Shown here one piece after another: positions 1 through 64,000 of a DNA stretch of 64,000 nt. Source of the stretch: Streptomyces triculaminicus (lineage in GTDB: Bacteria > Actinomycetota > Actinomycetes > Streptomycetales > Streptomycetaceae); the NCBI RefSeq assembly GCF_017349075.1, contig NZ_JAFMOF010000005.1, positions 248,001-312,000 of the forward strand, given 5' to 3'. The number at the start of each line of letters is the position of its first letter. The first letter of the stretch is position 1. Position numbers and translations under genes: made by a program. Below the pieces are notes generated by a model. The model was given only the letters and a program-made list of their open reading frames with translations, was not told where the DNA came from and made no database searches.

Positions 1-874
1 GCACGGCCCACTTCACGTGCGCGATGAGGTCGAGGACGAGGAGGACCGCCGCGAGGCCGGCCAGGGCTCCGTAGAGCGTGGGGCGCGGGGCGCGGTCGGT
101 GAGGGGGCCGGCCGCGAGGACGCCCAGGGTCATGCCGACGCCGAAGAGCGCCAGCACGAACGTGACCGAGGTTTCGGAGAAGCCGGTGACCTCCACCGCC
201 ATCGCGGAGAGGTAGCTGTAGACGGCGAAGACGCCCGCGAAGCCGAAGACCGTGGTCAGCAGGCCCAGCAGCACCTGGCGGCCGCCCAGGGCGCGCAGCT
301 CCTTGCCCAGCCCCGCGCCCTGCTCGGGCGGCAGCCGGGGGATCAGGCGGGCGAGGGCGGCCATGGCCGCGAGGCCGATCGCGGCCACGACGAGGAACGT
401 CGCGCGCCATCCCAGGTGCTGCCCCAGCAGGGTGGCGGCGGGGACGCCGACGATGTTGGCGACGGTCAGGCCGAGGAACATCGTGGCGACGGCCCGGGCC
501 TGCCGCCCCGGGGCCACCAGCCGGGCGGCGACGACGGACCCCACGCCGAAGAAGGCGCCGTGCGGCAGGCCCGCCAGCACCCGGGCGGCGACGAGCGGGC
601 CGAAGGTGGGGGCGAGCGCGGAGGCCAGGTTCCCGACGGTGAAGAGCGCCATGAGCAGGATGAGCATGCGCTTGCGAGGGATCCGGGAGCCCAGGGCGGT
701 GAGCAGGGGGGCGCCGACGACGACGCCGAGGGCGTAGGCCGAGACCAGGTATCCGGCGGTGGGGACGGACGTGTGCAGGTCGTCGGCGACGTTGGGCAGC
801 AGGCCCATCATGACGAACTCGGTCGTCCCTATGCCGAAGGCGGAGACTGCGAGGGCGAGCAGCGCCAGGGGCAT
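1..874 (-). CDS. MFS transporter, DHA1 (AraJ/NepI-like), 3' end outside window
   Basis: Membrane exporter of the major facilitator superfamily, probably a proton-driven efflux protein; the substrate cannot be told. About 291 residues are visible, beginning MPLALLALAVSAFGIGTTEF, which is the typical first helix of AraJ/NepI-type DHA1 carriers (the G-x-x-E-F-V-M-x-G-L-L signature). The loop after helix 2 contains G-S-R-I-P-R-K-R, a form of the MFS motif A, and alternating hydrophobic helices follow. The start is the ATG complementary to 872-874. The gene runs off the left edge, so the C-terminal half is unseen. It is transcribed in the same direction as the EEP-family gene upstream, with a gap of about 56 bases. 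Confidence 0.85.
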   Translation of the reverse strand, partial: MPLALLALAVSAFGIGTTEFVMMGLLPNVADDLHTSVPTAGYLVSAYALGVVVGAPLLTALGSRIPRKRMLILLMALFTVGNLASALAPTFGPLVAARVLAGLPHGAFFGVGSVVAARLVAPGRQARAVATMFLGLTVANIVGVPAATLLGQHLGWRATFLVVAAIGLAAMAALARLIPRLPPEQGAGLGKELRALGGRQVLLGLLTTVFGFAGVFAVYSYLSAMAVEVTGFSETSVTFVLALFGVGMTLGVLAAGPLTDRAPRPTLYGALAGLAAVLLVLDLIAHVKWAV

Positions 875-930
875 GGGGGCCTTTCGGGGGAGGGTGCGGT
901 GGGCAGCCCTCCACCCTACGGGCCGTCGGA

Positions 931-1956
931 TCAGACCTTGACGCGCGCCGCCACCGGCAGGTGGTCGCTCGGCGTGGCCGGCAGGGTCCACGCGGAGACC
1001 GGGTCCACGCCGCGCACCATGATCTGGTCGATCCGCGCCATGGGGAAGCTCGCCGGCCAGCTGAAGCCGAAGCCGTCGCCGGCCGCGCCCTGCGCGGAGC
1101 GCAGCTGCGAGGTGACGGGGGCGAGCGAGCGGTCGTTCATGGTGCCGTTGAGGTCGCCGAGGAGGACGACCTTGCGCACGGGCTCGCGGGCGATGGCACG
1201 GCCGAGGGCCGCGGCGCTGTTGTCGCGCTGCCCGGCGGTGAAGCCGGCGTTGAACTTCACGCGGACCGACGGCAGGTGGGCGACGTAGACGGCGACCGGG
1301 CCCCGCGGGGTCTGGACGGTGGCGCGCAGCGCCCGGGTCCAGCCCATCTGGATGTCGACGGGGCGGTCGTCGGAGAGCGGGTACTTGCTCCATACCCCGA
1401 CCGTGCCGTGCACGGCGTGGTACTTGTACGTGTCCGCCATCGCCCGCTCGTAGCGGGAGGCGTCGCTGAGCTCCTCCAGGGCGACCACGTCGGCGCCGGA
1501 GGCGGCGAGGGCCCGGGCGGTGGCGGCGGGGTCGGGGTTCTGGGCGTTGACGTTGTGGGTGGCGACGGTGAGGTCGCCGCCCTTGCCGGACTTGTCGCTG
1601 AGCAGGCCGCCGAAGAGGTTGAGCCAGATGACGGCCGGCAGCAGCAGGGCTATGAGGGCCGTCGCCGAGCGGCGCAGCAGCGCGAGCCCGAACAGCACCG
1701 GGATCAGCAGGCCCAGCCAGGGCAGGAACGTCTCGGTGAGGCTGCCGAGGTTGCCGACCTTGTTGGGGATGTCGGCGTGCAGCAGCATCAGCAGGGCGAG
1801 CAGGACGGCGACGGCCGCGACGATCACGCCGCGCCGCCAGATGCCCGGGCTTGTCCACTGCTCCCGCTCCCGGCTCAGGAAGTGCCGGGCTCCGGAGCCG
1901 GTCCGCTCCGGACCCGTGCCCTCGAGACCCGTCTCCTCCATGTATGCCTGCGGCAT
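931..1956 (-). CDS. endonuclease/exonuclease/phosphatase (EEP) family membrane protein
   Basis: 341 residues. The N-terminal third is a membrane anchor with three hydrophobic segments (about residues 43-62, 77-94 and 97-118). The C-terminal part is an EEP-fold hydrolase, which in other members cleaves phosphodiester bonds in nucleic acids, lipids or inositol phosphates with a divalent metal. Visible catalytic landmarks are T-H-N-V-N (about 133-137), the metal-binding glutamates of V-A-L-E-E-L (about 158-163), G-D-L-N-G, R-I-D-Q-I and the terminal S-D-H-L-P (330-334). The predicted topology places the domain outside the membrane. The start at 1956 has GAGGA six bases ahead; an in-frame ATG five codons later is possible. 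The substrate is unknown. Confidence 0.85.
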   Translation of the reverse strand: MPQAYMEETGLEGTGPERTGSGARHFLSREREQWTSPGIWRRGVIVAAVAVLLALLMLLHADIPNKVGNLGSLTETFLPWLGLLIPVLFGLALLRRSATALIALLLPAVIWLNLFGGLLSDKSGKGGDLTVATHNVNAQNPDPAATARALAASGADVVALEELSDASRYERAMADTYKYHAVHGTVGVWSKYPLSDDRPVDIQMGWTRALRATVQTPRGPVAVYVAHLPSVRVKFNAGFTAGQRDNSAAALGRAIAREPVRKVVLLGDLNGTMNDRSLAPVTSQLRSAQGAAGDGFGFSWPASFPMARIDQIMVRGVDPVSAWTLPATPSDHLPVAARVKV

Positions 1957-2169
1957 CCGCTGTCCTCACTGCTCCGTCGCTGCTTCCCCGCCACCCGACC
2001 ATAGGTGATCATGGCGGCGGGGCTCACCCGGACACCCCTGGGCGGGGCGTCGGGGAGGAGGACGAGCGTCCGGCCCGGCCGGGTTCCTGCGAACGGGGGC
2101 GTGCCCGGGTGCTGTGACACAACGGGCACATTCGGGCGAGTCCGCCCGCGTGCGCCGTACACGTACCTC

Positions 2170-2793
2170 TCACGCGGGCCGTACGCCCTCCAGCAGGGTG
2201 TCCACGATCCGCTCGGACAGGCCCTCCGGCAGCTCCCGCCACTCGTGGAACAGCGCGCGGGAGAGCATCGGGCTCACGAAGAGGTCGGTGAGGAGTTCGG
2301 TGTCGAGGTCGGCGCGGATCTCCCCGCTCGCCATGCCGCGGCGCAGCACCGCCTCGAACGCCTCGCGCCGGGCCGCCACGACCGTGTCGTGGTACTCGGC
2401 CCACAGCGCGGGCCGCGCCTGCACCTGGGCGACGACCGTGCGCAGCACGGCGGAGGAGCGCTTGGCCAGGCCGCGCCGGCGCAGGAACTCCAGGAGGGCG
2501 ACGAGGTCGTCGCGCACACAGGCGCCGGCAGGGCCGGGCACGGCCTCGTCGAGGGAGCGCAGCACGTCGAGCATCAGCGCCTCCTTGCCCGCCCAGCGCC
2601 GGTAGACGGTGGCCTTGCCGACGCCCGCCTCGCGGGCTATGCGCTCCATGGACAGCTCGGCGACGCCGACGCCGTCCTCGAGCAGCCGCAGCACCGTCTC
2701 GACGACGGCGGTGTCGACGGCCGGGCTGCGCGGCCGGCCGCGGCGCTCGGCCGGCGCCCCGGCCGACGCGCTCGTGGTGCCCTCGCCCGTCAT
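2170..2793 (-). CDS. TetR/AcrR-family transcriptional regulator
   Basis: 207 residues with an N-terminal helix-turn-helix at about residues 45-67 ([16 protein letters not shown], the canonical TetR recognition segment). The C-terminal half resembles the TetR_C ligand domain common in Streptomyces. Its ATG overlaps the TGA of the MFS exporter upstream (ATGA at 2790-2793), so the two are translationally coupled. By analogy with other exporter-regulator pairs it probably represses the exporter and responds to a transported compound; the ligand is unknown. Confidence 0.9.
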
Positions 2794-4424
2794 CCCTCCG
2801 CCCCGCTCTCCGCCTCGGTCTGCCGCGCCCGGGGGGCCGGGCCGGCCGCGCCGGCCGTGGCGCGGGCCGCGCCCTTGGCGGGCAGGAAGAGCACCGCGAC
2901 CAGGGCCCCGAGCAGGGCGAAGGCGCTGGCGCCGAGGACGGTGACGTGCATGGCGTGGATGAAGGCGTCATGGGCCGGGCCGACGAGCTCGCGTCCCGCC
3001 GGGCCGAGGCCCCGGGCGACGGTGAGGGTGGCCTCGATGGACTCGCCGGCCGTGTGCCGGGCCTCCTCGCTCAGGCCGGGGACGGCCGCGAGGCGGTCGG
3101 AGACGCCGTCGCGGTAGACGGTGGAGAGCACCGAGCCGAGCACGGCGACCCCGAGGGCGCCGCCGATCTGGCGGAAGGTGTTGTTCACCGCCGAGCCGGA
3201 GCCGGCCTTCTCGCGGGGCAGCGACTGCATGATCGAGACGGTGGCGGGCGGCGTGATGTGGGCCATCGCGGCGCCCTGGAAGAGGAAGAGGACCTCCAGG
3301 ACCCACAGGGGGGTGTCGGTGTCCAGCAGGGCGTAGCCGGCCATCGTCGCGGCCATGACGACCATGCCGCCGGTGCACACGGCGCGCGCGCCGAACCGCT
3401 CGACGACGATCCGGGTACGCGGCGCGAAGATCATCTGGGCGGCGGCGAGCGGCAGCATCAGCAGCCCGCTCTGCAGCGGGGTGAAGCCGCGCGCGCTCTG
3501 GAGGTAGAAGACCATGAAGAACGTGACGCCCATCAGCCCGAAGAAGACCAGCGCCAGCGAGGCGACGGCCGCCGAGAAGGCCGGGTTGCGGAAGTAGCGC
3601 ACGTCCATGGCGGGGTGGCTGCTGCGCCGCTCGTGCAGGACGAACAGGACGAGCACGAGCAGGCCGCCCCCGGCCGTCCCGTAGACCTCGGGCACGGTGA
3701 AGTCGGCGAGCTGGCCGCCCTTGATGATGCCGTACACCAGCAGGACGAGCCCGACGACGGACAGCAGCACCCCGAGCGGGTCGAGCCGGCCGGGCCGGGG
3801 GTTCTTCGAGTCCGGCACGAGCACCACCATCGCGATCAGGACGGCGGTGACGATCGGGATGTTGATCAGGAAGACCGAGCCCCACCAGAAGTGGCTGAGC
3901 AGCAGCCCGCCGGTGATCGGCCCTATGGCGATGGCGAGCCCGACCGCGCCGGCCCAGATGCCGATGGCCTTGGGCTGCTCCTCCCGCTCGAAGACGTTGA
4001 CGATGATCGCGAGCGTCGAGGGCATCACGAACGCCCCGCCGAAGCCCATGAGGGCGCGGAAGGCGATGAGTTCCTCGGGGGAGCCGGCCATGGAGGCGAG
4101 CGCGGAGCCGACGCCGAAGACGGCCATGCCGAAGATCAGGACCCGCCTGCGGCCCCACCGGTCGCCGAGCAGGCCGGCGGTGAACAGCATGCCGGCGAAG
4201 ACGAGCGTGTAGGCGTTGATCGCCCACTCCAGCTCGCTCTGGGTCGCACCCAGCCCCTCGGGCGCGGGCGCGGCGATGGTCTTCATCGCGACGTTGAGGA
4301 CGGAGTTGCCCAGGACGACCACGAGCAGGCTGCACAGCAGCACGGCCAGGACGGCCCAGCGCCTGCGGTGCACGGCCTCGGGGACCTTGCGCGGCGGCGG
4401 GGCGGCGGTGTCGGGGGTTGCCAT
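2790..4424 (-). CDS. MFS transporter, DHA2 family (EmrB/QacA-like drug exporter)
   Basis: About 544 residues and 14 hydrophobic helices, as expected for DHA2 proton antiporters that extrude drugs or dyes. Helix 1 starts [15 protein letters not shown], followed by L-N-V-A-M, and the helix 2-3 loop reads G-D-R-W-G-R-R-R, the MFS motif A. Helix 5 has G-P-I-T-G-G-L-L, a motif C antiporter signature. The chosen start is the ATG at 4424: a -10 hexamer TAGGGT lies exactly seven bases upstream, which suggests a leaderless transcript. The frame stays open to 4496 but without a better start. It is coupled to the downstream TetR gene. Confidence 0.88.
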
Positions 4425-4431
4425 GCGGACC

Positions 4432-4437
4432 ACCCTA
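4432..4437 (-). promoter_or_regulatory. -10 hexamer of leaderless MFS promoter (TAGGGT)
   Basis: TAGGGT on the minus strand followed by seven bases and then the ATG of the DHA2 exporter, which places the transcription start at or next to the start codon. An 8-bp palindrome TTCCGGAA (4444-4451) just upstream could be a regulator half of an operator. The same layout recurs in front of several other genes in the window. Confidence 0.5.
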
Positions 4438-4626
4438 GGACACTTCCGGAACGGTCCCGTCTCGTATGGGAAGGACTTTACGGACGCCGCGCGCACGGCC
4501 GCCGCCGGCCACCCTTCCGGCCGTACCCGGGGTTCACTTCCGCGCCCGCCCGGGCCGTGTCAGCATGGAGGTGATCCGGGGACGCCGTCAGGGCGCCTCG
4601 AGACGACACATACAGGAGCCATGGCC

Positions 4627-5496
4627 ATGACGCATGCCGTGAAGGCGCCCGACAGCGGCGCGAAGAACCCCAAGTCGCTGTACGGCGGAACGAGCTCTCG
4701 ACGCATCACCGTCCGTGACATCGCCGCCGCCAAGGAGCGCGGCGAGAAGTGGCCCATGCTCACCGCCTACGACGCGATGACCGCCTCCGTCTTCGACGAG
4801 GCCGGCATCCCCGTCATGCTCGTGGGCGACTCCATGGGCAACTGTCACCTCGGCTACGAGTCCACGGTGCCCGTCACCATGGACGAGATCACCCTTCTGT
4901 CGGCCGCCGTCGTACGGGGCACCCGGCGCGCCCTGGTCGTCGGCGACCTGCCCTTCGGCTCGTACCAGGAGGGCCCGGTGCAGGCGCTGCGCAGCGCCAC
5001 CCGGCTGGTGAAGGAGGCGGGCGTCGGCGCGGTCAAGCTGGAGGGCGGCGAGCGGTCGGCCCACCAGATCGAGCTGCTGGTCCAGGCCGGCATCCCGGTC
5101 ATGGCGCACATCGGCCTGACCCCCCAGTCCGTCAACGCCTACGGCGGCTACCCCGTGCAGGGGCGCGGCGAGGAGGCGGCGGCACAGCTGCTGCGCGACG
5201 CCAAGGCCGTCCAGGACGCGGGCGCCTTCGCGGTCGTGCTGGAGCTGGTCCCGGCGGAGCTGGCCGCCGAGGTCACCCGCGTGCTGCACATCCCCACGGT
5301 GGGCATCGGCGCCGGCGCCGAGTGCGACGCCCAGGTGCTGGTGTGGACCGACATGGCCGGCATGACGGACGGCCGGGTGCCGCGCTTCGTCAAGCAGTAC
5401 GCACGGCTGCGCGAGGCGCTGGGCGACGCGGCCAAGGCGTTCGCGGAGGACGTCGTCGGCGGGGCGTACCCGGCCGAGGAGCACTCCTTCCACTGA
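4627..5496 (+). CDS. panB: 3-methyl-2-oxobutanoate hydroxymethyltransferase (PanB)
   Basis: 289 residues. First step of pantothenate and coenzyme A synthesis: transfers a hydroxymethyl group from 5,10-methylene-THF to alpha-ketoisovalerate to give ketopantoate, in the cytoplasm. Clear PanB landmarks: P-M-L-T-A-Y-D near the start, V-G-D-S-M-G-N with the Mg-binding aspartate, K-L-E-G-G, M-A-H-I-G-L-T-P-Q and the P-T-V-G-I-G-A-G active-site segment. Of two near ATGs (4621 and 4627) the second is preferred because AGGAG ends eight bases before it, against two bases for the first. It stands alone, divergent from the MFS-TetR operon, and is followed by a GC-rich hairpin. Confidence 0.96.
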   Translation: MTHAVKAPDSGAKNPKSLYGGTSSRRITVRDIAAAKERGEKWPMLTAYDAMTASVFDEAGIPVMLVGDSMGNCHLGYESTVPVTMDEITLLSAAVVRGTRRALVVGDLPFGSYQEGPVQALRSATRLVKEAGVGAVKLEGGERSAHQIELLVQAGIPVMAHIGLTPQSVNAYGGYPVQGRGEEAAAQLLRDAKAVQDAGAFAVVLELVPAELAAEVTRVLHIPTVGIGAGAECDAQVLVWTDMAGMTDGRVPRFVKQYARLREALGDAAKAFAEDVVGGAYPAEEHSFH

Positions 5497-5514
5497 TCCG
5501 CCCCGTGGGGACCG

Positions 5515-5538
5515 GGCGCCGGCCGGCCCGCCGGCGCC
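5515..5538 (+). terminator. GC-rich hairpin after panB
   Basis: GGCGCCGG (5515-5522) and CCGGCGCC (5531-5538) form an 8-bp perfect stem with an 8-base loop, 18 bases after the panB stop codon. There is no T-tract, as is common for Streptomyces terminators. Confidence 0.45.
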
Positions 5539-5539
5539 G

Positions 5540-5611
5540 TGTCGGCGGCCTGTCGGCGCTCTGTCGGCGCCCGGCCCCCACCGCCGGAAAATTGTCGACG
5601 CGGTGTCGGCG
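5540..5611 (+). promoter_or_regulatory. 11-bp-spaced direct repeats TGTCGGCG upstream of ABC exporter (candidate SARP operator)
   Basis: TGTCGGCG occurs at 5540-5547, 5551-5558 and 5562-5569, each exactly 11 bases apart. A second pair, TGTCGACG at 5593-5600 and TGTCGGCG at 5604-5611, is again 11 bases apart. Eight bases after the last repeat comes CACCGT (5620-5625), a possible -10 element seven bases before the ATG at 5633. Heptamer repeats in 11-bp register ending 8 bp before the -10 is the known architecture of promoters activated by SARP regulators. A SARP-type gene lies convergently downstream. The binding itself is inferred. Confidence 0.5.
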
Positions 5612-5632
5612 GGGGCTGGCACCGTAGTCGGC

Positions 5633-6661
5633 ATGACGCGAAAAGACATCCCGGCACGCGGCGGGAACGCCGTCGAAGTCCGGGGCCTGGTCAAGCACTT
5701 CGGCGAGACGAAGGCCCTGGACGGAGTCGACCTGGACGTACGCGAGGGCACCGTCCTCGGTGTCCTCGGCCCCAACGGCGCGGGCAAGACCACCCTGGTG
5801 CGCTGCCTGTCCACCCTCATCCGGCCGGACGCGGGCACCGCCCGCGTCGCCGGCTACGACGTGGTGCGCCAGCCCCGGCAGCTGCGCCGGGTCATCGGGC
5901 TCACCGGCCAGTACGCCTCCGTCGACGAGAAGCTCTCCGGCCGCGAGAACCTCTACATGATCGGGCGGCTGCTCGACCTCTCCCGCAAGGACGCCCGGCG
6001 GCGGGCGGACGAGATGCTGGAGCGCTTCTCCCTGACCGAGGCCGCCAAGCGGCCCGCCATGAACTACTCCGGCGGCATGCGCCGCCGCCTCGACCTGGCC
6101 GCCTCCATGATCGGCCGGCCCTCCGTGCTCTATCTGGACGAGCCCACCACCGGCCTCGACCCCCGCACCCGCAACGAGGTGTGGGAGGAGGTGCAGCGGA
6201 TGGTCGGCGAGGGCACCACCGTCCTGCTGACCACGCAGTACATGGAGGAGGCCGAGCAGCTCGCCCACGAGCTGACGGTCGTCGACCGCGGCCGGGTGAT
6301 CGCCGGCGGCCGCGTCGACGAGCTGAAGGCCAAGGTCGGCGGGCGCACCCTGCAGGTCCGCCCGGCGGACCCGGCGGACCTGCACCGGCTGGCCGCGGAG
6401 GTCACCCGCGCCGGGCTGGACGGCATCGCCGGCGCCACCGCCGACGCGACGGAGGGCGTGGTCAACGTCCCGATCGTCAGCGACGAGCAGCTGACCGCCG
6501 TGGTGGGCCTGCTGGGCGAGCGCGGCTTCGCCCTCGCCGGGATCAGCACCCACCTGCCCAGCCTCGACGAGGTCTTCCTCGCCGTCACGGGCCAGAAGAC
6601 GTCCGCCCCGAGCGAGGCACAGGACACCCGCACCGACGAGTTCCAGGAGGTCGCGGCATGA
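5633..6661 (+). CDS. ABC transporter ATP-binding protein, DrrA-like
   Basis: 342 residues; ATPase of a two-component exporter of the daunorubicin-resistance (DrrA) type, working at the inner face of the membrane with the permease encoded next. Motifs in order: Walker A G-P-N-G-A-G-K-T-T (about 46-54), Q-loop T-G-Q-Y-A-S-V-D, signature Y-S-G-G-M-R-R-R, Walker B V-L-Y-L-D-E-P-T-T-G-L-D, and T-T-Q-Y-M-E-E-A-E where the switch histidine is replaced by glutamine, as usual in DrrA proteins. A C-terminal accessory domain follows. The ATG at 5633 is chosen because it starts the conserved region; no Shine-Dalgarno is seen, so leaderless initiation is possible. Its stop overlaps the permease start (ATGA). 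The substrate, presumably a hydrophobic drug or a self-made metabolite, is unknown. Confidence 0.9.
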   Translation: MTRKDIPARGGNAVEVRGLVKHFGETKALDGVDLDVREGTVLGVLGPNGAGKTTLVRCLSTLIRPDAGTARVAGYDVVRQPRQLRRVIGLTGQYASVDEKLSGRENLYMIGRLLDLSRKDARRRADEMLERFSLTEAAKRPAMNYSGGMRRRLDLAASMIGRPSVLYLDEPTTGLDPRTRNEVWEEVQRMVGEGTTVLLTTQYMEEAEQLAHELTVVDRGRVIAGGRVDELKAKVGGRTLQVRPADPADLHRLAAEVTRAGLDGIAGATADATEGVVNVPIVSDEQLTAVVGLLGERGFALAGISTHLPSLDEVFLAVTGQKTSAPSEAQDTRTDEFQEVAA

Positions 6662-7482
6662 GCGCGGCGACGGTCAGCGCGCCCACGGCGGCGCCCGCCC
6701 ACGAGGGCCGGATCGGCCTGCGGGCCAATGTGCGGCACATCGGGGCGCTCGCGCGGCGCAACATGCTGCAGATCAAGGCGGACCCGGAGTCGATGTTCGA
6801 CGCCGTGATCATGCCGATCATCTTCATCCTGCTCTTCACCTACGTCTTCGGCGGCTCGATGGCCGGCAAGGGCCACGAGCAGGAGTACCTCAACTACCTG
6901 GTGCCCGGCCTGATGGCCATGCAGGGCATGAACATCGCCATGGCCGTCGGCACAGGCGTCAACGACGACTTCAAGAAGGGGGTGATGGACCGCTTCCGCA
7001 CCATGCCGATATCCCGGTCCTCCGTCCTCGTCGCGAAGATCGTGGTCGAGGTCGGCCGGATGCTCGTCGCCACCGCCATCCTGCTCGGCATGGGCTTCGC
7101 CCTCGGCCTGTCCATCACCACCACCCCGCTGCACCTGCTGGCCGCGGTCGCTCTGTCCATGGTGTTCGGCGCCTCGCTGATGTGGGTCTTCATCCTGCTC
7201 GGCCTGTCCCTGAAGACCCCGCAGGCCGTCCAGGGCATGGCGATGATCATCCTGATGCCGCTCCAGTTCGGCAGCTCGATCTTCGCGCCGACGGCCAAGA
7301 TGCCCGGCTGGCTGGAGGGCTTCACGAAGTACAACCCGCTGTCCAACCTCGCCGACGCCTCCCGCCACCTGATGCGCGGCGGACCGGTCGCCCACTCGAT
7401 GTGGATGACGCTGGCCTGGGCCGCGGGCATCACGCTGGTGACGGCGCCGCTGGCGGTCGCGAAGTTCCGCAACAAGACCTGA
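6658..7482 (+). CDS. ABC-2 type transporter permease, DrrB-like
   Basis: 274 residues, six hydrophobic segments, membrane partner of the preceding ATPase. Typical ABC-2 permease features: cytoplasmic N-terminus, first helix V-I-M-P-I-I-F-I-L-L-F, the conserved K-G-V-M-D-R-F-R-T-M-P-I-S-R-S loop, and near the end Q-F-G-S-S-I-F-A-P with N-P-L-S-N-L-A-D-A-S-R. The start codon overlaps the ATPase stop by four bases. The gene is convergent with the SARP-like regulator, 53 bases apart. Confidence 0.9.
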   Translation: MSAATVSAPTAAPAHEGRIGLRANVRHIGALARRNMLQIKADPESMFDAVIMPIIFILLFTYVFGGSMAGKGHEQEYLNYLVPGLMAMQGMNIAMAVGTGVNDDFKKGVMDRFRTMPISRSSVLVAKIVVEVGRMLVATAILLGMGFALGLSITTTPLHLLAAVALSMVFGASLMWVFILLGLSLKTPQAVQGMAMIILMPLQFGSSIFAPTAKMPGWLEGFTKYNPLSNLADASRHLMRGGPVAHSMWMTLAWAAGITLVTAPLAVAKFRNKT

Positions 7483-7535
7483 GGCGGCCGGACCCGAACC
7501 GGGCCCGGTCCGCCGGCGCCGGACCGCGACGCGCG

Positions 7536-10500
7536 TCATACGAGGGCGGCGGCCTCCGCGAGGGAGAGGCCGGCGCCCTCGGCGTATGCGCGCTCGTACG
7601 CCTCGGCGCCCATGACGGCACGGGCGGCCCCCGCCCCGGCATCGCGGATCTCCCGCTCCAGCGACGATATGTGGAAGACGTCCGGCCGCAGCGCCGCGGA
7701 GGCGCCGAGCAGCCGGGCGGCCCGCAGGGCGTCGTCCTCGCCGCCCAGCACGGCATAGGCGTGGGCGGCGCCGAGCAGCTGGGCCGTGGCGAGCTGCGGC
7801 GCGATCAGCACGCTGAGCGGATCCTCGGCCTTCGCCAGGGCGGCCCTCAGCCGGGGCAGCGCGTCCGCCGGGCGCCCCTGGAGGGTGTCCAACCAGGCCA
7901 GCAGCCCGCTCATCAGGGCCTCGAAGACGGCGATGGCCCGCTCCCCGAAGTCCTCGGCCAGCGACTCGAAGATCTCCCGGGCCTCCGCCGCGCGCCCGCC
8001 GCGGCCCAGGAGGATGCCGAGGTGGACGCGGATGAAGGCGGCCGCGTCCGGGCCGGTCCGCTCGGCCTCGACGAGCGCCTCGCGGTAGATCCGCTCGACC
8101 TCCGCCGGCTCGATCTCCCCGTCCTCCGCCAGCACCGTGGCCAGGCGCGCGCGCAGCATCGGCACCTGACCGACCGAGCCCAGCTCGCGGACCCGGTCGA
8201 CGGCCTCGCGGTAGTCCGCGGCGGCGGCCGCGAACCGGCCGTGCTTCTCCAGGGCCTCGCCGCGGCCGGACAGCGCCTCGGCCACGCCCCAGGAGTCGCC
8301 GAGGTCGCGGAAGAGCTCCAGGCTCTCGTCGGCGTCCGTGATGCCCTGGCCCAGGCGGTCGGGGCTGTCGTTGAGCACCTTGGCGCGCAGCTGGAGCATG
8401 TTGGCGAGCTCCCACCGGAAGCCGAGGCGGCGGCAGCGTTCCACGGCGCCGTCCAGGATCGCGTACATGTCGTCGGCGGCGCCGGTCATCAGGACCGCGT
8501 AGTACCACATCATGCCCGGCACCCGGCAGTTCTGCGGCTGGCCGTCGCCGTAGGCGGTGACGATGCCGCGCAGCAGCCGCTGCATCTCGGGGGTGCCGAT
8601 CTCGCGCATGTTGGCGTCCACGTTGGAGATCGCGATCAGCCGGACGCCGCGGCGCGCCTCCTGAAGCAGGTCGGGCGCCATCGGCGGGGCGTCTCCGTGC
8701 AGGTGACGTGGAGGGGCGGGGCGGGCGCGACCGGTTCGGCGAAGGGGTCCGGGCCGAGGGCCGCGGCGGCCTCCGACCAGTGCCGGGCGTCGGCGCGGTG
8801 GTCGCGCAGCTGCCAGAACCAGCCCAGGGACAGCACCAGGCACAGCGCCTCCTGCTCGTCCCGCGCGGCGACGGCCCGGCGCAGCGCGGAGCGGAGGTTG
8901 TCGTGCTCGAGCTCCAGCCGCTCCAGCCAGGCGCGTTGGCCGGTGCCGCGCAGCAGGGGGTCGGCGGTGCGGGCCAGTTCGCGGAAGGCGACGAGGTGGA
9001 GCCGTTCGACCGCGGCCCGCTCGCCGGCCTCGTCCAGCCGCTCGCCGGCGTACTCCCCGACGGTCTCCAGCAGCCGGTAGCGCATCTGGCCGTCGGCGGC
9101 GGGGGCCGCGACCACCAGCGACTTGTCGACCAGCGAGCCGAGCAGGACCGGTACGTCCAGGGCGTCGACGGCCGTGCCGTCGGCGCACACCTCCTCGGCG
9201 GCCGCGAGGTCGCATCCGCCGGAGAAGACGGACAGGCGGCGCAGCACGGCGCGTTCGGGCTCGTCGAGCAGGTCCCAGGACCAGTCGACCACGGCTCTCA
9301 GCGTCTGCTGGCGGGGCAGGACGGTGCGGCTGCCGGAGGTCAGCAGCCGGAAGCGGTCGTCGAGGCGGTCGGCGAGCCCGCGCGGGGTGAGCAGCCGCAG
9401 CCGGGCGGCGGCGAGCTCGATGGCGAGCGGCAGCCCGTCCAGCCGGCGGCAGATCTCGGCGGACGCGGCGGGGTCGTCCTCCACCCGGAAGCCGGGCCGG
9501 GCGGCGGCGCCCCGGTCGGCGAGCAGCCGCAGGGCCACGGGGTCGGGCAGCGGCTCGACGGGCCGCACCAGCTCGCCGGGCACGGCGAGGGGTTCCCTGC
9601 TGGTGGCGAGCACGGCGACGCCGGGGCAGTGGGCGAGGAGCGTCTCGGCGAGCCGGGCGGCCGCGCCGACGACGTGCTCGCAGTTGTCCAGCACGAGCAG
9701 CATCCGGCGGCGCGCGCAGTGTTCGGCGAGCCGTCCGAGGGGGTCGAGCGCGGTGGCGTCGGTGGCGGCCCGCAGTCCCTCGGCGGTCGTGCCGCGCACC
9801 ACGGTCTCGCGCGCCCCGAGCGTGGTCAGCACCGCCTCGGGCACGGTCTCCGGATCGTCGACGGGCGCGAGCTCGGCGAACCACACCCCGTCGGGCCACC
9901 GCTCCCCCGCCGCGGCGGCGGCCTCGGCGGCCTCCTGCGACAGCCTCGTCTTCCCGGCCCCGCCGGGCCCCAGCAGCGTCACCAGCCGGTGCCGCCCGAG
10001 GTCCTCCCGGATCAGGGCGAGGTCGTCCTCCCGGCCGACGAAGGAGGTGAGCCGCGCCCGCAGATTGCCGGGCGGGGGCACGGCGGCGTCCGGTGCGGCG
10101 GACGGTGCGGCGGTGCCGGCGTACGGACCGTCCGGCGCCCGGCCGGTGGCGCGTCCGCCCGCCTCACCCGTGCCCGCCTGCGCCTCATGGCCCGTGGAGC
10201 CGGCCGGCTCCGCCGGGGCCGCGAGCAACTCGGAGTGCAGGGCGCGCAGCTCGGGGCCGGGGTCGGTGCCCAGCCGGTCGGCCAGGGTGCGGGCGAGGTC
10301 GGCGTACGCGGCCAGCGCCTGCGCCGGGCGGCCGGCGGCGCGCAGGGCGCGCAGGCGCAGCGCCTGGAGGGGCTCGTCCAGGGGGTGGGCGTCGCAGAGC
10401 TCGGCGAGGGCCGGCAGGGCCGCGGCGGCGTTGCCGAGGGCGACGTCGGCGGCCAGGCGGCCGCGGCGGGCGGCGAGGCGGCGGGCGGCGCAGCGGGCCG

Positions 10501-10933
10501 CCGTGGCCGTGCGGGCGGGCAGGTCGGCGAGGGCCGGGCCGCGCCAGAGGGCGAGGGCGTCGTCGAGGAGCGCGGCCGCCTTGGCGGGGTCGGCGTCGGC
10601 CAGCGCCCGCTCGCCCTCGTCGGCGAGCCGCTCGAAACGGTGCAGGTCGACGTCGTCCGGCTCGGCGCACAGCCGGTACCCGCCGTCGGCGGAGGCGACC
10701 GTCGCGTGCCCGACGGCCCGCCGCAGCCGGCCGACGAGCGCCTGCAGGGCGCCCGTGGCGTCGGCGGGCGGCTCGCCGTCCCAGATCTCGTCGATCAGCG
10801 CCTGGACGCCCAGCACCCGGCCGGGGTGCAGGGCCAGCGCGGCCAGCAGCCCGCGCAGGCGGGCGCCCCCGAGGGGAACGGGGTTCCCGTCGTCGGTGTG
10901 GACCTGGGTACTGCCGAGGATGCCGTAACGCAC
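7536..10933 (-). pseudogene. SARP/AfsR-type regulator with BTAD, ATPase and TPR domains, frameshifted near 8700
   Basis: A large pathway-type activator split over two frames. The first part (10933 to about 8700) starts at a GTG with GGGGGAG nine bases upstream, reads V-R-Y-G-I-L-G-S-T-Q-V, and contains the OmpR-like DNA-binding domain (about residues 1-80), the BTAD domain (about 85-235) and an NB-ARC-like ATPase with P-loop G-P-G-G-A-G-K-T and L-L-V-L-D-N-C-E. Without correction it ends after a meaningless tail at 8636. The tetratricopeptide-like C-terminal part continues in the -1 frame from M-A-P-D-L-L-Q-E-A-R-R-G-V-R-L to the stop at 7536. Restoring one base in the C-rich run around 8705-8725 would give one protein of roughly 1,130 residues, the usual size of this family. 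Members activate antibiotic or other secondary pathways; it is convergent with the DrrAB-like exporter, its most likely local target. Whether the break is biological or a read error cannot be settled here. Confidence 0.85.
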
Positions 10934-11059
10934 TGCCTTATTCTCCCCCCGCGCGAACCTCGCGCTACGAAATATCGTCCCCCACCGAGTACCGTCGCCC
11001 GGTACATCCGCGCGCCCCGGGCGTACCCGGCGGCCTCCCCTCCCCAGGAGCACTCAGAC

Positions 11060-11854
11060 ATGGCATCCGAAGCGACCCGCGGCGAGCGGCGCATCAGCCC
11101 CGTCTTCCTCGCCCTCGTCGCCATCATGGCGGTCTCCATATGGGCGGTGTGGACCGGCTTCGCGGCGAACCAGGGCTTTCCCGTGTTCCTGTTCGTGACC
11201 TCGGCCTGGATCGTCTCGCTCTGCCTGCACGAGTACGCGCACGCGCGCACCGCCCTGCACGGCGGCGACATCTCCGTCGAGGCCAGGGGCTACCTCACGC
11301 TCAACCCGCTCGCCTACACCCACGCCCTGCTGAGCATCGTGCTGCCGGTGATCTTCGTGATCATGGGTGGCATCGGCCTGCCCGGCGGCGCGGTCTTCAT
11401 CGAGCGCCACCGCATCCGCAGCCGCTGGAAGCACAGCCTGATCTCGGCCGCCGGCCCGCTGACGAACGTCGTCTTCGCGCTCGTGGTCACCGCCCCGTTC
11501 TGGCTGGACGCCCTGGACGGCGTGCCGGAGGACCTCCGCTACGCCCTCGGGTTCCTGGCCCTGCTGCAGGTGACCGCCGCGATCCTGAACTTCCTGCCCG
11601 TCCCCGGCCTCGACGGCTACGGGGTGATCGAGCCCTGGCTGCCGTACGGCATCCGCCGCCAGCTCGATTCCTTCGCGCCGTTCGGGCTGCTCGCGGTCTT
11701 CGGCTTCCTGTGGATCCCCGAGGTCAACCACGCCTTCTTCGACATGATCGACGAGGTGCTGCGGGCCCTGGGCGTCAGCGACTGGGACACCTGGAACGGT
11801 CAGCGACTGTTCCGCTTCTGGGAGGGCAACTCCATAGAGTCGCTCAACCCGTGA
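11060..11854 (+). CDS. site-2 protease family (M50) membrane metalloprotease
   Basis: 264 residues with about six membrane segments. The zinc-protease motif H-E-Y-A-H (HExxH) sits in the second hydrophobic segment, and the partner motif L-P-V-P-G-L-D-G-Y-G supplies the third metal ligand (the family NxxPxxxLDG motif; N-F-L-P-V-P-G-L-D-G). Such proteases cut transmembrane substrates inside the bilayer, for example anti-sigma factors, though this short form lacks PDZ or CBS domains. AGGAG precedes the ATG by nine bases. The last 11 bases overlap the end of the convergent small membrane gene. Confidence 0.88.
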   Translation: MASEATRGERRISPVFLALVAIMAVSIWAVWTGFAANQGFPVFLFVTSAWIVSLCLHEYAHARTALHGGDISVEARGYLTLNPLAYTHALLSIVLPVIFVIMGGIGLPGGAVFIERHRIRSRWKHSLISAAGPLTNVVFALVVTAPFWLDALDGVPEDLRYALGFLALLQVTAAILNFLPVPGLDGYGVIEPWLPYGIRRQLDSFAPFGLLAVFGFLWIPEVNHAFFDMIDEVLRALGVSDWDTWNGQRLFRFWEGNSIESLNP

Positions 11855-12038
11855 CGCGGCCCTGCTCCGCCGCCTTGTCGTTCTTCGCCTTGCGCACGTA
11901 GTACCAGGCGATGTTCGACGAGACGCCGAGGAGCAGGATCCAGACGATGCCCAGCCAGCTGCCCCGGGCGAACGAGACGACGGCCGCCGCGATCGAGAGG
12001 GCGCACACGGCGAGGGCGTAGAGGGCGAGGCGGGGCAT
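11844..12038 (-). CDS. small membrane protein, unknown function
   Basis: 64 residues, M-P-R-L-A-L-Y-A-L-A-V-C at the start, two hydrophobic helices (about 4-22 and 28-46) and a charged tail with V-R-K-A-K-N-D-K. The start at 12038 is chosen because GACAGGAG ends ten bases upstream; two earlier in-frame ATGs lack a ribosome site. I do not recognise the family. Convergent with the M50 protease gene and tail-overlapping by 11 bases. Confidence 0.7.
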   Translation of the reverse strand: MPRLALYALAVCALSIAAAVVSFARGSWLGIVWILLLGVSSNIAWYYVRKAKNDKAAEQGRVTG

Positions 12039-12108
12039 GGGGGCGGCTCCTGTCCGGGGACGCATGTGCGTACGATCCCGGTCATTGTCCCCCATGCCCC
12101 GGACCGCG

Positions 12109-12822
12109 TCAGACGTCGGTGACGCGCAGACCCGCGTGCGCCTTGTGGCGGCGGTTGACGGAGATCAGGTTGGCGACCAGCGACTCCACCTGGTGGGCGT
12201 TGCGCAGCCGGCCCGCGAAGACGCCGCGCATGCCGGGGATACGGCCGGCCAGCGCCTGCACGATGTCGGTGTCGGCCCGCTTCTCGCCGAGCACCATCAC
12301 ATCGGTGTCGATCTCCTCGATCTCCGGGTCGGAGAGCAGCACGGCGGACAGGTGGTGGAAGGCGGCGGTCACCCGCGAGTCGGGCAGCAGCGCGGCGGCC
12401 TGCTGCGCGGCGCTGCCCTCCTCGGGCTTGAGGGCGTAGGCGCCCTGCTTGTCGAAGCCGAGCGGGTTGACGCAGTCGACGACGAGCTTGCCGGCGAGCT
12501 CCTCGCGCAGCGCCTCGAGGGTCTTGGCGTGGCCGTCCCACGGCACGGCGACGATCACGATGTCGCTGCGGCGCGCGCACTCGGCGTTGTCCAGGCCCTC
12601 GATGCCCAGGCCCAGCTCCTCGGCCGCGGTGCGGGCCCGCTCGGCCGCCCGCGATCCGATGATCACCTTCTGGCCGGCCTTGGCCAGCCGGTAGGCCAGA
12701 CCGCGACCCTGATCGCCGGTGCCGCCGAGCACGCCGACCACCAGGCCGGATACATCGGGAAGGTCCCAAGGGTCCTTGGCCGGGGCCTTCTTCACGTCCT
12801 TCACGTCATCAGAAGTAGTCAT
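12109..12822 (-). CDS. npdG: NADPH-dependent F420 reductase (F420H2:NADP+ oxidoreductase)
   Basis: 237 residues. Transfers hydride between NADPH and coenzyme F420, providing reduced F420 for F420-dependent oxidoreductases; cytoplasmic. Rossmann dinucleotide motif V-G-V-L-G-G-T-G-D-Q-G (about 30-40) followed by I-I-G-S-R-A-A-E-R-A, where S-R recognises the 2'-phosphate of NADPH. Later blocks D-C-V-N-P-L-G-F and A-F-H-H-L-S are typical of the family, which also ends with a short helical domain. The ATG at 12822 has no Shine-Dalgarno but a CAGTAT hexamer exactly seven bases upstream, suggesting a leaderless mRNA. An F420-type flavin oxidoreductase is encoded at 55.6 kb, a possible consumer. Confidence 0.93.
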   Translation of the reverse strand: MTTSDDVKDVKKAPAKDPWDLPDVSGLVVGVLGGTGDQGRGLAYRLAKAGQKVIIGSRAAERARTAAEELGLGIEGLDNAECARRSDIVIVAVPWDGHAKTLEALREELAGKLVVDCVNPLGFDKQGAYALKPEEGSAAQQAAALLPDSRVTAAFHHLSAVLLSDPEIEEIDTDVMVLGEKRADTDIVQALAGRIPGMRGVFAGRLRNAHQVESLVANLISVNRRHKAHAGLRVTDV

Positions 12823-12829
12823 GACGGCG

Positions 12830-12835
12830 ATACTG
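12830..12835 (-). promoter_or_regulatory. -10 hexamer of leaderless npdG promoter (CAGTAT)
   Basis: CAGTAT on the minus strand, then seven bases, then ATG; matches the TAnnnT pattern at the two most conserved positions apart from the first base. No Shine-Dalgarno sequence is present. Confidence 0.4.
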
Positions 12836-12959
12836 TCACGCCGCTTTCCCCCTCGGCCGGGCCCCGGTGCGCCGGACCCCGGCCGGCCCGCGCGCCCGAA
12901 CGGGTGAGGCGCCCGGCAACTCCACTTCTCCGTGCGGCGGTTGGGGCAGGATGCGGCGC

Positions 12960-13571
12960 ATGGACGCCGTACGGGTCGCACTGCTGCGCGAGGCACTCGC
13001 CGGAACCGAGTGGCTGCGGGCCGCCCGTGGCTTCGCGGGGACGCTGCGGACGTCGGTCGGCGCCCACGGCGGGGGGCTACTGCTGGTGGGGACCGCGGCG
13101 TACGAGCCCTGGCACCTGGCCGCCCACTTGGACGAGGAGGCCGCCTGGTCCGGGGCCGCGGAGCTGTGCCCCACGCTGGTGCGCCACCGGGTACCGGCCG
13201 GCGCGCCCGCGCATCTGTCGATCGGGCTGGGCCGGCTCGAGGCGGCCCGGCGCGGGGAGACGCTGCTGGTGGTGGCGCCGGAGCGGCCCGGGGAGGGGCT
13301 GCTGGAGCGGGTGCACGACGCCCGGCGCGGCGGGGCGACGGTGCTGGCCCTCGACGGCCGCGACGACGCCCGGCACGGCGACCTCCACACCCTCGCGCAC
13401 GACGCGCTGGCCGTGCCGGCGTCGGCGGAGCTCGACCTGGAGACCGTCCAGCACCTGGTCAGCGCCGCGGCCGGGGAGAACGCCCCGCCCGCCGCGCGCG
13501 GCCGCCGCTTCCGCGACCGCCTGGCCCGCCTCGCCGACCAGCTCACCGCGCCACCGCCGGACCGGTGGTGA
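12960..13571 (+). CDS. conserved hypothetical protein
   Basis: 203 residues beginning M-D-A-V-R-V-A-L-L-R-E-A-L-A-G-T-E-W-L. Alternating alpha/beta pattern with two strand-like segments, G-G-L-L-L-V-G-T-A and E-T-L-L-V-V-A-P-E-R, and an E-R-V-H-D-A-R-R-G-G-A-T-V-L-A-L-D segment that resembles the nucleotide or sugar-phosphate binding folds of SIS-like proteins. I cannot assign a function. The ATG at 12960 is preferred: GGGGCAGGA lies eight bases upstream. Divergent from npdG. Confidence 0.7.
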   Translation: MDAVRVALLREALAGTEWLRAARGFAGTLRTSVGAHGGGLLLVGTAAYEPWHLAAHLDEEAAWSGAAELCPTLVRHRVPAGAPAHLSIGLGRLEAARRGETLLVVAPERPGEGLLERVHDARRGGATVLALDGRDDARHGDLHTLAHDALAVPASAELDLETVQHLVSAAAGENAPPAARGRRFRDRLARLADQLTAPPPDRW

Positions 13572-13606
13572 CGCCCCGGCGGCCGGCCGGCGCCGCCTGA
13601 CCGGAA

Positions 13607-13616
13607 AAAACGTTTT
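13607..13616. promoter_or_regulatory. AT-rich palindrome AAAACGTTTT ahead of exporter gene
   Basis: A perfect 10-bp palindrome, very unusual composition in this GC-rich sequence, about 26 bases before the ATG of the EntS-like exporter. Could be part of an operator or promoter; no known regulator is recognised. Confidence 0.3.
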
Positions 13617-13641
13617 GCCCGGGCCCTACCCCACCCGCACC

Positions 13642-14976
13642 ATGGTGCCCCGTGAGCGAGCACCATCCCCCTCCCCCAGTCCCTCTCCCGTCGGCCGTCT
13701 GCGCGCCCTGCTGCCCGACCTGACCCCCTGGCACGCCTCGGCCGACTTCCGCCGCATGTGGCTGGCGGGGCTGGTGACGGTCTTCGGCAGCTTCCTGACC
13801 TTCGTCGCGGTGCCGCTGCAGCTGAAGGAGCTCACCGGCTCGACGCTCGCGGTCGGCGCGATCGGCGCGGTCGAGCTCGTCCCGCTGATCGTCTTCGGCC
13901 TCTACGGCGGAGCGCTCGCCGATGCTATGGACCGCCGCAAGCTGATCCTGTGGACGGAGGCCGGGCTCGGCGTCCTGAGCGCGATGCTGCTGCTCAACAC
14001 CCTGCTGCCGCATCCGATGATCTGGCCGCTGTACGTGGTGGCCGCGCTGGTCAGCGCCCTGACCGGCCTGCAGCGCCCGGCGCTGCAGGCGATCGTGCCG
14101 AGGATCGTCGCCCACGACCAGCTGCCCGCCGCCATCGCCCTGAACTCGCTGCGCTGGCAGGTCGGCGCCATCGCCGGCCCCTCGGTCGCGGGCGTGGTGA
14201 TCGCCTTCTCCGGCCTGGGCTTCGCCTACGCCCTGGACGTCGCCTCGTACGCCCTCTCCGTGCTGCTCGCCTTCCGGCTCGCCCCCTCCCCCGCCTCGCA
14301 CGACGCAGAGAAGCCCTCGCTGCGCGGCGTCCTGGAGGGCGCGCGCTACGCGTGGAGCCGCAAGGAGCTGCTGGGCACGTACGCGATCGACATGGCGGCG
14401 ATGTTCTTCGCCTTCCCCACGGCGATCTTCCCGTTCCTCGCCGACGACCTGGACGCGCGGTGGGCGCTGGGCCTGATGTACGGGGCCGGCGCGGTGGGCT
14501 CGCTGGGGGTGACCCTGACCAGCGGGTGGGTCTCGCGCGTCGACCGGCACGGCCGGATGGTGGTCTACGCGGCCGCCGGCTGGGGCCTGGCCATGGCGGT
14601 GGCGGGCTGGATGCACAACATCTGGCTGGTGCTGCTGTTCCTGGCCGCGGCCGGCGCCTGCGACACGGTGAGCGGGCTGTTCCGCTCGGCGATCTGGGAC
14701 CAGACGATCCCCGACGAGCTGCGCGGCCGGCTGGCGGGCATCGAGCTGCTGTCCTACTCCGTGGGCCCGCAGCTGGGCCAGGTCCGCGCGGGCGGCACGG
14801 CCGCGCTGACCAACGTCCGGACCTCGGTGTGGGCGGGCGGCCTGGCGTGCGTGGCGTCGGTGGGGCTGCTGGCGGTGTCGCTGCCGAAGCTGATGTCCTA
14901 CGACCAGCGCACGGACGAGCACGCGGTGCGGATGCGCGAGCGCAAGGCCGCGGAGGCGGTGACGACGGCCGCCTGA
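13642..14976 (+). CDS. MFS transporter, EntS-like (DHA3)
   Basis: 444 residues with about 12 helices, resembling the enterobactin exporter EntS and related DHA3 carriers: [18 protein letters not shown] in helix 1, A-D-A-M-D-R-R-K as motif A, and [14 protein letters not shown] after helix 4, a signature of this branch. It may export a siderophore or another small product; no synthetase is nearby. The ATG at 13642 is taken although no Shine-Dalgarno is visible; the first 15 residues are Pro/Ser-rich, so initiation slightly downstream is possible. The C-terminal tail is charged. Confidence 0.85.
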
Positions 14977-15043
14977 GCCCCGCGCCCGTCACGCCTCGGG
15001 CGCCGGCCGGGCCGCACCCGCGGCCCCGGCCGGCGCCCGCGCC

Positions 15044-15277
15044 TCAGCCCTCCTTGCCCCCGCCGCCGGGGGCGTCGTCGTTCCAGCGCGGGTCCTCGCG
15101 CCACTCCTCGTTCCGCTCGCGCGCCGTCTCCATCGCGTGCGACGCCTCCTGCCGGGTCCCGTACGGCCCCAGCCGGTCCGCCGCCCGGCACTCCGGGCCC
15201 TCCTCCACCGTGCCGTGCTTGAGGCAGTAGTACCACTCGCCAGGTTTGCCGGCCTGGCGCTTCTTGAACAGGGCCAT
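15044..15277 (-). CDS. small conserved hypothetical protein
   Basis: 77 residues: [24 protein letters not shown] start, then an acidic, Arg-rich helical tail. The W-Y-Y-C-L-K-H-G...E-G-P-E-C pattern with two Cys and one His may bind a metal. Strong ribosome site GGAGG seven bases upstream. Known to me only as an uncharacterised actinobacterial protein. Divergent from the methionine aminopeptidase gene. Confidence 0.75.
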
Positions 15278-15339
15278 CGGGGCCTCCTCCTCGTCCTCGC
15301 GTTCGGCTCTCGCGGCAATGGTCCCCGATGGGCCCTGGC

Positions 15340-15345
15340 TACACT
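15340..15345 (+). promoter_or_regulatory. -10 hexamer of leaderless map promoter (TACACT)
   Basis: TACACT ends seven bases before the ATG of map and no Shine-Dalgarno is present, so the transcript probably begins at the start codon. Confidence 0.5.
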
Positions 15346-15352
15346 CGCTGAC

Positions 15353-16210
15353 ATGTCTGGCCAGTCGCTTCTTGTCCCGGGGACGCTCTCCCCCACCCGT
15401 TCCGTCCCCGCCTCGATCCCGCGGCCCGAGTACGTGGGCAAGGCCGCGCCCACCCCGTACACCGGCCCCGAGGTCCAGGACGCCGAGACGATCGAGAAGA
15501 TGCGGATCGCCGGCGGCATCGCCGCGCGGGCGATGGAGGAGGCGGCCAAGCACATCGCGCCGGGCGTCACCACGGACGAGCTGGACCGGGTCGCGCACGA
15601 GTACATGTGCGACCACGGCGCGTACCCCTCCACGCTCGGCTACCGCAGCTTCCCCAAGTCGCTGTGCGCGTCGATCAACGAGGTCATCTGCCACGGCATC
15701 CCGGACTCCACCGTCCTGCGCGACGGCGACATCGTGAACCTCGACGTGACGGCCTTCATCGGCGGCGTGCACGGCGACAACAACGCCACCTACCTGTGCG
15801 GCGACGTCGACGAGGAGTCGCGCCTGCTCGTCGAGCGGACCCGCGAGGCGCTCAACCGGGCCATCAAGGCGGTCAAGCCCGGCCGCCGCGTCAACATCAT
15901 CGGCCGGGTCATCGAGTCGTACGCCAAGCGCTTCGGCTACGGCGTCGTCCGCGACTTCACCGGCCACGGCATCAACTCGTCCTTCCACTCGGGCCTGATC
16001 GTCCCCCACTACGACAGCCCCCACCACGACACCCTCATCCAGCCCGGCATGACCTTCACGATCGAGCCGATGCTGACGCTGGGGACGTACGAGTACGACA
16101 TGTGGGAGGACGGCTGGACGGTCGTCACCAAGGACCGCAAGCGCACGGCCCAGTTCGAGCACACGCTCGTGGTGACGGACACGGGTGCGGAGATCCTGAC
16201 GCTTCCGTAG
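15353..16210 (+). CDS. map: type I methionine aminopeptidase
   Basis: 285 residues. Removes the initiator methionine from nascent proteins; two divalent metals in the pita-bread fold. All five metal ligands can be placed: D in N-L-D-V-T, D in H-G-D-N-N-A-T, H in F-T-G-H-G-I, E in T-I-E-P-M and E in A-Q-F-E-H-T-L-V-V. The first about 45 residues form a Pro-rich extension (P-R-P-E-Y-V-G-K) seen in actinobacterial type Ic enzymes, which binds the ribosome or other proteins. Start at the ATG 15353 behind a leaderless-type -10. Confidence 0.96.
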
Positions 16211-16243
16211 AGTTTTTACCGACAGCATGTCGGGAAGCGATTG

Positions 16244-16262
16244 ACTTAGGTAAGCCTAAGTG
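16244..16262 (+). promoter_or_regulatory. iron box (DmdR/IdeR-like) upstream of heme oxygenase
   Basis: TTAGGTAAGCCTAA at 16246-16259 matches the first 14 positions of the DtxR/IdeR/DmdR consensus TWAGGTWAGSCTWACCTWA; the last five positions do not match. Outer arms ACTTAGG/CCTAAGT are inverted repeats. It lies about 95 bases before the heme oxygenase start and suggests repression under iron-replete conditions. Confidence 0.7.
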
Positions 16263-16352
16263 GGGAGGATGGGAGGAGACGGCGCGCCCCGGCGCATCCG
16301 TTTCCGCCCGTTCCCTCCGCCCTTCCCGTCTCCTCGGTCACCGGAGGTCCTC

Positions 16353-17015
16353 TTGGACGCGCCCGCCCCGACCCCGTTCTCCACGCTGATCCGCACCGCC
16401 TCCCACCAGCAGCACACGGAGGCCGAGAACACGTCGTTCATGAGCGACATGCTCGGTGGCCGGCTCGGACTCGCCGCCTACCGCCGCTACACCGAACAGC
16501 TCTGGTTCGTCTACCAGGCCCTGGAGGCCGGGTCCGGGGCCCTGTCCGCCGACCCCGTCGCCGGTCCGTTCATACGGCCCGAGCTGGCCCGCGCCGCCCA
16601 GCTGGAGCGGGACCTGGCCCACCTGGGCGGCCCCGGCTGGCGTACGGACCTGGTGCCGCTGCCCGCCACGGCGGCGTACGCGGCCCGCATCGAGGACTGC
16701 GCCCGCACCTGGCCCGCCGGCTATGTGGCCCACCACTACACCCGCTATCTGGGCGACCTCTCCGGCGGCCAGATCATCCGCGGCACCGCCGAGAAGACCT
16801 GGGGCTTCGAGCGCAAGGGCGACGGCGTGCGCTTCTACGTCTTCGAGGCCATCGGCAACCCCGCCGCCTTCAAGCGGGAGTACCGCTCGCTGCTGGACGC
16901 GCTGCCGGTGGACGACCTGGAGAAGCAGCGGGTGATCGAGGAGTGCCGGCGGGCGTTCGCGCTGAACACCGCCGTCTTCGAGGCGCTGGGCCGGGAGTTC
17001 CCGCTGAGCGCCTGA
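16353..17015 (+). CDS. hmuO: heme oxygenase (biliverdin-producing), HmuO-like
   Basis: 220 residues, usual size for bacterial heme oxygenases. Opens heme to biliverdin, CO and Fe2+ using reductant and O2, freeing iron from heme taken up by the transporter encoded downstream. The proximal heme histidine is in T-A-S-H-Q-Q-H-T-E-A-E near residue 20; the distal helix shows Y-L-G-D-L-S-G-G-Q-I-I-R, the signature of the family. The start is a TTG at 16353 with GGAGG directly ahead; no ATG or GTG in this position fits. Iron box upstream. Confidence 0.93.
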   Translation: MDAPAPTPFSTLIRTASHQQHTEAENTSFMSDMLGGRLGLAAYRRYTEQLWFVYQALEAGSGALSADPVAGPFIRPELARAAQLERDLAHLGGPGWRTDLVPLPATAAYAARIEDCARTWPAGYVAHHYTRYLGDLSGGQIIRGTAEKTWGFERKGDGVRFYVFEAIGNPAAFKREYRSLLDALPVDDLEKQRVIEECRRAFALNTAVFEALGREFPLSA

Positions 17016-17051
17016 ACCTCCGCCCGCGACGACGCGGGCGGCGCGAGCAGG

Positions 17052-17089
17052 ACCCGCGCCCGCCGGTGACCGTACCGGCGGGCGCGGGT
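17052..17089. terminator. bidirectional terminator hairpin between heme oxygenase and HtaA genes
   Basis: ACCCGCGCCCGCCGGT (17052-17067) and its exact complement (17074-17089) form a perfect 16-bp stem with a 6-base loop, between two convergent genes. Confidence 0.75.
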
Positions 17090-17109
17090 GTTCGTGAGGG
17101 CGGGAGGGA

Positions 17110-18789
17110 TCAGCCCTGGGTGTCGCGACGGCGGCGCGTGGCGTAGACGGCGCCGCTGCCCGCGAGCAGCATCGCGCCGGCCGCGCCGAGGAGCGGGCCG
17201 GTCGGGGTGCTGGAGCCGGTCTGCGCGAGCGAGCCGGTGTCGGTGGTGGAGCCGGAGCCGCCCGTGGTGGAGCCCCCGGTGGTCGAACCGCCGGTCGTGG
17301 AGCCGCCGGTGGTGGCGGTGTTCGAGCCGGACTCCTCGCAGGCGACGCCGTCGCCGTCCGTGTCGAGCTTGGCGCTGTAGCCGGGCTCGCCCTTGCGCAG
17401 CGGCGCCTTGCCCGCGGCCGACACGGCCTCGCAGTTCTCGAACTCGGTGCCGTCGGGCAGCTTGGCGTTCGCGTCGAGCGCCACGGCCAGGGTCACCGGG
17501 TCGAGGGTCTCGCCCGCCGTGTAGTAGCCGGCGAAGGCCTTGGCGCCCTGCCCGGTCAGCGTCGCGGGGACGCCGGCCAGCGCGACGACGCCGTCCTTGG
17601 CCTTGAGCGAGCCCTCCGTGAGCTTGAGGGTCGCCAGCGGCACGTCCTTGCTGACGGTGCCGCTGGAGGTGACGTCGGCGGTCAGCATGCCGTTGGTGCC
17701 GGTCGCCTTGACCTTGATGCCGCTGAGCTTCAGGTCGAGCTTGCCGTCGTGCGCCGTGAAGCGGACGCTGCCGTTGAACTCCGCCTCGACCGCGCCGCTC
17801 GAGGCCTCGAACTTGCCGTGGCCCTTGGGGAAGCGGTAGCCGGCGCTCTTCTGCAGGGCGCCGTCACCGAGCTCCACCTTGCCCTTGCTCTTCTCGATGT
17901 ACGCGCGGAAGGACTGCTTCACGCCCCAGTCGAGGTTGCCGTCGAGGACGGTGCCGGGGGCGGGCTTCTCGCCGGGCTTCGGGTTCTCGTCCGGCTTGGG
18001 GTCTTCCGGCTTGGGCTTGGGGTCCTCGGGCTTCGGCTTGGGGTCCTCCGGCTTGGGCTGCTGCGCGGCGCCCACCTTCACCGCGAGGGTGGCCGGGTCG
18101 ACGTCCTGGCCCTCCGCGTAGGGGGACGAGCCCTGGAAGGAGAACACCTCCGCGCCGGCCTTGGTGAGCTTCGCCGGTATCTTCGCGTAGGTGACCGCGC
18201 CGCCTTCGCCGCCGCTCATCTTGCCCGCCCCGACGTCCAGGGAGGCGATGGCGACGTCCTGCTCGGTCTTGCCGCCGCGCGTGACGTCGGCGGTGATGCT
18301 GCCCTTCTTGCCCTTGGCGGTGGCGTCGGTGACGACCTTGATGTCGGAGAACTTGAGGTCGAGCTGGTAGTTCTCCTTCTCGGGGTGCGCCAGGAAGCGC
18401 ACGCTGCCCTTGAAGGTGGTGGTCAGGGCGTGCGTCGAGGGGTCGTAGGTGCCCTTGCCCCCGGCGAAGGTGAAGTCGCCGTTCTTGCGGGCCTGCCGGG
18501 CGCCGTCACCGAGCTCGATCTTGCCCTTGGCGAGGACGACGTACTTACGGAAGCTCTCCTTCACTCCCCATCTCAGCGAGCCGTCCGTGATCTCCGTCTT
18601 CGGCGGCTGCTGGGCGTCGGTCTTCTGCCCGTCGGCCGTCTTCGCGTCGGTCGTCTTGCTGTCGGCCTTCTGCCCTTCGGCCTGCGCCGGGGTGCCCGCA
18701 GCGTGCGCGGGCACGGTCAGCGCGGTGGCGCCCAGAGCGGTCGCCGTGGCCAGCGCGGCGAGTGCGGCGCGGCGTGCGGTGGCGGTCAT
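17110..18789 (-). CDS. HtaA-domain heme-binding surface protein with Excalibur domain and LAQTG sorting signal
   Basis: 559 residues. Secreted protein thought to capture heme at the cell surface and hand it to the HmuTUV-type transporter, as HtaA does in corynebacteria. N-terminal signal peptide ending A-H-A-A (about 1-31). Two HtaA domains: about residues 70-235 (starts L-R-W-G-V-K-E-S-F-R-K-Y-V) and 290-440 (starts L-D-W-G-V-K-Q-S-F-R-A-Y-I), joined by a wall-spanning K-P-E-D-P-K-P repeat. Then an Excalibur calcium-binding motif with D-T-D-G-D-G-V-A-C-E, four T-T-G-G-S repeats, and a cell-wall sorting signal: L-A-Q-T-G, a hydrophobic helix and R-R-R-R. LAxTG is the form used by class E sortases in Streptomyces. 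Good ribosome site AGGAGAG. Second gene of an iron-boxed operon. Confidence 0.9.
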   Translation of the reverse strand: MTATARRAALAALATATALGATALTVPAHAAGTPAQAEGQKADSKTTDAKTADGQKTDAQQPPKTEITDGSLRWGVKESFRKYVVLAKGKIELGDGARQARKNGDFTFAGGKGTYDPSTHALTTTFKGSVRFLAHPEKENYQLDLKFSDIKVVTDATAKGKKGSITADVTRGGKTEQDVAIASLDVGAGKMSGGEGGAVTYAKIPAKLTKAGAEVFSFQGSSPYAEGQDVDPATLAVKVGAAQQPKPEDPKPKPEDPKPKPEDPKPDENPKPGEKPAPGTVLDGNLDWGVKQSFRAYIEKSKGKVELGDGALQKSAGYRFPKGHGKFEASSGAVEAEFNGSVRFTAHDGKLDLKLSGIKVKATGTNGMLTADVTSSGTVSKDVPLATLKLTEGSLKAKDGVVALAGVPATLTGQGAKAFAGYYTAGETLDPVTLAVALDANAKLPDGTEFENCEAVSAAGKAPLRKGEPGYSAKLDTDGDGVACEESGSNTATTGGSTTGGSTTGGSTTGGSGSTTDTGSLAQTGSSTPTGPLLGAAGAMLLAGSGAVYATRRRRDTQG

Positions 18790-18922
18790 CGTGTGTTCTC
18801 TCCTAGAGGGACATGAGATACGTGAATCAAGCCGTGCGGCCCCATGACATCAGGGAGCCGGAGGGCGGGGAAGGTCCGGGGCGGTCGCGGCCGGTGCGTG
18901 GTGCGCCACATCCGACGGAGTG

Positions 18923-20308
18923 TCAGGTTCCGTTCGAGGTCCGCCGCTTCCGTGTCACGACGTACGCGGCGCCCGCCGCCACCAGCACCCCCGCACCGAT
19001 GGCGACCGGGAGCACGGGGAAGGAGGACGAGGAGGCCGGGGCGCTCTGCGCGGCCGACGGCGACGCCGCCGCCTCCGTCGTGGGCGCGCCGCCCAGGTCC
19101 GGCAGGGCGGGCAGCCGTGCCGAGGCCCGGAGGGGGACGGCGAGGGAGACGGGGTCCATCTCCGCGCCCTCCTGGTAGAGGCCGCCGAACGCCTTGGAGC
19201 CCTCGGCCGTGAGCTTCGCGGGGGCCTCGGCGACGGCGGCGAGGCCGTCCTTCTCCTTGAGGCCGGAGGCGTCGAAGGTGACGAGGGGAACGTTCTTCTC
19301 CGTGCCGCCGCCCCTCGTCACGTCCGCCGAGAGCGTGCCCTTGCCGTCCTTGGCCGCCACCGCCACCCGGCTCAGCGCGAGGTCGAGGTCCTTGCCGGTG
19401 AAGCGCAGGGTGCCGGCGAAGGCCGCGTCGAGGGTGCCGGAGGCGGCGTCGTAGGAGCCCTTGCCTGCGGGGAAGCGGAAGAGCGCGCCGCCGTCCTGGG
19501 CGCCGTCGGCGAGCTTCCAGGAGCCCCGGGCGATGGTCCCGGTGACGTACTCCCGGAAGGTCCGGCGCACGCCCCAGTCGACGGCCGCGCCGGTGAACTC
19601 CCCCTTGCGCCGCTCCTTTTCCTCCGGCGCGCTCGGCTGCGGCGAGCCGGAGGGGCGCGCGTCGGGCGACGCCGGCCCGCCGGCCACGACGTCGGCGGAC
19701 AGGCTCACCCGATCCAGGGCGGTGCCTTCGGTGTAGTAGCCGGCGAACGCCTTCGCGCCCTGCGCGGTGAGCGTGGCGGGAACGTTCGCGAGGGTGACGG
19801 ACCCGCCGCCGCCCCGCAGGTCGATGCCCGTCAGATCGAGCGAGGCGAAGGGGACGTGGGAGGCGGTGCTGACCTCGCCCGTGCCCTTGGCCTTGCCGGT
19901 CACGTCGGCGTAGAGGGTGCCGCGGCCGCCCGAGAGCCGGACGCCGGGCCGCTCGAGGGTGAGGTCGAGCTCGTGGGAGCCGTCGGGCTTGGCGTGCCCG
20001 GTGAAGCGCACGCCGCCCGCGAAGCCGGCCTCGAAGAAGCCGCTGCCGGGCCGGTAGGCGCCCTTCGCGGAGTGGAACCGGAACCGGCTGTCGCCGACCG
20101 TGGCCGCCCCGCCCCGCAGGGTCCAGCCGCCGTGCGCGACGGGCCCGGTGACATAGCCCTGGAAGGAGGACTTGATGCCCCAGTCCAGCCGCCCGCCCGA
20201 CACCGTCCGCTCGTCCTCCGCGTGCGCGAGGGGCCCGGGCGCCCATGCCGTCAGCACGGCCGCGAGCAGCGCGACCACGCTCGCGCGGGCAGGTCTGAAC
20301 GGCGGCAT
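18923..20308 (-). CDS. HtaA-domain heme-binding protein, membrane-anchored
   Basis: 461 residues with a signal peptide (cleavage near A-H-A-E, residue 30) and two HtaA domains, about 38-205 (L-D-W-G-I-K-S-S-F-Q-G-Y-V) and 235-395 (V-D-W-G-V-R-R-T-F-R-E-Y-V). The C-terminus is a transmembrane helix followed by R-K-R-R with no sorting motif before it, so it is probably held in the membrane rather than in the wall. The pair of one membrane-bound and one wall-linked HtaA protein suggests relay of heme through the envelope. First gene after the perfect iron box, divergent from the heme ABC transporter; AAAGGGG precedes the ATG by six bases. Confidence 0.9.
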   Translation of the reverse strand: MPPFRPARASVVALLAAVLTAWAPGPLAHAEDERTVSGGRLDWGIKSSFQGYVTGPVAHGGWTLRGGAATVGDSRFRFHSAKGAYRPGSGFFEAGFAGGVRFTGHAKPDGSHELDLTLERPGVRLSGGRGTLYADVTGKAKGTGEVSTASHVPFASLDLTGIDLRGGGGSVTLANVPATLTAQGAKAFAGYYTEGTALDRVSLSADVVAGGPASPDARPSGSPQPSAPEEKERRKGEFTGAAVDWGVRRTFREYVTGTIARGSWKLADGAQDGGALFRFPAGKGSYDAASGTLDAAFAGTLRFTGKDLDLALSRVAVAAKDGKGTLSADVTRGGGTEKNVPLVTFDASGLKEKDGLAAVAEAPAKLTAEGSKAFGGLYQEGAEMDPVSLAVPLRASARLPALPDLGGAPTTEAAASPSAAQSAPASSSSFPVLPVAIGAGVLVAAGAAYVVTRKRRTSNGT

Positions 20309-20334
20309 GGAAGGCCCCTTTCCTCCATAGCAAT

Positions 20335-20353
20335 TTAGGTAAGGCTAACCTAA
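20335..20353. promoter_or_regulatory. perfect iron box between divergent HtaA operon and heme ABC operon
   Basis: TTAGGTAAGGCTAACCTAA matches the 19-bp DmdR/IdeR/DtxR consensus TWAGGTWAGSCTWACCTWA at every position. It lies 26 bases from the HtaA start on one side and 38 bases from the receptor start on the other, so one repressor site can control both directions. Confidence 0.92.
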
Positions 20354-20391
20354 GCTACATCCGGATTGATTTGCCACGGAAAGGCGGGAAC

Positions 20392-21423
20392 GTGTCCCAA
20401 CGCCAGTCGGTGGGCGGGCCGATGGGCCTCCCACGCCCGCTCGGCGCCCTCGTGGCCCTGCTGGCCCTGGCCGCCATCCTCACCGGCTGCGGCGCGTCCG
20501 GCACGCCGGCGGGCACCGCCGAGGGGCAGCGGGCGGCGGCCGACCGCGTCGAACCGCTCCCCGGGACACCGGAGTCACGACTCCCCGTCACCGTGCGGTC
20601 CGCCGACGGCCATGACGTCACCGTCACCGCCACTGATCGCATCGTCCCACTCACCGGCTCGCTGTCCGAGGTGGTTTTCGGCCTCGGTCTGGGCGGCAGG
20701 GTCGTCGCCCGCGACATCACCGCCACGTTCGAGCAGGCGCGCGAACTGCCGGTCGTCACGCGCGCGCACGACGTCTCGGCCGAGAGCGTGCTCTCGCTCA
20801 AGCCCACCCTCGTGCTGGCCGAGACCACCACCGGCCCCGCCGAGGCCGTCGCCCAGATCCGGGCGGCCGGCGTCCCGCTCGTCGTCCTCGACCCGGCGAA
20901 GAAGCTGGCCGACGTCGGCACCCGCATCGAGAAGGTGGCCGCGGCGCTCGGCGTCCGCACCGCCGGGGACCGGCTGCGCGAGCGCACCGCGCAGCGCCTC
21001 GACGCGGTGAAGAAGGGCATCCCCGGAGGCGGCGCCCGAAAGCCGCGCGTCGCCTTCCTCTACCTGCGCGGCTCGGCCTCCGTCTACCTCATGGGCGGCG
21101 CGGGCTCGGGAGCCGACTCGCTCATCGAGGCGGCGGGCGGCGTCGACGCGGGCAAGGAGTCCGGCCTGCAGAAGGACTTCACCCCCCTCACCAGCGAGGC
21201 ACTGGCCAAGGCCGCGCCGGACGTGATCCTCGTGATGAGCAAGGGACTGGCATCGGTCGGCGGCGTGGACGGCCTGCTGAAGATCCCCGGCGTCGGCCAG
21301 ACCCCCGCCGGCCTGGACCGCCGCGTCGCCTCCGTCGACGACGGCGTCCTGCTGAACTTCGGGCCGCGCACGGACGCCGTGCTCAAGACCCTCGTCGAGC
21401 AGATCCACAAGGGCGGCCGCTGA
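20392..21423 (+). CDS. hmuT: heme ABC transporter substrate-binding lipoprotein (HmuT-like)
   Basis: 343 residues. Extracytoplasmic receptor that delivers heme to the permease. Signal peptide with lipobox L-T-G-C (cysteine about residue 34), then a class III periplasmic-binding fold: S-L-S-E-V-V-F-G-L-G-L, V-V-A-R-D-I-T, and S-L-K-P-T-L-V-L-A-E, typical of heme and siderophore receptors. I prefer the GTG at 20392, with AGGCGGG upstream, over a TTG seven codons earlier. First gene of hmuTUV. Confidence 0.9.
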   Translation: MSQRQSVGGPMGLPRPLGALVALLALAAILTGCGASGTPAGTAEGQRAAADRVEPLPGTPESRLPVTVRSADGHDVTVTATDRIVPLTGSLSEVVFGLGLGGRVVARDITATFEQARELPVVTRAHDVSAESVLSLKPTLVLAETTTGPAEAVAQIRAAGVPLVVLDPAKKLADVGTRIEKVAAALGVRTAGDRLRERTAQRLDAVKKGIPGGGARKPRVAFLYLRGSASVYLMGGAGSGADSLIEAAGGVDAGKESGLQKDFTPLTSEALAKAAPDVILVMSKGLASVGGVDGLLKIPGVGQTPAGLDRRVASVDDGVLLNFGPRTDAVLKTLVEQIHKGGR

Positions 21424-22542
21424 ATGGCCCTCTCGCCGAAGCCCGCTCCTCCCGCCGCCTGTCGGGAGCACGCCGCAGCGTCCCCGGCCGGCGCCGCCCC
21501 CGCGCCGGCGGGACGCCGCCGTGCCGGCCCCCTCCTCGCCCTGGGCATGACCGCCGCCCTCCTCGCCCTCTGCCTGCTGTCCGCCGGCCTCGGCGCGTAC
21601 GACATCCCCGTCGGCGACGTGCTGGGCTCGCTCCTGCACCGCGCCGGCCTCGGCGGTGAGCCGCTCGACCGGGTCGGCGAGAGCGTGCTGTGGAACGTAC
21701 GGCTGCCGCGCCTGGCGCTGGCGCTGCTGGTCGGGGCGGCACTGGGGTGCGCGGGGGCGCTGATGCAGGGGGTGTTCGGCAATCCGCTGGCCGAACCGGG
21801 CGTCATCGGCGTCTCCTCGGGCGCGGCGGTCGGCGCGGTCGCCTCGATCGCGCTGGGGCTCGGCTTCCTCGGCACCTGGACGGTGACCGCCTGCGCGTTC
21901 GCGGGCGGGCTGGCGACCGTCCTGCTCGTCTACGCGCTCGCGCGCTCGGGCGGCCGTACGGAGGTGGTGACGCTGATCCTCACCGGCATCGCGGTGAACG
22001 CCTTCGCCGGCGCGCTCATCGGACTGTGCGTCTTCCTCGCCGACAACGCGCAGCTCACACAGATCACCTTCTGGCAGCTGGGCTCGCTCGCCCAGGCGAC
22101 CTGGCCGAAGGTGCTCGCGGTCCTCCCGTGCGCCCTGGCCGGGCTGGCCGTCGCCCCCTGGTACGCCCGGAAGCTGGACCTCCTCGCCCTCGGCGAGCGT
22201 CCGGCCCGCCACCTGGGCGTGGAGGTCGAGCGACTCCGGCTGATCCTGGTGCTGGTGGTGGCCCTGCTGACGGCGGCGGCGGTGGCCGTGGCCGGAATCA
22301 TCACGTTCGTAGGGCTGTTGGTGCCGCACCTGCTGCGGATGGCGGCGGGCCCGGGACACCGCTTCCTCGTGCCGGGCAGCGCCTTGGGCGGCGCGCTCGT
22401 CCTGGTCGCCGCCGACCTCGCGGCCCGCACGGCCGCCCAGCCGGCGGAGCTGCCGCTGGGCGTCCTGACCGCCCTCTTCGGCAGCCCGTTCTTCTTCTGG
22501 CTGTTGCGCAGGACGCGGCGGAAGCAGGGAGGTTGGGCGTGA
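21424..22542 (+). CDS. hmuU: heme ABC transporter permease (FecCD family, HmuU-like)
   Basis: 372 residues with about ten membrane helices. Signature V-R-L-P-R-L-A-L-A-L-L-V-G-A-A-L-G-C-A-G in the second block and N-P-L-A-E-P-G-V-I-G-V-S-S-G-A motif, then the coupling region F-V-G-L-L-V-P-H-L-L-R that contacts the ATPase; all standard for FecCD permeases. Starts directly after the receptor stop codon and overlaps the ATPase gene, so the three are one operon. The N-terminus is an unusual Ala/Pro-rich stretch of about 38 residues. Confidence 0.92.
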   Translation: MALSPKPAPPAACREHAAASPAGAAPAPAGRRRAGPLLALGMTAALLALCLLSAGLGAYDIPVGDVLGSLLHRAGLGGEPLDRVGESVLWNVRLPRLALALLVGAALGCAGALMQGVFGNPLAEPGVIGVSSGAAVGAVASIALGLGFLGTWTVTACAFAGGLATVLLVYALARSGGRTEVVTLILTGIAVNAFAGALIGLCVFLADNAQLTQITFWQLGSLAQATWPKVLAVLPCALAGLAVAPWYARKLDLLALGERPARHLGVEVERLRLILVLVVALLTAAAVAVAGIITFVGLLVPHLLRMAAGPGHRFLVPGSALGGALVLVAADLAARTAAQPAELPLGVLTALFGSPFFFWLLRRTRRKQGGWA

Positions 22543-23390
22543 TGCGCTCGTTCTTCGCCCGCCGGGCGAGGCGGCGTCTCCCCTCCCCCCGCCCCCTCGG
22601 CTCCGTACGGGCCGAGGCCCGCGCCCTGCGGGTGCGGCTCGGTGGCCGGACAGTGCTGGACGGGGTCTGCCTCTCCGTCGCCGCCGGCGAGGTCGTGGCG
22701 CTCGTCGGGCCCAACGGCGCCGGGAAGTCCACGCTTCTGGCCGCGCTGGCCCACGATCTGCCCGCCGCCGAGGGCGAGGTGCGGATCGACGGCGGGCCCG
22801 CCGGCGGGTGGAGCGCCGGCGAACTGGCCCTGCGCCGGGCGGTGCTGCCGCAGGCGGCCGAGCTGTCGTTCCCTTTCACCGCCGGGGAGGTCGTCCGGAT
22901 GGGCCGCGCGCCCTGGGCGGGGACGCCCGCCGAGGACGAGGACGACGCGGCCGTCGAGGCGGCGATGGCCGCCACGGAGGCGGCCGGATTCGTCTCCCGC
23001 CCGTTCGCCGCGCTCTCCGGTGGCGAACGGGCCCGGGTCGCGCTGGCCCGCGTCCTCGCGCAGCGCGCCCCGCTGCTGCTGCTCGACGAGCCGACGGCCG
23101 CGCTGGACCTGCGGCATCAGGAGCTCGTGCTGCGCGTGTGCCGCGAACGCGCCGTCGCCGGGGACGCGGTGGTGGTCGTCCTGCACGACCTCGGCCTGGC
23201 CGGGGCATACGCCGATCGCGTCGTCGTCCTGCACGAAGGGCGCGTCGTGGCGGACGGTCCGCCGGCCGAGGTCTATGCGCCCGCATTGCTCGGCAGGGTC
23301 TATGGACAGCCCGTCGATGTAATTGATCATCCGCACACCGGAGAACCTTTGGTGATCCCGAGACGGGCGGGACGAGATTTTGCTTCGTGA
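22539..23390 (+). CDS. hmuV: heme ABC transporter ATP-binding protein (HmuV-like)
   Basis: 283 residues. Walker A G-P-N-G-A-G-K-S-T, Q-loop L-P-Q-A-A-E-L, signature L-S-G-G-E-R-A-R-V, Walker B L-L-L-L-D-E-P-T-A-A-L-D and switch H in V-L-H-D-L. The segment F-P-F-T-A-G-E-V-V-R-M-G-R is typical of heme ATPases. Start is GTG 22539 (GGGAGG six bases upstream) or the adjacent ATG 22542; both overlap the permease stop. Confidence 0.92.
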   Translation: MMRSFFARRARRRLPSPRPLGSVRAEARALRVRLGGRTVLDGVCLSVAAGEVVALVGPNGAGKSTLLAALAHDLPAAEGEVRIDGGPAGGWSAGELALRRAVLPQAAELSFPFTAGEVVRMGRAPWAGTPAEDEDDAAVEAAMAATEAAGFVSRPFAALSGGERARVALARVLAQRAPLLLLDEPTAALDLRHQELVLRVCRERAVAGDAVVVVLHDLGLAGAYADRVVVLHEGRVVADGPPAEVYAPALLGRVYGQPVDVIDHPHTGEPLVIPRRAGRDFAS

Positions 23391-23422
23391 GAGCAGAATC
23401 ACTCACCCGATGGGGAACAGGG

Positions 23423-23455
23423 TAGGCAAGCCTCAGATAAGTTAGGGCGGCCTAA
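23423..23455 (+). promoter_or_regulatory. tandem iron-box-like palindromes upstream of efeO
   Basis: TTAGG-GCGG-CCTAA at 23442-23455 keeps both outer arms of the DmdR/IdeR site but has a GC core. A second, half-conserved palindrome TAGGCAAGCCT lies at 23423-23433, about two helical turns away, which fits paired dimers. The pair is 60-90 bases before the efeO start. Confidence 0.6.
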
Positions 23456-23514
23456 TTCGACCGATCGTTTTAGGCCACACCCTCGTCCGCTCTCCGAGCA
23501 AGCTGGAGCCCTTC

Positions 23515-24648
23515 ATGCGAGTCCTCCGCTCCTCCGCCGTCGCCGCCATCGCGGTGGCCGCGGCCCTGACCACCGTGTCCGGTTGTGCCGAGAAGTCGGA
23601 CAAGAAGGACTCGGACGCCATTCTGGTCAAGGCCACGGATGACAAGTGCGAGGTCTCGAAGACCTCTTTCCCGGCCGGTCACATCAAGATCAATGTCGAG
23701 AACAAGGGCTCGAAGGTCACCGAGGTCTATGTCTACGGCTCGGGCGACCGGATTGTCGCGGAGCGGGAGAACATAGGCCCCGGCACCAAGGCGGAGATCG
23801 TCGCGACGATCAAGAAGGCCGGCGCGTACGAAATCGCCTGCAAGCCCGGAATGAAGGGTGACGGCATCCGCCAGAAGGTCACCGTCACCGGCGACGGCAA
23901 GCAGGAGAAGAGCGACCCCGCGCTGGACAAGGCGGTCGCCGAGTACCGCAAGTACGTCCAGCAGCAGGCCGACGAGACGATCCCGGCGGCGCAGAAGTTC
24001 GCCGACGCCGTCAAGGCCGGCGACGTGGACGAGGCGAAGAAGCAGTACGCCGTCTCCCGCATCGGCTGGGAGCGCACCGAGCCCGTGGCCGAGTCCTTCG
24101 GTGACATCGACCCGAAGGTGGACGTCCGCGAGGACGGCCTGGAGAAGGACCAGAAGTGGACCGGCTGGCACAAGCTGGAGAAGTCCCTCTGGGAGGACAA
24201 GCAGATCACCGAGGACGACAAGAAGCTGGCCGAGCAGCTGATGACGGACCTCAAGGGCTGGCAGAAGGTCGTCGGCACCGCCGAGATCACCCCGACCAGC
24301 ATGGCCAACGGCGCCAAGGAGCTGCTCGACGAGGTGGCCACCGGCAAGGTGACCGGTGAGGAGGAGCGCTACAGCCACACCGACCTCATCGACTTCCAGG
24401 GCAACGTCGAGGGCGCCGAGAAGGCCTACGAGCTGCTGAAGCCGGTCGCCTCCAAGAACGACTCGGGCCTCACCAAGGACCTGGACAAGCAGTTCGGCGA
24501 GCTGAAGAAGCTGCTGGACGACTACCGCGACGGCGACACCTTCAAGGCGTACGACAGCGTCGGCAAGGACGACCGCAAGAAGCTCTCCGACGCCGTCAAC
24601 GCCCTGGCCGAGCCGCTGTCCAAGCTCGCCGGCGCGGTCGCGAAGTAA
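23515..24648 (+). CDS. efeO: iron uptake system lipoprotein EfeO
   Basis: 377 residues. Extracytoplasmic component of the EfeUOB ferrous/ferric iron system. Lipobox V-S-G-C at about residue 24. Next comes a cupredoxin-like domain (about 35-125) with K-C-E-V and a C-K-P-G-M segment that may bind copper or iron, then the M75-like EfeO domain with Y-A-V-S-R-I-G-W-E-R-T-E-P-V-A-E-S-F-G-D, whose conserved residues are proposed metal ligands. Noticeably lower GC than its neighbours because of Lys/Asp codons. First gene of efeOBU. Confidence 0.95.
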   Translation: MRVLRSSAVAAIAVAAALTTVSGCAEKSDKKDSDAILVKATDDKCEVSKTSFPAGHIKINVENKGSKVTEVYVYGSGDRIVAERENIGPGTKAEIVATIKKAGAYEIACKPGMKGDGIRQKVTVTGDGKQEKSDPALDKAVAEYRKYVQQQADETIPAAQKFADAVKAGDVDEAKKQYAVSRIGWERTEPVAESFGDIDPKVDVREDGLEKDQKWTGWHKLEKSLWEDKQITEDDKKLAEQLMTDLKGWQKVVGTAEITPTSMANGAKELLDEVATGKVTGEEERYSHTDLIDFQGNVEGAEKAYELLKPVASKNDSGLTKDLDKQFGELKKLLDDYRDGDTFKAYDSVGKDDRKKLSDAVNALAEPLSKLAGAVAK

Positions 24649-24664
24649 GGGCGGGGGAACTTCC

Positions 24665-25984
24665 ATGGCTGACGAGACACCACAGACCACCACCGGCGCC
24701 ACGACCGACGCCACGGCCGGGCAGACGGCCGAGGAGACGACGGCGAAGGCCGCCCCCTCCCGCCGCTCCGTGCTCGGCTGGGGCGGCGCCGGGCTCGCGC
24801 TCGGTGCCGCCGCCGCGGGCGGCACCGCCGTCGCGCTGCGCACCGGCGGCGACGCCCGTCCGGCCGCCTCGGCCGGCGACGCGGTGCCGTTCCGCGGCGC
24901 CCACCAGGCCGGCATCGCCACGCCCGTCCAGGACCGGCTGCACTTCGCGTCGTTCGACGTCACCACGTCCGACCGCGAGGCGCTGATCAAGGTGCTGAAG
25001 GAGTGGACGGCCGCCGCCGAGCGGATGACGGCCGGTCACGAGATCGGCGACGGCGCGTTCGGCGGGCAGGAGGAGCTGCCGCCGGACGACACCGGCGAGG
25101 CCCTCGGCCTCAAGCCCTCCCGGCTGACCCTGACCTTCGGCGTGGGCCCCGGCCTGTTCGAGAAGGACGGCAAGGACCGCTTCGGGATCAAGGACCGGCG
25201 CCCGCAGGCCCTGATCGACCTGCCCGCCTTCCCCGGCGACAACCTCGACCCGGCCCGCAGCGGCGGCGACCTGTGCGTCCAGGCCTGCGCCGACGACCCG
25301 CAGGTCGCGGTGCACGCGATCCGCAACCTCGCCCGCATCGGCATGGGCAAGGTCGCCATCCGCTGGTCGCAGCTCGGCTTCGGCAAGACGTCCTCGACGA
25401 CGCCGGACGCCCAGACCCCGCGCAACATGATGGGCTTCAAGGACGGCACCCGGAACGTCTCGGGCACCGACACCGCCGCCCTGGACAAGCACGTCTGGGC
25501 GAGCGGGAAGGACGGCGCGGCCTGGATGGCCGGCGGCTCCTACCTCGTCGCCCGCCGCATCCGGATGCACATCGAGACCTGGGACCGCACCTCGCTGCGC
25601 GAGCAGGAGGACATCTTCGGCCGTGACAAGGCCCAGGGTGCCCCGGTGGGCAAGCAGCGCGAGCGCGACGAGCCCAACCTCAAGATGATGAAGCCGGACT
25701 CTCATGTGCGTCTGGCCCACCCGGACAGCAACAGCGGCGCCACCATCCTGCGTCGCGGCTACTCCTTCACCGACGGCACGGACAAGCTGGGCCGGCTGGA
25801 GGCGGGGCTGTTCTTCATCGCGTACCAGCGCGACGTGCGGGACGCCTTCGTGCCGCTGCAGACGAACCTCTCCCGCAACGACGCGCTGAACGAGTACATC
25901 CAGCACGTGGGCTCGGCGATCTTCGCGGTGCCGCCGGGCATCGAGGGCGACGACGACTGGTGGGGCAAGGGTCTGTTCGCGTGA
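24665..25984 (+). CDS. efeB: deferrochelatase/peroxidase EfeB (DyP type, Tat-exported)
   Basis: 439 residues. DyP-type heme peroxidase exported folded by the Tat pathway: S-R-R-S-V-L-G at 32-38 followed by a hydrophobic stretch and an Ala-rich cleavage region. The G-F-K-D-G-T-R-N motif (about 257-264) carries the catalytic aspartate, and the proximal heme histidine is expected in D-S-H-V-R-L-A-H-P. It has been proposed to oxidise Fe2+ for the permease or to extract iron from heme. 16 bases after efeO, 28 bases before efeU. Confidence 0.95.
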   Translation: MADETPQTTTGATTDATAGQTAEETTAKAAPSRRSVLGWGGAGLALGAAAAGGTAVALRTGGDARPAASAGDAVPFRGAHQAGIATPVQDRLHFASFDVTTSDREALIKVLKEWTAAAERMTAGHEIGDGAFGGQEELPPDDTGEALGLKPSRLTLTFGVGPGLFEKDGKDRFGIKDRRPQALIDLPAFPGDNLDPARSGGDLCVQACADDPQVAVHAIRNLARIGMGKVAIRWSQLGFGKTSSTTPDAQTPRNMMGFKDGTRNVSGTDTAALDKHVWASGKDGAAWMAGGSYLVARRIRMHIETWDRTSLREQEDIFGRDKAQGAPVGKQRERDEPNLKMMKPDSHVRLAHPDSNSGATILRRGYSFTDGTDKLGRLEAGLFFIAYQRDVRDAFVPLQTNLSRNDALNEYIQHVGSAIFAVPPGIEGDDDWWGKGLFA

Positions 25985-26012
25985 ACGACCCCCGCACGGA
26001 AGGAGAGGCCGC

Positions 26013-26993
26013 GTGTTCGGCAACTACCTGATCGGCCTGCGTGAGGGCCTCGAGGCCAGCCTCGTCGTCTGCATCCTGGTCGCGTACCTGGTCAAGACCG
26101 GGCGCAAGGACGCGCTGCCGCCGGTGTGGACGGGCATCGGCGTGGCCGTGCTGATCAGCATGGGCTTCGGCGCGCTGCTGACGTTCGGCTCGCAGACCCT
26201 GACGTTCGAGGCCCAGGAGATGCTCGGCGGCTCGCTGTCGATCATCGCGGTCGGGCTGGTGACGTGGATGGTCTTCTGGATGCGGCGCACCGCGCGGCAT
26301 CTGAAGAAGGAGCTGCACGGCAAGCTCGACGCGGCGCTGGCCATGGGCACCGGTGCGCTGGTCCTCACGGCCTTCCTGGCGGTCGGCCGGGAGGGCCTGG
26401 AGACCGCGCTGTTCATCTGGGCCGCCGCCGACGCCACCGACGACGGGATCCGGCCGCTGGTCGGCGCGATGCTCGGCCTGCTGACGGCCGTGCTGCTCGG
26501 CTGGCTGTTCTACCGGGGCGCCCTGAAGATCAATCTGGCGAAGTTCTTCACCTGGACCGGCGCCATGCTGATCGTGGTCGCGGCGGGCGTGCTCGCCTAC
26601 GGCTTCCACGACCTGCAGGAGGCCCGCTTCCTGCCGGGCCTGGCGAACAGGGCCTTCGACGTCAGCGAGCAGATCCCCGCCGACAGCTGGTACGGCACGC
26701 TGCTCAAGGGCGTCTTCAACTTCCAGCCCGATCCGACGTGGCTTCAGGTCGCGGCGTGGGGGCTGTACCTGGTCCCGACCCTGGTGGTGTTCTTCGCCCC
26801 GGGCCGGGCGGGTAGGGTGGCGCCGTCCCGAGCAGCCACCGAGGAGTCGAAGCGCGATGAGACGCCGGTCGCCACGGCCACGCCGAGTGTTGACGGCGGC
26901 GGCTCTGACGCTGCCGTTGCTGGCGACGGCGACGGGCTGCGTGACGGTGCACGGCGAACGGGCTCTCATCCCGTCGGTGAGCAGCAGGGCTGA
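26013..26993 (+). CDS. efeU: iron permease EfeU (FTR1 family)
   Basis: 326 residues; seven-helix membrane channel with the two R-E-G-L-E iron-transport motifs (R10-E14 in L-R-E-G-L-E-A, and R126-E130 in G-R-E-G-L-E-T). AAGGAG precedes the ATG. After the last helix (V-V-F-F-A-P-G) the frame runs on for about 60 low-complexity residues and overlaps the next gene by 137 bases. If one C were missing in the run near 26790, the frame would instead stop at a TAG at about 26815, right after the last helix, which would be the normal family length. The tail should be treated with caution. Confidence 0.92.
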   Translation: MFGNYLIGLREGLEASLVVCILVAYLVKTGRKDALPPVWTGIGVAVLISMGFGALLTFGSQTLTFEAQEMLGGSLSIIAVGLVTWMVFWMRRTARHLKKELHGKLDAALAMGTGALVLTAFLAVGREGLETALFIWAAADATDDGIRPLVGAMLGLLTAVLLGWLFYRGALKINLAKFFTWTGAMLIVVAAGVLAYGFHDLQEARFLPGLANRAFDVSEQIPADSWYGTLLKGVFNFQPDPTWLQVAAWGLYLVPTLVVFFAPGRAGRVAPSRAATEESKRDETPVATATPSVDGGGSDAAVAGDGDGLRDGARRTGSHPVGEQQG

Positions 26994-27861
26994 GGCCGCC
27001 AAGGTCCTCGACAGTTTCACCGACGGCTACAACAAGGCGTACCGCACGCTCGACCCGGCCCTGGTGGACCGGGTCGAGGGCGGTGCGCTGGCCGAGATAG
27101 CCAAGGCGGACCTGGCCGCCCAGCGTGCCGCCACCCCGGGCGGCAATCCGGGGTACCCCGCGCTGAAGCTGCGGGACGCCCGCTTCACGATCCCGAAGGC
27201 GGCCGGCTGGCCGAAGTTCTTCGTGGCCGACACCCTCAGCAACCGCGACCGCAACCGCTGGCTGGTGGTCTTCACGCGCGACGGCGCCCGGGAGCCCTGG
27301 AAGGCCTCGTACCTGACGCTGCTGGCGGCGGGGAAGGTGCCGGAGTTCGCCGTCGACAAGGACGGGTACGCCGAGGCCGTGCCGGCCAGTGGCGACACCG
27401 GGACGGCCGTGGCGCCGGGCGCGCTGAGCCGCGCGTACACCGAGTATCTGCGCACCGGGAACAACGGGCCGTTCCTGCCCGGGGGCCAGCCCGCGCAACT
27501 GCGCGAGGAGCGCGCTCAGCTCGCGCGGACCCCCACGTTCTGGACCGAGTACATCGACACCCCGGACAAGGCTCCGGACTTCCCCCCGCTGGCCCTGCGC
27601 ACGGTCGGCGGCGGGGCCATGGTGTTCTTCACCGCGCATCACCGGGAGAAGCGCACGATGGTCAAGGGCGTGCGCCCGTCGGTCACCGAGCCGCGTACGA
27701 AGGCGCTGCTCAAGGGCGACCTCAAGCAGGCGGTGACGTACACGCGGGTCTCGGAGTCGGCGGTGCGGGTGCCGGCGCAGGAGGCTCCCGGCGCGGACGG
27801 CGGCGCCCGGACCGTCTTCCTCAACCGGATCGAGTCGCTGACCGCCGTCAAGGGCGAGTGA
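26857..27861 (+). CDS. lipoprotein of unknown function linked to efeOBU
   Basis: 334 residues. Signal peptide [10 protein letters not shown] followed by a hydrophobic core and lipobox A-T-G-C (cysteine about 28). The mature part is an alpha/beta domain with no motif I know; conserved-looking segments are F-T-D-G-Y-N-K-A-Y-R and F-W-T-E-Y-I-D-T-P. GAGGAG lies ten bases before the ATG, and a TAGGGT hexamer at 26814-26819 may give it its own promoter. Starts inside the 3' end of efeU; probably an envelope protein of the same operon. Confidence 0.75.
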   Translation: MRRRSPRPRRVLTAAALTLPLLATATGCVTVHGERALIPSVSSRAEAAKVLDSFTDGYNKAYRTLDPALVDRVEGGALAEIAKADLAAQRAATPGGNPGYPALKLRDARFTIPKAAGWPKFFVADTLSNRDRNRWLVVFTRDGAREPWKASYLTLLAAGKVPEFAVDKDGYAEAVPASGDTGTAVAPGALSRAYTEYLRTGNNGPFLPGGQPAQLREERAQLARTPTFWTEYIDTPDKAPDFPPLALRTVGGGAMVFFTAHHREKRTMVKGVRPSVTEPRTKALLKGDLKQAVTYTRVSESAVRVPAQEAPGADGGARTVFLNRIESLTAVKGE

Positions 27862-27909
27862 CGTCCCGGCCCTCTCCGGCCGCCCGCACCCGCGGGTGTC
27901 CCGCGTCGG

Positions 27910-28641
27910 TCAGCGGCCGATCGGCCAGGGGTGGGCCGGCTCGTGGTCCTGGCGCTCTCCCGCGTACTGGGCGCAGGCGTCGGTGAGCGCCTCCAGCAGG
28001 GTCAGCGGGTCCGGCAGGGGGCGTTCGGCGCCGTGCAGCCAGACCACCGGCTCGTCACCGGGCAGCAGGGAGGGCGGCAGCAGCACATAGCTGCCGCGGC
28101 AGTGCCAGCGCAGGCCCGGATGCTCGTCCATGGTCTCCGGATGGCAGTCCAGCTCGCAGGGCCACCACTCGTCCTCGTCGTCCGGGGTGCCGCGGGTGGC
28201 GGTGAAGAACAGCATCCGCTCGTCCTGGGCGACCACGGCGACCGGGCCCACGTCGACGCCCGCCGCCGTCAGCCGGTCCAGCGCCTGCCGGCCGGCCTGC
28301 GCGGGGACGTCGAGGACGTCGTGCGCGATGCCGGTGGCGGTGACGAAGTTGGCCTCCGGCTGGCTGCGCAGCCATTTGGTGACCTTGTCGGCGTCGGTGG
28401 TGGCGAGGGTCTGCCAGGCGAACGAGACGGGATGGCGCCCGGGGGTGGGACAGCCGATGCGCTCACAGGAACAGCCGTAGCCGGACGGGTGCGCGGCGGG
28501 CGCCAGGGGGAATCCGGCGGCGGCCGCGGCCAGGAGCAGCTCCTCGCGGGCGGCTCCGGTGGCCGCCCCCGTACCCGTATCGCCGCCCGCTCCGCTCCGG
28601 GGGCGGCGCAGCCATTGGGAGAACCTGCTCTTGCGTTCCAT
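27910..28641 (-). CDS. bifunctional primase/polymerase N-terminal-domain protein
   Basis: 243 residues. Resembles the Prim-Pol domain found in plasmid and phage replication proteins and as stand-alone copies in Streptomyces: G-Y-G-C-S-C-E-R-I-G-C-P-T-P-G-R-H-P followed by a W-L-R-S-Q-P-E-A-N-F segment, then a D-V-L-D-V-P strand. In this stand-alone form the second catalytic acid of the expected D-x-D is replaced (D-V-L-D-V-P), so activity is uncertain. GAGGGG upstream of the ATG. No other replication gene is nearby. Confidence 0.75.
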   Translation of the reverse strand: MERKSRFSQWLRRPRSGAGGDTGTGAATGAAREELLLAAAAAGFPLAPAAHPSGYGCSCERIGCPTPGRHPVSFAWQTLATTDADKVTKWLRSQPEANFVTATGIAHDVLDVPAQAGRQALDRLTAAGVDVGPVAVVAQDERMLFFTATRGTPDDEDEWWPCELDCHPETMDEHPGLRWHCRGSYVLLPPSLLPGDEPVVWLHGAERPLPDPLTLLEALTDACAQYAGERQDHEPAHPWPIGR

Positions 28642-28804
28642 CTATCCCCTCACTTCGACCGCGGTCTCCGGTCAATGCTGCCACCATCCTGCTCCTGGTG
28701 TGACCGCCGAACGTACCCGGGGGGTGTGAGACCGGACGCGCCGGAGGCTCGCGCGGGGGCCGTGCGCGGCCCCCGGCGCGGCGTCCGCGGAGTTCGAGGG
28801 GGCT

Positions 28805-29398
28805 TCAGCGCCGGGTGATGCCGGTCAGCACCAGGTCGACGAGGGTGTCGACGAAGTCGTAGGTGAGCGGGGCCGTACGCATGAGCCAGCGCTGGGAGAA
28901 GGGGCTGAGGATCATCTCGGCGGCGATCCGCAGATCGACGCGCTCGGCGACCGTGCCGGCCTCCTGGGCGCGCCGCAGCCGCTCGACGTAGGCCTGGACG
29001 CCGGTGTCCTGCAGCCGGTTCACGAACTGTTCGGACAGCTCGGGGTCATTGGCTCCGGCGACCGCGAGCGCCCGGTAGGGGGCCTCGAACTTCGGGTCGT
29101 TGAACTCGTCGACGGTGGCGCGCAGCACGAACTTGAGGTCGGCGGCCAGGTCGCCGGTGTCGGGCAGCTCGATCGGCTCGTCCCCCGCGTCGACGATGAA
29201 CGCGTCGAGGAGCACGGCGGCCTTGGAGGGCCACCAGCGGTAGATCGTCTGCTTGCCGACGCCCGCGCGGGAGGCGATGCCCTCGATCGTGAGCTTGTCG
29301 TAGCCCACCTCGCCGACCAGTTCCAGGGCGGCGTCGAAGATCGCGCGGCGGGAACGTTCGCTGCGTCGGGTGGCGTCGGGGGTCTTGGTAGTGGCCAT
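28805..29398 (-). CDS. TetR/AcrR-family transcriptional regulator
   Basis: 197 residues. HTH at about 36-57 (I-A-S-R-A-G-V-G-K-Q-T-I-Y-R-W-W). C-terminal ligand domain of the TetR_C type with F-S-Q-R-W-L-M-R-T. The ATG is preceded by TACACT seven bases upstream (29406-29411), so the mRNA is probably leaderless. Two inverted repeats in the divergent intergenic region are probable operators, suggesting autoregulation and control of the small gene at 29528. Confidence 0.9.
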   Translation of the reverse strand: MATTKTPDATRRSERSRRAIFDAALELVGEVGYDKLTIEGIASRAGVGKQTIYRWWPSKAAVLLDAFIVDAGDEPIELPDTGDLAADLKFVLRATVDEFNDPKFEAPYRALAVAGANDPELSEQFVNRLQDTGVQAYVERLRRAQEAGTVAERVDLRIAAEMILSPFSQRWLMRTAPLTYDFVDTLVDLVLTGITRR

Positions 29399-29405
29399 GC
29401 GGCGC

Positions 29406-29411
29406 AGTGTA
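29406..29411 (-). promoter_or_regulatory. -10 hexamer of leaderless tetR promoter (TACACT)
   Basis: TACACT on the minus strand, seven bases, ATG. No Shine-Dalgarno. Confidence 0.5.
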
Positions 29412-29429
29412 GCGAGCGCTTGAGGCGAA

Positions 29430-29464
29430 ACGTATCGTCTCTATTCCTTGACAAGACGATACGT
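29430..29464. promoter_or_regulatory. inverted repeat, probable TetR operator 1
   Basis: ACGTATCGTCT (29430-29440) and AGACGATACGT (29454-29464) are perfect 11-base inverted arms with a 13-base spacer. The arms are AT-rich for this genome and lie between the tetR gene and the divergent small gene, overlapping the likely promoters. Confidence 0.6.
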
Positions 29465-29487
29465 CTCGTCCAAAGTAAGGGATGTCG

Positions 29488-29504
29488 CGAGACGGACCGT
29501 CTCG
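29488..29504. promoter_or_regulatory. palindrome, probable TetR operator 2
   Basis: CGAGACGGACCGTCTCG is a perfect palindrome with one central base. It shares the AGACG/CGTCT core with the first inverted repeat, so the same regulator may bind both; it is 24 bases before the small basic protein gene. Confidence 0.55.
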
Positions 29505-29527
29505 AGATCGAACGAAGGGAGAACCCC

Positions 29528-29710
29528 ATGAGCAAGGGCAACGCGGGCGGCATGCTCGGAGTCGGCGGCACCCGCAGCAACCTCTCCCGCGCCACGCTGC
29601 GCGGCGGCGGCCGCGGCGGGCGCGGGGGCGGCGGCACCGACGCGAACGCGGCCAAGCGGGAGCTGCTGCGTTCGCTGCGGGAGGGGCGGGCCGGCCGCGG
29701 CGGTGCGTAG
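29528..29710 (+). CDS. small Gly/Arg-rich protein (DUF6243-like)
   Basis: 60 residues, basic: M-S-K-G-N-A-G-G-M-L-G-V-G-G-T-R-S-N-L-S-R, then R-G-G-G-R-G-G-R-G-G-G-G and a short Arg/Leu helix. The G-V-G-G-T-R-x-N-L-S-R-x-x-L-R-G-G pattern is one I associate with the Streptomyces family DUF6243; the function is unknown, possibly nucleic-acid binding. Good ribosome site (GGGAG) five to six bases upstream. Expressed divergently from the TetR gene across two palindromes. Confidence 0.75.
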   Translation: MSKGNAGGMLGVGGTRSNLSRATLRGGGRGGRGGGGTDANAAKRELLRSLREGRAGRGGA

Positions 29711-29787
29711 CCGCCGGGACTACGTCACGGGGTGGCCGATAAACCACCCGTACGGTTCATGCGCGAAGGTCGCGCAGCGTGGACGAT

Positions 29788-29820
29788 TTGGGCACGTACG
29801 ACTCCGGCGTACGTGCCCAA
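29788..29820 (+). promoter_or_regulatory. 13-bp inverted repeat in leader of dimethylargininase gene
   Basis: TTGGGCACGTACG (29788-29800) and CGTACGTGCCCAA (29808-29820) are perfectly complementary with a 7-base loop, ending eight bases before the GTGAGGAG ribosome site. It could be an operator, a leader hairpin affecting translation, or a terminator for upstream transcription. Confidence 0.6.
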
Positions 29821-29841
29821 CACCACCGTGAGGAGCGCGAC

Positions 29842-30669
29842 TTGCGTACAGCCCCGCGTGCATCCACCCCTCGGCGCTACCTGATGTGCCCGCCCACGTA
29901 CTTCCGGGTCACATACTCGATCAACCCCTGGATGGACCCGGGCAAGCCGGTCGATCTGCCGCTCGCCCTCGCGCAGTGGGAGGACCTCCGCGACCGCTAC
30001 CGCTCCCTCGGCCACACCGTGGAGGAGCTGACCCCGCGCCCCGACCTGCCCGACATGGTCTACGCCGCCAACGGCGCCACCGTGGTCGACGGCCGGGTGC
30101 TCGGCGCCCGCTTCGCCCACCCCGAGCGCTGGGCCGAGGCGGGGGTGCACCTGGAGTGGTTCCGCTCGCACGGCTACGCGGACGTGCGCGAGCCGAACCA
30201 CATCAACGAGGGCGAGGGGGACTTCGCCGTCACCGCCACCTGGCTGCTGGCCGGGCGCGGCTTCCGCAGCAGCCCGCTCTCGCACCCCGAGGCGCAGGAG
30301 TTCTTCGGCCGCCCGGTCATCGGCCTCGACCTGGTCGACCCGCGCTACTACCACCTGGACACGGCGCTGTGCGTCCTCGACGACTCCACCGACGGCCAGC
30401 TCATGTACTACCCCGGCGCGTTCTCGCCCGGCAGCCGGGCCGTGCTCGAGCGGCTCTTCCCCGACGCGCTGATCGCCGGCGAGGAGGACGCGGCCGCCCT
30501 CGGCCTCAACGCCGTCTCCGACGGGCGCCACGTCCTGCTGCCGCAGGCCGCGGTGGGCCTCTTCGGGCCGCTGCGGGAGAGAGGGTTCGAGCCGATCGGC
30601 ATGGACCTCGGGGAGCTGCTCAAGGGCGGCGGCAGCGTGAAGTGCTGCACGCAGGAGCTCAGGGGCTGA
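29842..30669 (+). CDS. ddaH: dimethylarginine dimethylaminohydrolase / amidinotransferase family
   Basis: 275 residues. Enzyme of the guanidine-modifying superfamily; the closest match by pattern is dimethylargininase, which hydrolyses methylated arginine to citrulline and an amine. Landmarks: C-P-P-T-Y-F-R-V-T-Y-S-I-N-P-W-M, N-E-G-E-G-D-F, the H in Y-Y-H-L-D-T-A-L, and the C-terminal nucleophile in G-G-G-S-V-K-C-C-T-Q-E-L. Ornithine-aminotransferase-associated amidinotransferases look similar, so exact substrate is uncertain. Start is a TTG with GTGAGGAG six bases ahead. Confidence 0.85.
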   Translation: MRTAPRASTPRRYLMCPPTYFRVTYSINPWMDPGKPVDLPLALAQWEDLRDRYRSLGHTVEELTPRPDLPDMVYAANGATVVDGRVLGARFAHPERWAEAGVHLEWFRSHGYADVREPNHINEGEGDFAVTATWLLAGRGFRSSPLSHPEAQEFFGRPVIGLDLVDPRYYHLDTALCVLDDSTDGQLMYYPGAFSPGSRAVLERLFPDALIAGEEDAAALGLNAVSDGRHVLLPQAAVGLFGPLRERGFEPIGMDLGELLKGGGSVKCCTQELRG

Positions 30670-30678
30670 CCGCCCGCG

Positions 30679-30711
30679 CCGGGTGACCGGGGCCCCGCCC
30701 CGGCCACCCGG
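30679..30711. terminator. bidirectional terminator hairpin between ddaH and rsm22
   Basis: Arms 30679-30693 and 30697-30711 pair over 15 positions with one A-C mismatch and a 3-base loop, between convergent genes. Confidence 0.65.
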
Positions 30712-30720
30712 CCACCACCT

Positions 30721-31749
30721 CTACGGCTCTTCGGGCGGCGGCCACTCGTCGCCCCAGTCGGCGTCGCGCGCCGCCCGGTAGAGGGCGCCGTGCCGCTTGG
30801 TCACCGTCTCGCGGGCCAGGCCCTCCTCCGGCGTGCACAGCTCCAGCAGCACCTGCCCCTTGCGGATCTGCGGCCTGCGCACGATCCGGGAGGGCGACTC
30901 GGGGACCGCGACGTCCCGCACCGCCGCCACGTAGGAGAACTTCTCGTCCTCGTACGCCAGCGAACCGCCCTTGACCTGCCGGTGCAGCGAGGAACGGCTC
31001 ACCCGCGCCGAGAAGTGGCACCAGTCCGTGCCCGCCTCGATGGGGCACGCGGCGCTGTGCGGGCAGGGCGCGACCACGCGGAACCCGGCGGCGATCAGAC
31101 GGTCGCGGGCCTCGATGATCCGCAGGTATCCGTCCGGGGTGCCCGGCTCGATGACGACCACGGCCCGCGCGGCGCGGGCGGCCTCGTCGGTCACCGCCCG
31201 GCGGCCGTCCTCGGTGAGCTCGCCCAGCACGTACGAGACGGTGACCAGGTCGGCCTCGGGTATGACGAGCTTGTCCCCGATGGTCTGCCGCCGCCACTGG
31301 GCCGTGCGCAGCGCCTCGGACGGGGCCTCGCGGGCGAGTTCCGCGCCCAGCGACAGGGCGGGCTCGGCCCAGTCCAGGACCGTGGTGCGGTGCCCGCCCT
31401 CCGCCCAGGCGGCCGCCACCGCCCAGGTGGCCGCGCCCGTGCCGCCGCCGACGTCCACGTGCGAGGCGGGCGTCCACTCCGGCAGCCGGTCGCGGAACGC
31501 TTCCAGCGCGGAGCGTACGGCCTCGAAGGTCGCGGGCATCCGGTACGCCGCGTAGGCGACGACGTCGGAACGGTCGCGCAGGACGGGCGTGTGGGTGGGG
31601 GTGCGCCCCCGGTAGTTGGCGATCAGCCGCTCGACGGCCTGGGTGGCCTGCCGGGGCGGAAGCCCGTCGAGGAGGCCGGCGAGAGCGGTGCGCAGGGTCT
31701 CACCAGTGAGCCGGGCCTCGCCGGTCGGCGGGTGTGCGGGGGCGTGCAT
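30721..31749 (-). CDS. Rsm22-family small-ribosomal-subunit methyltransferase-like protein
   Basis: 342 residues. Bacterial member of the Rsm22/METTL17 family, linked to small ribosomal subunit assembly. SAM-binding motif H-V-D-V-G-G-G-T-G-A-A-T-W-A about residue 97-110. The conserved cysteine cluster C-P-H-S-A-A-C-P...D-W-C-H-F plus a later cysteine fits the iron-sulfur site known in METTL17. The ATG has TAAACT seven bases ahead and also CAGGA, so leaderless or weakly led initiation are both possible. Confidence 0.85.
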   Translation of the reverse strand: MHAPAHPPTGEARLTGETLRTALAGLLDGLPPRQATQAVERLIANYRGRTPTHTPVLRDRSDVVAYAAYRMPATFEAVRSALEAFRDRLPEWTPASHVDVGGGTGAATWAVAAAWAEGGHRTTVLDWAEPALSLGAELAREAPSEALRTAQWRRQTIGDKLVIPEADLVTVSYVLGELTEDGRRAVTDEAARAARAVVVIEPGTPDGYLRIIEARDRLIAAGFRVVAPCPHSAACPIEAGTDWCHFSARVSRSSLHRQVKGGSLAYEDEKFSYVAAVRDVAVPESPSRIVRRPQIRKGQVLLELCTPEEGLARETVTKRHGALYRAARDADWGDEWPPPEEP

Positions 31750-31756
31750 TCCTGCA

Positions 31757-31762
31757 AGTTTA
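31757..31762 (-). promoter_or_regulatory. -10 hexamer of rsm22-like promoter (TAAACT)
   Basis: TAAACT on the minus strand ends seven bases before the ATG. The hexamer overlaps the stop codon region of the upstream exporter gene. Confidence 0.45.
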
Positions 31763-33151
31763 GGCGGCTGCCGTGTCTGCTGTTGCTTCTGTGACTCCTG
31801 TGGCGGTCCTTTCCGCCGCTCCCGCCCCTTCTGCCCTTTCCGACCCTGTAGTCCCTGCAGCCCCTTCAGGCCCGTCCGAAGCCTCCGGCCGCTTCCGCCA
31901 CGGCCGGCACAGCCCGGCGAAGCAGACGAGGGCCGCCAGCGCGCAGGCCAGCTGGACGGCCGCCATGGGCACCGCCGTCCCCTCCCCCGCGATCCCGACG
32001 AGCGGGGAGGCGACGGCCCCGAGCAGGAAGGTGGACGTCCCCAGCAGGGCGGACGCGGAGCCGGCGGCGTTGCCGGAGCGCATCAGGGCCTGGGCGTTGG
32101 TGTTGGGCATGGCCAGGCCCATCGCGGACATCAGCACGAAGAGCCCGGCCGCGACGGGCGCCAGCCCCACCCGGCCGAACACCCCGGAGGCCATCACGAG
32201 CAGGGCCGCCGACGCGACGGCGATGACGCTCAGGCCCACCGCCAGGACCTTGTCCATGCTGACGCGGCCGACCAGCAGCTTGCCATTGATCTGGCCGACG
32301 ACGACGAGCCCCACGGAGTTGACGCCGAAGAGCAGACTGAAGGTCTGCGGCGACGCCCCGTAGATGGCCTGGATGACGAAGGGCGAGGCGGAGATGTAGG
32401 CGAAGAGCGCGGAGAAGGCGAAGCCGCCCGCGAGCATGTAGCCGGTGAAGACGCGGTCGGCGAGCAGGCCCCGCATGGCCCGCAGCGCCTCGCCCAGCCC
32501 GCCGGCCTGCCGGCGGTCCGGCGGCAGCGTCTCGTCCAGCCGGCGCCAGACGAGGAGGGTGAGGAGGAGGCCGATGGCGGTGAGGACGACGAAGACGCCG
32601 CGCCAGTCGGTCAGCCGCAGGATCTGCCCGCCGATGAGCGGCGCCGCGACGGGGGCGACGCCGGAGATCAGCATGAGGGTGGAGAAGAAGCGGGCCATGG
32701 CCACGCCGTCGTAGAGGTCACGGACGACCGCGCGGGCGATGACGATGCCGGCCGCGCCGGCCAGCCCCTGGAGCAGGCGGAAGGCGATCAGCAGCCCGGC
32801 GTCGGGCGCCAGGGCGCAGGCGGCGGTGGCCAGGACATAGATCACCATGCCGGCCAGGAGGGGGCGCCGGCGCCCCCACTTGTCGCTCATCGGGCCGACG
32901 ACGAGCTGGCCCAGCGCCATGCCCATGAGGCAGGCGGTCAGGGTGAGCTGGACGGTCGCCGCGGGAGAGCGCAGGGCGTCGGTGACCTCCGGCAGGGCCG
33001 GGAGGTACATGTCCATGGACAGCGGCGGGACGGCCGTGAGGCCGCCGAGGATGAGGGTGACGAGCAGACTGGTGCGGCGAGCGGCCGCGGAGGCGGCGGG
33101 ACGGCCGGTGCTCCGGCCGTCTGCCGCCTGGGAGCGGCCGGGGTCCGTCAT
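31760..33151 (-). CDS. multidrug efflux MFS transporter, Bcr/CflA family
   Basis: 463 residues, 12 helices. Bcr/CflA hallmarks: P-P-L-S-M-D-M-Y-L-P-A-L-P in helix 1, G-P-M-S-D-K-W-G-R-R-R-P motif A, R-L-L-Q-G-L-A-G-A-A-G in helix 4 and I-A-R-A-V-V-R-D-L-Y. The C-terminal tail is Ala/Thr/Glu-rich and probably disordered. Start taken at 33151 because GGAG lies seven bases upstream; the ATG at 33163 is an alternative. An imperfectly studied inverted repeat lies just upstream. Confidence 0.9.
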   Translation of the reverse strand: MTDPGRSQAADGRSTGRPAASAAARRTSLLVTLILGGLTAVPPLSMDMYLPALPEVTDALRSPAATVQLTLTACLMGMALGQLVVGPMSDKWGRRRPLLAGMVIYVLATAACALAPDAGLLIAFRLLQGLAGAAGIVIARAVVRDLYDGVAMARFFSTLMLISGVAPVAAPLIGGQILRLTDWRGVFVVLTAIGLLLTLLVWRRLDETLPPDRRQAGGLGEALRAMRGLLADRVFTGYMLAGGFAFSALFAYISASPFVIQAIYGASPQTFSLLFGVNSVGLVVVGQINGKLLVGRVSMDKVLAVGLSVIAVASAALLVMASGVFGRVGLAPVAAGLFVLMSAMGLAMPNTNAQALMRSGNAAGSASALLGTSTFLLGAVASPLVGIAGEGTAVPMAAVQLACALAALVCFAGLCRPWRKRPEASDGPEGAAGTTGSERAEGAGAAERTATGVTEATADTAAA

Positions 33152-33159
33152 GGGTGACT

Positions 33160-33197
33160 CCATGGAAGAATCTGCAACTTTCAAGAGACTTCCATGG
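33160..33197. promoter_or_regulatory. inverted repeat ahead of Bcr/CflA exporter, candidate operator
   Basis: CCATGGAAG (33160-33168) and CTTCCATGG (33189-33197) are perfect inverted arms around a relatively AT-rich 20-base core that contains TTGAAAGTTGCA on the minus strand. It overlaps the expected promoter of the exporter. The regulator is unknown; a MarR- or HxlR-type protein would be plausible. Confidence 0.4.
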
Positions 33198-33304
33198 TGT
33201 CATGAGCGACCCCGGTGCGTGTCCCTTACATCTGGTGATCTGCGCTACGTACGGCGCTGCCGCGTCCGGCACTGCCGCGTACGCCCTGAAGGCGCGCGCC
33301 CGCG

Positions 33305-34786
33305 CTACGCCCGGCTGAAGCCCGGCGCCCCGGCCTCGGAGACGAACCGGGCGGCGGTGGAGATGTCCCCGCCCGGTGTCACGACCCCGCTCACCGTGCG
33401 GAAGTCGGCCTGCAGCCGGCTCCGGTCGAGCGTGACGACCACGTACCCGCGGCGGGCGTCGTAGTACTTCATGTGCGGGTTGGCCGCCAGCATCAGATTC
33501 CAGTCGTCCGGGCGCTCCTCGCCGTCGAAGCCGCTGGAGACGGACGTGCCGACCACCTCGACGCCCAGGGTGCGGGAGCCGGGGTCGTCGAAGTCCCGCT
33601 TGACGTCCATGGCGTAGTGGACGTGGACGTCGCCGGAGAGGACGACCAGGTTCTCCACGCCCGCCCGCTCCACGCCGGCCAGCACGCGCTCGCGGGACGC
33701 GGGATAGCCGTCCCAGGCGTCCATCGACACCTCGGAGCGGTCGGCGGTGGTGTTCTTGCGCCGGCTGAAGGCGACCTGCTGGGCTATGACGTTCCAGCGG
33801 GCGGTGGAGGCGCTCAGACCGTCGAGGAGCCAGCGCTCCTGGGCGTCCCCGGTGATCGTGCGGGCGGGGTCCTCGGACTCGGGCCCCGGGTACTTCCAGC
33901 CGTCGCCGTACGCCTGGTCGGAGCGGTACTGCCGGGTGTCGAGGATGTCGAGCTGCGCCAGCCGCCCGTAGTGGAAGCGGCGGTAGAGGGGCATGTCGGG
34001 CCCGGTGGGCCGGAGCGCCTCGCGCAGCGGCATGTTCTCCCAGTACGCCTGGTAGGCGGCGGCGCGCCGGGCGCGGAAGACGTCGACGGGGTCGTTGTTC
34101 TGGGAGACCAGCCCCGCGTAGTTGTTCTCCACCTCGTGGTCGTCCCAGGTGACGAACCAGGGGTGCGCGGCGTGCGCGGCCTGCAGGTCGGGGTCGGACT
34201 TGCCGAGCGCGTACCGCAGGCGGTAGTCGGTCAGGTTCCAGGTCCAGTGGTCGAAGAACTCCGGGAGCGGATCGTCGGTGTACTGCCGCGCACCGGCCTG
34301 GGCGTTGATGGCGTTCTCGTAGATGTAGTCCCCGATGCAGAGGACGGCGTCGAGGTCCTCCCGGGCGAGATGGCCCAGGGCGGTGTAGTAGCCCTCGTCG
34401 TACTGCATGCAGGACACGACCGCGAACCCGACGCCGTCCGGCACGGCGTCCGCCGCGGGAGCGGTACGGGTGCGGCCCACGGGGCTGATCCATCTGCCGA
34501 CCCGGAACCGGTACCAGTAGACGCCGCCGGGATCCAGGCCGCGTACCTCGAGGTGCACGGTGTGGTTGTCGGCGGCGGGTGCGGGAACGGTGCCGCTCTG
34601 CCGGAGCCGCCGGAACGATTCGTCGCAGGCCAGTTCCCACTGGACGTCGACGGCGCCCTCGGCGGGCAGGCCGTTGCCCGGCTCGTAGGGACGGGGAGCG
34701 AGCCTGGTCCACAGGACGACGGAGTCGGGCAGGCAGTCGCCGGAGGCCACGCCGAGGGTGAAGGGATTCTCGGTGAGGGGGGTCAT
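33305..34786 (-). CDS. alkaline phosphatase D (PhoD) family protein without signal peptide
   Basis: 493 residues. Phosphodiesterase/phosphatase fold with Fe/Ca centre in PhoD. Conserved blocks: F-T-L-G-V-A-S-G-D-C (N-domain), V-V-S-C-M-Q-Y-D-E-G-Y-Y, L-C-I-G-D-Y-I-Y-E, T-W-D-D-H-E-V-E-N-N-Y-A, and V-V-L-S-G-D-V-H-V-H-Y-A near the end. Unlike most PhoD enzymes there is no twin-arginine signal: the protein starts 7 residues before the conserved F-T-L-G-V-A-S-G-D. I see no better upstream start. Either it is cytoplasmic or the true N-terminus is missed. Confidence 0.88.
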   Translation of the reverse strand: MTPLTENPFTLGVASGDCLPDSVVLWTRLAPRPYEPGNGLPAEGAVDVQWELACDESFRRLRQSGTVPAPAADNHTVHLEVRGLDPGGVYWYRFRVGRWISPVGRTRTAPAADAVPDGVGFAVVSCMQYDEGYYTALGHLAREDLDAVLCIGDYIYENAINAQAGARQYTDDPLPEFFDHWTWNLTDYRLRYALGKSDPDLQAAHAAHPWFVTWDDHEVENNYAGLVSQNNDPVDVFRARRAAAYQAYWENMPLREALRPTGPDMPLYRRFHYGRLAQLDILDTRQYRSDQAYGDGWKYPGPESEDPARTITGDAQERWLLDGLSASTARWNVIAQQVAFSRRKNTTADRSEVSMDAWDGYPASRERVLAGVERAGVENLVVLSGDVHVHYAMDVKRDFDDPGSRTLGVEVVGTSVSSGFDGEERPDDWNLMLAANPHMKYYDARRGYVVVTLDRSRLQADFRTVSGVVTPGGDISTAARFVSEAGAPGFSRA

Positions 34787-35031
34787 GCCTTCAGACTGCG
34801 CGGGACGGGGGTGACTGTGAAGGCCTGTGGGGCCGAATATTTGACGCTACGTCAGGGGCTCGCGGCGAAGGGCGGGGCGGTGTCCTCGGGCGTTCACGCC
34901 CCGGTACGCCGAGGCGCTCACCCGCGTTCGCCGCGCGGGGGTACGGGGGCTCGTTACCGTGGGTCGGGGGCATGGCCCGGACCGGGCAGTCGCCGGGGCA
35001 GTCGCGCAGTTCGCGCTGGAAGAGGTGGATT

Positions 35032-35583
35032 ATGGCCGTTCTCGTATCAGTGCTCGCCGCCGCGATGGCCGTCGTGTCGCCCATGACGGGGGCGGCCGAT
35101 CCCGAGGTCTTCGTGGGCGGCCAGTTCCGGGCCGCCGGAGGCGGCGCGCATCAGGCGGTGACCTTCGACGCCAAGGCGATACCGAGCGGTAGCCGGGTCA
35201 CGGTCGTGGAGAGCCCCGGCGCCGGCACGACCCGCGTCGAACTGCGCCTGGACGGCGTTCAGCCGAACCGCACGTTCGGCGCGCATGTCCACACCCAGCC
35301 GTGCGGCAGCACGCCCGAGGCGTCCGGGCCGCACTACCAGAACGTCAAGGACCCCCAGCAGCCGTCGACCGACCCCGCGTACGCCAACCCCCTCAACGAG
35401 GTGTGGCTCGACTTCACCACCGACGCGCGCGGCGGCGCCCATTCCTCGGCGACCGTGGCATGGCGCTTCCGCCCCGGCGAGGCACGCTCCGTCGTCATCC
35501 ACGACCACGCCACCGACACCACCCCCGGCCACGCCGGAACGGCCGGAGCCCGGCTCGCCTGCGTGAACGTGCCCTTCAGCTGA
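35032..35583 (+). CDS. Cu/Zn superoxide dismutase-like secreted protein
   Basis: 183 residues with an N-terminal hydrophobic signal (about 1-22). The Greek-key SOD pattern is recognisable: F-G-A-H-V-H-T-Q-P-C-G (copper histidines), G-P-H-Y-Q-N-V, G-A-H-S-S-A-T, and H-D-H-A-T-D-T-T-P-G-H-A-G-T-A-G-A-R-L-A-C-V near the end with the second cysteine. Some ligands are spaced differently from classical SodC, so dismutase activity is likely but not certain. Start at ATG 35032 (GAGGTGG just upstream), not the longer frame from 34972. Confidence 0.8.
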   Translation: MAVLVSVLAAAMAVVSPMTGAADPEVFVGGQFRAAGGGAHQAVTFDAKAIPSGSRVTVVESPGAGTTRVELRLDGVQPNRTFGAHVHTQPCGSTPEASGPHYQNVKDPQQPSTDPAYANPLNEVWLDFTTDARGGAHSSATVAWRFRPGEARSVVIHDHATDTTPGHAGTAGARLACVNVPFS

Positions 35584-35926
35584 GCCCTGGGCCCTGACCC
35601 TGCTCCGGGCGAGGCATCATAGAGACGCGCACTGCCTGGTGGACCGACCGCCGGGCAGTGCGTGCAGGATCTGTTCGGGCCGGGCGCTTCCGCGCGCGGC
35701 GGGCGGACGGGGCGGCCTCTCCGCCAAGCATCTTGCATTTATGCGCGAATCGCGCCCGTCGGCAATTCGGAATTCGCCTGAGCCGGACTCCAGAATTCCG
35801 CCGGCTGCACGTTCGGAACGGTAATCGGAGGGGCTCAACTTCACTTCTGTGAAAAGGATTGACCCTGCCCACGCGGCACTGCTACCACAAAGGGCATCGA
35901 TTCTTCCGCAGATGAGGAGTGGCGAT
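35584..35926. other. intergenic stretch of lower GC, no gene seen
   Basis: 343 bases between the SOD-like gene and the S-G-R-P gene. From about 35740 it is markedly richer in A and T than the surroundings, with two GAATTC-containing segments about 30 bases apart. I see no convincing small gene, RNA or terminator; the composition change hints at the edge of acquired DNA or a promoter region. Confidence 0.4.
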
Positions 35927-36850
35927 ATGCTGCGCATCGATGTCAGCATTTTCTCCGGCCGTCCCGACCCGTCCTGGATCATCACCGACGAGAGTGTGGT
36001 GAGAAATCTGTTGTCGGATGTGGCCGATGCGGCGGAAGAGGCGGTGGGGATACCGGGAGCGGGGTACGACGGCCTGGGATACCGCGAAGTCGTGGTCTCC
36101 GCCGTCAGCGACGACGAGCCCTGGCCGGAGTCCGTACCCCGCAGTTTCTCCCTGGGCACCCTGGGCGCCCGCAACCCGGGCCGCTCGGCCGAGCTGGCCC
36201 GCCACGTCGTGGAGGGCATGACCCGCCACACGGACACGCGGCTGGCCGAGCACGAACAGACCCCGCTCGACGACGGGCTGCGCGAGCTGGTGCTCGGCGA
36301 GATCGACGCCTTCGCGGCCGAACCGCCGGCCTGGACCCGCTCCCCGGCGCTCCCCGCGCACCCGCTGCGAACGACCGCCCGGGAAATCGAACCGGCCGCC
36401 ACCTGTTACATCGAATTCGGCCAGTTCAACCCCGGCTTCTGGAACACCCCACAAGTCCAGCCGCGCAACAACTGCTACAACTACGCGCGCAACATACGCA
36501 CCGACACCTTCGCCCAGCCCGGCCGGGCGCACAGCGCCCAGACCGGGACCATGGCCTGCCCGAACGTCACCAACGCCGCCCTCGCCGACGGTTTCGTCCG
36601 CCGCTTCCAATGCCTGCCGGACAGCGAGAAACCCCGCTGGCTCACAGCGCTTGTCATCTGGCCGGGCTACGACTTCCACTGGTACCGGCTCCAGAGCGGC
36701 AATTTCTGGGGCCACAAGCCCGGCTCGACGCCGGCCCGGGACTACGACAACAGCGGCAACCGGATCACCAACCCGGAAACGTGCAACCGCGGAAATTACC
36801 GCGACTTCTGCGGCTACTTCTACGCCGGACGCTCGGTCGTCATCAGGTGA
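35927..36850 (+). CDS. S-G-R-P-motif protein with putative Cys/His hydrolase domain, unknown function
   Basis: 307 residues, not a family I can name. N-terminal domain (about 1-110): M-L-R-I-D-V-S-I-F-S-G-R-P-D-P-S-W, then L-G-Y-R-E-V-V-V-S-A. The same pattern opens the next gene. The C-terminal domain (about 165-307) has a clustered set of conserved-looking residues: N-N-C-Y-N-Y-A, then W-P-G-Y-D-F-H-W-Y-R and W-G-H-K-P-G-S-T-P-A-R-D-Y-D-N-S-G-N, with a final C-G-Y-F-Y-A-G. A cysteine at a helix start followed by a histidine strand and Asp suggests a papain-like (NlpC/transglutaminase-like) fold; this is inference. No signal peptide. GAGGAGTGG precedes the ATG at 35927; an in-frame ATG 26 codons upstream lacks one. 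Lower GC than its neighbours. Confidence 0.75.
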   Translation: MLRIDVSIFSGRPDPSWIITDESVVRNLLSDVADAAEEAVGIPGAGYDGLGYREVVVSAVSDDEPWPESVPRSFSLGTLGARNPGRSAELARHVVEGMTRHTDTRLAEHEQTPLDDGLRELVLGEIDAFAAEPPAWTRSPALPAHPLRTTAREIEPAATCYIEFGQFNPGFWNTPQVQPRNNCYNYARNIRTDTFAQPGRAHSAQTGTMACPNVTNAALADGFVRRFQCLPDSEKPRWLTALVIWPGYDFHWYRLQSGNFWGHKPGSTPARDYDNSGNRITNPETCNRGNYRDFCGYFYAGRSVVIR

Positions 36851-36898
36851 CCGGGCCGGCCGTCGTCAGCCGAAGCCGAGCGGAGTAAAAAGAGACCG

Positions 36899-37234
36899 AT
36901 GCTGGTGGAACTGGACCTCTTCAGCGGCCGCCCCGCCCCTCGCTGGCGCCTCGACCCCGGCGCCGCCGAGGAGTTCCGCACGCTCACGGCCGCCCTCCCA
37001 CCGGCCGGCACGGCATCCCGGCCCCGGACGCCGGGGCTGGGCTACCGCGGCTTCATCGTCACGGACGGCGACAAGGTGACCCGCGTCTTCGCCGGCCACG
37101 TCACCGAGGGCACCACACCCCGGGCCGACCCGGACAGAACCCTGGAACACTGGCTCCTCTCCCGCCTCCCACCCCTCCACCACCTCCGCCCCATGGTGAC
37201 CGCGGCCCTCGCCGAGAACGACCGGGACGGCTGA
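36899..37234 (+). CDS. small S-G-R-P-motif protein, unknown function
   Basis: 111 residues: M-L-V-E-L-D-L-F-S-G-R-P-A-P-R-W-R-L, then P-G-L-G-Y-R-G-F-I-V. It corresponds to the N-terminal domain of the preceding protein alone (same order: hydrophobic strand, S-G-R-P-x-P-x-W, acidic helix, G-L-G-Y-R, strand). The ATG has GGAG 13 bases upstream and AGAG six bases upstream. Only 48 bases after the larger gene, so they probably form one operon and may act as partners. Confidence 0.7.
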   Translation: MLVELDLFSGRPAPRWRLDPGAAEEFRTLTAALPPAGTASRPRTPGLGYRGFIVTDGDKVTRVFAGHVTEGTTPRADPDRTLEHWLLSRLPPLHHLRPMVTAALAENDRDG

Positions 37235-37334
37235 CACCTGGGGCGGCTCGGCCCCGCCGGTGCGGTGCCGTCGCGGAGCCGGGGCGCTCCGGAGCGTGAC
37301 GCCCAAAGAACACCCACCGGCCCCGGCGCGGCGG

Positions 37335-37340
37335 CATACT
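37335..37340 (+). promoter_or_regulatory. -10 hexamer of antitoxin promoter (CATACT)
   Basis: CATACT ends seven bases before the antitoxin ATG; no Shine-Dalgarno. Leaderless start is likely. Confidence 0.4.
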
Positions 37341-37347
37341 GACTGCC

Positions 37348-37668
37348 ATGTCGACGCCACGAACGACGGAACTCCCCGACATCCCGCGCACCATCGGCGG
37401 GATCGCTGCCGCTCTCGAAACGCACTGGCAGGACAAGTTCTGGGACGACGTACGTCGTATCCACGACGGGATCTCGGCCCGCATGACCATCGACGACTGG
37501 TGGCGGCAGGCCGTCATCGACACCGCCGGCGAAGACACTGTCAGGCGCGCCACGCTTGAGGACGCCGCCGATCTGCATCTGATCGAGCTCGCCAAAGCCG
37601 ACAGCGACGGCATCACCATGAGTCACGATGAGGCCATGGCCGTCTACGAGCAGACGCAGGTGTCGTGA
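37348..37668 (+). CDS. antitoxin of type II toxin-antitoxin system
   Basis: 106 residues, acidic, start M-S-T-P-R-T-T-E-L-P-D-I-P. The N-terminal part should bind DNA and the C-terminal helix the toxin (A-D-S-D-G-I-T-M-S-H-D-E-A-M-A). No classic RHH or Phd motif is obvious, so assignment rests on position: it overlaps the RelE-like gene by four bases (GTGA). Confidence 0.7.
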   Translation: MSTPRTTELPDIPRTIGGIAAALETHWQDKFWDDVRRIHDGISARMTIDDWWRQAVIDTAGEDTVRRATLEDAADLHLIELAKADSDGITMSHDEAMAVYEQTQVS

Positions 37669-37922
37669 GGTACACGCTGATCTGGGCCAACGACACCGCC
37701 CGCAAGCTGCGGGAACTGCGTCAGCGCGACGGGAATGCGGTCAAGCCGTTCCACGACGCCATCAACGGCCTCGTCCGCGACCCCCGCCCGTCGGCCGCTG
37801 TGCGCATGGGCGGGACGACCTCCTATCGACTGCACATCGGGAAGTACCGGGCCCTGTACGAAATCAGCGACAGCAAAGTGTCCGTGACGGTGCTGATGAT
37901 CGGCAACACCCCGGTCCGATGA
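37665..37922 (+). CDS. type II toxin, RelE/ParE family
   Basis: 85 residues. Y-T-L-I-W-A-N-D-T-A-R-K-L-R-E-L at the start, R-M-G-G-T-T-S-Y-R-L-H-I-G-K-Y-R-A-L-Y-E-I in the middle and V-L-M-I-G-N-T at the end form the RelE/ParE pattern. RelE toxins cut mRNA in the ribosome, ParE toxins poison gyrase; which applies is not clear. GTG start overlaps the antitoxin stop. Confidence 0.88.
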   Translation: MRYTLIWANDTARKLRELRQRDGNAVKPFHDAINGLVRDPRPSAAVRMGGTTSYRLHIGKYRALYEISDSKVSVTVLMIGNTPVR

Positions 37923-37970
37923 TCCGGCAGTAGGCGCCTGTCACGGAATCGCTCACGCAAGGGAGCCCAC

Positions 37971-38271
37971 ATGAGCGCGCACCCGGTGGAACACGGTGAC
38001 GAGCCGGTCATCGAACGTCCGGACAGAAGCATCTCCGCGCTCAGACAAGCCCTTGCCCGCGTGGCCCCGTCGAAGCTGCCGCTGATGGAGTCCGAACGGG
38101 ACGAGGTGCTGGGCGGTGACGGTGGAGATCGAGCGTCACCCCGGGGTGGCCCGTCGGCTCCATGAAGCCGAGCGTGCCGTCCGGACGGCCACGGACGAGG
38201 AGACCATGCGCTCCGCCGCGCGTGAGGCGGCCGATATCAAGGCGGCCGCCCGTCGGGCGGTCGGCGAGTGA
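37971..38271 (+). pseudogene. DUF6247-like gene with internal deletion
   Basis: The first frame (37971 on) reads M-S-A-H-P-V-E-H-G-D-E-P-V-I-E-R-P-D-R-S-I-S-A-L-R, the usual start of DUF6247 proteins, up to about E-R-D-E-V-L. The usual C-terminal half continues in another frame: W-A-V-T-V-E-I-E-R-H-P at 38110 on, then A-R-R-L-H-E-A-E-R-A-V, ending at TGA 38271. The middle of about 20-25 residues expected between the halves is missing and the join is out of frame. DUF6247 genes often sit beside RelE-type toxins, as here. A 49-residue GTG-started remnant (38122-38271) could still be made. Confidence 0.65.
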
Positions 38272-38313
38272 GCGACGGCTGGGCATCGACTCCCCGATGG
38301 CGCCAGGGCATGG

Positions 38314-38352
38314 AAAAGACCCTCTGACCCGCATTTCAGCTGGTCAGAGGGC
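38314..38352 (-). terminator. rho-independent terminator of rnpB
   Basis: CCCTCTGACC (38320-38329) and GGTCAGAGGG (38342-38351) form a perfect 10-bp stem; on the minus strand it is followed by TCTTTT. It lies about 20 bases after the end of the RNase P RNA. Confidence 0.85.
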
Positions 38353-38370
38353 CTTCCCTCAGTCGATCGA

Positions 38371-38788
38371 CGGACGAGTCGGCCTGTACGCCGGGTTCTG
38401 TCTCCCGGTCCCCTCGCGGGGGCCGGGGAGGCGGCCATCCATCTAGGCCTGCCGTTGCCGACAGGCTCGTGCGGTCTACCCGCGGACTCGGGCGGGCAGC
38501 CCTCGATCGTCCGCGCAGGGTTGTCGCCGTGAAGCGACCGCCCCTCTTGACCTTGCTCCGGGTGGGGTTTACCTAGCCGTCCGAGTCACCTCGGACGCTG
38601 GTGGTCTCTTACACCACCGTTTCACCCTTACCGGGAATCCGAAGATCCCCGGCGGTCTGTTTTCTGTGGCACTGTCCCGCGGGTCACCCCGGGTGGGCGT
38701 TACCCACCACCCTGCCGTGTGGAGCCCGGACGTTCCTCGAAGGACCGGTGAAGGTCCCTCGCGGCCGCCCGGCCGGCTCGTCCGCCGT
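38371..38788 (-). ncRNA. rnpB: RNase P RNA, bacterial type A
   Basis: Catalytic RNA that matures the 5' ends of tRNAs. Reading the minus strand, the 5' end C-G-G-A-C-G-A-G pairs with the 3' end C-T-C-G-T-C-C-G (positions about 38777-38784 and 38371-38378) as helix P1. The universally conserved GAGGAAcGTCCGGGCTCC block is near 38725, GGTAAGGGTGAAACGGTGGTGTAAGAGACC (CRII/CRIII region) at about 38600-38640, and the ACAGAACCC block near the 3' end at about 38395. Length of about 415 nt fits actinobacteria. Ends are estimated by pairing. A TAACAT -10 at 38796-38801 with a TTCGCC 17 bases upstream is the likely promoter. Confidence 0.93.
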
Positions 38789-38795
38789 GACGACC

Positions 38796-38801
38796 ATGTT
38801 A
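38796..38801 (-). promoter_or_regulatory. -10 hexamer of rnpB promoter (TAACAT)
   Basis: TAACAT on the minus strand with TTCGCC 17 bases upstream. The -35 part lies inside the 3' end of the RNB ribonuclease gene. Confidence 0.5.
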
Positions 38802-38809
38802 CCGGCCGC

Positions 38810-40276
38810 TCACGCGGGGGCGAACCACACCTTCTCGCGTCCGGGGTTCGCCTGGATGACCCGGACCTGCAGGCGCTTGCCCAGCGGCAGCGCGGGCCCG
38901 TCGCCGTCGCCCTCGACGTGGCCGACGACGGCCGGGTCGTAGAGGTGGACGGTGCCGGCCGTCGGGCGGGCGTCGAGGACGTCCACGACGTAGGCGTCGA
39001 AGACCTCGCCGATCCGGTCGCGCAGCAGTGCCGCCTCGACGAGGTCCACGCACGCGCGTTCGGCCTCGGCCGCCCGGCGGGCGCCGCGCTCCATTTCGGC
39101 GGGGAGGGTGTCGAGGGCGGCCCGTACCCATTCGGGGGCGTCGAGTCCGGCGGACGCGGCCAGGCAGAGTTCGCTCGTGTAGCGGTCGACGAGGCGGCGC
39201 AGGGGGTGCGGTGCAGTGGGTGTAGGGGGCGGCGACGGCGGCGTGGCCGGGGTCGGGGGCAGGGGGTGGAGGGAGGGGCGTTCGCGGTCGAAGACGGTGT
39301 AGCCCGCGCCGCGCAGCAGGGTGGTGCATTCCTGCAGGAAGGCGGCTTGCTGGGTGTCCTTGGGGTTCAGGGCGCGGACGACGACGGCGTACGGCATGGT
39401 TTCGGGCCAGGTCACGCCGAGGGCCCGCGCCACGCGTCGCAGTCGGGCGACGGCGTTCTCGGGGGCGGCGGGGAGGGCGCGCAGGATGCCGTTGCCGGCG
39501 GCGAGCATCAGCTGGGCGGCGGCCATGCCGGTCATGAGGGAGATCTGGGCGTTCCAGGCCTCCGCCGGCAGGCGGGCGCGGTAGGAGAGCTCGTAGTGGC
39601 TGTCGTCGCGCCGGACGACCTCCTGTTCCGGCACGTTCAGGGAGATGCCGCCGCGGGTGCGCTCGAGTTCCTCGCGTCGCAGGCCGATGTCGCGCAGCAG
39701 GGACAGCGGCTCCTCCGCCGTGCCGGTGTCGAGGGCCCGCTGGACCGCGGCGTAGTCCAGCCGTGCCCGGCTGCGGACGATCGCGCGCCGTACGTCGGTG
39801 GCGACGACGTTGCCGTCGGTGTCGAGGTCGAGGCGCCAGAGCACGGCGGGCCGGTCGTGGTCGGGCAGGAGGCTGGCCGCGTCCTCGCCGAGTACGCGGG
39901 GGTGGAGGGGGATGCGGGTGTCGGGGTAGTAGAGGGTGACGACCCGGGCGTGGGTCTCCTGGTCCAGTGCGCCGCCGGGGGTGACGAAGGCGGCGATGTC
40001 GGCGATGGCGTAGTACACGCGGAAGCCGCCCGCCTCCCGCCGGGTCAGGTACATGGCCTGGTCCAGGTCCATCGCCCCCGGTGGGTCGATGGTGAACAGC
40101 GGTACGTCCGTCGCGTCGTAGGCGGGCATGCGGGGGCGTCGCGCGGCCCGCTTGGCCTCGGCGAGCACGGCGGGCGGGAAGGACCGGGGCGCGTGGGTCC
40201 GCTCGCGCAGCTCGCGCAGGGCGGACACCAGCGGGGCGTGTGCGGTGTCCGTCACGTGCAGGGGGCGCCGGGGCAT
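38810..40276 (-). CDS. RNB-domain ribonuclease (RNase II/R-like)
   Basis: 488 residues. The catalytic block F-T-I-D-P-P-G-A-M-D-L-D-Q-A-M carries the aspartates of an RNase II-type exonuclease, followed by Y-Y-A-I-A-D-I-A-A-F-V. Near the end of the RNB domain S-Y-R-A-R-L-P-A-E-A-W-N-A-Q-I-S-L-M-T-G-M-A-A-A-Q. It lacks the cold-shock and S1 domains of RNase R, and has a Pro/Thr-rich insertion (about residues 360-380). A leaderless-type start: TACGCT seven bases before the ATG. Ends 22 bases upstream of rnpB. Confidence 0.9.
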   Translation of the reverse strand: MPRRPLHVTDTAHAPLVSALRELRERTHAPRSFPPAVLAEAKRAARRPRMPAYDATDVPLFTIDPPGAMDLDQAMYLTRREAGGFRVYYAIADIAAFVTPGGALDQETHARVVTLYYPDTRIPLHPRVLGEDAASLLPDHDRPAVLWRLDLDTDGNVVATDVRRAIVRSRARLDYAAVQRALDTGTAEEPLSLLRDIGLRREELERTRGGISLNVPEQEVVRRDDSHYELSYRARLPAEAWNAQISLMTGMAAAQLMLAAGNGILRALPAAPENAVARLRRVARALGVTWPETMPYAVVVRALNPKDTQQAAFLQECTTLLRGAGYTVFDRERPSLHPLPPTPATPPSPPPTPTAPHPLRRLVDRYTSELCLAASAGLDAPEWVRAALDTLPAEMERGARRAAEAERACVDLVEAALLRDRIGEVFDAYVVDVLDARPTAGTVHLYDPAVVGHVEGDGDGPALPLGKRLQVRVIQANPGREKVWFAPA

Positions 40277-40283
40277 GGCACCG

Positions 40284-40289
40284 AGCGTA
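40284..40289 (-). promoter_or_regulatory. -10 hexamer of leaderless RNB gene (TACGCT)
   Basis: TACGCT on the minus strand, then seven bases, then ATG; no Shine-Dalgarno. Confidence 0.45.
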
Positions 40290-40449
40290 TGGGCGGTGCG
40301 GGCGCGCGGCACGGCGAGTGTGGCGGACGGCGTTAGGGTGCACGGAGGCCGGGCGTGCGCCGCTCCGGCCGTGATCGTGCGGCGGGACCGGTGAGCGGTG
40401 TCCGCGGGTGGTGAACCGGGTGGTGAGCCCGGTAGTGAAGGAGAACGAC

Positions 40450-41250
40450 GTGCTCGTGCTGTTGCCGCCGTCCGAGGGGAAGGCCGCCGGTGGGACCGGG
40501 CCGGCCCTCGAGGCCGGGTCGCTGTCCCTGCGGGGGCTGGGCCCGGCGCGGGAGACGGTGCTGGCCGAGCTCGTGGAGCTGTGCTCAGGGGACGAGGACA
40601 AGGCTGCCGAGGTCCTGGGCCTGAGCCCGGGCCTGCGCGGCGAGATCGCGAAGAACGCCGGGCTGCGGACGGCGCCCACCCGCCCCGCCGGGGAGATCTA
40701 CACCGGCGTCCTCTACGACGCACTGGACCTCGCCACCCTGACCCCGGCGGCGCGGGAGGCGGCGCGGCGGTCGCTGCTCGTCTTCTCCGGCCTGTGGGGT
40801 GCCGTGCGGGTCGACGACGCGATCCCCTCCTACCGCTGCTCGATGGGGGTCCGGCTGCCGGGTCTGGGGGCGCTCGGCGCGTACTGGCGCGGTCCCATGG
40901 CCGAGGCCCTGCCCGAGGCGGCGGGCGACGGACTGGTCCTGGACCTGCGGTCGGCGGCCTACGCCACGGCCTGGAAGCCGAAGGGCGAGCTCGCGGAGCG
41001 CACGGCGACCGTGCGGGTGCTGCAGTCGAGGATCGTGCAGGGCGTGGAGAAGCGGTCGGTCGTCAGCCACTTCAACAAGGCGACGAAGGGCCGGCTCGTG
41101 CGGGACCTGCTGAGCGCCGGGTACGAGCCCGCGTCGCCGGCCGAGCTCGCGGAGGCGCTGCGCGCGCTGGGCTATGCCGTCGAGGGGGACGCCGCCCCGG
41201 CGAAGGCCGGAAAGCCGTACGCCCTCGACGTCGTCGTCACCGAGCTCTGA
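40450..41250 (+). CDS. yaaA: peroxide stress protein YaaA (UPF0246)
   Basis: 266 residues. Family limits iron and oxidative DNA damage in E. coli under peroxide; recently shown to bind unusual DNA structures. Diagnostic motifs: L-V-L-L-P-P-S-E-G-K at the N-terminus, G-E-I-Y-T-G-V-L-Y-D-A-L, L-V-F-S-G-L-W-G-A-V-R-V-D-D-A-I-P-S-Y-R-C-S, and V-S-H-F-N-K-A-T-K-G-R-L-V-R. GTG start at 40450 with AAGGAG six bases upstream. Confidence 0.93.
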   Translation: MLVLLPPSEGKAAGGTGPALEAGSLSLRGLGPARETVLAELVELCSGDEDKAAEVLGLSPGLRGEIAKNAGLRTAPTRPAGEIYTGVLYDALDLATLTPAAREAARRSLLVFSGLWGAVRVDDAIPSYRCSMGVRLPGLGALGAYWRGPMAEALPEAAGDGLVLDLRSAAYATAWKPKGELAERTATVRVLQSRIVQGVEKRSVVSHFNKATKGRLVRDLLSAGYEPASPAELAEALRALGYAVEGDAAPAKAGKPYALDVVVTEL

Positions 41251-41312
41251 GCGCTCCGCTGGGAGTGCGTTCGCGTTCGTCCGCGGGCCGGTGGGGGCAG
41301 GTCGCGCAGTTC

Positions 41313-41336
41313 CCCGCGCCCCTTACGGGGCGCGGG
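41313..41336. repeat. intergenic GC hairpin (repetitive-type element)
   Basis: CCCGCGCCCC (41313-41322), loop TTAC, GGGGCGCGGG (41327-41336), preceded by GTCGCGCAGTT. I recognise this as a sequence scattered between genes in Streptomyces genomes; it can act as a terminator. It follows yaaA by about 60 bases. The rest of the 271-base gap (41251-41521) shows no gene. Confidence 0.5.
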
Positions 41337-41521
41337 TACCGCACTGGGAACAGTCGCGGCGGAGAGCCGGTCACCCGTACGGGGGGATCGTGCGGCACGC
41401 CGCGCGGGGCCGGACCGGCGGCGGCCCGTGCCGTGGCCGTGGCCTGGACGAACACCGACCGGCGGTTCGCCGATCGGATGTGAACGCCGGTGACCGGCGG
41501 GGCGATAACGTGCTGCTCGCC

Positions 41522-41881
41522 ATGAACGATTTCGTTGACGAAGCACGCTCGCGAGTCGCACATCTGCTCCGGATGGCCAATACGACCGACGGCCGGATCA
41601 GGGCACAGATCATCGAGTACGCCGACACCACGCCCGAGCCGCCGGTCATAAGCCGGGGGGCCGGGATCGTCACCAGCGGCTGCCGGCGCTGCCTGCGCAC
41701 GGCGTGGCGCCAGCACGACTCCGAGGGCCCGCTGTGGGTGTGCGGCACGTGCGGGCATGTGGAGCCGATCGTGGTGCGGTGCCCGCACTGCGACATCGAC
41801 ATGACGCCGCCGCGCATCGGCGACCCGGACCGCTGGGAGTGCCCCGGCTGCGAGTGGGTCGCCTCCACCACCGACCGCTGA
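41522..41881 (+). CDS. zinc-ribbon-like protein with four CxxC motifs, unknown function
   Basis: 119 residues. N-terminal helical 40 residues (M-N-D-F-V-D-E-A-R-S-R-V-A-H-L-L-R-M-A-N), then four CxxC pairs: C-R-R-C, C-G-T-C, C-P-H-C and C-P-G-C, enough for two zinc ribbons. No other motif. No clear Shine-Dalgarno. Stands alone, convergent with the RNase H gene. Confidence 0.75.
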   Translation: MNDFVDEARSRVAHLLRMANTTDGRIRAQIIEYADTTPEPPVISRGAGIVTSGCRRCLRTAWRQHDSEGPLWVCGTCGHVEPIVVRCPHCDIDMTPPRIGDPDRWECPGCEWVASTTDR

Positions 41882-41924
41882 CGTTCACCGACCGCTGACG
41901 CTCGCGAGCAGCACGTACGTACGC

Positions 41925-41959
41925 CGAGGGCCCCCGTCGTGGACGACGGGGGCCCCTCG
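41925..41959. terminator. bidirectional terminator hairpin
   Basis: GGGCCCCCGTCGT (41928-41940) and ACGACGGGGGCCC (41943-41955) form a perfect 13-bp stem with a two-base loop between the convergent zinc-ribbon and RNase H genes. Confidence 0.75.
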
Positions 41960-41991
41960 AACGTCCGCCCGGGCAGGCCGGGCGGCGGGTG

Positions 41992-43155
41992 CTAGCGCAG
42001 GTGGGACGTGTCGTTCAGCAGCCGCACCGAGGCGTTGCCGTCCGCGTAGTAGGCCACCGCCGACAGCGACGCCGCCGACAGCTCCATGCGGAACAGCGAC
42101 TCCGGCGGCGCGCCCAGCGCGAGCCGGACCAGCGTCTTGACCGGGGTCACATGCGTGACCAGCAGCACCGTGCGGCCCGCGTACCGGGTCAGCAGCCGGT
42201 CGCGGGCGACGGCCATGCGCCGTGCCACGGTCGCGAAGCTCTCGCCGCCGCCGGTGGGCGCGGCCTTGGAGGAGGCCAGCCAGGCGTCCAGGTCGGCGGG
42301 GTGACGCTCCTTGACCTCGGCGAAGGTCAGGCCTTCCCAGGCGCCGAAGTCGGCCTCGCGCAGGCCCTCGTCGACGCGGACCTCGAGGCCGAGGGCCTTG
42401 GCCACGGCCTCGGCGGTCTGCCGGGTGCGGCGCATGGGCGAGCTGACGATCGCCTGGATGGTGCCGCGCGCGGCCAGTGCCGCCGCGACGGCCTCGGCCT
42501 GGCGACGGCCGGCCTCCGACAGCTCGGGGTCCGTGCCCCCGCTGCCAGAGAAACGCTTCTGCGGCGTCAGCGCGGTCTCGCCGTGGCGCAGCAGGACGAA
42601 GGTCGTGGGCGCGCCGAGGTCGGCCGCGGCTCCCCAGCCGACGGGAACGGCCTTCGGCTCCTCCAGCGGCTCGGCGGCCGGGACGGCGGCCTGCGCCGCG
42701 ACGGCGAGGCCCGCGGCCGAGCCGCCCGGCTCCCACTGCCGGCCCGCCTTGCCGGCGTCCATCGCCTCGTTGGCCAGCCGGTCCGCGTGCTTGTTCTTCT
42801 CGCGCGGGATCCACTCGTACGAGACCTGGTCGGCCGGGTAGACGCGCTGGGCCCGTGCGGCCAGCGGCTTCATGTCCGGGTGCTTGATCTTCCAGCGTCC
42901 GGACATCTGCTCGACGACGAGCTTGGAGTCCATGCGGACCTGGACGACGGCGTCCGGGTCGAGGGCCTTGGCGGCCTCGAGCCCGGCGATGAGGCCCTTG
43001 TACTCGGCGACGTTGTTGGTGGCCGTGCCGATGAAGGCGGCCGCCTCGGCCAGCGCCTCGCCCGTCGCGGCGTCGAGGACCACCGCGCCGTAGCCGGCGG
43101 GCCCCGGGTTGCCCCGGGAGCCGCCGTCCGCCTCGACGATGAAGCGATTCGCCAT
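41992..43155 (-). CDS. bifunctional RNase H / acid phosphatase
   Basis: 387 residues, two fused domains. RNase HI-like domain (about 1-135): E-A-D-G-G-S-R-G-N-P-G, N-N-V-A-E-Y-K-G-L and V-R-M-D-S-K-L-V-V supply the D-E-D metal ligands; removes RNA from RNA-DNA hybrids. After a linker, a histidine phosphatase domain (about 190-387): L-L-R-H-G-E-T, S-S-P-M-R-R-T-R-Q-T and V-T-H-V-T-P-V, similar to CobC alpha-ribazole phosphatase. The same fusion is known from Mycobacterium (Rv2228c). Last gene of the nif3-zinc ribbon-rnh operon, six bases after the zinc-ribbon gene. Confidence 0.94.
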   Translation of the reverse strand: MANRFIVEADGGSRGNPGPAGYGAVVLDAATGEALAEAAAFIGTATNNVAEYKGLIAGLEAAKALDPDAVVQVRMDSKLVVEQMSGRWKIKHPDMKPLAARAQRVYPADQVSYEWIPREKNKHADRLANEAMDAGKAGRQWEPGGSAAGLAVAAQAAVPAAEPLEEPKAVPVGWGAAADLGAPTTFVLLRHGETALTPQKRFSGSGGTDPELSEAGRRQAEAVAAALAARGTIQAIVSSPMRRTRQTAEAVAKALGLEVRVDEGLREADFGAWEGLTFAEVKERHPADLDAWLASSKAAPTGGGESFATVARRMAVARDRLLTRYAGRTVLLVTHVTPVKTLVRLALGAPPESLFRMELSAASLSAVAYYADGNASVRLLNDTSHLR

Positions 43156-43161
43156 CGCTGT

Positions 43162-43905
43162 CTAGAGGCCCGACTCGGGCGTACGGACCAGGATGCGGCG
43201 GCAGTTCTCGCAGCGCACCACGGTGTCCGCGGCGGCCGCGCGCACCTCGTTCAGCTCGGTGATGTTCAGCTCCAGGCGGCAGCCCTCGCAGCGGCGCTGG
43301 TAGAGGCGGGCGGCGCCGACGCCGCCGGACTGGGTGCGCAGCTTGTCGTAGAGCTTGATGAGGTCGGCCGGGATGGAGGCGGCGACGATCTCGCGCTCCT
43401 TGGTGACGCCGGCGATCTCGGCGTCGATCTCGGCGGTGGCGGCGTCGCGGCGCGTGACGGCGTCGTCGACCTTGGCCTGCACGGAGGAGACGCGGCCGGT
43501 CAGCTCGGTCACGCGCTCCTGGGCGGCCTCGCGGCGCTCCATGACCTCGAGGACGACGTCCTCCAGGTCGCCCTGGCGCTTGGCGAGGGAGGCGACCTCG
43601 TGCTGGAGGTTCTCCAGGTCCTTGGGGGACATGCCGGCGCCGGAGTCCAGGCGCTGCTGGTCGCGGGCGGCGCGCTGGCGGACCTGGTCGACGTCCTGCT
43701 CGGCCTTGGTCTGCTCGCGGGCGCAGTCGCTCTCCTCGGTCTGCGCGGCGACGAGCAGGTCGCGGTGCTGGGTGAGGTCGCCCTCGAGGGAGGTGATCTC
43801 GGCGTGCTCGGGCAGGCTCTTCCGCTTGTGGGCGAGCTGCGTCAGGCGGACGTCGAGGGCCTGGAGATCGAGAAGACGGATCTGGTCGGCGGGCGCGGCG
43901 TTCAG
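43162..43905 (-). CDS. coiled-coil zinc-ribbon protein, CTG start proposed
   Basis: 247 residues. Long helical coiled coil (about 15-190) followed by a C4 zinc ribbon: C-E-G-C (near 195) and C-E-N-C (near 225). Family known from mycobacteria and Streptomyces as zf-RING_7; acts as a scaffold, exact role unknown. The conserved N-terminus, (M/L)-N-A-A-P-A-D-Q-I-R-L-L-D-L-Q-A-L-D, begins at a CTG (43905); AGGAG lies six bases ahead and there is no ATG, GTG or TTG in frame between the upstream gene and residue 92. Starting at the internal ATG 43632 would lose most of the coiled coil. Confidence 0.82.
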   Translation of the reverse strand: MNAAPADQIRLLDLQALDVRLTQLAHKRKSLPEHAEITSLEGDLTQHRDLLVAAQTEESDCAREQTKAEQDVDQVRQRAARDQQRLDSGAGMSPKDLENLQHEVASLAKRQGDLEDVVLEVMERREAAQERVTELTGRVSSVQAKVDDAVTRRDAATAEIDAEIAGVTKEREIVAASIPADLIKLYDKLRTQSGGVGAARLYQRRCEGCRLELNITELNEVRAAAADTVVRCENCRRILVRTPESGL

Positions 43906-43918
43906 TGGAGGCTCCTGA

Positions 43919-44761
43919 TTAGTGGTGGTTGGGGGCGGACGACGCCGCGTGGGCGGTCCAGGGGTCGGTGACCGTGCGCGAGACGTGGGTGCGCAGGCCC
44001 CAGCCGTGGCGGTCGGAAATCTCGTCGAGCTGGGCGGCGGCCTGCTCGGTCCAGGGCCACTCGGTGGCCCAGTGGGCGGCGTCGACCAGCGCGAGCGGGC
44101 TGTGCGCCCGCGCCTCGGAGGCGGGGTGGTGGCGCAGGTCGGCGGTGACGTAGGCGTCGACGCCGGCGGCGCGCACCTGGTCGAAGAGGGAGTCGCCGGA
44201 GCCGCCGCAGACGGCGACCGTGCGGATGGTGCGCTCGGGGTCGCCGGCGACGCGGATGCCCTGGGCGGTGGCGGGCAGCCGCTTGGCGGCGCGCTCGGCG
44301 AACTCGCCCAGGCTCATGGGCGGGTCGAGTTCGCACAGCCGGCCCAGGCCGCGGCGGCCGGAGGGGTCGGCCGGGTCGGGCACGAGGGGGCCGGTGACGC
44401 GCAGGTCGAGGGCGCCGGCGAGGGCGTCGGAGACGCCGGGGTCGGCGCTGTCGGCGTTGGTGTGCGCGACGTGCAGGGCGATGTCGTTCTTGATGAGGGT
44501 GTGCACGGCGCGGCCCTTGAAGGTGCCGGCCGAGACCGTCGTCGTCCCGCGCAGGTAGAGGGGGTGATGGGTGACGAGCAGGTCGGCGCCGAGCTGTACG
44601 GCCTCGTCGACGACTTCCTGCACGGGGTCGACGGCGAACAGGACCCGGCCGATCTCGGCCTCGGGTTCGCCGCAGACCGTACCGACGGCGTCCCACTGCT
44701 CGGCCCGCTCCGGGGGCCAGAGGGCTTCGAGGGCGGCGATGACTTCAGACAGTACGGGCAC
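43919..44761 (-). CDS. Nif3-like dinuclear metal centre hexameric protein
   Basis: 280 residues. Conserved Nif3/DUF34 protein with a two-metal site; proposed GTP cyclohydrolase-like or stress role. Landmarks: W-D-A-V-G-T-V-C-G, A-D-L-L-V-T-H-H-P-L-Y (metal His pair), A-H-T-N-A-D and near the C-terminus V-D-A-A-H-W-A-T-E-W-P. GTG start; TAGCCT seven bases upstream marks a leaderless promoter. First gene of a three-gene operon (14-base gap to the zinc-ribbon gene). Confidence 0.92.
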   Translation of the reverse strand: MPVLSEVIAALEALWPPERAEQWDAVGTVCGEPEAEIGRVLFAVDPVQEVVDEAVQLGADLLVTHHPLYLRGTTTVSAGTFKGRAVHTLIKNDIALHVAHTNADSADPGVSDALAGALDLRVTGPLVPDPADPSGRRGLGRLCELDPPMSLGEFAERAAKRLPATAQGIRVAGDPERTIRTVAVCGGSGDSLFDQVRAAGVDAYVTADLRHHPASEARAHSPLALVDAAHWATEWPWTEQAAAQLDEISDRHGWGLRTHVSRTVTDPWTAHAASSAPNHH

Positions 44762-44768
44762 GGAGGAA

Positions 44769-44774
44769 AGGCTA
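44769..44774 (-). promoter_or_regulatory. -10 hexamer of leaderless nif3 promoter (TAGCCT)
   Basis: TAGCCT on the minus strand, seven bases, GTG start codon. Confidence 0.45.
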
Positions 44775-44861
44775 CCTTCCTCCGTGCCCGCCGTTCGCTG
44801 ACGCTTGCTGCCCTACTTCAGGGGTTTGCTTCCGGGACGTCCGCCGGTCGCTTCGCGCGTG

Positions 44862-45899
44862 TCACTTCACCAGGAAGCCGCGGAGGTCGTCCAGGACGCT
44901 GTTGGCGGCCGTGACGCCGAGGCCGAGGTACCAGGTCTCGTCCTTGACGGGCTTGGCGTGGCCGTCCTTGACCGCCTGGAGGTTCTTCCACAGCGGGTTG
45001 TCCTCGGCGGCGTTCCGCTTGGTCTTGTCCGGGTCGCCGTAGACGCCGGTGAAGATCCAGTCGCCGTCGGCCTTGTCGATGTTCTCCGGGCTGATCTCGA
45101 CGGCGAGCTTGTCGGCCTGCTGGATCTTCGGGCGGGGCAGGCCGGCGTCCTCGAGGATGGTGCCGATGAAGGACTGCCGGGCGTACAGGCGTGTGAACTG
45201 CGGCAGGTAGCGCACCATGCTGATGGTGGGCTTCTTCGCGCCGAGGTCGGCGCCGAGCTTCCTCGCCTTGGTCTCGTAGGCCTCGAGCTGCTTCTTGGCC
45301 TCGGCGGTCTTGTCCAGAGCGGCGGCGTTGAGGAGGTAGTTCTCCTTCCACGTGAAGCCGGGGCGGATGGAGAAGACGGTCGGGGCGATCTTGGAGAGGT
45401 CCTTGTAGTTCTTCTCCGCGCGCAGCTTGCTGCCCAGGATCAGGTCGGGCTTGAGCTCGTTGACGGCCTCGAGGTTGAGGTTGTTGATGGTGCCGACGCT
45501 CTTGGGCTCGCCGACGTCCTTCTTGAGGTACTCGGGGATGTCCTGGCTGCCCTCGCTGGGGGCCCAGCCGACGGGCTTGATGCCGAGGGAGACGACGTTG
45601 TCGAGCTCGCCGACGTCGAGGACGACGACGCGCTTGGGCGCTGCCTTGATCTCCGTCCTGCCGAGCGCGTGGGTGATGGTGCGCGGGAACTGGCCCGGCT
45701 TGGCGTCGGTGCCCAGCTTCGCGGTCGCCTCGGCCGCCTTGCCGAAGTCCTTGCCGCCCTGCGCCACGGACTTCGACCCCGCGCCGCCGTCCTTGCCGGC
45801 CGTGTCGTCCGCGTCGCCGGACGAGCCGCACGCCGTGAGAGCGAGCGCGGCGGCCAGGGACAGGGCTGCGGCGGCGGTGCCGCGGCGGCGGAGGGTCAT
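44862..45899 (-). CDS. iron-siderophore ABC transporter substrate-binding lipoprotein
   Basis: 345 residues. Lipobox L-T-A-C at about residue 23, then a class III binding fold with a typical siderophore-receptor motif series: K-R-V-V-V-L-D-V-G-E-L-D, L-K-P-D-L-I-L-G-S-K-L-R, and a C-terminal L-G-L-G-V-T-A-A-N-S-V-L-D-D-L. A related pattern is seen in receptors for hydroxamate and catecholate siderophores. AGGAG precedes the ATG. No permease or ATPase is adjacent, so it probably works with a transporter elsewhere. An iron box lies about 80 bases upstream. Confidence 0.9.
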   Translation of the reverse strand: MTLRRRGTAAAALSLAAALALTACGSSGDADDTAGKDGGAGSKSVAQGGKDFGKAAEATAKLGTDAKPGQFPRTITHALGRTEIKAAPKRVVVLDVGELDNVVSLGIKPVGWAPSEGSQDIPEYLKKDVGEPKSVGTINNLNLEAVNELKPDLILGSKLRAEKNYKDLSKIAPTVFSIRPGFTWKENYLLNAAALDKTAEAKKQLEAYETKARKLGADLGAKKPTISMVRYLPQFTRLYARQSFIGTILEDAGLPRPKIQQADKLAVEISPENIDKADGDWIFTGVYGDPDKTKRNAAEDNPLWKNLQAVKDGHAKPVKDETWYLGLGVTAANSVLDDLRGFLVK

Positions 45900-45980
45900 C
45901 GGGACTCCTGGGAGTGGTGCAGAGGTGGGGTGGTGGTCAAGGCGACGTCAAGAGCGCCGGTCAGCCACATCTCGCGCTAC

Positions 45981-45999
45981 TTAGGTTCGCCTTGCCTTA
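45981..45999. promoter_or_regulatory. iron box upstream of siderophore-binding lipoprotein
   Basis: TTAGGTTCGCCTTGCCTTA agrees with the 19-bp DmdR/IdeR consensus TWAGGTWAGSCTWACCTWA at 17 positions. It lies in the promoter region of the minus-strand receptor gene. Confidence 0.75.
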
Positions 46000-46154
46000 G
46001 TCGCACTTTAAACATGCCGTCCTCGCGCAGCACAACCGCCCCCTGCACGCGCACCGAACCGGAAAACCGCCACCCGTACGCGTGAAGCAGCGGGCGTCGG
46101 AGGGTTGAGCCGCAGGCGCGATAACTACGTTCAGTGCCGGAGGTGACGTTTCTC

Positions 46155-47333
46155 ATGACGGTCTGTGCTCCCCATGACACCCAGAGCGCCCCGCAAAGCA
46201 CTTCCCGGGGCGCGTCGCCGGTGGACATGAGACGTACGGCGTTCACGGTCACTGTCGACGGCTCGTACGCCGCCTGGCTGGCCCTCGGCCACGGCACCGA
46301 CGGCTGGTTCCCCGAGCGCTGGACGCTCGACGGCCCCGAGCCCTACGCCGTGTCGCTGCCCGGCGGCCAGCCCGAGGAGCCGGACAGCGAGGTCCTGCCG
46401 CTGTCCGACGGCCGGGTGCTGATCCGCCGCCGGGTGGCCGAGCGGTACGCCCTCTCCCTGCTCTATCCCGCCGGCCCCGGCACGGGCGAGCTGCCGCTGG
46501 GCGCCATCGAGTGCCCGTATCTCTCCCTCCTGCCGCCCGCCCCCGACGGCACGTCGGCGTACGCGCTCGTGCACGGCGAGGAGCAGACCACGCTCTGGCG
46601 CGTCCACGGCGGGGTGAGCGGGCCGGAGCTGCTGGCGACGGTGCCAGGGCACTGCGAGGGCGGGGCGTGGCTGGATCGGTCCGGCCGGCTGCTGGCGCTC
46701 GACCGGGAGCTGGAGGGCCTGACCAAGGCCGTCGTCGTCGACCTGGGCCGGGGCGGGGAGACCAGCCCGCTGCTGCAGATCACCGAGAAGAGCAACGACC
46801 GGCTGCTGCTGGCCGAGCCGGACAGCGGCCTGCTGGTCGTACGGTCCGACGCGCCCGGCGTCGACCGGCTGGGGTGGGGCGTGCTCGGCTCGGCCCGGCC
46901 GGTGCGCTTCCCGGAGTGCCTGCTACCGCCGGACGCCTCGCTGACGCCGTTCGCCGCGCAGCCGGGCCAGGGGCTGTCACCGGAGGGCTGCTCGGTGGCG
47001 TTCCGGGTCGACCGGGCCGCGGGCAGCTGGGTGGGGGTGTGGCGGCCGGGAAGGAAGCGGCTGCAGCAGTTCCCGGGGCCGGCGGGGTGGCTGGCGGGCG
47101 CGGGGCTGTGGACGGCGGACGGCGAGCTGCGGCTGCCGTTCGTCACGCCCGGCGTCCCCTGCGGTCTGGCCCGGCTGCGACTGTCGGAGGACGGCACCCC
47201 GGTGATGCCGGGCGAGGCCGGGGAGGACGCCGCGTGCGAGGACGCCGCGGACCCGGAGGAGGGCGAGCCGGCGGCCGTGCCGGCGCCCCGGCCGGTGCCG
47301 TTGCAGCAGGCGCCCTGCGCCCGTACGTCATAA
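46155..47333 (+). CDS. hypothetical protein, probable beta-propeller
   Basis: 392 residues with no signal peptide. Repeating pattern of short beta strands (for example G-R-V-L-I-R-R-R, Y-L-S-L-L-P-P-A-P-D-G-T-S-A-Y-A-L, G-G-A-W-L-D-R-S-G-R-L-L-A-L-D) suggests a WD40- or TolB-like propeller; I cannot name the family. The C-terminal 40 residues are acidic and Pro-rich. The ATG at 46155 has GGAGGTGA eight bases upstream, so it is preferred over the earlier GTG at 46134. Confidence 0.7.
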   Translation: MTVCAPHDTQSAPQSTSRGASPVDMRRTAFTVTVDGSYAAWLALGHGTDGWFPERWTLDGPEPYAVSLPGGQPEEPDSEVLPLSDGRVLIRRRVAERYALSLLYPAGPGTGELPLGAIECPYLSLLPPAPDGTSAYALVHGEEQTTLWRVHGGVSGPELLATVPGHCEGGAWLDRSGRLLALDRELEGLTKAVVVDLGRGGETSPLLQITEKSNDRLLLAEPDSGLLVVRSDAPGVDRLGWGVLGSARPVRFPECLLPPDASLTPFAAQPGQGLSPEGCSVAFRVDRAAGSWVGVWRPGRKRLQQFPGPAGWLAGAGLWTADGELRLPFVTPGVPCGLARLRLSEDGTPVMPGEAGEDAACEDAADPEEGEPAAVPAPRPVPLQQAPCARTS

Positions 47334-47568
47334 CGGGGGACATGGCGGACACGCGATCGGGCGCGGGTGGCTCGTTGATCAAGGTCCCGTTAGACTCGGC
47401 CGGGGGTCGCGCAGCGGTACCGGACGGGCACCCGGGTGAACCGAGGTGAGCGGAACGGTCGCGCGTGGCAAGCGTGTTGACGTCTGGTGATGTCTGTGAC
47501 GCCATGCGCCACTGCCGTGGCCCCGACGCGCAGAGCACGCATCCCCATCCCACGGAGTGACTTTCCCC

Positions 47569-47724
47569 ATGCCCGATGCCCGAACCGACACGACCGAGGC
47601 GCGTCCCCTTGAGGCGTCCGCCCAGGCCGCATCCGCCGGCGCCGGCAGGCACCGCGGTCCGGCCGCCCCGGACGAGAACCGCGCCCCCGCCCACGGCAAG
47701 CACCGCCGCGCCGACGCGAACTGA
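47569..47724 (+). CDS. small His/Arg-rich protein
   Basis: 51 residues, M-P-D-A-R-T-D-T-T-E-A-R-P-L-E-A-S at the start and G-K-H-R-R-A-D-A-N at the end. Contains G-R-H-R-G and H-G-K-H-R-R, a pattern I have seen in small Streptomyces proteins without known function. GGAGTGA nine bases before the ATG supports translation. The 235 bases before it hold no other feature that I can support. Confidence 0.55.
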   Translation: MPDARTDTTEARPLEASAQAASAGAGRHRGPAAPDENRAPAHGKHRRADAN

Positions 47725-47741
47725 CCGCAGCACCTCACACT

Positions 47742-47771
47742 CCGGACGGGCTCCTTCAGGGGCCCGTCCGG
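47742..47771. terminator. bidirectional terminator hairpin overlapping SDR stop
   Basis: CCGGACGGGC (47742-47751) and GCCCGTCCGG (47762-47771) pair perfectly. It lies between the small plus-strand gene and the convergent SDR gene, whose last codons (R-R-T-G-P) encode one arm. Confidence 0.65.
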
Positions 47772-48733
47772 CGTTTGAGCCCCAGCACCTCCGGCGCCGC
47801 GAAGCCCTCGTCCCGACACCCCAGGTGATAAGGGGTCAGGACGGCCGCCAGTTCCTCCACGCCGAAGCGCTCCTCCTTCGCCTCGAAGCACGCCGCCACC
47901 GTCGGCCGCCCGATGACGGCCACCATCCCGCCGTGCGCGACGAAGACCTGGCCGGTCACCTCCCCCGCCGCCGGCGACGCCAGATAGGCCACCAGAGGGG
48001 AGACGTGCTCGGGGGCGAGCGGGTCTTCCCCGCCGCCGGCGGGGACGGCGGCGAAGACGTCCTCGGTCATCCGCGTCCGCGCCCGCGGGCAGATCGCGTT
48101 CACCGTCACCCCGTATCTGCGCAGCGCGTGCGCCGTGGAGGTGGTGAGGCCGACGATGCCGCCCTTGGCCGCCGCGTAGTTCGGCTGTCCGGCCGAGCCC
48201 GCCAGGAACGCCTCCGAGGAGGTGTTGACGATCCGTCCGTACACCGGGGCTCCCCCGGCGGCCTTGGAGCGCTCCCGCCAGTGCGCCGCGGCGAAACGCG
48301 TGGTGTTGAAGTGGCCCTTGAGGTGCACACGGATGACCGCGTCCCATTCGTCCTCGGCCATGGAGAACACCATGCGGTCGCGCAGGATGCCGGCGTTGTT
48401 GACCAGGACGTCGAGGGAGCCGTACGTGTCGACGGCCGTACGGACCAGGGCGCGGGCCTGCTCGAAGTCGGCGACGTCGCCGACGTGGGCGGTGGCCCGG
48501 CCGCCCGCCGCCCGGATCTCCTCGACGACCGCCTCGGCGGGGGCGGGCGAGGCCTCGCCCGAACCGTCGCGGCCGGGCCGGCCGTGGTCGTTGACGACGA
48601 CGGCGGCGCCCAGACGGGCGAGCTCGAGGGCCTCGGCCCTCCCCAGGCCCCGCCCGGCCCCGGTGACGACGGCGGTCCTGCCGCGCAGGGAGACGGGGCT
48701 CTCCCCCGGGGGCGGCGTCGGGGGCGGCGTCAC
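47756..48733 (-). CDS. SDR-family oxidoreductase (3-hydroxyacyl-CoA dehydrogenase type)
   Basis: 325 residues. NAD(P)-dependent short-chain dehydrogenase: T-G-A-G-R-G-L-G-R cofactor motif, N-D-H-G, N-N-A-G-I-L-R-D, and catalytic Ser and Y-x-x-x-K in S-S-E-A-F...N-Y-A-A-A-K. Longer than basic SDRs, with a C-terminal extension. The V-V-N-D-H-G...D-V-A-D-F pattern is like the dehydrogenase domain of peroxisomal multifunctional enzymes, which fits beta-oxidation of steroid or branched acyl-CoAs. GTG start overlaps the ADH stop by four bases. Confidence 0.9.
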   Translation of the reverse strand: MTPPPTPPPGESPVSLRGRTAVVTGAGRGLGRAEALELARLGAAVVVNDHGRPGRDGSGEASPAPAEAVVEEIRAAGGRATAHVGDVADFEQARALVRTAVDTYGSLDVLVNNAGILRDRMVFSMAEDEWDAVIRVHLKGHFNTTRFAAAHWRERSKAAGGAPVYGRIVNTSSEAFLAGSAGQPNYAAAKGGIVGLTTSTAHALRRYGVTVNAICPRARTRMTEDVFAAVPAGGGEDPLAPEHVSPLVAYLASPAAGEVTGQVFVAHGGMVAVIGRPTVAACFEAKEERFGVEELAAVLTPYHLGCRDEGFAAPEVLGLKRRTGP

Positions 48734-49815
48734 ATCGTCACCCAGGTGCGCAGCGCCTCGCCCGTGCGCATCTGCTCGATGGCGTCGTTGATGCGGGCGA
48801 GCGGGACGCGGTGGGTGATCAGGCCCTCGAGGTCGACGCGGCCGGCCCGCCACAGGGCGATGGCGCGTTCGTAGGAGCGCAGGACGTCGCCGCCGCCGTA
48901 GAGGGACGGCAGGATCTTCTTCTCGTCGAAGAACAGCTCGAACATGTTGAGGCTCAGGTGGTCGTCCAGGGCGCCCGCGCCCACGATGCACAGGGTGCCG
49001 CCGCGGCGGGTGGCCTCGTAGGCGGTGCGGGCGGTGACGGACTTTCCGACGACCTCGAAGACGTAGTCGAAGCCCTCCCGGCCGGTGACCTTGAGTCTGG
49101 CGTCGGCCAGCGCCTCCGGGGCGACGGCCTCGGTCGCCCCGAAGCGCAGGGCGGCCTCGCGGCGCGCCTCCACGGGGTCGACGGCGACGATCTGCGCGGC
49201 GCCGCAGACGCGGGCGCCCTGGATGACGGAGACGCCGACGCCGCCGCAGCCGATGACCGCGACCGTGGAACCGGGCGCCACCCGCGCGGTGTTGAGGGCG
49301 GCGCCGAGGCCGGTGGTGACGCCGCAGCCGATGAGGGCGGCGACCTCGTAGGGCACGTCGTCGGGGATCGGCACGGCGCAGTTGGCGTCGACGACGATCT
49401 CCTCGGCGAAGGTGCCGGTGCCGGCGAAGCCGTAGAGGTCGGTGGTGCGGCGCCGGAAGTTGGGGACGCCGGAGTTGCGGAGCGAGGCGAGGCAGAGCTG
49501 GCCCTGGCCGCGCCGGCAGGAGGCGCAGCTTCCGCAGGGCGGCAGCCAGCAGACGAGGACGCGGTCGCCCTGTTTGAGGCCGGTGGACTCGGTGACGCCC
49601 GGGCCGGCCTCGGTGACGACGCCCGCGCCCTCGTGGCCGGGGACGAAGGGGGCGTTCTGCGGGAGGACGCCGGACATCGCGGACAGGTCGGAGTGGCACA
49701 GTCCGGCGGCCCGTACGCGGATTCTGACCTTGCCGGGGCCGAAGCCGACGGCTTCGACGTCGTCGAAGACGTCGAGCGCCTCCTGCCCGGTCCTGTGCTG
49801 TACGGCTGCGCGCAT
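48730..49815 (-). CDS. zinc-dependent alcohol dehydrogenase (MDR family, AdhD-like)
   Basis: 361 residues. Catalytic zinc ligands in L-C-H-S-D-L-S and G-H-E-G-A-G-V-V, structural zinc C-G-S-C-A-S-C-R-R-G-Q-G-Q-L-C, cofactor motif V-I-G-C-G-G-V-G-V-S-V-I-Q-G. The sequence resembles mycobacterial AdhD and other class III-like dehydrogenases that use NAD or a bound nicotinamide. Middle gene of the MaoC-ADH-SDR operon. AGGGAG precedes the ATG. Confidence 0.92.
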   Translation of the reverse strand: MRAAVQHRTGQEALDVFDDVEAVGFGPGKVRIRVRAAGLCHSDLSAMSGVLPQNAPFVPGHEGAGVVTEAGPGVTESTGLKQGDRVLVCWLPPCGSCASCRRGQGQLCLASLRNSGVPNFRRRTTDLYGFAGTGTFAEEIVVDANCAVPIPDDVPYEVAALIGCGVTTGLGAALNTARVAPGSTVAVIGCGGVGVSVIQGARVCGAAQIVAVDPVEARREAALRFGATEAVAPEALADARLKVTGREGFDYVFEVVGKSVTARTAYEATRRGGTLCIVGAGALDDHLSLNMFELFFDEKKILPSLYGGGDVLRSYERAIALWRAGRVDLEGLITHRVPLARINDAIEQMRTGEALRTWVTM

Positions 49816-49847
49816 GACGGAGCTCCCTTCGCGGGGTCCTGGGACGG

Positions 49848-50723
49848 TTACGCGTACTCGACGACCGTGTCGGTCAGCACCGGCGCGTCCTCGCGCTCGA
49901 CGGCGGTGGCGGTCAGCTGGATCCGGCCGGGCCCGGGGGTGTCGCGCCACATCCGCACCCGCAGGGTCTCGCCGGGATACACGACGCCGGCGAAGCGGGT
50001 GGAGTACGCGCGCACGCGGGCGACGTCCCCGTCGAGGACGGTGTCGACGACCGCCTTGAGGGCGATGCCGTAGGAGCACAGGCCGTGCAGGATCGGCTTG
50101 TCGAAGCCGGCGCGCCGGGCGAAGTCGGGGTCGGCGTGCAGGGGGTTCCAGTCGCCGGAGAGGCGGTAGAGCAGGGCCTGGTCCTCGCGCAGGGGGCGGT
50201 CGGCGGTGACGTCGGGCGGTGTGGTGGGGGTCGCCGTCCGCTCCTGCCCGCCCGAGGGGCCGCGCTCGCCGCCGAAGCCGCCCTCGCCCTTGACGAAGAT
50301 CTGGCTGACGCACGTCCACAGCGGCCCGTCGGGGTCGGCGACGTCGGCGCGCAGCACGATGACGGCGGCCTTGCCCTTGTCGTAGACGGCGGCGACGCGC
50401 GAGGTCTGGGTGGCGTCGGTGGCGCGGACGGGCAGGGGGCGGTGGACGGTGACGGACTGTCCGCCGTGCAGCACGGCGGCGAGGTCGACGTCGATGCCGG
50501 GCGCCGTCAGGCCGCCGGCCAGGGCCATCCCGCCACCGGCGACGGTGGCGAAGGACGGCAGCACATGGAGCCGGCTCTCCAGGGTGTAGCGCAGTTCGCC
50601 GGGGTCGGTGGCGGGGGTGCCGGCGCCGACGCCGAGGTGGTAGAGCAGGACGTCCTTGTGGTCCCAGGCGAGGGGGACGGTCCGCGGCGCGGCGGCGACG
50701 GCCCGGGCGGGGTCGATGGGCAT
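49848..50723 (-). CDS. MaoC-family dehydratase, steroid-type enoyl-CoA hydratase-like
   Basis: 291 residues with two hot-dog folds. N-terminus Y-H-L-G-V-G-A-G and the hydratase-2 motif Y-R-L-S-G-D-W-N-P-L-H-A-D-P-D-F-A in the second fold, where Asp and His are catalytic. The N-domain pattern (D-V-L-L-Y-H-L-G-x-G-A-G, E-L-R-Y, V-L-P-S-F, H-G-G-Q-S-V-T-V, G-K-A-A-V-I, E-G-G-F-G-G-x-R-G-P-S) closely follows the mycobacterial cholesterol-regulon protein Rv3538 as I remember it. Probably hydrates 2-enoyl-CoA intermediates of a steroid or branched lipid. First gene after the KstR-like box; GGAG lies upstream. Confidence 0.9.
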   Translation of the reverse strand: MPIDPARAVAAAPRTVPLAWDHKDVLLYHLGVGAGTPATDPGELRYTLESRLHVLPSFATVAGGGMALAGGLTAPGIDVDLAAVLHGGQSVTVHRPLPVRATDATQTSRVAAVYDKGKAAVIVLRADVADPDGPLWTCVSQIFVKGEGGFGGERGPSGGQERTATPTTPPDVTADRPLREDQALLYRLSGDWNPLHADPDFARRAGFDKPILHGLCSYGIALKAVVDTVLDGDVARVRAYSTRFAGVVYPGETLRVRMWRDTPGPGRIQLTATAVEREDAPVLTDTVVEYA

Positions 50724-50753
50724 GGAGGGGTGTGCTCCTGTCTGACCGGCGAC

Positions 50754-50767
50754 TAGAACGCGTTCTA
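50754..50767. promoter_or_regulatory. KstR-type operator TAGAACGCGTTCTA
   Basis: Perfect 14-bp palindrome that fits the KstR site TnnAACnnGTTnnA at every defined base. It lies 31 bases before the start codon of the MaoC gene, where a repressor would cover the promoter. A kstR homologue is encoded at 61128-61793. Confidence 0.85.
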
Positions 50768-50862
50768 CGGCCCCGTGTATAGCCGATCTCCGATGACGGG
50801 GGAAGACAAATGTCATGGATGGCCAGGGACAATCGCTTCTGACCACGCCCCGTTCGGCTTCC

Positions 50863-50868
50863 TAGGAT
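50863..50868 (+). promoter_or_regulatory. -10 hexamer of leaderless histidine kinase promoter (TAGGAT)
   Basis: TAGGAT, seven bases, ATG. The AGGA could also serve as a Shine-Dalgarno, but the spacing fits a leaderless start as well. Confidence 0.45.
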
Positions 50869-50875
50869 TTCCTGC

Positions 50876-52069
50876 ATGGGAAAGAAGCAGGGGCGGGGAA
50901 CCGCCGAGGACGACGTCGCACGCTACAGACCACCGGGCAAGTACGCCTTCGCGCCCTGGCTGTTCATGATCACCGGCGATGTGCAGGACCTCGTGTGCGG
51001 CGAGCTGCCGCTGCCATGGCTCGGTGGGGCCGGGGTCGTCGCGTTCGCCGGCCTCTACATCGCCACGGTCTGGCTCGGCCTGGACCGCGACCGTCTCGCG
51101 ACGCGCACGCCCCGTCTGCTCCTGCTCGGCCTCACCGTCGTCACCTACGCCCTGACCATCGGCTACGGCGGCGACTGGCTGCTGTGCTTCCCCATCCTCT
51201 CGCTCGCCGCCGGCGTCGTCCTGCGCGGCGAACGCCTGCGCGACCAACGTCTGCTCGGCTTCGCCGTGCTCGGCTTCGCCGGGTCGTCCGGGGTCATCGC
51301 CGGCTTCCACGGCAGCTGGGAGGACTCGATGGGCACCGGCTACGGGACCATCCTGTCCGGCCTCGTGACCGCGGCCGTCCTGCGGCTCTCCGAGACGGTC
51401 ACCGAACTGCGCGCCACCCGCGAGGAGCTGGCGCGGGCGGCCGTCGAGCGCGAGCGGCTCCGCTTCTCCCGCGACCTGCACGACCTGCTCGGCCACACCA
51501 TGTCGGTGATCGTGGTGAAGGCGGAGGCGGTGCGCCGGCTCGCGCCGCGCGACCTGGACGCGGCGCTGGGCCAGGCCGCCGACATCGAGGCGGTGGGCCG
51601 GCAGGCGCTGACCGAGATACGCGAGGCGGTGACCGGCTACCGGGCCGGGGGCCTGACGACCGAGCTGGAGAGCGCCCGTTCGGTGCTCGACGCGTCCGGC
51701 GTCACCGTGGACATCCGCCAGTCGGGGCCCGTACTGCCGCCGCAGACGGCGACGCTGCTGGGGTGGGTGGTGCGCGAGGGGGTCACCAACGTCGTACGGC
51801 ACAGCGGGGCGGCGCGGTGCGTGATCGAGGTGCGGGGCGAGACGGACCGCGTCCATCTGGAGATCACCGACGACGGCCGCGGCGTAGGGTCGGCACCGGA
51901 AACGGCCGGTGCGGGGGGCAACGGCCTCAAGGGCCTGACGGAGCGTCTGGCCGCCGCGGGCGGCTCCCTGACCTCCGGCCCGGACGGACGGCGCGGGTTC
52001 CGGCTCGTGGCGGAGCTTCCGGTGGACGACAACGACGAGGAGGGGCGAGCCGCGTGCACAGCGAACTGA
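50876..52069 (+). CDS. sensor histidine kinase, NarL/DesK-like
   Basis: 397 residues. N-terminal sensor domain with about five membrane helices (about 30-180), then a short coiled linker. The DHp helix carries the phospho-accepting His in F-S-R-D-L-H-D-L-L-G-H-T-M-S (about 195-208). The HATPase_c domain shows R-E-G-V-T-N-V-V-R-H-S and D-D-G-R-G-V-G. Typical of HisKA_3 kinases that sense membrane or envelope state. Overlaps the response regulator gene by 16 bases, so they form a pair. Divergent from the KstR-boxed operon. Confidence 0.93.
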   Translation: MGKKQGRGTAEDDVARYRPPGKYAFAPWLFMITGDVQDLVCGELPLPWLGGAGVVAFAGLYIATVWLGLDRDRLATRTPRLLLLGLTVVTYALTIGYGGDWLLCFPILSLAAGVVLRGERLRDQRLLGFAVLGFAGSSGVIAGFHGSWEDSMGTGYGTILSGLVTAAVLRLSETVTELRATREELARAAVERERLRFSRDLHDLLGHTMSVIVVKAEAVRRLAPRDLDAALGQAADIEAVGRQALTEIREAVTGYRAGGLTTELESARSVLDASGVTVDIRQSGPVLPPQTATLLGWVVREGVTNVVRHSGAARCVIEVRGETDRVHLEITDDGRGVGSAPETAGAGGNGLKGLTERLAAAGGSLTSGPDGRRGFRLVAELPVDDNDEEGRAACTAN

Positions 52070-52671
52070 CCAGGGTGTTGCTGGCCGAGGACCAGGGGAT
52101 GATGCGGGGCGCGCTGGCACTGCTGCTCGGCCTGGAGGAGGACCTGGAGATCGTCGCCCAGGTGGGCGACGGCGACGAGATCCTGCCCAAGGCCCTCGAG
52201 GTCCGCCCGGACGTCGCCCTCCTCGACATCGAACTCCCCGGCCGCAGCGGCCTCGACGCCGCCGCCGACCTGCGCTCGCGGCTGCCCGGCTGCCGCGTCC
52301 TGATCCTCACCACCTTCGGCCGCCCCGGCTATCTGCGCCGCGCGATGGAGGCGGGCGCCTCCGGCTTCCTGGTCAAGGACGGCCCGGTGGAGGACCTGGC
52401 GGCCGCGATCCGCCGCGTCCTGGCCGGCGAACGCGTCATCGACCCGGCCCTGGCGGCCGCCGCCCTGAGCGCCGGCCCCAACCCGCTGACCCAGCGCGAG
52501 CGCGACGTCCTCGCCGCGGCGGTGGACGGCGCGACCGTCGCCGACATCGCGGCGAAGGTCCACCTCTCCCCCGCGACGGTGCGCAACTACCTGTCGGCGG
52601 CCATCGGCAAGACCTGCACCCGCAACCGCATGGAGGCGGTGCGCGCGGCACGGCAGAACGGCTGGCTGTAG
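52054..52671 (+). CDS. response regulator, NarL/LuxR family
   Basis: 205 residues. Receiver domain with A-E-D-Q, phospho-acceptor Asp in A-L-L-D-I-E-L-P-G, T-T-F-G switch and V-K-D-G lysine. The C-terminal LuxR-type HTH reads L-T-Q-R-E-R-D-V-L...V-A-D-I-A-A-K-V-H-L-S-P-A-T-V-R-N-Y. GTG start at 52054 with GAGGAGG upstream. Partner of the kinase encoded just before. Targets are unknown. Confidence 0.94.
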   Translation: MHSELTRVLLAEDQGMMRGALALLLGLEEDLEIVAQVGDGDEILPKALEVRPDVALLDIELPGRSGLDAAADLRSRLPGCRVLILTTFGRPGYLRRAMEAGASGFLVKDGPVEDLAAAIRRVLAGERVIDPALAAAALSAGPNPLTQRERDVLAAAVDGATVADIAAKVHLSPATVRNYLSAAIGKTCTRNRMEAVRAARQNGWL

Positions 52672-52698
52672 GGCGTGCCCGACGGGCCGGTGCGGCTC

Positions 52699-52718
52699 GG
52701 GGCGGCCCCGGCCGCCCC
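52699..52718 (+). terminator. GC hairpin after response regulator
   Basis: GGGGCGGC (52699-52706) and GCCGCCCC (52711-52718) pair with a 4-base loop, about 28 bases after the stop codon. Confidence 0.4.
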
Positions 52719-52799
52719 GCCCACGGCCCGCCGGAGCGCGTACGGCAGCATGTGTCCTTGCCAAGCCACAGCCGACGCACGTGCAGGACGGGGACGACC

Positions 52800-53444
52800 A
52801 TGGCGCCCAAGCCCGAGATACTCGCCGCCTTCGAGGCGGCGAAGGGGTTCATGCCGCTGGACGAGGGCCTGGCCCTCCACGCCGCCGCCGAGGAGGCGGG
52901 GCGGCTGGGGCTGCCGCTGCTGGAGGTGGGCACGTACTGCGGGCGTTCGACGATCCTGCTCGCCGACGCCGCCCGCGCGGCCGGGACCGTGGCCGTGACC
53001 GTCGACCACCACCGCGGCAGCGAGGAGCAGCAGCCGGGGTGGGAGTACCACGACCCGTCGGTCGTGGACGACGCGCCGGGCGTGGGTCGGATGGACACGC
53101 TGCCGACGTTCCGCCGGACGCTGTACCGGGCGGGGCTGGAGGAGCACGTCATCGCCATGGTCGGGCGCTCCCCGCAGGCCGCCTCGGTGTGGCGGGCGCC
53201 GCTGGGGCTGGTGTTCATCGACGGCGGGCACACCGACGAGCACGCCACCTCCGACTACGAGGGGTGGGCGCCGCACGTGGCGCCGGACGGGCTGCTGGTC
53301 GTCCACGACGTCTTCCCCGACCCCGCCGACGGCGGCCAGGCCCCCTACCGCGTGTATCTGCGGGCGCTCGCGTCCGGGGCGTTCACGGAGGTCTCGGTGA
53401 CGCACTCGCTGCGCGTACTGCGGCGTACGGGTCTCGGGATCTGA
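52800..53444 (+). CDS. class I SAM-dependent methyltransferase
   Basis: 214 residues. Rossmann-like fold with L-L-E-V-G-T-Y-C-G-R-S-T-I-L-L-A-D-A as motif I, V-T-V-D-H-H as the acidic strand end, L-V-F-I-D-G-G-H-T and G-L-L-V-V-H-D-V-F-P-D. Closest in appearance to the Methyltransf_24 type, often acting on sugars or small molecules in natural-product or cell-wall pathways. ATG at 52800; ribosome site is weak (AGGACGGGGA). Confidence 0.85.
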   Translation: MAPKPEILAAFEAAKGFMPLDEGLALHAAAEEAGRLGLPLLEVGTYCGRSTILLADAARAAGTVAVTVDHHRGSEEQQPGWEYHDPSVVDDAPGVGRMDTLPTFRRTLYRAGLEEHVIAMVGRSPQAASVWRAPLGLVFIDGGHTDEHATSDYEGWAPHVAPDGLLVVHDVFPDPADGGQAPYRVYLRALASGAFTEVSVTHSLRVLRRTGLGI

Positions 53445-53454
53445 GCGGCGACGC

Positions 53455-53460
53455 TAGGCT
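53455..53460 (+). promoter_or_regulatory. -10 hexamer of leaderless amidase promoter (TAGGCT)
   Basis: TAGGCT, seven bases, GTG at 53468. No Shine-Dalgarno precedes either this GTG or the ATG at 53492. Confidence 0.45.
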
Positions 53461-53467
53461 CGCCCGC

Positions 53468-54418
53468 GTGTCCCACGGCAGCAGTACCCCTATGTCCCGG
53501 CGTCTCGCGGCCGGAGCGGCGACGCTGCTCCTGGCCGCCGGCCTGGCGGGCTGCTCGGACGGCGGCGCGCAGGAGCGGGCCGCCGGCAAGGGCGTTCCGG
53601 CGGCCGGCGCGTCCTCGGCCGGCGCCGCGGACCGTACGCGGCGACCGGAGCCGGAGCAGGCGTCGCAGTCGCCGTCCGCCGCCGCGTCCGCGTCCGCCTC
53701 GCCCATGCCCTCGGCCGAGGCGGCGGACTCCTCCGCCGCCGACGGCCCGCTCAAGGGCAAGGTGGTCGTCGTCGACCCCGGCCACAACTCCCGTAACAAC
53801 GAGCACACCGCCGAGATCAACCGTCAGGTCGACATCGGCACCGGCCACAAGGAGTGCGACACCACCGGCACCGAGACCAACTCCGGTTACACGGAGGCGG
53901 CCTTCAGCCTCGACCTCGCGCACCGGCTCCGCAAGATCCTTCAGGAGCGCGGCGCCAAGGTCGTGCTGACGCACGACGGCGACCGGCCGTTCGGGCCGTG
54001 CGTGACCGAGCGGGCGGACATCGGCAACAAGGCGCACGGCGACGCGGCCATCTCCCTCCACGCGGACGGCGCGGCTCCCGGCCAGCGCGGATTCCATGTG
54101 ATCCTGCCCGCATCCGTGCACGGCGGCGCGGCGGACACCTCGTCCATCGTCGGCCCGTCGAAGGAGTTGGGGGCGCGGGTCGCGGGGAAGTTCGTCCAGT
54201 CAACCGGAAGTGCGCCCTCCAATTACATCGGCGAGGGCAGCGGCCTGGACACGCGCGGTGATCTGGGCGGCCTCAATCTCTCGACGATTCCCAAGGTTTT
54301 CATCGAATGCGGCAATATGCGCGACGCGCAGGACGCCGCGCAGCTCACCGACGAGACATGGCGCGAAAAGGCGGCGCAAGGTATCGCGAACGGCATTACG
54401 GACTTCCTGCACGGGTAA
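53468..54418 (+). CDS. N-acetylmuramoyl-L-alanine amidase (Amidase_3), lipoprotein
   Basis: 316 residues. Cuts the amide between muramic acid and the peptide stem of peptidoglycan. Signal peptide with lipobox L-A-G-C, then a disordered Ser/Ala/Pro linker. Amidase_3 domain from about 100: V-V-V-D-P-G-H-N (zinc His), the second ligand in T-E-A-A-F-S (Glu), A-I-S-L-H-A-D-G (zinc His), and F-I-E-C-G-N near the end (catalytic Glu). Leaderless GTG start favoured. Confidence 0.92.
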   Translation: MSHGSSTPMSRRLAAGAATLLLAAGLAGCSDGGAQERAAGKGVPAAGASSAGAADRTRRPEPEQASQSPSAAASASASPMPSAEAADSSAADGPLKGKVVVVDPGHNSRNNEHTAEINRQVDIGTGHKECDTTGTETNSGYTEAAFSLDLAHRLRKILQERGAKVVLTHDGDRPFGPCVTERADIGNKAHGDAAISLHADGAAPGQRGFHVILPASVHGGAADTSSIVGPSKELGARVAGKFVQSTGSAPSNYIGEGSGLDTRGDLGGLNLSTIPKVFIECGNMRDAQDAAQLTDETWREKAAQGIANGITDFLHG

Positions 54419-54590
54419 GTACCGGCAGGCCACGGCCGATGTCACGAGGGTGATACGAAGAAGACGCCCAGGGCGGCCAGGCGATAGGTTCGCCGTACGA
54501 TGGGTGGCCGCCACCCCCGCGCCCGCGCGCCCCGGCATCTCACGTCCGGCGACAGCGACGATTACTGACAGCACTGACAAAGGATTTTAG

Positions 54591-55464
54591 GTGAACATCC
54601 GCTCCCTCACTCGAGGCGACGGCGGGGTGATCGGAGCAGCGGTGTTGCTGTTCATCGCCTCGTTCCTCAGCTTCCGCTCGTACGACTGCGGGCAGAACTC
54701 GATCGGCTGCCCCAAGGAGCCGATCGGCTGGAAGCCTGAACTCTTCCCCGTACTGCCGTCGATCTTCCTCGCCGGGATCGTCGCCGCCGCGCTGATCGTC
54801 GCCGCGCGCTTCCAGCCCGAGGGGCGCAAGGTCCTCGGCCTCGGCCTCGACGCGTGGGGCACCGTCCTCGCCGTGTCGGCCGCGTGGTCCTCGCTGTGGA
54901 CGATCTTCGGCGGCCCGGACGTCGACGCCGTCTCCCCGGGCGTCGGCCAGATCCTGGCGCTGATCGCCAACCTGGTGCTGGCCGCGGTCGCCGTGCTCAC
55001 CCCGCGCACCCCGCGCTCAAGGCCCCGCTGATGGCCGCCCCGCAGGCCCCGTCCCCGTACGGCGCCCCGCAGCAGCAGGGCTACGGCTACCCCGGCCAGG
55101 CCGGCATGCAGCAGCCCGCCGCCCCGTCCCCGTACGGCGCGCAGCCGGCCCCCAGCCGTACGGCGCCCAGCCGGGCCAGCCCGGCCCGACGCAGGTCCAG
55201 CCGCAGGTGGACGGCGGCGCCCCCGCCCCGCAGCCGGAGGCCTCGGCCCAGCCCGCGGCCGGCGGCGACTTCACGCCGTTCTGGTTCGCGGTGCCGGTGA
55301 ACCGTCCCCTCTACGCCGAGGACGGCTCCCCCACCCCGATCGCCGAGCTCGCGCCCGGCACGTGGTACCTGGCGGTGGACCAGCGCGGTCCGGCGCTCAT
55401 CGCGCAGACGCAGGACGGCCGCCGCGGCGTCCTGCAGGACACCACGGGCATCCAGCGCGGCTGA
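54591..55464 (+). pseudogene. membrane protein with Pro/Gln-rich linker and C-terminal domain, two frameshifts
   Basis: Reads as one protein only if two single bases are restored. N-terminal part (GTG 54591; M-N-I-R-S-L-T-R-G-D-G-G-V-I-G) has four hydrophobic helices with C-G-Q-N-S-I-G-C in the first loop. It should cross at about 55010 into the -1 frame with A-L-K-A-P-L-M-A-A-P-Q-A-P-S-P-Y-G-A-P and Gly/Gln/Pro repeats. Near 55155 it should shift -1 again into Q-P-Y-G-A-Q-P-G-Q-P, then a folded C-terminal domain V-P-V-N-R-P-L-Y-A-E-D-G...W-Y-L-A-V-D-Q-R-G to TGA 55464. Both breaks lie in C-runs (ACCCCGC and GGCCCCCAG). The function is unknown. Without correction it would be a 146-residue membrane protein and a separate 85-residue remnant. 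Confidence 0.8.
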
Positions 55465-55484
55465 GCGACGCCCCGCTTCCCGTA

Positions 55485-55519
55485 CGGCGGCCCGCCGGGT
55501 TCATCCCGGCGGGCCGCCG
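55485..55519 (+). terminator. terminator hairpin
   Basis: A perfect 15-bp stem, arms 55485-55499 and 55505-55519 with a 5-base loop, 20 bases after the preceding stop codon. Confidence 0.75.
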
Positions 55520-55622
55520 TCGTGTCACCGGTCCCCTCGCCCTCCTGCCCTCTTGCCGGGCCGGCGAGCGCGGGCCTACGGTCCCTCCATCTGACGCACA
55601 GTCAGCTATGGGGAGGTCCGCC

Positions 55623-56633
55623 ATGCGGCTCGGTCTCGCGCTCGGCTACTGGGGCCGCCGGCCCGACGCCCGCCACCTGGACCTCGCCCGGGAGGCCGAA
55701 CGGCTCGGCTACCACTCCGTGTGGACCTCCGAGTCCTGGGGCTCCGACGCCTTCACCCCCCTGGCGTGGATCGCCGCCCACACCGGCCGCATCGCGCTCG
55801 GCACGGCGGTGGCCCAGATGGCGGCCCGCTCGCCCACCGCCACGGCCATGCACGCCCTCACCCTCGACCACCTCTCCGGCGGCCGGTTGCTGCTCGGGCT
55901 CGGCCTGTCGGGCCCGCAGGTCGTGGAGGGCTGGTACGGACGCCCGTTCCCGCAGAGCCCGCTGACGGCGACCCGGGAGTACGTGGACATCGTCCGCCAG
56001 GTGCTGCGACGCGAGGCGCCCGTGACCCTCGACGGCCGCTTCCACCCGCTGCCCTACGACGGACCCGGCGCGAGCGGGCTCGGCAAGCCGCTGCGGTCGA
56101 TCACCCACCCCCTGCGCCCCGACCTGCCCGTGCTGCTCGGCGCCGAGGGCCCCCGCAACGTCGCCCAGACCGCGCGCATCGCGGACGGCTGGCTGCCGCT
56201 GTACTGGTCGCCGACGCGCACGGACCTGTACGAGCGGGCGCTGGAGGGCACGCCCGAGGGCTTCATGGTGGCCCCCATGGTCCAGGCCCGCCTGTGCGCG
56301 GACCCGGCCGAGGGCCTGCGGCCGGTGAAGACGATGCTCGCCCTCTACATCGGCGGCATGGGCCACGCCGCCCGCAACTTCCACGCCGACCTGATGGGGC
56401 GCATGGGGTACGAGAGCCAGGCGCGCCGCGTCCAGGAGCTCTTCCTGGCCGGACGCCGGGACGAGGCCGTCGAGGCCGTGCCGGACGCCTTCGCCGACGA
56501 GATCTCCCTCGTCGGCCCGCGCGAACGCCTCGCCGAGCGCCTCGAGATGTGGCGCGCGGGCCCGGTCACCGATCTCCTCGTCACGGCGCCGGACCCCGCC
56601 ACCCTGCGCGTGCTGGCCGAGCTCAACGCGTAG
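55623..56633 (+). CDS. LLM-class F420-dependent oxidoreductase
   Basis: 336 residues. Luciferase-like TIM barrel. Typical blocks: R-L-G-L-A-L-G-Y-W-G-R-R-P, A-R-E-A-E-R-L-G-Y-H-S-V-W-T-S-E-S-W-G-S-D, G-R-I-A-L-G-T-A-V, L-D-H-L-S-G-G-R-L-L-L-G-L-G-L-S-G-P-Q-V-V-E-G-W-Y-G, and I-A-D-G-W-L-P. This subgroup normally uses reduced F420 rather than FMNH2, which fits the npdG gene at 12.1 kb; substrate unknown. GGGGAGG precedes the ATG. Confidence 0.9.
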   Translation: MRLGLALGYWGRRPDARHLDLAREAERLGYHSVWTSESWGSDAFTPLAWIAAHTGRIALGTAVAQMAARSPTATAMHALTLDHLSGGRLLLGLGLSGPQVVEGWYGRPFPQSPLTATREYVDIVRQVLRREAPVTLDGRFHPLPYDGPGASGLGKPLRSITHPLRPDLPVLLGAEGPRNVAQTARIADGWLPLYWSPTRTDLYERALEGTPEGFMVAPMVQARLCADPAEGLRPVKTMLALYIGGMGHAARNFHADLMGRMGYESQARRVQELFLAGRRDEAVEAVPDAFADEISLVGPRERLAERLEMWRAGPVTDLLVTAPDPATLRVLAELNA

Positions 56634-56654
56634 GGCGTAGGCCGTGAACGGCCG

Positions 56655-57443
56655 TCAGAAGGAGGCCTTCTCCAGCCACGCGTCGAGGGCCTCGCGGTCG
56701 CCGAGGACCTCGACGCCGGGGCCGTCCGCCGGCAGGCGGCGGTAGACGACCCGCAGGACGTCGCTCATCGTGCCGCGCACGGCGACGGCGGCCTTCTCGT
56801 GCGCCCGGCGCCAGGTGAGGGGGGCGGTGGTGGAGTCGATGAGCCACTCGGCGTTCAGGCCGGCGTCCGTGTCCGTGGCGTGCAGGTGCAGCGTGCGGCC
56901 GGGGGCCGCCATCTCGACCAGCTCCGGCTTGAACGCGAGGGCCTGGGGGGTGCTGATGATCTCGAGCCACTCGTCGAGGCAGTCGGCGGCGACCTCCGCG
57001 TCGAGCGTGTAGTCGGCGCCGACGGCCGCGAAGGCGTCGGCCCGGTGCATCGCCGTCTCGTGCGTCATCCGGCGCGCCCAGAACGCGGTGTTCTGCTCGC
57101 GTCCGAAGGTCCACACATGGACGTCCGGCCCGGCCTCGGCCAGGGCCTCCGCCACCATCCGCGCGCCCTCGGCGAGCCAGGCGTCGAGCGTGTCGGCGTC
57201 CCAGGACCCGTCGCCCTCGGTTCCGGGGACGTCGTTCGGCACGGTGAACTCGGTGACGCGGTTGCGCACGATCTCCGCGACGCCGCGGTGGGCGCCGGAC
57301 AGGTGCAGCGCGAGCTGGGTGAGCGTCCAGTCGGGGCAGGTCGGGACGGTCGCGGAGAGGTCCGCGCCGCGCAGCGCGGCGCGCACCAGGTCGTTCTGGA
57401 CGATGATCTCTCGGCAGTAACGCTCGTGGCTCAGAAGGGTCAT
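56655..57443 (-). CDS. maleylpyruvate isomerase-like (DinB-like, mycothiol-dependent) protein
   Basis: 262 residues. N-terminal four-helix bundle with C-P-D-W-T-L-T-Q-L-A-L-H-L-S-G-A-H and M-T-H-E-T-A-M-H-R-A-D-A, the H-E-H metal ligands of mycothiol-dependent isomerases and transferases (TIGR03083 type). Followed by an SCP2-like C-terminal domain. Probably a thiol transfer or detoxification enzyme using mycothiol. The ATG is preceded by AAGGTGA, and TAAGGT could also be a -10 six bases away. Confidence 0.85.
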   Translation of the reverse strand: MTLLSHERYCREIIVQNDLVRAALRGADLSATVPTCPDWTLTQLALHLSGAHRGVAEIVRNRVTEFTVPNDVPGTEGDGSWDADTLDAWLAEGARMVAEALAEAGPDVHVWTFGREQNTAFWARRMTHETAMHRADAFAAVGADYTLDAEVAADCLDEWLEIISTPQALAFKPELVEMAAPGRTLHLHATDTDAGLNAEWLIDSTTAPLTWRRAHEKAAVAVRGTMSDVLRVVYRRLPADGPGVEVLGDREALDAWLEKASF

Positions 57444-57562
57444 GACGTCACCTTAGATTTACGGCCGCCGGGGCGGCGGGTGATTTACGCCCCACCGCCC
57501 CGCGGCCCGTGCCCCGCGGCCGTGCCCCGTGCCCTGTCACCGGGCCGATGCGTCGTCGTCCG

Positions 57563-58690
57563 TCACCGGCGGCAGGCCGAGGGCCCCTGGCCCGATCCGC
57601 CGCACGGGCACTCCGGCTCCAGGCCGGCCGGCAGCCGCTCGCCGCCGAAGACGGCGGTGGTCGCCTCGTCGCCCCCGAGCGCCGCCACGGCCAGCAGCAG
57701 GGAGCCGGCCGTCCAGGTGGTGAGCTCCTCCGGCCAGACGGCCTTGTCCTCGAAGACGTAGCCCGTCCAGTACATGCCGTTCTCGGCGCGCAGGTGCTGG
57801 ATCCACTGGAGGATCTCCACGGCCCGGTCGGACTCGCCCATCACCCACAGCGCGAGGGCCAGTTCGCAGCTCTCGCCGCCCGTCACCCAGGGGTTGGGCA
57901 GCACGCAGCGGACGCCGAGGCCGGGCACGACGAAGTCGTCCCAGTGCTCCTCGATGCGCTCCTTGGCCGCCGGGCCGGTCAGGGCGCCGCCGAGGACGGG
58001 GTAGTACCAGTCCATGGAGTAGCGGCTCTTGTCCAGGAACCGCTCGGGGTGGTGGCGTATCGCGTGGCCCAGCAGGCCCACCGCCAGCTCCCAGTCCGGC
58101 TGCGGTTCCTCGCGGTGCTCGGCGATGGCCAGGGCGCAGCGCAGGGCCTGGTGGATGGAGGAGGAGCCGGTCAGCAGGGCGTCGGCGACGTCGCGGCCGC
58201 CGTCCTCGGGCGACTCCCGCTTCCAGCCGATCTGGCCGCCGGGCTGCTGGAGCGCGAGGACGAACTCGACGGCCGCGTAGACGGTCGGCCACATGCGGTC
58301 CAGGAAGGCGTCGTCGCCGGTGGAGAGGTAGTGGTGCCAGACGCCGACGGCGACGTAGGCGACGAAGTTGGTCTCGCGGGAGAGGTCGGTGGGCTCGTCG
58401 GCGTCGCCGTCGGCGTACGCGGCGTACCACGAGCCGTCCGGGTTCTGGTGGTCGGCGAGCCAGCGGTAGGCGGCCTCGGCGCGGGCGTGTTCGCCGGCGG
58501 CGTCGAGGGCCATGGCGGCCTCGACGTGGTCCCAGGGGTCGAGGTGGTGGCCCCGGAACCACGGGATGGCGCCGTCCGGGCGCTGGACGGCGGCGATGCC
58601 GGCCACGGTGCCGGCGGCCTGCTCGGCGGTGAGGACGCCGGCCAGGACGAGGCGTTCGGTGCGGCCGGGGCCCCGGCTGGACGCGGTCAT
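57563..58690 (-). CDS. (alpha/alpha)6-barrel protein, prenyltransferase/squalene-cyclase-like, in GT4 cluster
   Basis: 375 residues. Repeated helical hairpins with G-A-I-P-W-F-R-G-H-H-L-D-P-W-D-H-V-E-A, N-P-D-G-S-W-Y-A-A-Y, and V-A-Y-V-A-V-G-V-W-H-H-Y, typical of six-hairpin barrels (glycosidase or prenyltransferase-like). No signal peptide; the C-terminus has C-P-C-G-G-S-G, possibly metal binding. The start overlaps the methyltransferase stop (ATGA), so it is the third gene of the GT4-methyltransferase operon. Exact reaction unknown. Confidence 0.82.
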   Translation of the reverse strand: MTASSRGPGRTERLVLAGVLTAEQAAGTVAGIAAVQRPDGAIPWFRGHHLDPWDHVEAAMALDAAGEHARAEAAYRWLADHQNPDGSWYAAYADGDADEPTDLSRETNFVAYVAVGVWHHYLSTGDDAFLDRMWPTVYAAVEFVLALQQPGGQIGWKRESPEDGGRDVADALLTGSSSIHQALRCALAIAEHREEPQPDWELAVGLLGHAIRHHPERFLDKSRYSMDWYYPVLGGALTGPAAKERIEEHWDDFVVPGLGVRCVLPNPWVTGGESCELALALWVMGESDRAVEILQWIQHLRAENGMYWTGYVFEDKAVWPEELTTWTAGSLLLAVAALGGDEATTAVFGGERLPAGLEPECPCGGSGQGPSACRR

Positions 58691-59421
58691 TCGGCGGCGC
58701 CCGCGGGCAGGTGCGGCTTGGTGGCGTAGGCCACGAAGCTCTTGCCGATGACGGGGTTGAGGAGCTGCTCGGCGACGCGGGTGGCTGCGGGCTTCTTCAT
58801 GATGTCCCAGACCAGCAGCTTGTGGTACGCGCGCACCGGCAGCGACTTGTCGTTGTCGACGCCGAACGCGCACTTCAGCCACCAGTACGGGCTGTGCAGG
58901 CCGTGCGCGTGGTGGGTGCCGTAGGGCTTGAGGCCGGCCTCCGCCATCTTCCCCAGCAGCTCGTCGGCCTTGTAGATGCGGATGTGGCCGCCCTCGACCT
59001 CGTGGTAGGCGTCGCTGAGCGCCCAGCAGATCTTCTCCGGGCCGTAGCGCGGGACGGTGATCGCTATGCGGCCGCCGGGCTTGAGGACGCGCACCATCTC
59101 GGCGAGCACGCCCTTGTCGTCCGGGATGTGCTCCATGACCTCGGAGATGATGACGACGTCGAAGCTGTCGTCGGGGAACGGCAGGGCGAGGGCGTCACCC
59201 TCCATGGCCGTGGCGGTGGCCCCCTCGGGGGCCTCGCCGGCCTCCTTCATGGCGGCGAACCACTTGGCGACCTCGCGGATCTCCTCGGCGTTGCGGTCGA
59301 GGGCGACGACCCGGGCGCCGCGCCGGTAGCACTCGAAGGCGTGCCGCCCCGCGCCGCACCCCAGATCGAGGACACGGTCGCCGGCGGCGAGCGGGAAGCG
59401 GGAGAAATCGACGGTCAGCAC
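58687..59421 (-). CDS. class I SAM-dependent methyltransferase in GT4 cluster
   Basis: 244 residues. Motif I V-L-D-L-G-C-G-A-G-R-H-A-F, acidic strand V-A-L-D-R-N, post-I D-A-L-A-L-P-F-P-D-D-S-F-D-V-V, then I-S-E-V-M-E-H-I-P-D-D-K-G and L-K-P-G-G-R-I-A-I-T-V-P. Typical Methyltransf_11; probably modifies the product of the glycosyltransferase. GTG start; upstream region is A-rich without an obvious ribosome site. Confidence 0.9.
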   Translation of the reverse strand: MLTVDFSRFPLAAGDRVLDLGCGAGRHAFECYRRGARVVALDRNAEEIREVAKWFAAMKEAGEAPEGATATAMEGDALALPFPDDSFDVVIISEVMEHIPDDKGVLAEMVRVLKPGGRIAITVPRYGPEKICWALSDAYHEVEGGHIRIYKADELLGKMAEAGLKPYGTHHAHGLHSPYWWLKCAFGVDNDKSLPVRAYHKLLVWDIMKKPAATRVAEQLLNPVIGKSFVAYATKPHLPAGAAE

Positions 59422-59527
59422 GGGTTTTTACTTTCGTCCGGGTTCGGGATGCGGATGCGGTTCGGGTTACGGCCGGTTCGGTACCGCCCGTGCCGTCCGG
59501 CTCGACGGCGAGCGGCCCCCAGCGGCG

Positions 59528-60898
59528 TCATCCGGCGGTGCCCAGCCGGCCCGCTGCCCGGTGGGCGACCGCCCGGCGGTAGTGCTCCACCGTCCCGATC
59601 GCCGCCTGCCGCCAGGTGAACCTGGCCAGTACGCGCTCACGCCCCGCCGCTCCCAGGCGGCGCCGCAGGCCGGGGTCGCCCAGCAGCCGGCCCAGGGCGG
59701 CGGCCAGCGCGTCGGGGTCGCCCGGGGGGACGGCCAGGCAGGTCTCGCCGTCGGGGCCGGCGACCTCGGGGATGGCGCCGCCGGTGGTGGCCACCAGCGG
59801 CGTGCCCGTGGCCATGGCCTCGGCGGCCGGCAGGGAGAAGCCCTCGTACAGGGACGGCACGCAGGCGACCTGGGCCGAGCGGACGAGGTCGACGAGCTCG
59901 GCGTCGCTGATGCCCTTGACGAACTCGACGGCGCCCTCGAGGCCGTGGCGCCGGATCGCCGAGGCGACCGGGCCGTCCTCGGCGCGCTTGCCGACGACGA
60001 CCAGGTGGGCGTCGGGGCTGTCGGCGCGGACCTTGGCGAGCGCGTCGACGAGGTGCACCAGGCCCTTGAGCGGCACGTCGGCGCTGGAGGTGGTGACGAT
60101 GCGGCCCGGCTTCTCCGGGACGGCCGGATCCGGCGAGAAGAGGCCGGTGTCGGCGCCGATGTGGACGACGTGGATGCGGCTCTGCCGCACCCCGAGGTGT
60201 TCGGCGATCTCCTGGCGGGAGGAGCCGGAGACGGTCAGCACGGACGGCAGCCGCCGGGCGACACGTTTCTGCATCGTGGTGAACGCGTACCAGCGGCGCA
60301 CGGCGGCGCGGCGCTTCCAGTCCTCGGCGGCGTCGAGCTCCAGCTGCCGGTCGACGGTGATGGGGTGGTGGATGGTGGTGACCAGCGGGGCGCCGAGGAC
60401 GCCGGGGCCGCCGAGGAGGCCGTAGCCGAGGGTCTGGTTGTCGTGGATGACGTCGAACTGTCCCCGGCGCGCGGCCAGATGGCGGCGGGCGCGCAGGCTG
60501 AAGGTCAGCGGCTCGGGGAAGCGGCCGGCCCACATGGTGCCGACCTCCAGCGCGTCGATCCAGTCGCGGAACTCCTCGCGCCGGGGCGTGCGGAAGGGGT
60601 CGGGCTGGCGGTAGAGGTCGAGGCTGGGCAGCTCGGTCAGGCGCAGCGAGCCGGGGGCGGCGTCGGCGTCGTCGTCCAGCACCGGGTAGGGCTGGGCGCC
60701 GATGACCTCGACGCTGTGGCCGAGCCGGGCGAGTTCGCGCGAGAGGTGGCGTACGTAGACGCCCTGACCGCCGCAGAAGGGGTTGCCCTTGTAGGTGAGC
60801 AACGCGATGCGCAGGGGACGGTCGCCGTCGCCGCTGCCGCCCTCGTCCCGGAGGCTGCGGTCTCGCGTGAGCGATGCCTCCGTGGCCTCAGCGGTCAC
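59528..60898 (-). CDS. glycosyltransferase family 4 protein
   Basis: 456 residues. GT-B fold: acceptor N-domain with G-G-Q-G-V-Y-V-R-H-L-S-R-E-L-A and D-V-I-H-D-N-Q-T-L-G-Y-G, donor domain with L-V-V-V-G-K-R and V-P-S-L-Y-E-G-F-S-L-P-A-A-E-A-M-A-T-G, the E-x7-E GT4 signature. Transfers a nucleotide-sugar moiety with retention. GTG start with AAGGAGG six bases ahead. First gene of the three-gene cluster and 55 bases from a KstR-type site. Confidence 0.92.
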   Translation of the reverse strand: MTAEATEASLTRDRSLRDEGGSGDGDRPLRIALLTYKGNPFCGGQGVYVRHLSRELARLGHSVEVIGAQPYPVLDDDADAAPGSLRLTELPSLDLYRQPDPFRTPRREEFRDWIDALEVGTMWAGRFPEPLTFSLRARRHLAARRGQFDVIHDNQTLGYGLLGGPGVLGAPLVTTIHHPITVDRQLELDAAEDWKRRAAVRRWYAFTTMQKRVARRLPSVLTVSGSSRQEIAEHLGVRQSRIHVVHIGADTGLFSPDPAVPEKPGRIVTTSSADVPLKGLVHLVDALAKVRADSPDAHLVVVGKRAEDGPVASAIRRHGLEGAVEFVKGISDAELVDLVRSAQVACVPSLYEGFSLPAAEAMATGTPLVATTGGAIPEVAGPDGETCLAVPPGDPDALAAALGRLLGDPGLRRRLGAAGRERVLARFTWRQAAIGTVEHYRRAVAHRAAGRLGTAG

Positions 60899-60952
60899 TC
60901 CGGCCTCCTTCTCGCTGGCTGTTCCGCCGGAGCGTAACGGGTCGCGCTAATC

Positions 60953-60966
60953 TAGAACAAGTTTCA
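60953..60966. promoter_or_regulatory. KstR-type operator TAGAACAAGTTTCA
   Basis: Matches the site TnnAACnnGTTnnA at every defined base and shares TAGAAC with the site at 50754. It lies between the divergent GT4 operon and kstR, closer to the GT4 start. Confidence 0.75.
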
Positions 60967-61127
60967 GACTGGGTCGTCGGAAGCTTGAATCTACCGGGAT
61001 GTCAGGGAGGGGAAAGAACCCTGCCAGGTGATTCGCGCCACGGCCCGACCCCTGCCATGCTGTGCCGTCACCGGGCCGCGCAGCCGGCGCCGGATGGAGT
61101 CTCACGAAACGCCATGGAACGGGACAT

Positions 61128-61793
61128 ATGACGACGGAATCCAAGTCGGCCATGACGTCTGTCGCGTCGATGGCGTCCACCCCCGCGTCCGGCGCTCCCC
61201 TGACGGAACGTCAAGAGGCGAGGCGGCGCCGGATCCTGCAGGCGACGACCCGGCTGGCGAGCCGCGGCGGCTTCGACGCGGTGCAGATGCGCGAGGTGGC
61301 CGAGACCTCGGGCGTCGCGCTCGGCACGCTCTACCGCTACTTCCCCTCGAAGGTCCATCTGCTGGTGGCCACCATGCAGGACCAGCTGGGGCAGCTGCAC
61401 GCGACCCTGTGCAAGCGCCCGCCCACCGAGCCGGACCCGGCCGCACGCGTCGCCCAGACCCTGATGCGGGCGTTCCGCGCGATGCAGCGCGAGCCCCACC
61501 TGGCCGACGCGATGGTGCGGGCCCTCACCTTCGCCGACCGCTCGGTGAGCGCCGAGGTCGACCTGGTCTCCCGCCTGACCACGGCCATCATCCTCGACGC
61601 GATGGGCCTGCCCGGGCCGGCCGGGCCGGAGCAGCTGTCCGCGGTGCGGGTCATCGAGCACACCTGGCACTCGGCGCTGATCACCTGGCTGTCGGGACGG
61701 GCGTCCATCGCCCAGGTGAAGATCGACATCGAGACGGTGTGCCGGCTCATCGGCCCCACGGCATGCCCGCCGCCCGGCGCGGACGGCCGCTAG
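61128..61793 (+). CDS. kstR: TetR-family repressor KstR homologue
   Basis: 221 residues. Close in pattern to mycobacterial KstR, the repressor of cholesterol degradation genes that is released by acyl-CoA steroid intermediates. HTH region: R-R-R-R-I-L-Q-A-T-T-R-L-A-S-R-G-G-F-D-A-V-Q-M-R-E-V-A then V-A-L-G-T-L-Y-R-Y-F-P-S-K-V-H-L-L-V-A-T, identical in style to KstR. C-terminal ligand domain with A-M-Q-R-E-P-H-L-A-D-A-M-V-R-A and F-A-D-R-S-V-S-A-E-V-D. ATG at 61128; the ribosome site is weak. KstR-type boxes precede its own intergenic region and the MaoC operon. Confidence 0.92.
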   Translation: MTTESKSAMTSVASMASTPASGAPLTERQEARRRRILQATTRLASRGGFDAVQMREVAETSGVALGTLYRYFPSKVHLLVATMQDQLGQLHATLCKRPPTEPDPAARVAQTLMRAFRAMQREPHLADAMVRALTFADRSVSAEVDLVSRLTTAIILDAMGLPGPAGPEQLSAVRVIEHTWHSALITWLSGRASIAQVKIDIETVCRLIGPTACPPPGADGR

Positions 61794-61993
61794 CCATACG
61801 GCGCTCGCGCGCCGCTCGTGCCCGCCCGAAGCGGCCCCGCCCCGCTCGTGGCGCCCGGCCGGGGCGGATCCGGTCTCCCCGCCACGCCCTTACGCCCCCC
61901 GCGTAGCGGGTAACAGCACCCGCGGCGGCGAATCCGCCGGTATGAATTTACCGACGTGCACGAGCGGTTCGCACACGGAGCGGGAGAGGCAAC

Positions 61994-62611
61994 GTGACAC
62001 GCGTTCTTCTGATACACGACACCTGTCTGCTGCGCACGGCCCTTGCGGCCTGGATCGGCAGAGAGCCGGAACTCGAGGTGTCCTCGGCGTCGTGGAAGGG
62101 CGCCGTCGCCACCTCACGGGCCCTGCGGCCGGACGTGTGCGTGGCCGACATGGACAGCCCCGACGCGGGCGCGGGGTGGGAGGACGCCAGGGGGCCGGCC
62201 GGCGAGCGATGTACCGGCGGGGACCCCTGGGGGGCGATGCTGGCCCTGGCGACCGCCGGACGGCCGGGGCCGCTGCGTCGGGCCTATGAGATGGGGGCCT
62301 TGGGGTACCTGAGCAAAAACGCTTCGCCCGACCGCTTGGTCGAGGGCATACGGCGGGTGGCGAAGGGCGAGCGTTACATCGACGAGACCCTCGGCTTCGG
62401 CTTCCTCGAGGCCGCCGAGATCCCGCTGACCCGCCGCGAGCTGAGCGTGCTGTCACTGGCCGCCGGCGGCGCCTCCGTCGGCGAGATCGCCCGCAGTCTG
62501 CACCTGTCGAACGGCACCGTACGCAACTACATGGCCGCCATCACCCGCAAGACCGGGGCCCGCAACCGCGTCGACGCCATCCGCATCTCCCAGTGCGCCG
62601 GCTGGGTCTGA
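61994..62611 (+). CDS. orphan response regulator, LuxR type, atypical receiver
   Basis: 205 residues. N-terminal receiver: the usual acidic pair is H-D (L-L-I-H-D-T) instead of D-D or E-D, a candidate acceptor Asp remains (V-C-V-A-D-M-D-S-P), and an extra Gly/Asp-rich loop follows, so phosphorylation may be weak or absent. C-terminal HTH reads L-T-R-R-E-L-S-V-L...V-G-E-I-A-R-S-L-H-L-S-N-G-T-V-R-N-Y-M. No kinase gene is adjacent. GTG start with GGGAGAGG upstream. Confidence 0.88.
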   Translation: MTRVLLIHDTCLLRTALAAWIGREPELEVSSASWKGAVATSRALRPDVCVADMDSPDAGAGWEDARGPAGERCTGGDPWGAMLALATAGRPGPLRRAYEMGALGYLSKNASPDRLVEGIRRVAKGERYIDETLGFGFLEAAEIPLTRRELSVLSLAAGGASVGEIARSLHLSNGTVRNYMAAITRKTGARNRVDAIRISQCAGWV

Positions 62612-64000
62612 GCCGCCCATCAGGTCCCGGTACAGCGCCGAGCCCGCCAGCAGCTCCTCGTGCGTACCCGCCGCCGTGCCGGGGCCGTCCATCACCAGCA
62701 CCCGGTCCGCGCGCCGCGCCGACCCCGCGCGGTGGGCGACGACCACCAGGCTGCCGCCGGGGCGCGCCGCGAACGCGCGCTCCGCGCGCGCCTCGGCCGC
62801 CGGATCGAGATGACAGGCCGCCTCGTCGAGGAGCACCACGGGCGCCGGCGAGAGGTACGCGCGCACCAGCGCGACCAGTTGCCGCTCCCCCGCCGAGAGC
62901 GCGTCCGGCACGAGCGGGGCCGTCAGCCCGCCCAGCCGGCGCAGCAGGGCGGCCGCGCCGACGGCGTCGGCCGCCGCCAGCACCTCGCGGTCGTCCACCG
63001 GGTCGTCGCGCAGGTAGCACAGGTTCTCGCCGACGGTGCCGGAGAAGACGTACGCCTCCTGCGGGATGAGCACCCGCCGCGCCGCCGCCCCCGGGGCCCG
63101 GGCCGGCGCGCCGCCCACCCGCACCTCGCCCGCCCACGGCTCCACCAGGCCCGCGATCAGGGCGGCCAGCGTCGACTTGCCCACGCCGCTCGGCCCCACG
63201 ACCGCCAGCCGGCCGCCGCGGGGCAGCCTCAGGTCGAGGCCGTGCACGACGGGCTCGGCGTGCCGCCCGTACCCGAAGGTGACGCCCCGCAGCTCGACGG
63301 CCGGGCCGCGGGCGGGCGGCGGGGAGGGGGCGGGCGGCGGGGCGCGTCCGCCGCCGGCGCCGGGGCCGTCAGGCGGCGGAGGACCACCGCCAGTCGCGCA
63401 CCGCTCGTGCCCAGCCCGTGCACCAGGCTCTGCAGGGCGGGCAGCAGCGACTGCGTCAGATAGGCGAGGGCGCCCACCAGCGCGCCGGGTGTGACGCCGT
63501 GGTCCAGCAGCCACGGCGTGGCCACCAGCAGCGGTACGACCGGCAGGCGGCCGGCGACGGCCAGGGCCACGACGCGCGTGACCGACCAGCGGGCCAGGGC
63601 GTTCGCGGTGCGCAGCCCCTCCTCCACGGTCGCGCCCGTCTCCGCCGCCACGACGTGCTCGGCGCCGCCCGCGGCGACGTCCCGCAGGCCCGCGCAGACG
63701 GCGTCCGCCGACTGCGACAGCGCCTCGTCGGCCGCCAGGTACCCCTCCTGCCGGCGGGCCAGCGGCCGCAGCGTGAGCACGAACAGCGCGAGGCCGAGGA
63801 CGAGCGGCGGCACGACGACCGCCAGCAGCACGGGCGCCAGCAGGAAGAGCCCCGCCAGCGCGCCGGCGGCGGTGAAGACGAAGGAACGCGCCACCATCAG
63901 CAGGCCCGCGAAGGCGTCCCGGGCGATCTCCACCTGGTGGGTGAGGCGGGACACGGCCGCGCCGTCCGCGTCCTGCAGGGCGCGGGTGACCACCCGCCGG
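62453..64000 (-). pseudogene. ABC exporter (fused permease-ATPase), frameshifted near 63350 and cut by window end
   Basis: Half-size ABC exporter, CydC/multidrug-like. The permease half (from the right edge down to about 63350) shows helices such as L-F-L-L-A-P-V-L-L-A-V-V-V and the usual G-A-L-V-G-A-L-A-Y-L-T-Q-S segment. The ATPase half continues in the -1 frame: Walker A G-P-S-G-V-G-K-S-T, L-I-P-Q-E-A-Y-V-F-S-G-T-V, signature L-S-A-G-E-R-Q, Walker B V-V-L-L-D-E-A-A, and V-A-H-R. The join is a Pro-rich linker with several C-runs, where a single missing C would explain the shift. After Y-R-D-L-M the frame runs on 159 bases antisense into the response regulator gene before stopping, so the true C-terminus may be near 62611. 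The N-terminus is outside the window. Confidence 0.75.

What the first reader, a model, noticed from the sequence alone, without database searches (positions are those of the whole stretch)
35927..37234. Two adjacent proteins sharing an uncharacterised S-G-R-P-x-P-x-W domain, one fused to a putative Cys/His hydrolase
Seen: both start with hydrophobic strand-S-G-R-P-x-P-x-W and later L-G-Y-R; the larger adds a domain with N-N-C-Y-N-Y-A, D-F-H-W-Y-R and W-G-H-K-P-G-S-T. They lie 48 bases apart in a lower-GC patch beside a toxin-antitoxin pair. I cannot name the family. Inference: a small domain that recognises or inhibits, paired with an effector enzyme (possible immunity-toxin or regulator-peptidase pair). 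This is the best candidate here for an undescribed system.
Basis: partly seen in the sequence, partly recalled or inferred. Interest (0 to 1): 0.72.

Follow-up and report, generated by a model that had tools for sequence, protein, structure and literature searches.

The report
Cysteine peptidase with paired inhibitor
Two neighbouring Streptomyces genes appear to encode an undescribed protein-cutting enzyme and a separate small protein, related to the enzyme's own first domain, that probably keeps it switched off; the same pair is found side by side in about ten bacterial phyla.

Summary
The large (35927-36850, 307 aa) and small protein (36899-37234, 111 aa) share one N-terminal domain (profile E 1.9e-24); no family library names either. 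The large protein's C-terminal domain is predicted (pLDDT 92.8) to fold like papain/NlpC-type cysteine peptidases, with Cys183, His251 and His263 invariant in 82 of 82 aligned sequences. Relatives occur in about eleven phyla. A separate small gene is found in 60 of 80 fetched loci, in 57 just downstream. In 32 whole genomes 27 of 28 small-gene hits lie beside a large gene, and the two genes' trees mirror each other. Three enzymes without the fused N-domain still have the small gene beside them. Neighbours include other proteases with inhibitors: subtilase plus propeptide-like protein (five loci), papain-family protease plus chagasin (one), serpin (one). Best reading: a new cysteine-peptidase family controlled by a homologue of its own N-domain, like SpeB-Spi; in cyanobacteria and myxobacteria the inhibitor is exported. 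Catalysis, inhibition and toxicity are inferred, not shown. The enzyme's export route is unknown; nearby contractile-injection clusters in two genomes are only a lead, since pair-bearing Streptomyces are not enriched for sheath genes.

The parts
35927..36850 (+). Large gene (307 aa, stop included): shared N-domain fused to a papain-like C-terminal domain
   Evidence: ORF and homologues starting at the same Met; AlphaFold pLDDT 92.8, pTM 0.89
35927..36319 (+). N-domain of the large protein (residues about 1-131), SGRPxPxW ... LGYR
   Evidence: homologous to the small protein, hhalign E 1.9e-24; structure
36371..36847 (+). C-domain (residues about 149-307), predicted papain/NlpC-like cysteine peptidase fold
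36473..36475 (+). Codon of Cys183, predicted nucleophile at a helix N-terminus
   Evidence: invariant in 82 of 82 (the search pattern favours it); helix 183-188
36677..36679 (+). Codon of His251, predicted catalytic His in strand 249-256
   Evidence: invariant in 82 of 82
36713..36715 (+). Codon of His263, predicted third catalytic residue, 12 residues after His251
   Evidence: invariant in 82 of 82; same spacing as His291/His303 of YkfC and in 5 of 8 NlpC/P60 domains read in the same genome
36899..37234 (+). Small gene (111 aa, stop included): stand-alone copy of the N-domain, predicted trans-acting inhibitor
   Evidence: small gene beside the large one in 60 of 80 loci
35914..35919 (+). GAGGAG, ribosome-binding-like sequence of the large gene
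   Evidence: sequence
36882..36885 (+). GGAG, ribosome-binding-like sequence of the small gene
   Evidence: sequence

Best explanation
The large gene encodes a cysteine peptidase (or closely related hydrolase) of papain-like fold, with Cys183, His251 and His263 as catalytic residues (inferred from fold, invariance and spacing). Its N-terminal domain packs on the enzyme domain and restrains it in cis (inferred). The small gene encodes a stand-alone homologue of that N-domain, split from it by one old duplication, which binds the enzyme in trans and inhibits it (inferred), as the propeptide-like protein Spi does for the protease SpeB. The pair behaves as one inherited unit (shown by computation). 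In cyanobacteria, myxobacteria and several others the inhibitor carries a signal peptide, lipobox or membrane anchor while the fused enzyme has none (read from sequence); there the inhibitor probably guards the cell envelope against enzyme that is released or injected by a route other than Sec (inferred). In the window's Streptomyces both proteins lack a signal and probably meet in the cytoplasm.
For: Shared N-domain. Papain-like topology: the best VIA rows for residues 142-303 are NlpC/P60, MepS, Tse1/Tae1, Tae3, then Josephins and ComA. Invariant C183/D249/H251/H263 in 82 of 82. His-His spacing of 12 as in YkfC and in 5 of 8 own-genome NlpC/P60 domains. Pairing: 60 of 80 loci, 59 on the same strand, 57 within 400 nt downstream; 27 of 28 small hits in 32 genomes beside a large gene. 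Mirror trees r 0.73 (60 pairs) and 0.68 (38 non-redundant), 0 of 2000 permutations as high. Small and fused N-domains form two clades with 4 misplaced of 137, support 0.92. Three large genes have the C-domain without a fused N-domain, yet with the small gene directly downstream: L093, L101 and L127; in L127 both proteins start with a signal-peptide-like stretch. Guilt by association: subtilase plus propeptide-like small protein in five loci, C1 protease plus chagasin directly after the pair in L071, serpin 241 nt upstream in L095, proteins with a metzincin-like motif in eight actinobacterial loci. SpeB-Spi precedent (passages).
Against: No activity or binding is shown. Fold matches are weak: best Foldseek E 0.61 against the PDB and best VIA Z 3.9 at rmsd 4.4. 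Profile comparison with NlpC/P60 gives probability 0.3. In 17 of 80 loci no small gene was detected, one of them (L070) at a contig end. The phage relative P0005 has neither the fused N-domain nor a recognisable small partner. An exported inhibitor with a signal-less enzyme needs an unknown export route, and the sheath-gene test showed no enrichment in pair-bearing Streptomyces. The small protein shows no recognisable inhibitor fold.
Confidence: 0.6

Rival explanations
1. Inter-microbial effector and immunity protein. The large protein is delivered without a signal peptide (contractile injection, lysis or another non-Sec route) into neighbours and cuts protein or peptidoglycan. The small protein, placed in the envelope in diderms, protects the producer. 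This elaborates the best explanation rather than opposing it.
For: Small protein exported or anchored in 20 of 60 loci, 10 of 10 cyanobacterial and 4 of 4 myxobacterial ones with it (my reading of the N-termini), while in four of those cyanobacteria the enzyme has no room for a signal. Patchy, horizontally moved distribution, with an alphaproteobacterial group nested in actinobacteria. Contractile-sheath genes within 10 kb in 2 of 35 genomes, about 0.14 expected, Poisson P 0.009, noticed after the fact. T6SS amidases Tse1 and Tae3 are among the fold matches.
Against: Sheath genes were not found in 9 of 35 pair-bearing genomes. In Streptomyces 6 of 9 pair-bearing genomes have them against 193 of 295 overall, so no enrichment. 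Strong conservation (C-domains 48-71% identical to the window's outside Streptomyces) is unlike what I recall of toxin-immunity pairs. The small protein lacks a signal in most Actinobacteria and in the Sphingomonas group.
Confidence: 0.28
2. The N-domain is not an inhibitor but a binding or targeting module (for a surface, substrate or secretion particle). The small protein is an adaptor or decoy that uses the same binding surface, and the enzyme is regulated otherwise.
For: The N-domain stands at the start of nearly all large proteins (77 of 81 by motif), and its SGRPxPxW/LGYRG core is conserved in both forms, as expected of a shared binding surface.
Against: L093, L101 and L127 keep the small protein although their enzymes have no N-domain. 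Neighbouring proteases are accompanied by known or propeptide-like inhibitors.
Confidence: 0.15
3. The enzyme is a peptidoglycan or peptidoglycan-fragment hydrolase of NlpC/P60 type rather than a protease, with the same inhibitor arrangement.
For: NlpC/P60 enzymes head the VIA list. Cys-His-His with His-12-His as in YkfC.
Against: No profile similarity to NlpC/P60. The recurrent neighbours are proteases and protease inhibitors. No signal peptide in the window's protein.
Confidence: 0.2
4. Type II toxin-antitoxin pair acting inside the producing cell.
For: Adjacent two-gene layout, beside a ParE-like toxin gene in the window.
Against: The small gene lies downstream, is exported in 20 of 60 loci, has no antitoxin match, and shares a domain with its partner.
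Confidence: 0.04

Closest known systems
SpeB-Spi (streptococcal C10 cysteine protease and its propeptide-like inhibitor)
   Same: Cysteine-peptidase gene beside a small gene for an analogue of the enzyme's own N-terminal domain (PMC2873492, passages; Kagawa et al. 2005 seen only as a citation there)
   Different: Different enzyme family and different N-domain family (no Pfam match); enzyme lacks a signal peptide; N-domain and small protein diverged once, long ago; pair seen in about ten phyla
NlpC/P60 family (PF00877)
   Same: Papain-like topology in the prediction, Cys at a helix N-terminus, two His 12 residues apart
   Different: No profile match and hhalign probability 0.3; other invariant motifs (NNCYNYA, FAQPG, DYHWYR, WxHKPG); longer Cys-His spacing (68)
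DUF7689 (PF24738)
   Same: NC-x-x-x-A followed by ...H...G-x-W-x-S-K-x-G (compared by eye); a phage homologue of the C-domain hits DUF7689 at E 0.029
   Different: Below the family cut-off; 0 of 60 members match; second His replaced by Ser in L119 and L120; function also unknown (no paper found)
Staphopain-staphostatin and Bacteroides fragilis C10 protease-Bfi pairs
   Same: Protease gene next to a co-transcribed inhibitor gene; Bacteroides inhibitors predicted periplasmic or membrane-bound (passages)
   Different: Those inhibitors are staphostatin-like and not homologous to the enzyme's propeptide
Stand-alone subtilisin propeptide-like inhibitors (I9), e.g. SUB1-ProM
   Same: Small separate protein mimicking a protease's N-terminal propeptide, gene adjacent to protease genes, inhibits the protease (PMC6993865, passages)
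   Different: Serine proteases; the pair here has its own unrelated domain, although propeptide-like proteins occur near it in five loci

Membership tests
NlpC/P60 cysteine peptidase (PF00877) | profile match to the family | tested here: not met
   no hit at E up to 10; not among the families hit by 60 homologues; hhalign probability 0.3 against eight own-genome domains
NlpC/P60 cysteine peptidase (PF00877) | Cys at helix N-terminus, His and third polar residue 12 apart on adjacent strands | tested here: met
   geometry not inspected in coordinates
NlpC/P60 cysteine peptidase (PF00877) | papain-like fold | tested here: inconclusive
   VIA Z 3.9, rmsd 4.4, 103 aligned to 4xcm; Foldseek not significant
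NlpC/P60 cysteine peptidase (PF00877) | gamma-D-Glu-diamino acid or peptidoglycan hydrolysis | not testable with these tools
   needs enzymology
DUF7689 (PF24738) | match above the curated cut-off | tested here: not met
   0 of 60 members; phage relative 15.5 bits against cut-off 22.6
DUF7689 (PF24738) | shared superfamily by profile comparison | tested here: inconclusive
   hhalign probability 1.6; hmmsearch against only three members, best E 4.7e-5
Peptidase plus propeptide-like inhibitor pair (SpeB-Spi kind) | inhibitor gene adjacent to the peptidase gene | tested here: met
   57 of 80 loci within 400 nt downstream
Peptidase plus propeptide-like inhibitor pair (SpeB-Spi kind) | small protein homologous to the enzyme's N-terminal domain | tested here: met
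Peptidase plus propeptide-like inhibitor pair (SpeB-Spi kind) | enzyme secreted by a signal peptide | tested here: not met
   fused enzymes start with the N-domain; exceptions without the N-domain: L127 and the phage protein
Peptidase plus propeptide-like inhibitor pair (SpeB-Spi kind) | inhibition in trans and removal of the N-domain on activation | not testable with these tools
   needs binding and activity assays
Effector-immunity pair of a secretion system | immunity protein located where the effector acts | tested here: inconclusive
   exported in 20 of 60, not in most Actinobacteria
Effector-immunity pair of a secretion system | link to a secretion or injection apparatus | tested here: inconclusive
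   two of 35 genomes within 10 kb but no enrichment in Streptomyces
Type II toxin-antitoxin | cytosolic antitoxin | tested here: inconclusive
   the window's small protein has no signal; relatives are exported in 20 of 60 loci
Chagasin I42 | profile match of the small protein | tested here: not met
   in contrast the chagasin in L071 gives E 5e-21

The most novel reading that the evidence does not exclude
A modular, undescribed conflict or self-digestion system shared across bacterial phyla, in which proteases of several catalytic classes (the new papain-like family, subtilases, C1 papain-family, metzincin-like and trypsin-like enzymes), mostly without a Sec signal, are encoded beside dedicated inhibitors that are often exported. 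The proteases act outside the producer's cytoplasm by a non-classical route, possibly contractile injection particles, and the inhibitors are the immunity proteins. The window's pair is its most widespread module.
Probability: 0.2. Interest if true: 0.82.

Novelty: new variant of a known kind. Interest (0 to 1): 0.62.

Why it matters
It offers two unnamed protein families with a testable biochemical relation: a papain-like enzyme whose domain stays about 50-70% identical between phyla, and an inhibitor candidate derived from the enzyme's own N-domain. If confirmed it adds an enzyme family and an inhibitor family, and a case where the inhibitor rather than the protease is exported, which would point to a non-classical protease delivery route. 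The neighbouring subtilase/propeptide-like and papain/chagasin pairs suggest a broader protease-inhibitor cassette logic in environmental bacteria.

Tried and rejected
Family libraries gave nothing for either protein; for the homologues Pfam and NCBIfam gave only scattered stray hits or none, and PDB sequence searches gave nothing credible. Foldseek against the PDB gave no significant match for either model. The VIA rows for the small protein (a thioesterase-like protein at Z 5.1, arylamine N-acetyltransferases, Mago, KwaB) were not taken as relatives because Z is low. The class-wide search with A4 found only the own genome (1 of 296) and the cyanobacterial phylum search only two known ones (2 of 292); in both only part of the first-look candidates was scored, so these are lower bounds. 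The profile comparison with NlpC/P60 failed. The injection-system idea was tested by prevalence and gave no enrichment: 193 of 295 Streptomyces have a sheath gene; of the nine pair-bearing ones six do (G000, G018, G048, G162, G241, G262) and G001, G050 and G105 do not. The eCIS toxin papers were read by term search only, and no passage shown described this family. Rows dropped before counts: G124 and G160, G167, G242 (weak, partial); L103 (virus contig, frameshifted) from the pair counts; of 172 confirmed genome loci only the best 80 were fetched; 7 of 143 neighbour ORFs before (overlapping or small-partner ORFs and one for length). A lax hmmsearch that flagged 81 of 81 large ORFs for the N-domain (E up to 1, no filters) was replaced by the motif count; the weak residual scores of L093, L101 and L127 fall inside the C-domain itself, not upstream of it. 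The idea that the region before the C-domain in L127 is a LamG-type domain rests on its look only; no PDB sequence matched it.

Full report
Observation. The window is part of a Streptomyces genome: G000, contig C9 (genus judged from the close named relatives). Their shared N-terminal domain is real: pairwise score z 6.1 against shuffles and profile-profile E 1.9e-24. No model in Pfam, NCBIfam, PHROGs or PADLOC names either protein. Of 60 aligned large proteins none matches an NCBIfam model, and Pfam gives only stray hits at E 0.02 or worse in one or two members each. Of 36 aligned small proteins one gave a single stray Pfam hit.

Distribution. In 295 sampled Streptomyces genomes ten have a match to the large protein, one of them weak and set aside. 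A scan of one genome per species (84,980 species by the tool's description) confirmed 172 loci, of which the best 80 were fetched; one more came from virus contigs. By their record titles they span Actinobacteria, Cyanobacteria, Alpha-, Beta- and Gammaproteobacteria, Myxococcota, Verrucomicrobia, Acidobacteria, Nitrospira, Gemmatimonadota, Planctomycetes (Fimbriiglobus, Brocadia), Bacteroidota and WOR-3, about eleven phyla; the small gene was seen in ten of them. The C-domain tree puts a Caulobacter/Sphingomonas group inside Actinobacteria, which indicates horizontal transfer. The family is rare per genome (1 of 296 in the class sample; 2 of 292 Cyanobacteria; both lower bounds).

Enzyme domain. 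AlphaFold with 60 sequences gives pLDDT 92.8 and pTM 0.89. The high pTM suggests a defined packing of the two domains; this is an inference, as coordinates could not be inspected. Cys183 begins a helix, His251 lies in one strand and His263 in the next. In 82 of 82 aligned sequences (window, 80 loci, one phage protein) Cys183, Asp249, His251 and His263 are invariant. The search patterns contained NNCY and RT-x-x-FA-x-PG, so the invariance of Cys183 is partly built in; that of the two His is not. The second look at PDB matches aligns residues about 142-303 with papain-like enzymes only weakly (best Z 3.9), but consistently: NlpC/P60, MepS, Tse1/Tae1, Tae3, Josephins, ComA. YkfC has Cys238-His291-His303, the same 12-residue His spacing (PMC2954226, passages). 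Five of eight NlpC/P60 domains read in the window's own genome show it too. Sequence profiles do not connect the families (probability 0.3). DUF7689 shares a similar Cys/His/Trp-Lys-Gly pattern without reaching significance. Predicted viral proteins F2Y2U4, M1HB16 and one of Hokovirus match the model (E 1.5e-11 to 2.7e-4).

Pairing. A separate small ORF with the N-domain occurs in 60 of 80 loci, 59 on the same strand and 57 within 400 nt downstream. Three of the other 20 also have one by other searches: L048 (opposite strand) and L074, L084. That leaves 17 of 80 without, one of them (L070) with only 248 bases held downstream. In 32 whole genomes 28 N-domain-only hits were found and 27 lie beside a large gene; the exception is a 33-residue fragment. 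Large genes without a small one (for example L078, L085, L090, L098, L099, L102) keep the fused N-domain. Small and fused N-domains separate into two clades (4 of 137 misplaced, support 0.92). Their histories run parallel: patristic distances of small and C-domain trees correlate at 0.73 (60 pairs) and 0.68 (38 non-redundant), never reached in 2000 permutations. Three large genes lack the fused N-domain but have the small gene directly downstream: L093 (Bacteroidota), L101 (gammaproteobacterium, truncated at a contig edge) and L127, a second-type copy in the Corallococcus genome G602. In L127 the enzyme domain follows a signal-peptide-like start and another domain, and the small protein also has a signal-like start, so there enzyme and partner would share a compartment. 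These cases suggest that the small protein serves the enzyme domain itself. Against this, the phage relative P0005 has neither N-domain nor a recognisable small partner.

Location. The fused large proteins start directly with the N-domain; in four cyanobacteria (L042, L060, L071, L072) a stop codon lies two codons before the start, so no signal peptide is possible. The small proteins of all ten cyanobacterial and all four myxobacterial loci that have one carry a signal, lipobox or membrane anchor, as do six more loci (L047, L049, L050, L076, L093, L101) and, among unnamed Streptomyces, G050 and G105. The other Actinobacteria, the Sphingomonas group and single loci of other phyla lack it. Signal calls rest on hydropathy and motif reading, not on a dedicated predictor.

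Neighbours. Among 136 neighbouring ORFs from 42 loci (of 143 listed) the protein family hit most often is the subtilase family, 5 members. Six loci have one: L049, L050, L060, L067, L073, L074. Subtilases number 348 in 26 of these genomes (197.9 Mb), which predicts about 0.3 within 3 kb of the pair in 26 genomes; at least three are seen in the printed part (G589, G593, G598). In five loci a protein of 75 to about 100 residues with a subtilisin-propeptide pattern accompanies the subtilase; in L073 it lies after the small gene instead. The profile's best PDB matches are Tk-subtilisin propeptides, at weak E-values (0.016 and up), and Pfam gives nothing. In L060 the order is large, subtilase, propeptide-like, small. 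In L071 the pair is followed by a C1 papain-family protease and a chagasin inhibitor (Pfam E 3.5e-12 and 5e-21; PDB chagasin E 6.6e-8). L095 has a serpin upstream (PDB serpins E down to 1.6e-86). Eight actinobacterial loci have proteins with a metzincin-like HExxHxxNxxH motif. A phage protein carries a signal-like start, a trypsin-like domain and this C-domain. Inhibitors thus sit beside proteases in the same places where the small protein sits beside the large one. That is the main reason for calling the small protein an inhibitor.

Precedent. SpeB and staphopain genes lie next to their specific inhibitors; Spi is a propeptide analogue (PMC2873492, passages). Stand-alone propeptide-like inhibitors of subtilases are known (PMC6993865, passages). 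Chagasins inhibit papain-like proteases (PMC7863939, passages).

Delivery. Since the fused enzyme lacks a signal, a non-Sec route is needed where the inhibitor is exported. Contractile sheath genes match in 26 of 35 pair-bearing genomes (24 over the cut-off) and lie within 10 kb of the pair in two (about 0.14 genomes expected, P 0.009; noticed after the fact). In Citricoccus (L125) sheath, tube and baseplate genes are confirmed by Pfam, with a weak trypsin-like match between them and the pair. But 193 of 295 Streptomyces have sheath genes, and six of nine pair-bearing ones do, so there is no enrichment. This stays a lead.

Verdict. The pair is a real, unnamed, widely shared two-gene module. 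The best reading is a papain-like cysteine peptidase with a cognate inhibitor derived from its own N-domain. Predicted fold, invariance, pairing and co-inheritance are shown by computation; catalysis, inhibition, the target and any toxicity are inferred. That it is not in print rests only on the searches in open-access papers; none of them searched for the motifs themselves.

Noticed in passing
window 38371-38780, minus strand: Bacterial RNase P class A RNA, E 1.3e-95.
   Followed up: yes
window 37348-37922: Two-gene toxin-antitoxin-like unit; the second gene matches ParE_toxin above cut-off, the first matches nothing. No relative in the 81 fetched loci.
   Followed up: yes
L106:3264-5462 and 5477-6295 (Anaeroplasmataceae phage): Phage gene shortly downstream of a holin encodes a signal-like start, a trypsin-like domain and the C-domain, followed by a lipoprotein-like gene without the N-domain.
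   Followed up: partly
L082:6457-6699, L088:6330-6683, L100:6895-7140 (Corallococcus, Citreicoccus): Tat-signal-like proteins of about 80 aa next to the large gene that resemble only the C-terminal helix part of the small protein (by eye).
   Followed up: no
L055:6920-9124, L061:7447-9309, L065, L078, L081, L087, L029, L048: Family of 620-820-residue proteins with HExxHxxNxxH motif beside the pair in Actinobacteria; those scanned (L029, L055, L061, L078) have no Pfam assignment above cut-off.
   Followed up: partly
L125:7402-19901 and L124:12347-14160: Contractile-injection genes (sheath and tube; baseplate in L125) 4-10 kb from the pair in Citricoccus and in G018.
   Followed up: partly
BFVD F2Y2U4, M1HB16, A0A1V0SF80: Viral proteins, one of Hokovirus, whose predicted structures match the C-domain.
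   Followed up: no
L036:5555 onward (Pseudarthrobacter): N-domain of the large gene is in another frame than its C-domain: frameshift in genome or assembly.
   Followed up: no
L050:6964-7725: DUF6345 protein after a subtilase next to the large gene in Nocardia.
   Followed up: no
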